From positions 1 to 25,775 of the forward strand of contig JAIRTI010000038.1 of the NCBI GenBank assembly GCA_031255035.1: a stretch of DNA of 25,775 nt, given 5' to 3'. Below are positions 1 through 25,775 of the stretch, piece after piece. Below the pieces are notes generated by a model. That model had not been told where the DNA came from. It did no database searches and saw only the letters and a list, made by a program, of their open reading frames with translations. This stretch comes from Desulfovibrio sp. (GTDB lineage Bacteria; Desulfobacterota; Desulfovibrionia; Desulfovibrionales; Desulfovibrionaceae). The number at the start of each line of letters is the position of its first letter. The stretch's first letter is position 1. A program made the position numbers and the translations under genes.

Positions 1-7
1 TGGATTG

Positions 8-88
8 CCCCCTCCCTGAAGGAAGGGGTTACCTGAAAGGTATTCCCGGCGTTGCCGGGCGTCAAGCTGGCATCTCCCTGAAGGGAGA
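8..88. repeat. Array of four back-to-back hairpins
   Basis: Four short inverted repeats follow one another: 8-15/21-28 with one mismatch, 31-34/38-41 (ACCT-GAA-AGGT), 45-50/54-59 (CCCGGC-GTT-GCCGGG) and 73-79/82-88 (TCTCCCT-GA-AGGGAGA). The first and last share the loop-side sequence CCCTGAAGG. Such clustered hairpins resemble the subterminal ends of IS200/IS605-type elements or a structured RNA. No transposase or TnpB gene is visible, because the window starts here. What is seen is the hairpins; the IS assignment is inference only. Confidence 0.4.
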
Positions 89-163
89 GGTTTCAAACCA
101 TAAAGGAAATTTCGATGAGAAGGGCGAGGCCACTAAAACCTCCGTTACCGGAAGAGACTTCCT

Positions 164-334
164 ATGCCAGCCTGGACTAAATTGCAAGGAGAAAAAGGGA
201 TATATTTTCACGAGAGCGGCGACGGCAACCGCACGTACATGCTTCGCACGTCCAATAAGGGGAAGCGGCAGGAGGCGCACCCCACCGTGGGCGCTGCCTT
301 TTGCGGTGAAGCTCAGCGGCTTCTCCCAGGATGA
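164..334 (+). pseudogene. Possible truncated phage-type integrase N-terminus
   Basis: A 56-codon open frame begins with ATG at 164, has a GGAAGAG ribosome-binding-like sequence about 9 nt upstream, and ends at TGA 332-334. Its start (MPAWTKLQGEKGIYFHE) followed by GDGNRTYMLR and NKGKRQEAHPTVG resembles the short beta-sheet N-terminal arm-binding domain of phage-type tyrosine integrases, where an RTY/RYY core precedes a basic strand. No catalytic domain follows: the frame stops, and a MITE-like element lies 85 nt downstream. If the assignment is right this is a relic left by an old integration. The match rests on pattern only, and a chance open frame remains possible. Confidence 0.3.
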
Positions 335-409
335 TTTTCTGGGAATTTTTGATCATTCAATCTCTAAAGGGCAAATCGAAAATTTTTCTCACCCTCCGGC
401 CCTGGACGG

Positions 410-418
410 CCCTGAATC
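410..418. repeat. Left copy of 9-bp target-site duplication
   Basis: CCCTGAATC directly precedes the left terminal inverted repeat of the element at 419-651. It is repeated exactly at 652-660, directly after the right terminus. Confidence 0.75.
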
Positions 419-651
419 CAGCAATTCTCATTATGAGCTTTTTGCGGCCCCCCATTCGCCAACTGTGAAAGGCAATGCCTCCGGCGGCCGGGGCGCTGCC
501 CCGGACCCCCTCAGTTTGGGTTCCGGCTGCACATAGCAACAGGGTGCCACTCCAGTCACCCTTTCGCCGGGTCCAGGGCCGGCCTGGCCCTGGCGGGTGT
601 GGGCAGAGCCCACATGCGATCAAATTGGCTTCGACAAAATGAGAATCGCTG
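419..651 (-). mobile_element. MITE-like structured repeat, copy 1 (intact)
   Basis: This 233-bp non-coding element starts CAGCAATTCTCATT and ends with its inverted complement AATGAGAATCGCTG (one mismatch), giving 14-bp terminal inverted repeats. It is flanked by a perfect 9-bp duplication (410-418 and 652-660), which is strong evidence that it inserted by transposition. The interior matches copies at 7656, 11956 and 25622, but in the opposite orientation. It is rich in hairpins, for example TGTGGGC-AGA-GCCCACA at 598-614 and a GGGGC/GCCCC stem. It encodes no credible protein, so it would need a transposase acting in trans. A 9-bp duplication is known for several IS families, and I do not assign one. 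Confidence 0.75.
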
Positions 652-660
652 CCCTGAATC
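652..660. repeat. Right copy of 9-bp target-site duplication
   Basis: CCCTGAATC follows the right terminus of the element at 419-651 and is identical to 410-418. Confidence 0.75.
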
Positions 661-708
661 AGGAGAACGGACCAGGAGAATGGATCCGGAGAATTGTTCT
701 GGCAAGTC

Positions 709-737
709 CGTAAAAAAGCTGATAATGAGAATTGCTG
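709..737 (+). mobile_element. Solo terminus of the MITE-like repeat
   Basis: This stretch contains AAAAAAGCTGATAATGAGAA followed by TTGCTG. It matches the last ~29 bases of the element (compare 7859-7887) with a few differences, in the forward orientation. No matching left end was found at the expected distance upstream, even after subtracting the copy at 419-651. It also forms a near-perfect inverted repeat with the start of copy 1 (419-447). It is therefore either a remnant of an older insertion or the outer end of a larger composite. Confidence 0.5.
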
Positions 738-1169
738 ATATCGAACTCAATATATTGGTCCATAGTGGAGTGAAAAAGTATGCTTTAAAGAAAATAAAAG
801 TATCCTTACTAAGTATTTTTACTATATTATCTGAATAAATCCAGATTTGTTAGTAGTCACATGTCTAAAGTTTCGCTTGACGCCGATTCTGTATGCGGTT
901 ACGGCGTATAGCATCGGCCTTATGACAAAAACAGGTTGATTGCCGACCGTCCCGCGCCCTGATTCGGCGGGATTCTCTTTCGGGCAAGCGCCGGGCCTTG
1001 GGCAAGGCCGGCTGAAAGGTCCGCCTGACGCGGGTCTGGCTTTCTATTCCTGGTGAGCCGGTTCCGCTTTGGCGCGGCCCGCTTTTTCGACCGACCGGTC
1101 CGGGTCGGCCTCGGGTCCGTTCATGAAGTTGCAACAAGTTGTCACACCGTATCAAAAGGACTGCGTTCT
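738..1169 (+). promoter_or_regulatory. Leader region upstream of hmcA (promoter not resolved)
   Basis: No gene is supported in this stretch. Bases 738-875 are markedly AT-rich compared with the rest of the window. TTGACG at 877-882 could be a -35 box, but the 17-nt-spaced hexamer (TACGGC) is a poor -10. An imperfect inverted repeat GCCGAT...ATCGGC (882-894 against 906-918) overlaps it and could be an operator. A strong hairpin, CCTTG-GG-CAAGG (995-1006, extended by flanking CCGG), lies in the probable leader. The long leader and these repeats suggest that hmc expression is controlled here, but no specific regulator site was recognised. Confidence 0.3.
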
Positions 1170-2924
1170 ATGAGAAAACCAACGTCATTGCCGCGCTGGG
1201 CAGGTTTTTTCCTGCTCCTTGCCGCCTTGGCCCTGCCGGCCCTGGCCGGCGCTGATGAGGCGAAGCCGGTCGGGCCCGAGGGACGGGCCGATGTGGTCGT
1301 CATCGACGCCATGGCCGCGAAAGGAAGACTTGAACTGCCTCCCGTCGTCTTTTTGCATGACAAGCATGCCGAGGCCATGAAGGCCGCGCGGAAAGACTGT
1401 AGCAGCTGTCACGAGCCCCTCAAGAAGGGGCCGGGGGCGGATGAAGACGCCCCCTCCGCCTATGCCTTCACCTACAAGAACGCCGACGCTCTTGAGGGCG
1501 ACGCCCTGAAGCGCATGTACCACGCCAGTTGCATCGGCTGCCACACGGACACGCTCAAAACCGGCAAGGCCACGGGTCCTCTTGAAGCCGAATGTCGCGG
1601 CTGCCACAACCCGAAGCCTGTGCCTTCGGCCCGGCGGGACATCGCCCTCGACAAGGTGCTGCACAACACCCATGTCGCCTCGCTGCAAATCAAGGCGCCC
1701 GGCCAGGATAAAAACTGCGCCGCCTGCCACCACGTATACGACGCCGCGGAAAAAAAGCTCGCCTGGAGCAAAAACCGGGAAGACTCCTGCCGCGCCTGCC
1801 ATATGCTTGCCGAAGCTGAAACGGCGCTCGCCGCCAAGGTCGCGCAAAGCGGCGGCCCGGCGCCGGTTGACGAAAACGGCCCTCTTTTCGATCGCCCCAC
1901 GCTTGACAGGGCGGCGCACCAGTCCTGTGTCAACTGCCACCTTCAGTCCACGGCGTTGAAAACCGCCGAGGCCAAGTCCGGCCCGGACACATGCGCCGGT
2001 TGCCACAGCGCCGCCGCGCTGGACGCCATGGCCGTGGAAACGGCCAAGGTCGATCCGGTTTCCGTGCCCCGTCTGGATCGCGGGCAGGACGACGCGACGC
2101 TCATGATGCCCAGCCCGGCCGAAGGCACGGAAATCAAGGGCATGATGCAGCCCGTGGCCTTCAACCACAAATTCCACGAGAGCGTCTCCATGGACTGTCG
2201 CTCGTGCCACCACAAAAAGATTGCGGCCTGCTCGACCTGCCACAGCTACGAGGGTAAAGCCGAGGCCGACTTTGTGACCTGGGCCACGGTCATGCACAAG
2301 AGTTCCGCGAACCGCTCCTGCGTCGGCTGCCACGCCCTGGAAGCGCAAAAGCCTTCGTGCGTCGGCTGCCACAACGTCATCCCCGAACGTATGAGCCGGA
2401 ACTCCTGCGCGGCCTGCCACAGCGAGCCGGTCGGCCTGACGCCGGGCGGGTTCTTCGGCGCGGACGCGGAAGACGGTTCGCTCCTGCAACGCTCCAAGGA
2501 CGATCGCAAGGCCATGGCCGAGGCGACCGTGGCCAGACGCGAGGAAAAGCGCGCCGCCACCTTTGCCGCCGGCGACATTCCCGAAAAGGTGACCATGGGC
2601 ATTTTGTCCAATGAATACACGCCTTCGGAACTGCCGCACCGCAAGATAGTCGAAAATCTGCTTGAAAAGCAGAAGGACAGCCGCCTTGCCGCCGCGTTCC
2701 ACCAGGAACAGGCCACCTTGTGCCAGGGCTGCCACCATAACAGCCCCGCTTCCAAGACTCCTCCCAAGTGCGTCTCCTGCCACGGTGTCGGCGTGAAGTC
2801 GGTTGACGGGCATCCGCCCTTGAAAGCCGCCTATCACCAGCAGTGCATGACCTGCCACACGGGCATGAACCAGAAGCCCGCCGCCACCGAGTGCGCTGAC
2901 TGCCACAAGACCAGGGAACGCTAG
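1170..2924 (+). CDS. hmcA: High-molecular-weight cytochrome c, 16-haem subunit HmcA
   Basis: This is the periplasmic multihaem electron carrier of the Hmc complex. The protein has 584 residues. A Sec signal peptide is visible (positive MRKPTSLPR, hydrophobic FFLLLAALALPALA, cleavage near ALAG). It has exactly 16 CxxCH haem-binding motifs from residue 77 to 579, several followed by a second His (CHH). Sixteen haems is the number known for Desulfovibrio HmcA, and the length is close to the family's roughly 550 residues. The ATG at 1170 is chosen because it places the signal peptide at the N-terminus and has AAAAGGA about 9 nt upstream; an upstream in-frame start at 1053 would add 39 unsuitable residues. 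It is the first gene of hmcABCDEF; its TAG lies within the AGGAGG ribosome-binding site of hmcB. In the family it accepts electrons from tetrahaem cytochrome c3 or periplasmic hydrogenases. Confidence 0.95.
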   Translation: MRKPTSLPRWAGFFLLLAALALPALAGADEAKPVGPEGRADVVVIDAMAAKGRLELPPVVFLHDKHAEAMKAARKDCSSCHEPLKKGPGADEDAPSAYAFTYKNADALEGDALKRMYHASCIGCHTDTLKTGKATGPLEAECRGCHNPKPVPSARRDIALDKVLHNTHVASLQIKAPGQDKNCAACHHVYDAAEKKLAWSKNREDSCRACHMLAEAETALAAKVAQSGGPAPVDENGPLFDRPTLDRAAHQSCVNCHLQSTALKTAEAKSGPDTCAGCHSAAALDAMAVETAKVDPVSVPRLDRGQDDATLMMPSPAEGTEIKGMMQPVAFNHKFHESVSMDCRSCHHKKIAACSTCHSYEGKAEADFVTWATVMHKSSANRSCVGCHALEAQKPSCVGCHNVIPERMSRNSCAACHSEPVGLTPGGFFGADAEDGSLLQRSKDDRKAMAEATVARREEKRAATFAAGDIPEKVTMGILSNEYTPSELPHRKIVENLLEKQKDSRLAAAFHQEQATLCQGCHHNSPASKTPPKCVSCHGVGVKSVDGHPPLKAAYHQQCMTCHTGMNQKPAATECADCHKTRER

Positions 2925-2935
2925 GAGGCGCCGTT

Positions 2936-4060
2936 ATGAAACGAAGAACATTCCTGAGCTTTCTGGGTGTCAGCGGCGTTGCCGCCGTATTGCCCACGGA
3001 AGGCAAAGCCGCGCCCGTCAAGGACTTTGCCGGGCACCCCGATGCCGTGGGCGTGCTGCATGATTCGGTTCGCTGCATTGGCTGCCGCAAATGCGAAGCC
3101 GGCTGCCAGCGGGCCAACAACCTGCCCATGCCCGCCCAGTTCAAAAAACCGGCCAAACCCTTCGACGATCTCAGTGAGTTGGATAAAAAGCGGCGCACGC
3201 ACTTCCAGCAATATACCGTGGTCAACAAGTACGAAAGCTCCAAAGGCAAAACCGTTTTCAAGAAGTTTCAGTGCAACCATTGCCAGGAGCCGGCCTGCGC
3301 TTCGGCCTGCTTTGTAAAGGCCTTCGTCAAGACCAAGGAAGGGCCGGTCATTTACAAGCCCAACCTCTGCGTGGGCTGCCGCTACTGCATGATCGCCTGC
3401 CCCTTCTACGTGCCGACCTATGATTACGACAGCGCGCTCAACCCGCTGGTCTACAAGTGCACCATGTGTTACGACACGCGCCTGAAAAAGGGGCTGCTGC
3501 CCGGCTGTGTGGAAATCTGCCCCAAGGACGCCCTGACCTTCGGCAAGCGCAGCGATCTCATCAAGGTCGCCCGCAAGCGCATTATGGACAACCCCGGCCT
3601 CTACGTGGACGAAATTTACGGAGAGACGGAAATGGGCGGCGCCAACTGGCTGTATATTTCCCCCGTTGCCCACAAGGAGCTGGACCAGCCCGAGCTCGGC
3701 AAGACCTCCGCGCCGGAACTGACCTCCGGAGCTTTGGGCTCGGTGGCCATGGTGGCCGGCATCTGGCCGGTGCTTCTGGGCGGGGCCTACTTCATCAGCA
3801 AGCGCCGTGAAAAGCAGGCCGCCGAAGAACGGGACGCCGCGGTGCGGGCCGCTGTCGCGGAAACGCGCGAAGAGGCCGAAACCAGGCTCAATACGGCCCT
3901 GGACAAGGCGGCCAAAGAAAAAGACGCCGAAGTGGCCCGCGAAGTGAAAAAGACCCGCGAGGAAACCGCCAGGGAGATCGAGGCCAAGTACAACCCTCCA
4001 GAGCCTGAGCCCGAAGAGGCCGACGCCGAAACGGAGAAGAACACGGAGGAGGACGCCTAG
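2936..4060 (+). CDS. hmcB: Hmc complex ferredoxin-like iron-sulfur subunit HmcB
   Basis: This 374-residue electron-transfer subunit has four [4Fe-4S] cysteine sets: Cys47/50/53/57, Cys113/116/121/125, Cys145/148/151/155 and Cys175/178/191/195, the layout of the PsrB/DmsB/HmcB family. The N-terminus MKRRTFLSFLGVSG carries a twin-arginine motif (RR-x-F-L), so export by Tat to the periplasmic face is likely. A single hydrophobic segment (about 263-287, ending in FISKRREK) would anchor it. It is followed by a charged, Ala/Glu/Lys-rich coiled-coil tail to residue 374, probably cytoplasmic. AGGAGG at 2923-2928 overlaps the hmcA stop. The gene abuts hmcC with no gap. In the complex it should pass electrons from HmcA to the membrane subunits. 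Confidence 0.93.
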   Translation: MKRRTFLSFLGVSGVAAVLPTEGKAAPVKDFAGHPDAVGVLHDSVRCIGCRKCEAGCQRANNLPMPAQFKKPAKPFDDLSELDKKRRTHFQQYTVVNKYESSKGKTVFKKFQCNHCQEPACASACFVKAFVKTKEGPVIYKPNLCVGCRYCMIACPFYVPTYDYDSALNPLVYKCTMCYDTRLKKGLLPGCVEICPKDALTFGKRSDLIKVARKRIMDNPGLYVDEIYGETEMGGANWLYISPVAHKELDQPELGKTSAPELTSGALGSVAMVAGIWPVLLGGAYFISKRREKQAAEERDAAVRAAVAETREEAETRLNTALDKAAKEKDAEVAREVKKTREETAREIEAKYNPPEPEPEEADAETEKNTEEDA

Positions 4061-5266
4061 ATGAGCGCTGAAAACAAGACCGCGGACAACATCCACAATA
4101 GAAAAATCGTCATCAATCCCGGCAGGCTGTTCAGCTCTCCCGGCAACGTGCTCACCGCCGTCATTCTCGCGATGGGGCTGTTCATCACCGTCATGCGCTT
4201 CACCAAGGGCCTGGGCGGCGTGACCAACCTTGACGACAACTACCCGTGGGGCATCTGGATCAGCTTTGACCTGCTCTGCGGCGTGGTTCTGGCCGCCGGC
4301 GGCTACGCCACGACCTCGGCCTACTATCTCTTCGGGTTGAAGAGCTTCAACACCGCGGTGCGGCCCGCCGTCACCTCGGCCTTCCTGGGCTATGCCTTTG
4401 TGGTCTTTGCCCTGCACTATGACGTGGGCCAGCCCTGGCGTCTGGTGTACCCGATATTCTATTCGCCGGGGGCCACCAGCGTTCTGTACGAAGTGGGCCT
4501 GTGCGTGTTCCTGTACGTCTCGGTGCTGGCCGTCGAATGGTCGGTGGCCGCCTTTGAATGGCTCGGCTGGAAATCCATCCGCGCCGTCATCGTCCGGCTT
4601 ACCATTCCCCTGACCGTGCTGGGCGTCATCCTGTCGACCATGCACCAGTCTTCCCTCGGCGCCCTGTACCTTATCGCGCCCTCCAAGATGCACCCCTTGT
4701 GGTATTCATCCTTCATACCGGTCTTTTTCTTCATCTCCAGCATGTTCGCCGGCATGAGCATGGTGATCTTCGAAGGCGCCCTCGCCCACAAGGGCCTGCA
4801 CGCCGAAATGGACGAACACCATCTGCGCGACGCCGACAAGGTCGTGCTCGGCTTCGGCAAGGCCGCGTCCATCGTCATGATGGGCTACTTCTTCATCAAG
4901 CTCTTCGGCCTGGCCATGGACAACAACTGGAAGTACCTGGCCTCGGGCTACGGGCTCTGGTACCTGGTGGAGATTTTCGGCTTTGTGCTCCTGCCCTCGT
5001 TCATGTACGCCATCGGCGCCAGGGAAAAGAAAACCGGCCTCATCCGTCTGGCGGCCTGCATTACGGTCATCGGCGTTGTGGTCAACCGCTTCAACGTGAG
5101 CCTTGTGGCCTTTAACTGGCAGCTTCCCCCGGCCGAGAAATACTTCCCGCACTGGATGGAAATCGGCCTTTCCATTTTTGTCGTCACTCTCATCGTCACG
5201 GCCTACCGCGTCATCTGCTACTATATGCCGGTGCTGCGCGAACACCCTGACTATGAAGCCCACTAG
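4061..5266 (+). CDS. hmcC: Hmc complex integral membrane subunit HmcC (NrfD/PsrC family)
   Basis: This 401-residue polytopic membrane protein of the NrfD/PsrC/DmsC type carries out quinone-interacting or proton-linked electron transfer in the cytoplasmic membrane. Many hydrophobic spans are visible, for example around VLTAVILAMGLFITVM, ILSTMHQSSLGALYLI, VFFFISSMFAGMSMVIF and VEIFGFVLLPSFMYAIG. The family signatures NYPWGIWI and TMHQSSLGALYLIAPSK are present. The ATG directly follows the hmcB TAG (4058-4060), and the ribosome-binding site (GGAGGAGG near 4045-4052) lies within hmcB, so translational coupling is expected. Context and order match the Desulfovibrio hmc operon. Confidence 0.93.
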   Translation: MSAENKTADNIHNRKIVINPGRLFSSPGNVLTAVILAMGLFITVMRFTKGLGGVTNLDDNYPWGIWISFDLLCGVVLAAGGYATTSAYYLFGLKSFNTAVRPAVTSAFLGYAFVVFALHYDVGQPWRLVYPIFYSPGATSVLYEVGLCVFLYVSVLAVEWSVAAFEWLGWKSIRAVIVRLTIPLTVLGVILSTMHQSSLGALYLIAPSKMHPLWYSSFIPVFFFISSMFAGMSMVIFEGALAHKGLHAEMDEHHLRDADKVVLGFGKAASIVMMGYFFIKLFGLAMDNNWKYLASGYGLWYLVEIFGFVLLPSFMYAIGAREKKTGLIRLAACITVIGVVVNRFNVSLVAFNWQLPPAEKYFPHWMEIGLSIFVVTLIVTAYRVICYYMPVLREHPDYEAH

Positions 5267-5281
5267 GCGGAGGAGAACAGT

Positions 5282-5425
5282 ATGGACAACGTTTTCTATT
5301 CCCTGCACGACTTCATGGTCTGCACCAAGTCCCTGACCTATATCCTCATGGGCCTTGGCGTTCTGGGCCTGTTGGGCTACTGGATCTTCCTGACCGGAAG
5401 AGATGACAACATCAGGAAGTTCTAG
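5282..5425 (+). CDS. hmcD: Hmc complex small membrane subunit HmcD
   Basis: This 47-residue gene is preceded by GGAGGAGAACAG, ideally spaced before the ATG at 5282. The protein MDNVFYSLHDFMVC... has a single hydrophobic helix (about residues 18-38, YILMGLGVLGLLGYWIFL) and a short charged C-terminus (GRDDNIRKF). It sits exactly where the tiny hmcD gene lies in Desulfovibrio hmc operons, 15 nt after hmcC and 11 nt before hmcE. The specific role of HmcD is not established; it is presumably a structural membrane subunit. The call rests on position, size and topology. Confidence 0.88.
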   Translation: MDNVFYSLHDFMVCTKSLTYILMGLGVLGLLGYWIFLTGRDDNIRKF

Positions 5426-5436
5426 AGGAGACTCCC

Positions 5437-6126
5437 ATGGCAGATGTATACAGCTTTCTTACCGGGCCCTGTTTCATCGTCTCCCTGGCCGTTTTCTTCG
5501 GCGGGCTGCTCTTTCGCTTCGTCCGCTATTTCTACGGGCTGGACTGGCGTCTTGAGCGCGTGGCCTACCGGCCCTGGCTTGGCGACGGCATAAAAGGCGG
5601 CGTCCACTCGGCCTTCAAATGGCTTATCCCTTTCGGCACTTACGGATGGCGGGCCCAGCCCTTTTTCACCGTCTGCTTCGTTCTGTTTCACGCGGGCGCC
5701 GTGCTTGTGCCGCTGTTCCTGATCGGACACAACGTCATCCTTGAGGAAACCTTCGGCTTTTCGCTGCCGGCCATGCCGCAGCCCCTTGCCGACGTGCTGG
5801 TAGCGGCTACTATCATGGGCGCCTTTTTCATAGTTTTGCGGCGCATCGCCCTGGCTGAAGTACGCATTCTTACCACCTGGTACGACTACTTCATTCTGGC
5901 CCTCGCCACCGTGCCCTTTGTCACCGGCTTCATCGCCAGGCTGCATGTGGGCAACTATGATTTCTGGCTGCTCTGTCACATTATTTCCGGGGAACTCATG
6001 CTCATTCTCGCGCCTTTTACCAAGCTCTCGCACATCGTGCTGTACTTCGCCTCGCGCTGGCAGCTCGGGGCGGATTACGCCATCAAGCGGGGCGGGCACC
6101 GGCGCGGCGACTGTTTCCCCTGGTAA
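5437..6126 (+). CDS. hmcE: Hmc complex integral membrane subunit HmcE (NarI-like)
   Basis: This 229-residue membrane protein has about five hydrophobic spans (for example FIVSLAVFFGGLLFRFV, FFTVCFVLFHAGAVLVPLFL, VLVAATIMGAFFIVL, YFILALATVPFVTGFIA and LLCHIISGELMLILAPF) and resembles the gamma subunit of respiratory nitrate reductase and of heterodisulfide-reductase-like complexes. Histidines in the second and last spans (FHAG, LCHIISGE, KLSHIV) are candidate haem b ligands, as in NarI relatives. AGAGGAG lies just upstream of the ATG at 5437. The gene sits between hmcD and hmcF in the standard order and would form the membrane path from HmcC/HmcB to HmcF. Confidence 0.92.
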   Translation: MADVYSFLTGPCFIVSLAVFFGGLLFRFVRYFYGLDWRLERVAYRPWLGDGIKGGVHSAFKWLIPFGTYGWRAQPFFTVCFVLFHAGAVLVPLFLIGHNVILEETFGFSLPAMPQPLADVLVAATIMGAFFIVLRRIALAEVRILTTWYDYFILALATVPFVTGFIARLHVGNYDFWLLCHIISGELMLILAPFTKLSHIVLYFASRWQLGADYAIKRGGHRRGDCFPW

Positions 6127-6152
6127 GACACACATTCTGAAAGGAGCCCAAT

Positions 6153-7550
6153 ATGCCCGAAGGCCAATTTGCCAACAAGCAGCCCATCACCAACGAGGAA
6201 GCGCTCAAACACCTCCTCAGCGACAAGGGCGGCAAACAATATTACGCGGAAATGGCCGAGCTTGACGTTGATACGGAAAAGCTGTGGGCCTCCATCCGGA
6301 AAACCTGTAAAAGCCGCACCATGACCTGGCTGGAAATATGCGCCCACTGCGGCATGTGCGCGGACAGTTGCTTTCTTTACCGCTGCAACGACCGCGACCC
6401 GGAGCAGGTGCCCGCCTTCAAGATCCAGAGCACCCTCGGGGAAATGGTCAGGCGCAAAGGGCAGGTTGACAACGCCTTCATGCGCCGGGCCATGGACTAC
6501 GCCTGGTCGCGCTGCACCTGCTGCAACCGTTGCGGTCAGTTCTGTCCGCACGGCATCGACATGGGGGTCATGTTCAGCTATCTGCGCGGCCTGCTTTATG
6601 CGCAAGGCTTCGTGCCCTGGGAGCTGAAAATCGGCGCGGGCATGCACCGCGTTTACCGCGCCCAGATGGACGTGACCACCGAGGACTGGGTAGACACCTG
6701 CGAGTGGATGGCCGAGGAAAACTCCGAAGAGTGGCCGGGCCTTGAAATCCCCGTGGACCTCGAAGACGCGGACATCATGTACACCCTGAACGCCCGCGAA
6801 CCCAAGCACTACCCGGAAGACGTGGCCGAAGCCGCCATTCTCTTCCACCTGGCCGGCGAAAAATGGACCGTGCCCAGCAAGGGCTGGGAACAGACCTCCC
6901 TGTCCCTGTTCGCCGGCGACTGGGAAGCCTGCCGCATGAACGTCGAAGAGGTGTACGGCGCCATCGAACGCCTGCGCCCCAAGCGCGTCATCGGCACGGA
7001 ATGCGGGCACGCCCACCGGGCCACGGTCATAGAGGGCCCTTACTGGGCCGGCCGCCCGGACGGCAAGCCCCCGGTGGAATACATCCACTATGTGGAATGG
7101 GTGGCCGAAGCCCTGCGCACAGGCAAAATCAAAATCGACCCGGCCAAGAAAATCCGCGAAAAGGTCACCTTGCAGGACTCCTGCAACTACGTGCGCAACC
7201 ACGGCCTTGGCAAATTCACCAGGGAAATCATCAGCTACATCGTTGAGGACGGCTATTTCGTCGAAATGGGCCCCAACCGCGAGTATAACTACTGTTGCGG
7301 CGGCGGCGGCGGTTTCAACGGCGTGGGCATGTACCGGCCGCAACGCAATGTGGCCCTCAAAACCAAACGCGACCAGATTCTGGCCACGGGCGCGAAACTG
7401 GTTATCGCCCCCTGCCACAACTGCTGGGACGCCATCCGCGACCTGGAAGAAGAATATGAAATCGGCATCCGCTGGAGCTTCCTGAAACCCCTGCTCATCA
7501 GCATGGCCATCGTGCCCGAGCATTTGAAACCACAGGAAGAAGACGAATAA
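6153..7550 (+). CDS. hmcF: Hmc complex cytoplasmic iron-sulfur protein HmcF (CCG domain)
   Basis: This 465-residue soluble Fe-S protein is related to HdrD/GlpC. Two [4Fe-4S] motifs are present, Cys63/66/69/73 and Cys121/124/127/131. A C-terminal CCG domain has Cys344, Cys381-Cys382 and Cys421/Cys424 (CCGGGGG, then PCHNC), the ligand set of HdrB-type non-cubane clusters. No signal peptide or membrane span is seen, so it should sit on the cytoplasmic face and take electrons from HmcE, which would link periplasmic H2 or cytochrome oxidation to cytoplasmic reduction. AAAGGAG precedes the ATG at 6153. It is the last gene of the operon and is followed by a strong palindrome. Confidence 0.94.
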
Positions 7551-7572
7551 TCCCGCGCGGCCAGAGACGAAA

Positions 7573-7602
7573 CAGGGGGAAAAGCCCGGGCTTTTCCCCC
7601 TG
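7573..7602 (+). terminator. Terminator-like perfect palindrome after hmcF
   Basis: A 30-bp perfect palindrome (CAGGGGGAAAAG, CCCGGG, CTTTTCCCCCTG) begins 23 nt after the hmcF stop. It would form a very stable hairpin ending the hmc transcript. There is no long U-tract afterwards (TCCTGTTATG), so it may act as a weak intrinsic terminator or as a 3'-end-protecting stem. Confidence 0.6.
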
Positions 7603-7655
7603 TCCTGTTATGTATGGCTTCAGAGCTGATTTTATGAAGCCAGCCAGTTTGCATG

Positions 7656-7887
7656 CAGCAATTCTCATTTTGTCGAAGCCAATTTGATCGCATGTGGGCT
7701 CTGCCCACAGCGCCAGGCCGCCGGCCCTGGACCCGGCGAATGGGTGGCTGATAGTGGTGCCCCTGTTGCTACGCGCAGCCGGAACCCAAACTGAGGGGGT
7801 CCGGGGCAGCGCCCCGGCCGCCGGAGGCATTGCCTTTCACAGTCGGCGAATGAAGGGCCGCAAAAAGGCTCATAATGAGAATTGCTG
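7656..7887 (+). mobile_element. MITE-like structured repeat, copy 2 (full length)
   Basis: This 232-bp copy of the element runs from CAGCAATTCTCATT to AATGAGAATTGCTG, a perfect 14-bp terminal inverted repeat. It contains the TGTGGGC-TCT-GCCCACA hairpin (7693-7709) and the GGGGCAGCGCCCC stem. No 9-bp duplication is visible (left flank GTTTGCATG, right flank TTGGGAGAG). That fits either an old insertion or a junction made by recombination between copies. It separates the hmc operon from the accessory genes, and the predicted mntA promoter starts 18 bp after it. Confidence 0.72.
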
Positions 7888-7904
7888 TTGGGAGAGTACT
7901 TCTC

Positions 7905-7933
7905 TTGACGACAATATCCCTTCTCGGCATAGT
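7905..7933 (+). promoter_or_regulatory. Predicted sigma-70-type promoter for mntA
   Basis: TTGACG (7905-7910) and CATAGT (7928-7933) are separated by 17 nt, about 23 nt ahead of the mntA ATG. The promoter lies just outside the right end of the MITE-like element. Confidence 0.4.
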
Positions 7934-7955
7934 TGGCGGAAGGAAGGTAAAAGTT

Positions 7956-8252
7956 ATGCGTCCCTCAGAACTGCTACATATTCACCGCGAAGAAGTCCTT
8001 GAAATAATTAACCGCTATCCGACGATAACAAATCTTCGGATAGTCGGCTCTGTAGCCCGTGGAGAAGATACCGAAGAGAGTGATATTGACTTTCTTGTAG
8101 ACGCAGAGCGAGGAACTACATTGTTCCACCTCGTGAACGTGCAGGATGAACTCCAAAAACTCTTAGGAGTCCATGTAGATATTATAACTGATGGCGACCA
8201 TTTGCATAAATATATGAAAATGCTCATTGATAAAGAAGCCATGGCGATATGA
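7956..8252 (+). CDS. mntA: MntA-type nucleotidyltransferase antitoxin
   Basis: This 98-residue minimal nucleotidyltransferase belongs to the MNT family, paired with HEPN toxins. Family members add AMP to a tyrosine of the HepT toxin and so neutralise it. The active-site layout is complete: Gly31-Ser32 with GSVARGE, then Ser-Asp43-x-Asp45 (SDIDFLVD) and a third acidic residue, Asp75, in HVDII. The ATG at 7956 is chosen because AGGAAGG lies 8 nt upstream and the protein then begins at the usual family start. Its TGA overlaps the next ATG (ATGA, 8249-8252), the classic coupled arrangement with hepT. The sequence is visibly more AT-rich than the core genes, suggesting acquisition. The gene itself looks intact although its partner does not. 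Confidence 0.85.
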   Translation: MRPSELLHIHREEVLEIINRYPTITNLRIVGSVARGEDTEESDIDFLVDAERGTTLFHLVNVQDELQKLLGVHVDIITDGDHLHKYMKMLIDKEAMAI

Positions 8253-8709
8253 ATACTCCAGAAACTGACCTTCGTATCCTCAAACTTCTTGATGACATCC
8301 ATACTTCGGCAAATAGAATCCAGATTATGCTGAAAAGAGACTCTTGATTCTTTCCTGAATCCTGCTTCAATGATATTGCAAGATGCCGTTGCAAGACGTT
8401 TTACGATAATAGGGGAAGCATCAGCAGCACTTTTCAGAAAACACCCAGAATTTTGTGAACAAAACCAACAAATACCCCTCCGCCAAGCCCGAGATTTAAG
8501 AAACTTCATCATCCACGACTATGATGGTATTGAGTGGGATATCATATGGGACACGGCCCGGGAAGATTTGCCAAGGCTCATCAAGGCTCATCAAGAGCAT
8601 CGAGCCTCTCCTCTCCGAAGAGGAAGAAAACCCGCAAAAAAGGAAGCGTCAGGCTCAAAGCAAAATCGCTGTAAGGACGTCAGAACGCCGGACCAAAGAC
8701 CGCCTCTGA
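8249..8709 (+). pseudogene. hepT: HepT-type HEPN toxin (DUF86), disrupted by two frameshifts
   Basis: Partner toxin of MntA; HEPN toxins of this family are RNases. The frame opening with MNTPETDLRILKLLDDIH at 8249 stops at TGA 8345-8347 after 32 residues. Dropping one A from the AAAA run at 8333-8336 continues it as KETLDSFLNP...LQDAVARRFTIIGEA and on to the catalytic RNFIIHDY (R-x4-H-x-Y; Arg codon 8499, His 8514, Tyr 8520). A perfect 10-bp tandem duplication (8573-8582 and 8583-8592) then shifts the frame again. Removing one unit restores DLPRLIKSIEPLLSEEEE and a stop at 8707-8709, giving about 149 residues. With both defects, no full-length toxin can be made in the ordinary way. An internal ATG at 8370 could give a fragment that keeps the HEPN motif. 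Confidence 0.75.
8573..8592 (+). repeat. 10-bp tandem duplication inside hepT
   Basis: AAGGCTCATC is present twice in tandem. One unit is enough to keep the family-like C-terminus in frame; the second shifts it. It is probably a replication-slippage event. Confidence 0.8.
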
Positions 8710-8733
8710 TCCGGCGTTCGCCTCCGCCGGATC
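8683..8733. terminator. Overlapping hairpins between convergent genes
   Basis: Two mutually exclusive inverted repeats share the sequence 8710-8716: GAACGCCGGA (8683-8692) with TCCGGCGTTC (8710-8719), and GATCCGGCG (8708-8716) with CGCCGGATC (8725-8733). They span the end of hepT and the TGA of the minus-strand muramidase gene. They probably act as a bidirectional terminator, although neither strand shows a clear U-tract. Confidence 0.5.
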
Positions 8734-9328
8734 AGCGTTTTGAGCGCAACGCCACGCAATCCGTGTACGCTTTGTTCAACCTTACGTTATACTGGTTGTC
8801 CGCATAGCCCGGTCCGTTGTAGCCTCTGGCAAAGGCCTCCCAGTCTTTGTCACGCAACGCGCCGTCCAACTTATTGGTTCTGATGAAGCCGCAGGCGGCG
8901 CGCAGATGCTCCGAGGCGGAGCGGCCCATGGCCTCGACAAAAGCCGCCAAGGTCTTATAGCCGCACGCCCGGTAGTTATTCCCCATTATCTGGAAAGCCC
9001 CCCACGAGGTGGAACGGTCCGCCGCTTCGCGATCAATGGCCCGCGCGCGTTCAAGCCGGGCATATTCTCCCGCGTCGCCCTTGTAAAATTGACGCGTCCA
9101 CTTCGGGTACAGGATATCCTTGTTGCCCTCAACATAGTTTTCCGGATTCAGACCGCGTTTTTTGAGTTCCCTCCAGAACACATGGCCCTCAAACAATATT
9201 TTCGGCTGCCCGTCTGGTAAAAAACCGTCCCCGTTCGATTCCACCCGGCGCACCGCCTCAAGGGCGCAGGGCTCGACGCCGAGTTTCGCGGCCATGGACT
9301 CAATTGCACTCCAATCAACATTCCTCAT
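8732..9328 (-). CDS. N-acetylmuramidase (PF11860-type lysozyme)
   Basis: This 198-residue peptidoglycan hydrolase is expected to cut the MurNAc-GlcNAc bond. Recognised motifs are VESNGDGF (residues 29-36) with the probable catalytic Glu30, PKILFEGHVFWREL (42-55), SWGAFQIMG (108-116) and FARGYNGPGY (166-175), which are characteristic of the N-acetylmuramidase family found in phage endolysins and phage-like clusters. There is no signal peptide, transmembrane helix or cell-wall-binding repeat, and no holin or spanin beside it. The ATG at 9328 has AAGGAT about 7 nt upstream. It is the last gene of a minus-strand operon that starts at luxR (11794), 16 nt after the 118-residue gene. Its role in this operon, whether lysis, release or cell-wall remodelling, is unknown. 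Confidence 0.85.
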   Translation of the reverse strand: MRNVDWSAIESMAAKLGVEPCALEAVRRVESNGDGFLPDGQPKILFEGHVFWRELKKRGLNPENYVEGNKDILYPKWTRQFYKGDAGEYARLERARAIDREAADRSTSWGAFQIMGNNYRACGYKTLAAFVEAMGRSASEHLRAACGFIRTNKLDGALRDKDWEAFARGYNGPGYADNQYNVRLNKAYTDCVALRSKR

Positions 9329-9344
9329 AAATCAATCCTTATCT

Positions 9345-9701
9345 CTATTCAGGTTCCGGAAGCGGCCCGCCGTCCAGGCTGGCCGATAGCTTCACCTCTA
9401 TGCCGTCAATAATTATTGTAAAAACAAGGTCATGCCGGCGAACCATGGAGAAGAACCGCAGAAGCAACGGCGGCCGTCCGAAACGAAGCTCAGCCTGCTC
9501 GTTCCTGTGTTTCAAGGCACGGAACGGGTTCTTCGGCGTATAGGCGTCCACCTTGACAGCAAGCCGCAACTCCATTCCGGGCGTCGCTGCATACATCGAA
9601 GCGCCCGCTCCTTCATGCCACCGCATCTGGCGCGCCAGGCAATGGCCCAGACGCCGGAAGACGTTCCACCAGAGTTTCGGCACGGGATTCAGCGTCGGCA
9701 T
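9345..9701 (-). CDS. Hypothetical protein of 118 residues
   Basis: I do not recognise this family. The protein starts MPTLNPVPKLWWNVFRRLGH, is rich in Arg and aromatic residues in its first third, and ends in two likely beta strands (HDLVFTIIIDGIEVKLSASL) and PLPEPE. No signal peptide or clear membrane helix is seen. It lies 3 nt after the 88-residue gene and 16 nt before the muramidase, so all three should be co-translated. The strand-rich C-terminus (LRLAVKVDAY, FTIIIDGIEVKLSASL) loosely recalls the beta-rich style of the DUF2589 proteins upstream, which may mean a shared assembly. Conservation of the gene beside muramidase and DUF2589 genes would establish it as real. Confidence 0.6.
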   Translation of the reverse strand: MPTLNPVPKLWWNVFRRLGHCLARQMRWHEGAGASMYAATPGMELRLAVKVDAYTPKNPFRALKHRNEQAELRFGRPPLLLRFFSMVRRHDLVFTIIIDGIEVKLSASLDGGPLPEPE

Positions 9702-9704
9702 GGC

Positions 9705-9971
9705 TTAGCCCAGCCATAAAGGTTTGCGGGTGAACCCCACGTGATAAACGATCCACTGCATGACAATCTGGTGCTCGCCCACATTCATGACCGTGAAATT
9801 CTTCTCCGTGCCCATGATATAGCCGGAGGGCGACTCGGACAAGCAGCGGTTCAGGGTATCCAGGCTCGCGGCCGCGTCCTCTTCGGAAAAAGGCCGGGCC
9901 GGGTCCGTTGAGCCTACAGTTATACGCTTCACGAAGCGTACCGTGCTCTGATCAAAAGGTTTTTTCGACAT
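9705..9971 (-). CDS. Hypothetical protein of 88 residues
   Basis: I do not recognise this family. The small protein begins MSKKPFDQSTVRFVKRITVG, has a helical middle (SEEDAAASLDTLNRCLSE) and a strand-rich end (NFTVMNVGEHQIVMQWIVYHVGFTRKP). No signal peptide, metal site or catalytic motif is apparent. The ATG at 9971 has AAGGAG 6 nt upstream. It lies between the second DUF2589 gene (107 nt upstream, with a GGCGG/CCGCC hairpin in the gap) and the 118-residue gene. Because both neighbours are on the same strand at short spacing, it is treated as a genuine operon member. Confidence 0.62.
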   Translation of the reverse strand: MSKKPFDQSTVRFVKRITVGSTDPARPFSEEDAAASLDTLNRCLSESPSGYIMGTEKNFTVMNVGEHQIVMQWIVYHVGFTRKPLWLG

Positions 9972-10078
9972 GCTCGCTCCTTGGCGGTTTTATACCGCCC
10001 GTGCAAAACGATTGCGTACGCCCGCCGCGACACGCCTGTTCTCGCGTTTACTGTACTGGCGGCGCCGCGATTATCCTG

Positions 10079-10708
10079 TTAATGAGTCCCGGCCTTGGAC
10101 TCGGCCTTGGACTCGGCCTTGGGCACGGCCTTGGGCTCGGCCTGGGGCACGATGGCGGCGTGCATGATGTCCAGCACCCTGGCCAGCCCTTCCGGCATGC
10201 CGTCGTCACGGGCCGTCACCTGGACGTGGTACTTGGCCGAGTTGTCGGATTTCCGGGTGCTCTCCTTATGGGAACTCACCGAACCGGTGACCGAAACGGA
10301 AAGCGGACCGAACCTGGCCGAGGCCTTGAGCTGGGCCTTGGCGTCCAGGGACGACTTTTCCTCAAAGGAGGATTTGACCTCCATGTCAAAGGTTATGTCC
10401 ACGGTTTTGACGCTCAGGCTCGGGATGTTGACAATAGCGAGCATGGGCACGTCAAGCGTGACTTTCTGGTCTTGCGGGTTGCCTTTTTCGTCCAGTACCC
10501 GCTGGGTAAAGGCGAAAAGCGCGGTCCGCGTGGCCCGGGGCCCGCCGCCGACGGCGGCGGGCAGAAAGCCCACGTCCTCGATAAAGCTGGCCGTTGCCTT
10601 GGCCAGTTCCAATTGCGCGTCGCAGGCGGCCCGCAAGGGCGCGCCGATAAGGTCCTGCATGGGCAATCCCTTGAATTGTTGACCCATGTTCACAAGTTCA
10701 TCAGCCAT
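10079..10708 (-). CDS. DUF2589 family protein B
   Basis: This 209-residue protein of the uncharacterised DUF2589 family shows the typical N-terminal helix LPMQDLIGAPLRAACDAQ, the strand VPMLAIVNIPSLSVKTVDI, and a Ser/Lys-rich alternating stretch (FDMEVKSSFEEKSSL, then GPLSVSVTGSVSSHKESTR) leading to MPEGLARVLDIMHAA. No function is established for the family. The alternating polar/hydrophobic strands could form an amphipathic sheet, but that is speculative. The C-terminus carries a four-residue (E/V)-(P/S)-K-A repeat encoded by 12-nt tandem units (10091-10150). No signal peptide is seen. The ATG at 10708 has AGAGGTG 6 nt upstream. It lies 97 nt after its paralogue. Confidence 0.82.
   Translation of the reverse strand: MADELVNMGQQFKGLPMQDLIGAPLRAACDAQLELAKATASFIEDVGFLPAAVGGGPRATRTALFAFTQRVLDEKGNPQDQKVTLDVPMLAIVNIPSLSVKTVDITFDMEVKSSFEEKSSLDAKAQLKASARFGPLSVSVTGSVSSHKESTRKSDNSAKYHVQVTARDDGMPEGLARVLDIMHAAIVPQAEPKAVPKAESKAESKAGTH
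10091..10150. repeat. 12-nt minisatellite in the DUF2589-B C-terminus
   Basis: Five 12-nt units of the form GGCCTTGG(A/G)CTC occur in tandem: two identical, the others with one or two changes. On the coding (minus) strand they encode a flexible tail of (E/V)(P/S)KA repeats just before the stop. Unit number could vary between strains. Confidence 0.8.
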
Positions 10709-10805
10709 AAAACACCTCTTTCTTTTTCTTTTAAACGATGACTATAAAGGAGGCCGCGCCGGACAAAGCGCAACCGTTTTGCCAGTGGTTCTTACGGGCG
10801 GCCCG

Positions 10806-11372
10806 TCATGTCGCGGAGTTCCTGGGCGCGTCCAGCGTGATGCCGGGGCCGGAGTAGCCCTGCGCGCTTTTGAGGATTTCATTGATCATCCTGGCCGTGC
10901 CCTCACTGGGCTCGATGCCGGCCACGGTAAGGGAGATTTTGGCCGTCAATCCGTTGCGCCTGCCGAAGCCGCTGCCAAGATCGACCGTGATGACCGAATC
11001 CTGCGGCTCCTCAACGCCGTCAGTGGACAAGGCCGCTCCCTCCACTTCGTCGTCCAGGTTGCTCAGGTTGCCGAGTGTCACGGAAAAATCGACTGTGGCT
11101 GTATCGATACGCAACCCGTTGTTGGGCAAAAGCCCGAGGTAGGGAACATTGTAGACGTCCCGTTCCCCGGCCTGGGCGTCGGGTCTGAGGGAGGGCAAGG
11201 CTACCTTGAAACGCCTTGGCGTCGTATAGCTCCGGTTGTTTTGATCCCGCTTCGTCGGAGAAAGAAAGCTGCGAAAGGTCTCGATCTGCTTCCACTCCAG
11301 TTGTCGCTGGGCTTCGGTGAGTGACGTGGCAATAGCCACAATCAGCGAACTCAATGATTTGTCAGATGCCAT
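10806..11372 (-). CDS. DUF2589-like protein A
   Basis: This 188-residue protein is a shorter-homology relative of the downstream DUF2589 protein. LRIDTATVDFSVTLG corresponds to its LSVKTVDITFDMEV, and LTAKISLTVAGIEPSEGTA followed by RMINEIL corresponds to YHVQVTARDDGMPEGLARVLDIM. The N-terminal part (MASDKSLSSLIVAIATSLTEAQRQ) is helical, followed by a strand segment ending VYNVPYLGLLP. The start chosen is ATG 11372, with GAAAGGAG 8 nt upstream, rather than an in-frame TTG at 11390. The first 11 nt overlap the end of luxR (stop 11362-11364), so its translation may be coupled to the regulator. Function is unknown; two paralogues in tandem suggest a hetero-oligomer. Confidence 0.75.
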   Translation of the reverse strand: MASDKSLSSLIVAIATSLTEAQRQLEWKQIETFRSFLSPTKRDQNNRSYTTPRRFKVALPSLRPDAQAGERDVYNVPYLGLLPNNGLRIDTATVDFSVTLGNLSNLDDEVEGAALSTDGVEEPQDSVITVDLGSGFGRRNGLTAKISLTVAGIEPSEGTARMINEILKSAQGYSGPGITLDAPRNSAT

Positions 11373-11794
11373 AGCTGGTACTCCTTTCAAAAATCGCCGC
11401 GCGATGGTTCAATAGCTCCGCAAGCGCGGCCCGGCTGTTGTTCACGTTGAGCTTTTCAAGAATGTTTTGCCGCTGCGTCTTGACCGTGTGCGGGCTACGT
11501 TGAAGATGCCGTGCCGTCTCCTGGGAACTGTAGCCCTCGGCCAGCATGCGCAGCAGCCTGTTCTCGCACGGAGTCAGCCGCGGATGCGGCGGCAGTTCGC
11601 TTTGTTGCGCGTACACCCGCAGCAGAAGATGCAGGGAATTACGGACGCCGGCCTTTTCACAGATGTTGCGCAAGTGGCGGTGAACGGTCTGCGGACTGAT
11701 ATAAAGCCGCTCACCTATGGCTTTTGTCGGACAAGCCAAGCCTCACGCAGGAAACAATCTCGTCTTCACGTTTGGAGAAATGGATGATGTGCAT
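11362..11794 (-). pseudogene. Tandem-HTH LuxR-family regulator, frameshifted
   Basis: A reading frame with an excellent ribosome-binding site (AGGAGG at 11800-11805, 5 nt before ATG 11794) encodes MHIIHFSKREDEIVSCVRLG and LSDK, then stops at 11711-11713. Removing one A from the coding-strand AAAA run (TTTT at 11722-11725) continues it as AIGERLYISPQTVHRHLRN and so on to a stop at 11362. The restored 143-residue protein is two LuxR-type helix-turn-helix domains in a row (first ending near ICEKAGV, second from LTPCENRLLRMLAEGYSS to ILEKLNVNN) with no sensor domain. It is the first gene of the minus-strand operon. The second part alone could start at a TTG (11739) and would keep a complete second HTH. 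Either a null mutation, an indel error or recoding explains the break. Confidence 0.72.
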
Positions 11795-11818
11795 ATTGAC
11801 CTCCTGGTTGTTTCAGCA

Positions 11819-11847
11819 GGTATACAATTATTGTTATCGATGTGCAA
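11819..11847 (-). promoter_or_regulatory. Predicted promoter of the luxR-DUF2589-muramidase operon
   Basis: On the minus strand TTGCAC (11842-11847) and TATACC (11819-11824) are 17 nt apart and would give a transcript start close to 11811, just ahead of the luxR ribosome-binding site. The -35 hexamer is weak and overlaps the large palindrome, which suits an activator-dependent or repressed promoter. Confidence 0.35.
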
Positions 11848-11869
11848 ATACGTAATATTATGTATTTGC
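11844..11869. promoter_or_regulatory. 26-bp near-perfect palindrome, candidate operator
   Basis: GCAAATAC (11844-11851) and GTATTTGC (11862-11869) flank a TAATATTA core; only one base pair of the 26-bp dyad is mismatched. It overlaps the predicted -35 box and lies 50-75 bp upstream of the luxR start. Its size and symmetry fit binding of a dimeric HTH regulator, most simply the LuxR-type protein encoded next to it (autoregulation). Confidence 0.6.
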
Positions 11870-11895
11870 GTGGGCATCTTGATATCTGGTGAAAC

Positions 11896-11924
11896 AAAAA
11901 ACGCCTTGGCGCAAATTCCAAGGC
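11896..11924 (-). terminator. Intrinsic terminator on the minus strand
   Basis: Reading the minus strand, GCCTTGG (11924-11918) pairs with CCAAGGC (11909-11903) across an 8-nt loop and is followed by G-TTTTTT-G-TTT. This is a good Rho-independent terminator upstream of the predicted luxR promoter, insulating the operon from transcripts entering from the repeat at 11956. Confidence 0.6.
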
Positions 11925-11955
11925 CGGCTTGAGCTTCAGAGTCAGTGCCCTTGAC

Positions 11956-12187
11956 CGGCAATTCTAATTTTGTCGAAGCCAATTTGATCGCATGTGGGCT
12001 CTGCCCACACCCGCCAGGGCCTTGCCGGCCCCCGCTTCGTACCTGGACACGGCGAATGGGTGACGGGAGTGTTGCCATGTTGATACGCGCAGCCGGAACC
12101 CAAACTGAGGGGGTCCGGGGGAAATCATTTCCCCCGGCGGGGTCCGGGGCAGCGCCCCGGCCGCCGGAGGCCTTGCCTTTCACAGTT
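11956..12187 (+). mobile_element. MITE-like structured repeat, copy 3 (right end degenerate)
   Basis: The left end is CGGCAATTCTAATTTTGTCG, and the interior matches copies 1 and 2, including the TGTGGGC/GCCCACA hairpin at 11993-12009. It carries an extra segment of about 28 bp with a perfect hairpin (CCGGGGGAAAT at 12115-12125, ATTTCCCCCGG at 12127-12137), made by duplication of the GGGGTCCGGGG core. The clear homology ends near 12187, after CTTTCACAGT; the right terminal repeat is lost or too diverged (a weak similarity runs to about 12233). It is in the same orientation as copy 2. Confidence 0.65.
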
Positions 12188-12348
12188 TTTGATGAAGCCG
12201 GCCGGTTAAAAAATAGGCTGAAAAATGGGCTGGCGAAAGAAGCGATTCTACCGTACTATCCCACTCGCGCCTTGTTCACGTCCATGCTGACGCCGGGGCG
12301 CGTCCGCCACGAGTTTTTTACCGCCTTTGGCGCTTTCAGGATGTGTTT
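12188..12348 (+). other. Spacer upstream of glyA
   Basis: This stretch of about 160 bp between the repeat and glyA should carry the promoter of the downstream block. TGGCGA (12232-12237) and TACTAT (12255-12260), with 17 nt between them, is only a weak candidate. No riboswitch or other conserved RNA was recognised. Confidence 0.25.
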
Positions 12349-13587
12349 ATGGACGAACTTCTTCTCAACGACCCGGCCGTCGGCAAGGCTGTTTACCTTG
12401 AGTCCATGCGCCAGCTCACCAAGCTGGAGCTTATCGCCTCTGAAAATTTCGTATCCCCGGCCGTGCGGCAGGCCCAGGGCAGCGTCCTGACGCACAAGTA
12501 CGCCGAGGGTTATCCGGGCAAACGCTATTACGGCGGCTGCGAATACGTTGACATCGCGGAAAACCTGGCCCTGGAGCGCGCCCGGGATCTCTTTTCGGCC
12601 GAATACGCCAACGTGCAGCCCCATTCGGGCAGCCAGGCGAACATGGCCGTGTATCTCGGGGCCATTGACATGGGGGCCACGGTCATGGGCATGGATCTGT
12701 CGCATGGCGGACACCTGACCCACGGCAGCCCGGTAAACTTTTCCGGGCGTTTTTACCACTTCGTCAGCTACGGGGTCGAACGCGAGACCGGCCGGATCGA
12801 CTACGACAACGTACTGGCCCTGGCCCGTGAGCACCGGCCCGCGCTGATCGTCGCCGGTGCCAGCGCCTACCCCCGCCTCATCGATTTTAAACGCTTCCGC
12901 GCCATCGCGGACGAGGTCGGCGCCAAACTCATGGTCGACATGGCCCATATCGCCGGGCTGGTGGCGGCAAAGCTGCACCCGAGCCCGGTGGGGCAGGCCC
13001 AGTATGTGACGACCACCACGCACAAAACCCTGCGCGGACCTCGCGGCGGCATGATCCTTTCGGACGAGGATTTCGGCAAAACCCTGAACAGCCAGATTTT
13101 TCCGGGCATCCAGGGCGGGCCGCTCATGCACGTCATCGCGGCCAAGGCCGTGGCCTTTGGTGAAGCCCTGCGGCCCGGTTTCACGCGCTACCAGGAAAAG
13201 GTTCTTGAAAATGCCGGTGTTCTGGCCTCGGAACTCATAAACGCGGGCTTTGATCTGGTTTCCGGCGGCACGGACAATCACCTGATGCTGATCGATCTGA
13301 GCGCCAAAAACATCACCGGCAAAGAGGCTGAAAGCGCTCTCGACAGGGCCGGCATCACGGTGAACAAGAATTCCATCCCCTTTGAGACCCGTTCGCCCTT
13401 TGTGACCTCCGGCATACGCATCGGCACTCCCGCGCTGACCACGCGCGGCATGCGGGCCAGCGACATGCGCAAGGTCGCGGCCTGGATAGTCGAAAGTCTC
13501 GAATCACGCGACAACGAAAGCCGTCTGGCCGCCGTCAGCGACAAAGTGCAAAAGTTCGCCGGTGCCTTTCCGCTGTACGCGTGGTAG
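12349..13587 (+). CDS. glyA: Serine hydroxymethyltransferase
   Basis: This 412-residue PLP enzyme interconverts serine plus tetrahydrofolate with glycine plus 5,10-methylene-tetrahydrofolate in the cytoplasm. Diagnostic motifs are [12 protein letters not shown] near the N-terminus, [25 protein letters not shown], the PLP-binding lysine Lys226 in [15 protein letters not shown], and [11 protein letters not shown]. Length is normal for the family. The ATG at 12349 has CAGGA 7 nt upstream; a GTG at 12343 would only add two residues. It starts the dense plus-strand block, with the dCMP deaminase 12 nt downstream. That pairing is sensible because methylene-THF feeds dTMP synthesis. Confidence 0.96.
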
Positions 13588-13599
13588 TTTGAGGTTGTC

Positions 13600-14064
13600 G
13601 TGACGCGCAAGCCCTGGCCGCGGTATTTCATGGACATAACCCGCCTCGTGGCCGAGCGTTCGACATGCAACCGCCGCAAGGTCGGTGCCATAGCGGTCAA
13701 GGACAAGCGCATCCTGGCCACCGGCTACAACGGCGCGCCGCGCAACATGCGGGACTGCATGGTTGCCGGCTGTCTGCGCGACCAGCGCGGAGTTCCTTCG
13801 GGCCAGCGGCATGAAATATGCCGGGGGCTTCACGCCGAGCAGAACGTCATCGTTCAGGCGGCGGTTCACGGTATTTCCATTCAGGGCGCGGAGATTTACT
13901 GTACCCATCAGCCGTGTCTCATCTGCGCCAAGATGCTGATCAACTGCGGCGTGGTCGCCGTTTTTTATGAATCGCCCTACCCCGACCCCATGTCGGAGGG
14001 CATGTTCGCCGAAGCCGGCATCGGCCTGGCCAGAATCGACACCTTGAACGAGATCAAAGCCTGA
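13600..14064 (+). CDS. Deoxycytidylate (dCMP) deaminase, ComEB type
   Basis: This 154-residue zinc deaminase converts dCMP to dUMP for thymidylate synthesis. The zinc site and catalytic base are visible: His78-Ala-Glu80 in LHAEQN, with Cys106 and Cys109 in PCLICAK. The N-terminal [20 protein letters not shown] and [18 protein letters not shown] are typical of the dCMP deaminase/ComEB family. The start is taken as GTG 13600, with GAGGT just upstream, because the WxxYFM motif would be lost with the ATG at 13630. It lies between glyA and ribD. Its fold is related to the deaminase domain of RibD, but it lacks the reductase domain. Confidence 0.92.
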
Positions 14065-14117
14065 CCGGACGGCCGCCCGGAACCCTTGTCTCCAGTTGTC
14101 ATTGAGCAGGAAAACAC

Positions 14118-15335
14118 ATGAGTACCCACCCCTATAACGACCTGATGCTCAAGGCTGTTGCCCTTGCCGGGCAAGCCCGCTGGAAGACCTTTCCCAATCC
14201 GACCGTCGGCGCGCTGCTGGTGAAGGACGGCGTGGTGGCGGCCTCGGGCATGCACAAAGGAGCCGGCCTTCCCCATGCCGAGATCGAAGCCCTTGAGGAC
14301 GCCAGGAATAAAGGGGTGAACCCGGCCGAATGCGTCATGGTGGTCACGCTCGAACCCTGCCGCCATCACGGGCGCACGCCCCCCTGCACCGACGCCATCA
14401 TCGCCGCCGGCATCCGCCATGTGGTCATCGGCGTCCAGGACCCGAACCCCGACGCCGCCGGCGGCGCCGAAGTGCTGCGCGCAGCCGGCGTCCAGGTGGA
14501 AATGGGAGCGGCCCAGGAAGAATGCCTCGATCTCATTGACGATTTCATTACCTGGCAGGCCAGCCGGCTTCCCTATACGCTGCTCAAACTGGCGGCCACC
14601 ATGGACGGGCGCATCGCGTCGCGCTCCGGGCACTCCAAGTGGATAAGCTCCGCCGAGACGCGCAACCGGGCCCACTACCTGCGGCGGCATATGCAGGCCA
14701 TTATCGTGGGCGGGAACACCTTTTATCAGGACGATCCGCAACTGACCTGCCGCATTAGCCCGGAAGACGACCCGGACATGGACCCGTGCGCCGAGCAGCC
14801 TTTGGCGGTTGTCGTCACCTCGCGTCTGCCCGAAGCCGGCCAACCGCTGTACCTGTTGAAAAACAGGGCCGCGTCGACGATTTTCTGGACCACGGTGGCC
14901 GCTGCGGCCAGTCCCAAAGCCGAAGCCCTGCGGCGTATGGGGATACGCGTGCTCGGGCTGCCGTCCGAGGCCAAAACGAACACCCGAGGCTTCGGCATGC
15001 GCGCCGAGCTTGACGTGACCGAAGGGTTTATGCACCTGCGCGAGGAACTCGGCTGTCATTACGTGCTCTGCGAGGGCGGCGGACGCCTCGGCCTTTCCTT
15101 GCTGGACAAGGGCCTGGCCAGAGAGTTCCATTTGCACCTGGCGCCGAAGATCCTCGGCGACAACCAGGCCATCCCGCTTTTTGACGGCCGCACGCCCCTG
15201 AACGTCGAGCAGGCCCTGCAACTGCGCATCACCGACGCCGCGCCCTCCGGAAGCGACATCGTGATCACCATGCGTCCGGCCGTCTCTCTCCAAAGCGGGC
15301 AGGAACAGGCCGCATCCGCCGGCAGGCCCCGGTAA
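14118..15335 (+). CDS. ribD: Bifunctional riboflavin deaminase/reductase RibD
   Basis: This 405-residue two-domain enzyme catalyses the second and third steps of riboflavin synthesis from the GTP-derived pyrimidine. The N-terminal deaminase domain (about 1-145) has the zinc ligands His53 (HAE), Cys81 and Cys90 in PCRHHGRTPPC. The C-terminal reductase domain (about 150-390) begins LPYTLLKLAATMDGRIA and includes WISSAETRNRAH, AIIVGGNTFYQDDPQLT and CEGGGRLGLSLL. An unusually variable stretch (about 290-315) lies in the reductase domain. The ATG at 14118 has GCAGGA upstream. Its TAA overlaps the ribE ATG (TAATG, 15333-15337), so the two are translationally coupled. No FMN riboswitch precedes it. 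Confidence 0.95.
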   Translation: MSTHPYNDLMLKAVALAGQARWKTFPNPTVGALLVKDGVVAASGMHKGAGLPHAEIEALEDARNKGVNPAECVMVVTLEPCRHHGRTPPCTDAIIAAGIRHVVIGVQDPNPDAAGGAEVLRAAGVQVEMGAAQEECLDLIDDFITWQASRLPYTLLKLAATMDGRIASRSGHSKWISSAETRNRAHYLRRHMQAIIVGGNTFYQDDPQLTCRISPEDDPDMDPCAEQPLAVVVTSRLPEAGQPLYLLKNRAASTIFWTTVAAAASPKAEALRRMGIRVLGLPSEAKTNTRGFGMRAELDVTEGFMHLREELGCHYVLCEGGGRLGLSLLDKGLAREFHLHLAPKILGDNQAIPLFDGRTPLNVEQALQLRITDAAPSGSDIVITMRPAVSLQSGQEQAASAGRPR

Positions 15336-15979
15336 TGTTCACCGGTCTCGTCCTCGGCATGGGCGAAGTGCTGCGGGTCGGCCGGGGCGCGGGCGAGTGC
15401 CGCTTCACGTTCAGGCCTCTGTTCGGCGTTGACGACTGGGTCAAGGGCGAAAGCGTGGCCGTGAACGGCGTCTGCCTGTCTGTGGAAGATTTTGACAAGA
15501 CCGCTTTCAACGCTTATGCCTCTCATGAAACATTGCGGCTGTCCAATCTTGGAGACCTTGGCGCCGGGGACCGCGTCAACCTGGAAAGGGCCATGGCCCT
15601 GGGCGACCGCCTGGGCGGGCACCTTGTCAGCGGGCACGCCGACGGCATCGCCGTCGTGGAATCGGTTCTGGCAGCCGGCTCGTCCAGGGTGATACGGGCG
15701 CGCTATCCGTCGGCCTTCGCGCCGCAGGTCATCGCCAAGGGCTCCGTGGCCCTGGACGGCGTCAGCCTGACGATAAACGCCTGCGGGGACGGCTTTCTGG
15801 AAGTCAACGTCATTCCGGAAACGCAGCGGTCCACCACGGTGGCCTCCTGGACGCCGGGCCGCAAGCTGAACTTTGAAACCGACATGATCGGCAAATATGT
15901 TGAAAAGATGCTCGCCGCCTGGAAAGACGCCCCGGCTTCGCGGCTCACAATGGACTTTTTGAAGGAAAACGGATTTTAG
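15335..15979 (+). CDS. ribE: Riboflavin synthase alpha chain
   Basis: This 214-residue enzyme dismutates two 6,7-dimethyl-8-ribityllumazine molecules to riboflavin. It shows the conserved N-terminus MFTGLV, two lumazine-binding repeats (VNGVCLSV in the first, LDGVSLTIN in the second) and LVSGHADG between them; the C-terminal helix is normal. It overlaps ribD by one base and lies 49 nt before ribBA. It belongs to the ribD-ribE-ribBA-ribH run, which contains the known enzymes of the pathway apart from the phosphatase step. Confidence 0.95.
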
Positions 15980-16028
15980 ACCGTATCAGCCACACACCTT
16001 TTATTTGCTTTGTCCAAGGACGCCCACA

Positions 16029-17276
16029 ATGCCTATCTGCACGGCCGAGCAAGCCATAGAAGAAATCCGCCAGGGAAGAATGATCGTCCTGGTTGACGAC
16101 GAAGATCGCGAAAACGAAGGCGACGTCACCATTGCCGCTGAATTCGTCACCCCGGAAGTCATCAATTTCATGGCCACCCACGCCCGTGGGCTTGTCTGCC
16201 TGCCCATGGCGCCCGAATGGTGCGACCGGCTGGCCCTGCCGCTGATGACCCAGCGCAACGAATCCGGGTTCGGCACCAATTTCACGGTTTCCATTGAAGC
16301 CCGCCACGGCGTGACCACGGGCATTTCCGCCGCCGACAGGGCCAGGACCGTGCAGGCCGCCGTGGCCGACGGCGCCAAGCCCGAAGACATCGTGACCCCC
16401 GGACATATTTTCCCTCTCAGGGCGAAAAAAGGCGGCGTGCTGGTGCGCGCCGGGCAGACCGAAGGCGGCGTGGACCTTGCTTCCCTGGCCGGGCTCAAAC
16501 CAGCGGCCGTCATCTGCGAAGTCCTCAAAGATGACGGAGAAATGGCGCGCATGCCGGATTTGAAGGTATTCGCCAAAAAACACGGGCTGAAAATCGCCAC
16601 CATCAAGGATATCATCCGCTATCGCATGCAATCGCGGCTCCTGTCCGTCAGGCGCATCGCCGAGGCCGAACTGCCGACCAGGTACGGCGATTTTCGCATC
16701 ATCGCCTATGATAACGAGTTGCACGATCGAACCCACGTGGCTATCGTCAAGGGCAATCCCACGCCGGACAAGCCTACCCTGGTCCGCGTCCACAGCGAAT
16801 GCCTGACCGGCGACGTTCTGGGTTCTCTGCGCTGCGATTGCGGCGGACAGATAGCGGCGGCTCTCAGCCAGGTGGAAAAAGAGGGTACGGGCGTCGTGCT
16901 CTACATGCGCCAGGAAGGCCGGGGCATCGGCCTTGCCAACAAAATCAAGGCCTACGCCTTGCAGGACAGCGGGCTGGATACGGTTGAAGCCAACCACAAG
17001 CTGGGCTTCAAGGCGGATTTGCGCGACTACGGCATCGGCGCGCAGATACTGGTGGATCTCGGCATCCGGCAGATGCGCCTTATGACCAACAACCCCAAGA
17101 AAATCGTCGGGCTTGAAGGCTACGGGCTCGAAGTTGTCGAGCGCGTGCCCCTGGAACTTGAGGCCTGTGAATTCAACTCCGCCTATCTGCTGACCAAAAA
17201 GGAAAAAATGGGGCATCTGCTTCATCTTGAAGGCAAGTGCGGACGCCGGGGCTACGCCTCCGCGTCCGAAAAATAA
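16029..17276 (+). CDS. ribBA: Bifunctional DHBP synthase / GTP cyclohydrolase II RibBA
   Basis: This 415-residue fusion provides both precursors for riboflavin. The N-terminal RibB domain (about 1-205) makes 3,4-dihydroxy-2-butanone 4-phosphate from ribulose 5-phosphate and shows [25 protein letters not shown] and [10 protein letters not shown]. The C-terminal RibA domain opens the GTP ring; zinc ligands Cys258, Cys269 and Cys271 fit C-x10-C-x-C, and [21 protein letters not shown] follows. Both active sites appear complete. The ATG at 16029 is preferred to an in-frame TTG at 16005 because CCAAGGA lies 8 nt upstream. It is followed 26 nt later by ribH. Confidence 0.96.
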
Positions 17277-17302
17277 CCGACAAGCACGCATAAGGAGCGC
17301 CC

Positions 17303-17773
17303 ATGCTGCGCATCAGGACCATAGAAGGCCAGCTTTCGGCCGGCGGTCTGAAAATCGCCCTTGTGGCAAGCCGTTTCAACGACATCATCGTCGATCGCCT
17401 TATCGGCGGCGCCGTGGACTACCTGACCCGCCACGGGCTTGAGCGCGAAAACATCTGCATCGTGCGCGTTCCGGGCGCCTTTGAATTGCCCCTGGTGTGC
17501 CGGAAGCTGGCCGGAAGCGGCTCGTACAACGGCATCGTCGCCCTGGGCACCGTCATTCGCGGGGCAACCCCGCATTTCGACTTTGTGGCCAATGAGGCGG
17601 CCAAGGGTCTGGCCCAGGTGTGTCTGGACACCGGCGTTCCCATCGGCTTCGGCCTCCTGACCACGGACAGCCTGGAGCAGGCCGTGGAGCGCGCCGGCAG
17701 CAAGGCCGGCAACAAGGGCGTTGACGCGGCCGCAGCCATGCTGGAAACAATCCGGGTTCTTGAGCAGATCTGA
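17303..17773 (+). CDS. ribH: 6,7-dimethyl-8-ribityllumazine synthase
   Basis: This 156-residue enzyme condenses the RibBA-derived butanone phosphate with the RibD product. Conserved motifs are [43 protein letters not shown] and [23 protein letters not shown] lies upstream of ATG 17303. Its TGA (17771-17773) directly abuts the nusB ATG, a common ribH-nusB coupling. Lumazine synthases assemble as pentamers or 60-mer capsids; nothing here predicts which. Confidence 0.96.
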
Positions 17774-18220
17774 ATGGGAAAAAAAACGCCCAGGCGCGCC
17801 GAACGGCTGTTCGCCTTCAAGGTGCTGTACGGCCTGACCTTTCATCCGGCCTTGTCGGAATCGGACCTTTTGCGGGCCTTTAACCTGTCTCCGGACAGGC
17901 CCGACGGGCTGGACCCTGAAAACAGCTATGCCTGGAATCTGGTCTTCGGCGTCTGGAAGGAAATGCGGGAGCTGGATGATCGCATCGCCTCTTACGCCCG
18001 CAACTGGCGTGTGGAGCGCATAGGCAAGGTGGAGGTCACCATTTTGCGTATCGCCTTTTACGAACTCAGCCGGGGCCGGACCGATGTTCCCGCAAAGGTG
18101 GCTATCAACGAAGCCGTTGAAATATCAAAGCAGTACAGTGACGAAAAATCGCGCATTTTCGTCAACGGCATACTGGACGCCGCCGCGCGGAACGCCGTTC
18201 AGACCGGCGCGGAAGCCTGA
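17774..18220 (+). CDS. nusB: Transcription antitermination factor NusB
   Basis: This 148-residue all-helical RNA-binding factor works with NusE/S10 at boxA in rRNA antitermination. The N-terminus [20 protein letters not shown], the central [19 protein letters not shown], and the C-terminal [46 protein letters not shown] carry the standard NusB core. It starts directly after the ribH stop with zero spacing, and its ribosome-binding site would lie inside ribH. It is 49 nt ahead of leuS. Confidence 0.95.
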
Positions 18221-18269
18221 GCGCATTGCCGGACCATACTCCTTCAACCCACAGCCGAAACCCAGTCGC

Positions 18270-20756
18270 ATGAAATACCAACCGCAGGAAATTGAAAAGA
18301 AATGGCAGCGTATATGGGAAGAGCGCGGCTCTTTTCATTGCGCCGACACCAGCGACAAGCCCAAGTACTACTGCCTGGAAATGTTCCCCTACCCTTCGGG
18401 CGACATCCATATGGGGCATGTGCGCAACTATTCCATTGCCGATGTGGTGGCCCACTTCAAACGCATGCAGGGACACAACGTCCTGCACCCCATCGGTTGG
18501 GACGCCTTCGGCCTTCCGGCGGAAAACGCGGCCATCAAGCACAAGACGCATCCGGCCAAATGGACCTATGACAATATCGCCAACATGCGCGCCCAATTAA
18601 AGCGGCTCGGCTTTTCCTACGACTGGCGGCGTGAAATCACCACCTGCGACCCGGAATATTACCGGTGGGAGCAGCTTTTTTTCCTCAAGTTCCTTGAAAA
18701 AGGCCTGCTGTACCGTAAAAAAGCGCCGCAGAACTGGTGCCCGACGTGCAACACCGTCCTCGCCAACGAGCAGGTCGAGGAAGGTCTGTGCTGGCGCTGC
18801 GAGTCCGTTGTCGAGCAGAAGGAACTGACGCAATGGTTCCTGCGCATTACCGACTATGCCGAAGAACTGCTGGCCGACCTCGACACCCTCACGGAAGGCT
18901 GGCCGGAACGAGTGCTGACCATGCAGCGCAACTGGATCGGCAAGTCCGTCGGAGCGGAAATCAGCTTTCCCGTCGAGGGCGGCGGCGAGCGCATCACGGT
19001 GTTCACCACGCGCCAGGACACGGTCTTCGGCGCTACCTTCATGAGCATTGCCGCGGCCCATCCCTTACTGGACGAACTGCTGGCCGGTTCTCCCGCTGAA
19101 AGCGCCGTGCGCGATTTCGCCCGGAAGATTCTCAACGCCGATCAGCGCGACCTCGGACCGGACGCCCCCGAAAAAGAGGGGATGTTCACGGGACGCTACT
19201 GCGTCAATCCTTTCACGGGCGAGCGCATACCCATATGGGTGGCCAACTTCGTCCTGGCCGGCTATGGAACCGGCGCCGTCATGGGCGTGCCCGCCCATGA
19301 CCAGCGCGATTTTGAATTCGCCCGCAAATACGCCCTGCCCATCAAAGTCGTCATTCAGCCGGAAAGCATGGCGCCGCTCCGCCCCGAAACCATGGAGGCG
19401 GCCGTGGCCGAAGCGGGCCGCATGGTCAATTCCGGCGAATTCAACGGCCTGCCCAATGAGGAAGGCAAGCTGCGCATCGCGGAGCGCCTTGAACAAAAAG
19501 GACTGGGCAGGCGTTCCATCAACTGGCGGCTGCGGGACTGGAACGTCTCGCGCCAGCGGTACTGGGGCGCGCCTATTCCCGTTGTCTACTGCGAGACCTG
19601 CGGCATGCAGCCGGAAAAGGAGGAAAACCTGCCGGTACTGCTCCCCCTTGACGTCGTCACCCATGATGACTGCCGCTCCCCGTTGCCCGATACGCCCTCG
19701 TTTCACGAATGCCGCTGCCCGAAATGCAACGGCAAGGCCCGGCGCGAGACCGACACCATGGACACCTTTGTCGAATCCTCATGGTACTTCGGGCGCTATA
19801 CGGACCCGGCCAACAACGAGGCCCCGTTCACCCCGGAGGCCCTGGCCCGCTGGATGCCCGTGGACCAGTATATCGGCGGCGTCGAACACGCCATTTTGCA
19901 CCTGCTGTATTCGCGGTTCTTCGTCAAGGCCCTGCGCGACTTCGGTTATATGGCCTGCGACGAACCCTTCGCCAACCTGCTCACCCAGGGCATGGTGCTC
20001 CTGGGCGGCCGCAAGATGTCAAAATCAAAAGGGAACACGGTCGATCCGACGGAGATGATCGCCAGATACGGAGCGGATACCGTCCGCCTCTTCTGCCTGT
20101 TCGCCGCCCCCCCGGAGCGGGATTTTGACTGGACCGACGCCGGCATCGAAGGCGCGTTCCGTTTCGTCGGCCGCGTCTGGCGGCTGGCCGCTGACCTTAT
20201 CGGCAAAGTCCCGGCCATGGCGCCCTGCGCGGCCCCCGCGTCCTCCCTGGGCAAAATCCGGGAGCTGCGGCACAAGGAGCACGCCACCGTCAAAAAGGTG
20301 GGGGACGACATTACCAGCCGTTTCCAGTTCAATACCGCCATCGCGGCCGTCATGGAACTGGTCAATCTGATGTACCTGGTCAAGGACGAACTGCTGGAGA
20401 CCGAAGCGGGCCGCGCGGCTCTCGGCTCGTCCCTCTCGACGACGCTGGCGCTGCTGTTCCCCTTCACGCCGCATCTGTGCGAGGAATTGCGCGAGCGGCT
20501 GGGCTTTTCCAGTCTTCTTGCGGATCAGCTCTGGCCCGTATACAGTGACGAGGCGCTGGTCCGCGATACGGTCACCATTGTGCTCCAGGTCAACGGCAAG
20601 CTGCGCGGCAAGCTTGAACTCGCCGCCGATGAAAGCGAGGACGCCGTCAAGGCCGCGGCCCTTGCCGACCCCAACGTCCAAAAACATACTGAAGGGCAAA
20701 GCATCCGCAAGGTGATCTTTGTACCGGGGAAACTCGTCAATGTTGTCGTCAACTGA
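18270..20756 (+). CDS. leuS: Leucine-tRNA ligase
   Basis: This 828-residue class I aminoacyl-tRNA synthetase charges tRNA-Leu. The HIGH-type motif is HMGH (His47-His50, in [16 protein letters not shown]) and the KMSKS motif is at 582-586. The CP1 editing domain (about 220-415) holds [14 protein letters not shown] and [28 protein letters not shown] is the zinc-binding region. Length is typical of bacterial LeuRS. ATG 18270 ([13 protein letters not shown]) is the conserved start; an upstream in-frame frame opening at 18084 runs through nusB and is not used. The 3' end overlaps lptE by 17 nt. Confidence 0.97.
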
Positions 20757-21258
20757 TATCCCGCGCCCGATAAAGTTCGGCCCGCTGTGCCTGCTGCTTC
20801 TCCTTTTGCTGCCGGGCTGCGGCTACAGGCTGGCGGCCGACAGCCCCAGCGTCATCGGCGACGGCACAAGGACCCTGAAGGTCAAAGGCGTCGATTTTCC
20901 CACCCTGCACCCCTGGCTGCCCTATTCCATCCGTTCCCGTCTGCGGGACGAAATCGGCGCGCGCCGCCTGGCCCGCTGGGTTGACAGCGGCAGCGCGGAT
21001 TATGAGATCCAGATAAACGTCCTCTATTTCCGTTCCAACGAGTACATTCGCACCGAGCAGGACACGACCGCCATGTACAATACGTCCATGGCGATCCAGG
21101 CCATCGTATACGACGGCAGCACCAACAAAGAGATCTGGCGGTCAAAGACCATTTCCTACTCGGAATTTGAAGAATACGCCGATGAAAAAATCGCTTCGGC
21201 CGATATTCTCACCCAGATTATCCGCGAACTTGCGGATGATATGCGCAAAACCTTTTAG
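20740..21258 (+). CDS. lptE: LPS-assembly lipoprotein LptE
   Basis: This 172-residue outer-membrane lipoprotein plugs the LptD barrel in lipopolysaccharide export. A lipoprotein signal is clear: [19 protein letters not shown], with lipobox LPGC and the acylated Cys in the usual CGYRL context of LptE. The mature part has the family's two-helix/beta layout ([45 protein letters not shown]). ATG 20740 overlaps the leuS end by 17 nt and has GGGGAA upstream; a TTG at 20719 is less likely. The order leuS-lptE-holA is known from other Gram-negative bacteria. Confidence 0.88.
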
Positions 21259-21266
21259 CCCGGACC

Positions 21267-22274
21267 ATGAGCAGGCCGGCTTTTTCTCTCTGCCTGTGCC
21301 CGGACAGCCGCCTTTTGCAGACACGGCTGGGCGCCCTGCTTGCGGCGCACCCCCCCGAGGGCGGCGCCTGGCAGCGTTTTGTCTTCTGGGCGGACGAGGG
21401 CCTCGGCCCGGCTTTCTGGGAACACCTCACGCTCCAGGGCCTTTTCGCCACGCCCAAAGCTCTGATCATCCGCAATGCCGAGGCCCTGCCGGCCGACGTT
21501 CTGAACGGGCAGCTTTCCCCGGCCCTGATGCCGCTCTGCCCGGCCGGGGACGGCCGCCTGCCTTCGCCTCTCATCTGGCCCCTGCTTTGTCTTGAGGTGG
21601 CTTTTGACAAGGGCAAAGCCAAAACGCCCGCCCATATCCAGCGCGTGCCCTGTTTTGCCGAAGCGGCAAAACGCGGCTGGCTGGACAGCACACCCCCCCT
21701 GGCCGGCAAAAGCCTGATCGCTTTTATCGCCGCCGAAGCCGAAAAACAGGGATTGCGTCTCAAAGACCATGAACTGGCCATGCTTACCGCCGCCCTGCCC
21801 CCGGAAGCCTCGTCCATCGTTTCGGAAATCGCCAAGCTCGCTCTGGCCGCCGATCCGGACGGAAAGCTTCCGGATCGGGCCGAGAGCCTGCTTGACGCCT
21901 CGGGGGAAATGACGATCTTCGAACTCATGCGCATTGTGCAGCAAAGCAGCCACGCCTCCAAGGCCTGGCGCCAGATATTGGAGGATCGCCTGGCCGGAGA
22001 CAATAAAGTCTTCGCCTTTATCGCCATCCTTTTGCGGGAAGCGCGCCTTTTGTGGCAAAGCCTTGCCGGCTCGCCTTCGTATCTGTCGTCCCAGACGGCC
22101 ATGCAAAAAAAAATCGCCGCCCAGGGGCTGGGCTACGCGGGCATCGCCCGCCTCTGGGACATGGCCCTCAAGGCGGACAAAGGCATCAAATCAGGCGAGC
22201 GCAGCCCTGAACAGGCCTTTGAAATCCTTGCCGCCGACCTTTTCATTCTTTTCGGCGCCAGACGGTCACGCTGA
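21267..22274 (+). CDS. holA: DNA polymerase III delta subunit
   Basis: This 335-residue clamp-loader subunit opens the beta clamp. The sequence is divergent, as delta subunits usually are, but it shows FWEHLTLQGLFATPKALIIRNAEAL in the N-terminal AAA+-like domain, IAAEAEKQGLRLKDHELAML, ASSIVSEIAKLALAAD and the domain III pattern ASGEMTIFELMRIVQQSSH then DNKVFAFIAILLREARLL. It follows lptE by 8 nt and its TGA overlaps the radC ATG (TGATG, 22272-22276). Position after leuS-lptE supports the call. Confidence 0.87.
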   Translation: MSRPAFSLCLCPDSRLLQTRLGALLAAHPPEGGAWQRFVFWADEGLGPAFWEHLTLQGLFATPKALIIRNAEALPADVLNGQLSPALMPLCPAGDGRLPSPLIWPLLCLEVAFDKGKAKTPAHIQRVPCFAEAAKRGWLDSTPPLAGKSLIAFIAAEAEKQGLRLKDHELAMLTAALPPEASSIVSEIAKLALAADPDGKLPDRAESLLDASGEMTIFELMRIVQQSSHASKAWRQILEDRLAGDNKVFAFIAILLREARLLWQSLAGSPSYLSSQTAMQKKIAAQGLGYAGIARLWDMALKADKGIKSGERSPEQAFEILAADLFILFGARRSR

Positions 22275-22978
22275 TGGCGCATCACGACGGCCACAGAAAA
22301 CGCCTGCGTGAACGTATGCAGTCAGGGCCGGAAAATCTGAAAGACTACGAGATTCTGGAACTGACCCTCGGCACGGTGCTTCCGCGGGGCGACACAAAGC
22401 CCGTGGCCAAGGAACTGCTGCGACGCTTTTCCACGCTGCGCGGCGTGATTCAGGCGCGGGAAAAGGACTTGCTCGCCGTTCCCGGCGTCGGTCCTGGCGT
22501 GGTGAATTTTCTGAGCCTTTTACGCGAGCTTATCCCCCGCTATATTGAAAGCGGCGTCGCCTCCCGCCTTTCCTTGTGCGCTCCGGAAGCGGTCGCCGCC
22601 ATGGGGCGCGAACGGCTCGGACATCTCGCCCACGAAGAAGTCTGGGCGGCCTTCGTCAATAGCGGCAATTATCTGATTTCATGGGAAAAACTTACACGTG
22701 GCTCGCTCAGTTCCATTGCCGTCAATCCGCGCGACATCATTGAGCGCGGCCTTCTGCTCAAGGCATCGGGCTTCGTTCTGGTCCACAACCATCCAGGGGG
22801 CAACGCCCGCCCCTCAATAGCGGATCTGGATCTGACAAAACAGCTTGAACACGCGGCCGACACCATGAGGCTCCGTTTCATGGATCATGTCATCGTCACT
22901 GATCAAGAGGCTTACAGCATCATGGAAAGCTGCTATATTCACAAGAAAGCCGGCGCGTTTTTGACAAAGCTGAAATGA
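22274..22978 (+). CDS. radC: RadC family JAB/MPN-domain protein
   Basis: This 234-residue RadC-family protein has an N-terminal UPF0758 helix-hairpin-helix part (DYEILELTLGTVLPRGDTKP; VPGVGPGVVNFL) and a C-terminal JAMM metalloprotease-like domain. Its zinc motif is H-x-H-P-x7-S-x2-D in VHNHPGGNARPSIADLD. The biochemical role of RadC is still not settled; the old link to recombinational repair is doubtful. It overlaps holA by one base and is followed 47 nt later by lon. Confidence 0.93.
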   Translation: MAHHDGHRKRLRERMQSGPENLKDYEILELTLGTVLPRGDTKPVAKELLRRFSTLRGVIQAREKDLLAVPGVGPGVVNFLSLLRELIPRYIESGVASRLSLCAPEAVAAMGRERLGHLAHEEVWAAFVNSGNYLISWEKLTRGSLSSIAVNPRDIIERGLLLKASGFVLVHNHPGGNARPSIADLDLTKQLEHAADTMRLRFMDHVIVTDQEAYSIMESCYIHKKAGAFLTKLK

Positions 22979-23025
22979 GAATTATCTTACTGGACATACT
23001 CTGTTTTAATCAGTGAGGCCCTTCG
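22979..23025 (+). other. radC-lon spacer
   Basis: This 47-nt gap is AT-richer than its surroundings. It contains TGGACA and TTTTAAT but not at promoter spacing, and no clear heat-shock sigma-32 type pair was seen. It may simply allow lon to be read from upstream, with GTGAGG as ribosome-binding site. Confidence 0.3.
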
Positions 23026-25593
23026 ATGACGCGATCTTTTGACTTAGACAGCCCCTCCGTTCCCGCCATCAGCCGGGAGAACGCGCCCGACGCCCTTTCC
23101 CAACAAGGGAAGGACGGCGCTTCCGAGGCCGAAAGCAAGCCGGATCTGCCAGGCCGCCTTCCGGTTCTGCCTGTGCGGGATGTGGTTATCTTCAACTATA
23201 CCATTCTTCCTTTGTTCGTGGGAAGAGACGCCTCGGTGCAGGCCGTTGAAGCCGCCCTGCAAAGCAACCGCTATCTGCTCATCCTCACCCAGAAAGACGA
23301 GCAGGTTGACAAGCCCGCCCCGGCGGATCTGCACAGCATCGGCACGGTCGTCATGATCATGCGCATGCTCAAACTCCCTGACGGACGGCTGAAACTTCTT
23401 GTCCAGGGCGTCAGCCGGGCGCGCGCGCTGTCCGTGACCGACAACAAACCCTACCTTGAAGCGGAGATAAAAGCCCTGCCCGAACAGGAGCAACTGCCGC
23501 AAAGCGTTGCCGTTGAAGCTCTGATGCGCGCCGCCAGAGAGCAGTCGGAACGCATCCTGACCCTGCGCGGCATGGTCTCGCCGGACGTCATCAATGTTCT
23601 CGGCAGCATCGAGCATCCGGGCAGACTGGCGGACCTCATCGCCTCAAACCTCAGAATGAAGCTGACCGAAGCCCAGGAACTGCTGGAATGCCTTGACCCT
23701 GTGGAACGCCTGAAGATGGTCAACGAACTGCTGACCAAGGAGGCCGAAGTCGCCTCCATGCAGGCCCACATCCAGGAAACCGCCCGCGAGGGCATGGACA
23801 AGGCCCAGCGGGACTACTATCTGCGCGAACAGCTCAAGGCCATCCGCAAGGAACTGGGCGAAGGCGCTTCCGACGACGACGACGAAATCGCCGAACTCGC
23901 CGCGGCCCTGGAAAAGGCCAAGCTCCCGCCCGAAGCGCAAAAAGAGGCGGACAAGCAGCTCAAGCGCCTTTCCTCAATGCATGCGGAATCCTCCGAGGCC
24001 GGCGTCCTGCGCGGCTATCTTGAATGGCTTTCCGAATTGCCCTGGGCCAGGCTGTCGCGCGACCGCCTTGACATCATCAAGGCCAAAAAGATTCTGGATG
24101 AAGACCACTACGGCCTTGAAAAGGTCAAGGATCGCATTCTCGAATTCCTTTCCGTGCGCAAGCTCAACCCGAAATCCAAGAGCCCGATCCTGTGCTTTGT
24201 CGGCCCTCCGGGCGTGGGCAAAACCTCTTTGGGCCGCTCCATCGCGCGCTCCATGGGGCGGCAGTTCCAACGGATGTCCCTGGGCGGCATGCGCGACGAA
24301 GCGGAAATACGCGGGCACCGGCGCACCTACGTCGGCGCCCTGCCCGGCCGCGTCATCCAGAGCCTGAAACAGGCCGGAACCCGCAACCCGGTGATCATGC
24401 TGGATGAAGTGGATAAAATAGGCTCCGACTTCAGGGGCGACCCGTCCTCCGCCCTGCTGGAGGTTCTGGACCCGGAACAAAACTTCAGCTTCAGCGATCA
24501 CTACCTGAACCTGCCCTTTGATCTCTCGAAGGTCATGTTCATCTGCACGGCCAACCACCTGGAAACCATACCCGGCCCGCTGAAGGACCGTATGGAGATT
24601 ATCAGGATTCCCGGCTACACCATGCAGGAAAAGCTGGGCATCGCCCAACGCTACCTTGTGGACCGCCAGGAAAAGGAAAACGGCTTGAAAAAGAAAGATG
24701 TCGTTTTCAAACCGGGCGTGCTGGAAACCCTGATCCAGGGCTACACCCGCGAAGCCGGGGTGCGCGGCCTGGAACGCGAAATCGGCGCCGTGGCCCGCAA
24801 GCTGGCCAGGAAAAAAGCCGAAGGGACGAAAGCGCCCTTTGTGGTGGACGACGCTTCGCTGAAGGAGTTGCTGGGAGCGCCCCGCTACCTTGACGACGAC
24901 CTGGACAAAACCCCGGTCCCCGGTCTGGCCGTTGGTCTGGCCTGGACGCCTCACGGCGGCGAGGTTCTGAACGTGGAAGTCTCGACCATGCAGGGCAAAG
25001 GCGGCGTCACCCTCACCGGACAGCTCGGCGAGGTCATGAAGGAAAGCGCCCAGGCGGCGGTCAGTTACGCCCGCAGCCATGCGCGGGAACTCGGCATCGA
25101 CCCGGAATTCAACAGCAAGCTGGATGTCCATGTGCACGTGCCCGCCGGCGCCACCCCCAAGGACGGCCCCTCGGCCGGCGTCACCCTGGCCACAGCCCTG
25201 GTGTCGGCCCTGAGCGGAAAAGTGGTGCGCGACAGCCTGTGCATGACCGGCGAAATCACCCTGCGCGGCCGGGTGCTGCCCGTGGGCGGCATCAAGGAAA
25301 AGATTCTGGCCGCGGTGGCGCGCGGGCTCGGCGATGTGATCATCCCCAAACAGAACGAAAAAGACCTTGAGGAGATACCCCAGGACCTGCTCTCCAAGAT
25401 TGCCGTGCACCCGATGGACAACCTGGCCGACGTGATCGCCCTGGCCTTTTCCGAAAAACGCGGGAAAAAGGCTTCGGTCAAGTCTTCCGGAACGCCCGGC
25501 GGAAACACCAAAAACAAATTGCCGCGAAAAAGGCGGAATACGGACGGTGAAAACCGCATGTCCCTGAGCCCCTTTTTGCCCCCGGTCTCCTGA
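23026..25593 (+). CDS. lon: ATP-dependent protease Lon (LonA type)
   Basis: This 855-residue ATP-dependent serine protease degrades misfolded and regulatory proteins in the cytoplasm. The N-terminal substrate domain begins at LPVLPVRDVVIFNYTILPLFVGR (about 45-67). The AAA+ domain has Walker A GPPGVGKT (393-400, Lys399) and Walker B VIMLDEVDK. The protease domain has catalytic Ser716 in KDGPSAGVTL and the dyad lysine Lys759 in GGIKEKIL, 43 residues apart as in E. coli Lon. It is about 70 residues longer than E. coli Lon because of an acidic N-terminal extension (about 40 residues) and a basic Lys/Arg/Ser-rich C-terminal tail that may be poorly ordered. It is the last gene before the fourth repeat copy. 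Confidence 0.97.
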   Translation: MTRSFDLDSPSVPAISRENAPDALSQQGKDGASEAESKPDLPGRLPVLPVRDVVIFNYTILPLFVGRDASVQAVEAALQSNRYLLILTQKDEQVDKPAPADLHSIGTVVMIMRMLKLPDGRLKLLVQGVSRARALSVTDNKPYLEAEIKALPEQEQLPQSVAVEALMRAAREQSERILTLRGMVSPDVINVLGSIEHPGRLADLIASNLRMKLTEAQELLECLDPVERLKMVNELLTKEAEVASMQAHIQETAREGMDKAQRDYYLREQLKAIRKELGEGASDDDDEIAELAAALEKAKLPPEAQKEADKQLKRLSSMHAESSEAGVLRGYLEWLSELPWARLSRDRLDIIKAKKILDEDHYGLEKVKDRILEFLSVRKLNPKSKSPILCFVGPPGVGKTSLGRSIARSMGRQFQRMSLGGMRDEAEIRGHRRTYVGALPGRVIQSLKQAGTRNPVIMLDEVDKIGSDFRGDPSSALLEVLDPEQNFSFSDHYLNLPFDLSKVMFICTANHLETIPGPLKDRMEIIRIPGYTMQEKLGIAQRYLVDRQEKENGLKKKDVVFKPGVLETLIQGYTREAGVRGLEREIGAVARKLARKKAEGTKAPFVVDDASLKELLGAPRYLDDDLDKTPVPGLAVGLAWTPHGGEVLNVEVSTMQGKGGVTLTGQLGEVMKESAQAAVSYARSHARELGIDPEFNSKLDVHVHVPAGATPKDGPSAGVTLATALVSALSGKVVRDSLCMTGEITLRGRVLPVGGIKEKILAAVARGLGDVIIPKQNEKDLEEIPQDLLSKIAVHPMDNLADVIALAFSEKRGKKASVKSSGTPGGNTKNKLPRKRRNTDGENRMSLSPFLPPVS

Positions 25594-25621
25594 CGAAGCA
25601 CAGGAAAGCAAGGATTTGCGG

Positions 25622-25775
25622 CAGCAATTCTAATTTGTCGAAGCCAATTTGATCGCATGTGGGCTCTGCCCACACCCGCCAGGGCCCGGCCGGCCCAGGA
25701 CCCCGCCAATGGGTGACGGGAGTGGTGCCCTGGTGGTACGCGCAGCCCGCACCCAAACTGGGGGGGGCCGGGGGG
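25622..25775 (+). mobile_element. MITE-like structured repeat, copy 4 (cut by the window end)
   Basis: The copy starts CAGCAATTCTAATTTGTCG 28 nt after the lon stop and follows the interior of copies 2 and 3 through the TGTGGGC/GCCCACA hairpin (25658-25674) and the ACCCAAACTG segment to the last base. It is in the same orientation as copies 2 and 3. It could also serve as the 3' transcript end of the lon block, because no separate terminator lies before it. Confidence 0.68.

Follow-up and report, generated by a model that had tools for sequence, protein, structure and literature searches.

What does an operon do that sets two DUF2589 proteins beside an enzyme acting on the bacterial cell wall? 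ORF calls and profile searches place such a six-gene operon on the minus strand (8732–11794) of the window, the whole 25,775-nucleotide stretch of DNA analysed here, which comes from a Desulfovibrio sp. gut bacterium. In the preferred reading, at a probability of about 0.5, this copy of a widespread accessory module is a cassette for wall breaching or release, kept under tight gating.

Operon layout and genomic surroundings

All six genes are present with the families given in a preliminary description of this DNA, but the regulator is not a single ORF, its first HTH being split. The features are as follows.

11844..11869, minus strand: candidate operator, a 13-nt inverted repeat with no spacer, 92% complementary, upstream of the regulator
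11711..11794, minus strand: regulator ORF1 (0-frame), with ATG at 11794 after an AGGAGG site; 27 codons; first half of HTH 1
11722..11725, minus strand: putative +1 frameshift site AAA-A, in the 0-frame codons GAC AAA AGC
11362..11721, minus strand: regulator ORF2 (+1 frame), rest of HTH 1 and HTH 2, GerE/LuxR type
10806..11372, minus strand: DUF2589-a, 188 aa (PF11655, E 2.3e-19, 70.7 bits)
10079..10708, minus strand: DUF2589-b, 209 aa (PF11655, E 6.7e-45, 153.6 bits; alignment A1)
9705..9971, minus strand: p88, 88-residue core protein, beta-alpha-beta-beta model, no named family found
9345..9701, minus strand: p118, 118-residue protein, plausibly a diverged third DUF2589-like subunit
8732..9328, minus strand: endolysin-type N-acetylmuramidase (PF11860, E 2.4e-67)

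The genes had been called tightly spaced, which is true of the regulator and DUF2589-a genes, overlapping by 11 nt, but not of the DUF2589-b gene, flanked by gaps of 97 nt upstream and 107 nt downstream. The 97-nt gap, between DUF2589-a and DUF2589-b, holds a terminator-like hairpin (10775–10752), and such hairpins are about as frequent in the region as expected by chance (5, against 4.2 ± 2.0). Of the single promoter and operator proposed earlier, the inverted repeat at 11844–11869 is a candidate for the operator, but a simple scan upstream of the regulator gave no sigma-70-type promoter. The same genes are found together in many genomes, so the operon is more than a chance arrangement.

Judged by eye, the neighbouring genes in the window are of core metabolic character and resemble glyA, ribD, ribE, ribBA, leuS, holA, radC, lon and redox genes, and a likely toxin-antitoxin pair adjoins the operon. 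A prophage remnant was rejected, inspection of the window ORFs by eye having revealed no phage structural, packaging or integrase genes nearby, and PHROGs searches with the six operon proteins returned endolysin and HTH matches only, with no phage structural match. The absence of phage genes noted earlier thus holds within the window; beyond it, however, DUF2589 pairs are found in phage contigs, and a holin gene in some related operons. A known anti-phage defence system was also rejected: PADLOC matched only the regulator, to CARF/Csa3/CasR-type models and through its HTHs. The 88- and 118-residue proteins, described from the start as belonging to no recognised family, indeed have no match in PHROGs, Pfam, NCBIfam or PADLOC.

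The DUF2589/p88 core

The conserved unit is formed by DUF2589-a, DUF2589-b and p88, a broad and unnamed module, which makes p88 a part of the core and not a bystander. Of 92 loci, taken from records of Proteobacteria, Firmicutes, Bacteroidota and Myxococcota, 82 carry all three; this set and the 91 loci used below include duplicates (L109 = L003, L105 = L050, L106 = L063, L107 = L025) and share ancestry, so that the counts are not independent events. Dereplication left 32 loci, 29 at 75% identity of DUF2589-b and three added by hand. The distribution of the module is patchy, with 12 of 297 genomes of the order and 11 of 395 of the phylum carrying it.

Both larger proteins belong to PF11655, exceeding the Pfam gathering cut-off of 23 bits, although Pfam assigns this family no function. 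They are homologous to each other (hhalign probability 97%, E 9e-11). The p88 family comprises 1,511 clusters, with a Pfam domain in none of the 120 clusters listed. Alignments A1, A2 and A3 combine the respective protein of the window with 29 of 80, 35 of 79 and 33 of 70 hits. The predicted structure of p88 reaches a mean pLDDT of 90, that of DUF2589-b is poor (pLDDT 64), and fold searches with the predicted core structures gave no match pointing to an activity. A SecB-like chaperone was considered on weak fold hints and discarded, with hhalign probabilities of 0.3 and 0.5 out of 100 against a five-sequence SecB alignment. For p118 no close relative was found; its plausible assignment as a third subunit comes from a six-protein group set by position, p118 included, which matches the third-subunit cluster c3 at 84.6% (hhalign, E 7e-6).

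DUF2589-related genes are also present in the archaeon Archaeoglobus (AF0414–AF0417). Archaeoglobus is not known to have peptidoglycan, and the core therefore cannot be about peptidoglycan only. Neither a description of an operon-level DUF2589 module nor a mention of PF11655 was found in the literature searched, which covered few subscription journals and in which a single paper names DUF2589.

The wall-acting enzyme partner

The window muramidase matches PF11860 over profile positions 2–172 of 175 (227 bits) and the solved endolysins 5nm7, 7q4s and 7rum with E values of 7e-40 to 9e-29, and a VES motif around its residue 30 is aligned in the two alignments examined. No signal-peptide-like or transmembrane segment was found in it. 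No holin, spanin or other transmembrane product that would explain the export of the muramidase is encoded among the window operon's genes, a point against the cassette reading.

The preliminary description had expected DUF2589 genes and PF11860 muramidases to co-occur. The association holds for wall-acting enzymes in general, one of which adjoins the core in 64 of 91 loci, always on the core's strand, but PF11860 is a rare partner (5 of 91 loci, including a duplicate), the place being taken mostly by GH108 or GH19. The partners fall into six hydrolase families plus a PG_binding_1 type. By enzyme cluster, the 91 loci hold 25 GH108, 19 GH19, 10 PG_binding_1-type and 5 PF11860 enzymes, counts that rest on BLAST clusters of which some members only were run against Pfam; all 59 lie on the core's strand within 1.6 kb. 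Further same-strand enzymes are GH24 (L077), GH25 (L072), Amidase_2 (L074, L078) and GH108 (L020), the last missed by the home-made gene caller, which overlooked at least this one hydrolase. For the PG_binding_1 type (10 of the 64 loci) no Pfam family matched the catalytic domain, and a recognised wall enzyme is missing in 27 of the 91 loci. GH19, GH24, GH108 and perhaps PF11860 share a lysozyme-like fold, so the partner families, although distinct, are in part related.

A census of genes near and far from the core points the same way. The near set (150 of 156 genes, without the L111 and L112 genes) contains five GH108, five GH19 and two Amidase_2 genes. None of these is among the 25 families listed for the 149 far genes (a random 150 of 198, minus the L016 muramidase, an operon member), a list in which single-member families would not show. 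GH108 also shows specificity for this setting, 18 of its 21 genes in 25 genomes sitting in a DUF2589 operon, although the genomes were chosen by hand, in 15 cases on the grounds that they already showed the enzyme beside DUF2589. None of the 59 clustered enzymes has a hydrophobic 19-mer in its first 70 residues. The enzyme partner is thus exchangeable, of endolysin type, without an export signal and usually joined in the core's direction.

Holins, phages and other neighbours of the core

A six-member cluster found beside some cores matches the holin family phrog_2359 in all three members tested (E 5e-13 to 3e-12). In phage contigs, DUF2589 pairs are accompanied by head or portal genes and in some cases by an endolysin or holin. 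Some contigs recur among the 54 phage loci examined; a GH24 gene of the type searched for occurs in six of these loci and p88 in none; p88 is likewise absent from cultured-phage records. The sole IMG/VR contig with p88 (L115) may be host DNA, its DUF2589-b and p88 looking identical to those of a Roseateles locus (L031).

Other neighbours fit effector delivery as well, namely an HNH/colicin-DNase-like protein beside the core in two loci (L058, tested, and L057, by cluster). The core might then act as an adaptor or carrier for a changing set of antibacterial effectors, which it would load or deliver; wall hydrolases would be the commonest of these, and small exported neighbours might confer immunity. 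The variety of enzymes beside the core agrees with this, the six hydrolase families and the DNase-like protein being joined in L066 by a weak, below-cut-off match (E 7e-4) to an astacin-like metalloprotease, as do the small, exported-looking proteins (by eye) of many operons: cluster c1 in 27 loci, and in L003, L016 and L108 a protein between the p118-like gene and the muramidase. However, the 25 commonest families of the near census include neither a secretion ATPase nor a spike, sheath or other injector component, c1 is not bound to a single hydrolase family, the window operon lacks an exported partner, and the occurrence in phages beside lysis genes favours release. An effector carrier is possible but rather unlikely.

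The same c1 proteins, together with a multi-transmembrane protein (cluster c5, by eye) beside the core in 17 loci, are what would be expected if the hydrolase opened the wall locally for a DUF2589 surface or trans-envelope structure, without lysis. Such envelope remodelling seems improbable, given hydrolases of phage-endolysin types that lack signal peptides and a window operon from which a membrane partner is absent.

A third alternative, which we regard as very doubtful, is altruistic defence, in which a stress- or phage-sensing module would lyse its own cell with the endolysin, as in abortive infection. The potentially self-lytic enzyme, the patchy distribution and the adjoining toxin-antitoxin pair would suit it, but PADLOC matches none of the five non-regulator operon proteins, the regulators near cores are of LuxR, OmpR and AraC types, and phages themselves carry DUF2589.

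A regulator with a putative +1 frameshift

Tight gating, the other half of the preferred reading, concerns the regulator. It is of the tandem-HTH LuxR/GerE type, with two GerE stretches (Pfam, E 1.5e-20). ORF1 terminates at TGA 11711–11713, and the first HTH, split by a +1 shift at AAA-A, is completed only across the frame junction. A full-length regulator is apparently obtainable only if the ribosome skips one letter.

The comparison covered 29 distinct members including the window's, from isolates and MAGs, 28 of them from the window's own bacterial family. A +1 shift restores an ATG-started ORF1 of 21–24 codons in 28 of the 29 (24 codons in the window), AAA-A stands at the same codon of the junction in 27, and an SD-like site precedes ORF1 in 26, sites being not readable in L260 and L264 and the ATG missing from its expected place in L261. 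As +1 fits 28 of 29 members and AAA-A marks the junction in 27, the frameshift is very probably programmed. The frames overlap and both are homologous to one protein. The family's open frames span 110–157 aa, against more than 210 aa for nearly all other LuxR matches listed, and in Smac51 the second frame is annotated alone as a 113-codon hypothetical protein.

Decay, sequencing error, reinitiation or polymerase slippage could also split the gene without any ribosomal frameshift. Some members have a possible start close to where the frames meet, among them the window with TTG 11739 and L016 with GTG, while L261 breaks the +1 rule, L264 lacks AAA-A, the second frame of G056:C28 has a stop codon near its 3′ end, and in eight members the next 0-frame codon is AAA, giving a long A run (nine in G045:C8) on which polymerase slippage is possible. 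Against this, codon, direction and AAA-A agree in 27 of 29 distinct members, isolates and MAGs alike, where decay or errors would scatter; both frames are kept homologous behind a start and an SD-like site ahead of ORF1; and the window and most members carry just four or five A, which speaks against slippage. We consider an origin other than ribosomal frameshifting highly improbable.

Three of 27 loci listed, with one regulator each, have this regulator in front of a DUF2589 operon, and several family members adjoin recombinase or mobilisation genes. LuxR genes are modestly commoner near the core than far from it (7 against 3 in the census). No LuxR-type family of +1-frameshift regulators was found in the same literature of few subscription journals.

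Proposed mechanism and significance

The core–enzyme association and the frameshift are well supported, while the mechanism is our inference. That the switch protein apparently needs a frameshift hints that a dangerous wall-opening activity is held closely in check. The full-length activator would be made rarely, through the +1 shift, so that only a small number of cells, or only strongly induced ones, would switch the operon on. The DUF2589 and p88 proteins, with an N-terminal helix and a beta domain, may form an assembly that, together with the hydrolase, would breach the wall. The hydrolase might cause lysis, locally or of the whole cell, and so let out the assembly along with other contents; alternatively, the signal-less hydrolase might reach the wall with the assembly's help.

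A wider proposal is held more tentatively, at somewhat less than even odds: DUF2589 and p88 would be the core of an unrecognised release or delivery apparatus that takes at least six wall-hydrolase families and occurs in several phyla and, without p88, in some phages. In Desulfovibrionaceae its expression could be throttled by the AAA-A +1 frameshift in a tandem-HTH LuxR family that elsewhere fronts recombination genes.

In either case, DUF2589-a, DUF2589-b, p88 and p118-like proteins gain a testable common context, and from their association with wall hydrolases a role in release, lysis or delivery is predicted. Gene callers cut frameshifted regulators short, and such proteins are therefore easily missed.

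Comparison with known systems

The cassette would act like a phage lysis cassette or a type 10 secretion system (T10SS), with a different core. T10SS or lytic cassettes, such as Serratia ChiWXYZ and Yersinia YenLC, consist of holin, endolysin and spanins, and offer a precedent for lytic release in few cells, according to the available text of the source (PMC10847048). As far as that text goes, the systems share a non-prophage bacterial operon with an endolysin, sometimes a holin, and dedicated control, and differ in the DUF2589/p88-like core, none being named there for T10SS. The window operon contains an endolysin in a non-prophage setting but neither a holin nor a spanin pair, the holin appearing only in some relatives.

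Phage lysis cassettes are resembled in that the endolysin matches PHROGs endolysin families, phrog_2359 holins occur in relatives' operons, and a few phage contigs carry a GH24 endolysin close to a DUF2589 pair. Unlike them, the core subunits have no significant PHROGs match, p88 is absent from the phage records and loci surveyed, and DUF2589 operons have host-type regulators.

The regulator has its closest counterpart in FseA, a DNA-binding activator of ICE excision that is made only after a +1 programmed frameshift, as described in the accessible parts of two reports (PMC10359603, PMC5009743). FseA is a DUF6499/DUF2285 protein, whereas the window regulator has tandem LuxR HTHs; neither DUF is among the 25 Pfam families listed for its second frame, where GerE and other HTH families are found instead. 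Both have two short overlapping frames, a +1 shift and an often truncated annotation, and several members of the LuxR-type family have recombinase or mobilisation genes alongside. The conserved +1 frameshift would make this a second regulator family, beside FseA, with a frameshift-throttled activator.

The operon and its surroundings

The window is a single contig with Desulfovibrio-like genes, from a genome assembly that is 65% complete. The six minus-strand genes reported in the preliminary description are present, and its view that they are not simply a prophage remnant stands, as the window neighbours seen do not support one. Family membership holds for both larger proteins, DUF2589-a and DUF2589-b (PF11655), which are paralogues, and the muramidase is a PF11860 enzyme similar to structurally known endolysins. 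The 88- and 118-residue proteins, p88 and p118, have no match in any family collection searched.

8732-11794 (-), DUF2589 operon, six genes
7875-8252 (+) and ~8370-8807 (+), likely MNT nucleotidyltransferase / HEPN toxin-antitoxin pair, ORFs by eye
7655-7887, intergenic repeat, direct
11958-12187, intergenic repeat, direct
438-650, intergenic repeat, inverted
25634-25774, intergenic repeat, direct

The likely MNT/HEPN pair is convergent with the DUF2589 operon. The intergenic repeat, of ~220 bp, is present in four copies or parts, and two direct copies ~4.3 kb apart flank the operon together with the pair; such bracketing might be the arrangement of a recombination-mobile cassette.

A conserved core module

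Scanning genome contigs with DUF2589-b yields 246 relatives. Eighty loci were retained from these; with 11 loci of the order Desulfovibrionales and the window these make 92 loci, and DUF2589-a, DUF2589-b and p88, which form the core, are all present in 82 of them. p88 is strongly conserved, with G20, N41, P48, G50, Y76, H77, F80, R82 and P84 invariant across 36 sequences, and its predicted fold is beta-alpha-beta-beta (mean pLDDT 90). Its family comprises 1,511 clusters among 5.8 billion proteins; the 120 of these clusters that were listed have no Pfam domain and are named, if at all, as hypothetical or uncharacterised proteins.

The module loci repeatedly contain a third small gene. Comparison by hhalign shows homology between protein cluster c3 and DUF2589-a (97%, E 5e-11) and between cluster c7 and c3 (95%). 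A group of six proteins including p118, assembled by gene position and compared as a whole, resembles c3 (85%, E 7e-6). No close relative of p118 is found; the resemblance of its positional group to c3 makes it plausible that p118 is a third subunit that evolves fast.

The module is patchily distributed (present in 12 of 297 genomes for the order and in 11 of 395 for the phylum Desulfobacterota), as expected for an accessory element. At L113, a locus of one Desulfovibrionaceae genome, DUF2589-b is seemingly broken into two ORFs (7396-7976, minus strand). The core matches no PADLOC model, and in the literature searched, which had limited coverage of subscription journals, PF11655 was not found and DUF2589 in a single paper.

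Wall-acting enzymes and other partners

The expectation that DUF2589 genes stand beside a wall hydrolase in other genomes is borne out for wall-acting enzymes of all types together (64 of 91 loci; 19 of 32 dereplicated loci), but PF11860 itself is found in just five of the 91. The enzyme usually adjoining the core is exchangeable, its family differing between lineages: GH108 (25/91), GH19 (19/91), a PG_binding_1 protein whose second part has no assigned family (10/91), GH24 in a single locus (L077), Amidase_2 in L074 (~2.3 kb off) and L078, and GH25 in L072; L020 also has a GH108 gene, overlooked by the gene caller. Several of these families have a lysozyme-like fold in common, whereas GH25 and Amidase_2 lie outside it. 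No recognised wall enzyme is found in 27 of the 91 loci.

All 59 clustered enzymes are encoded in the same direction as the core and within 1.6 kb of it. In a Pfam census of 150 near and 149 far genes from the same loci, the near genes include five of GH108, five of GH19 and two of Amidase_2, and these families are absent from the 25 listed for the far genes. Across 25 chosen genomes, 18 of 21 GH108 genes sit within a DUF2589 operon, and in two Luteibacter genomes, each carrying a second DUF2589 locus, both GH108 genes are located there; GH19 is tied to these operons less exclusively.

Export signals are absent: all 59 clustered enzymes lack a hydrophobic N-terminal stretch, as endolysins dependent on a holin or some other helper usually do. 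A holin-like gene occurs in six Luteibacter and Rhodanobacter loci, and the three of these six genes tested all match phrog_2359; loci L061 and L067 have the gene order GH108, DUF2589-a, DUF2589-b, p88, third subunit, exported-looking protein, holin.

The partner can also be something other than a wall hydrolase: at L058 a WHH/colicin-DNase-like protein (9006-9998) directly follows p88, and L057 holds a relative (cluster c120), also beside the core. Since such enzymes occupy the same place, the main rival to a wall-breaching cassette is that the core is an effector carrier. One paper reports DUF2589-related genes in Archaeoglobus (PMC3949148), a warning that peptidoglycan is not necessarily what the core itself acts on.

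Two further families lie beside the core, judged by eye to be an exported-looking two-cysteine protein (cluster c1, 27 loci, e.g., L040:9613-10353) and a multi-TM protein (cluster c5, 17 loci, e.g., L040:10396-11391); their tested members have no Pfam match.

Occurrence in phages

Among 50,697 cultured-phage records, DUF2589-b occurs in a single 4-kb fragment and p88 in none. In IMG/VR, the bacterial profile finds seven contigs and a phage-type profile 50. In 54 loci examined from such contigs (repeats included, L115 left out), DUF2589-b is recovered in 49, and the 48 DUF2589-a genes found usually adjoin it. A small TM protein family adjoins or lies near the pair in 22 of these loci; six have a GH24 gene of the searched type, and none has p88. 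L117, L118 and L121 have head or portal matches and L119 a holin, which identifies these contigs as phages. L115 has p88 but may be bacterial DNA, because its p88 and its DUF2589-b both appear identical to their counterparts in the Roseateles locus L031.

A regulator in two frames

The regulator is FRAMESHIFTED. It had been taken for a single reading frame, which does not hold: behind an AGGAGG site, HTH 1 starts with ATG at 11794, reads MHIIHFSKREDEIVSCVRLGLSDK and stops at 11713-11711, and its other half follows in the +1 frame, beginning at 11721. The regulator is broken at the same codon elsewhere (D. cuneatus, Smac51 plasmid). A profile of the downstream part detects four further places in the phylum scan. 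Across 288 Desulfovibrionaceae genomes, an improved profile detects 29 places that are close to full length, those of the window and D. cuneatus among them. All these places have short open frames (110-157 aa); nearly all other LuxR matches listed have open frames of >210 aa.

With a +1 shift, an ATG-started first part (ORF1) of 21-24 codons is obtained in 28 of 29 distinct members compiled; 27 carry AAA-A at the frame junction, and 26 have an SD-like site 5' of ORF1. The exceptions are L261, which does not fit the +1 rule, L264, with CTT-G in place of AAA-A, and G056:C28, with a stop close to the end of the second frame. A +1 shift yields the normal LuxR helix length, whereas a -2 shift would yield one extra residue. 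On a simple reading, the putative shift is tRNA-Lys slipping from AAA onto the overlapping AAA. In eight members AAA is again the next 0-frame codon, giving a long A run (9 in G045:C8); these members may be subject to polymerase slippage.

Proposed mechanism and relation to known systems

The favoured reading of the operon is a wall-breaching cassette with a probably recoded activator, and there is a real chance that it represents a new class of apparatus. The comparisons show the association, orientation and exchangeability of the enzyme, the lack of export signals and the frame structure of the regulator. In the proposed mechanism, little full-length activator would be made, so the operon would be silent in most cells; on firing, the DUF2589/p88 subunits would assemble, and the hydrolase would open the wall, releasing the assembly or cell content, or the assembly would serve as its helper. 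Work on the T10SS reports that only a minority of cells, specialised ones, use bacterial lytic cassettes (PMC10847048), and a throttled switch would fit this. The operon is not itself a T10SS, holin and spanin both being absent among its genes in the window.

The regulator fronts DUF2589 in three of 27 contexts examined (window, L003, L016). In at least seven, from Desulfovibrionaceae genomes (L235, L237, L269, L270, L271, L273, L288), it directly precedes a small gene that is excisionase-like by eye, and the remaining contexts hold recombinases or other genes, among them a recombinase that matches XerD (E 6e-7); a protein of mobilisation type matches Replication protein B. These contexts parallel FseA, an ICE excision activator that is made through a +1 frameshift (PMC10359603, PMC5009743), in both the +1 frameshift and the excision-type gene context; by this analogy, the switch of the DUF2589 operon may derive from mobile elements, or the operon may once have belonged to one.
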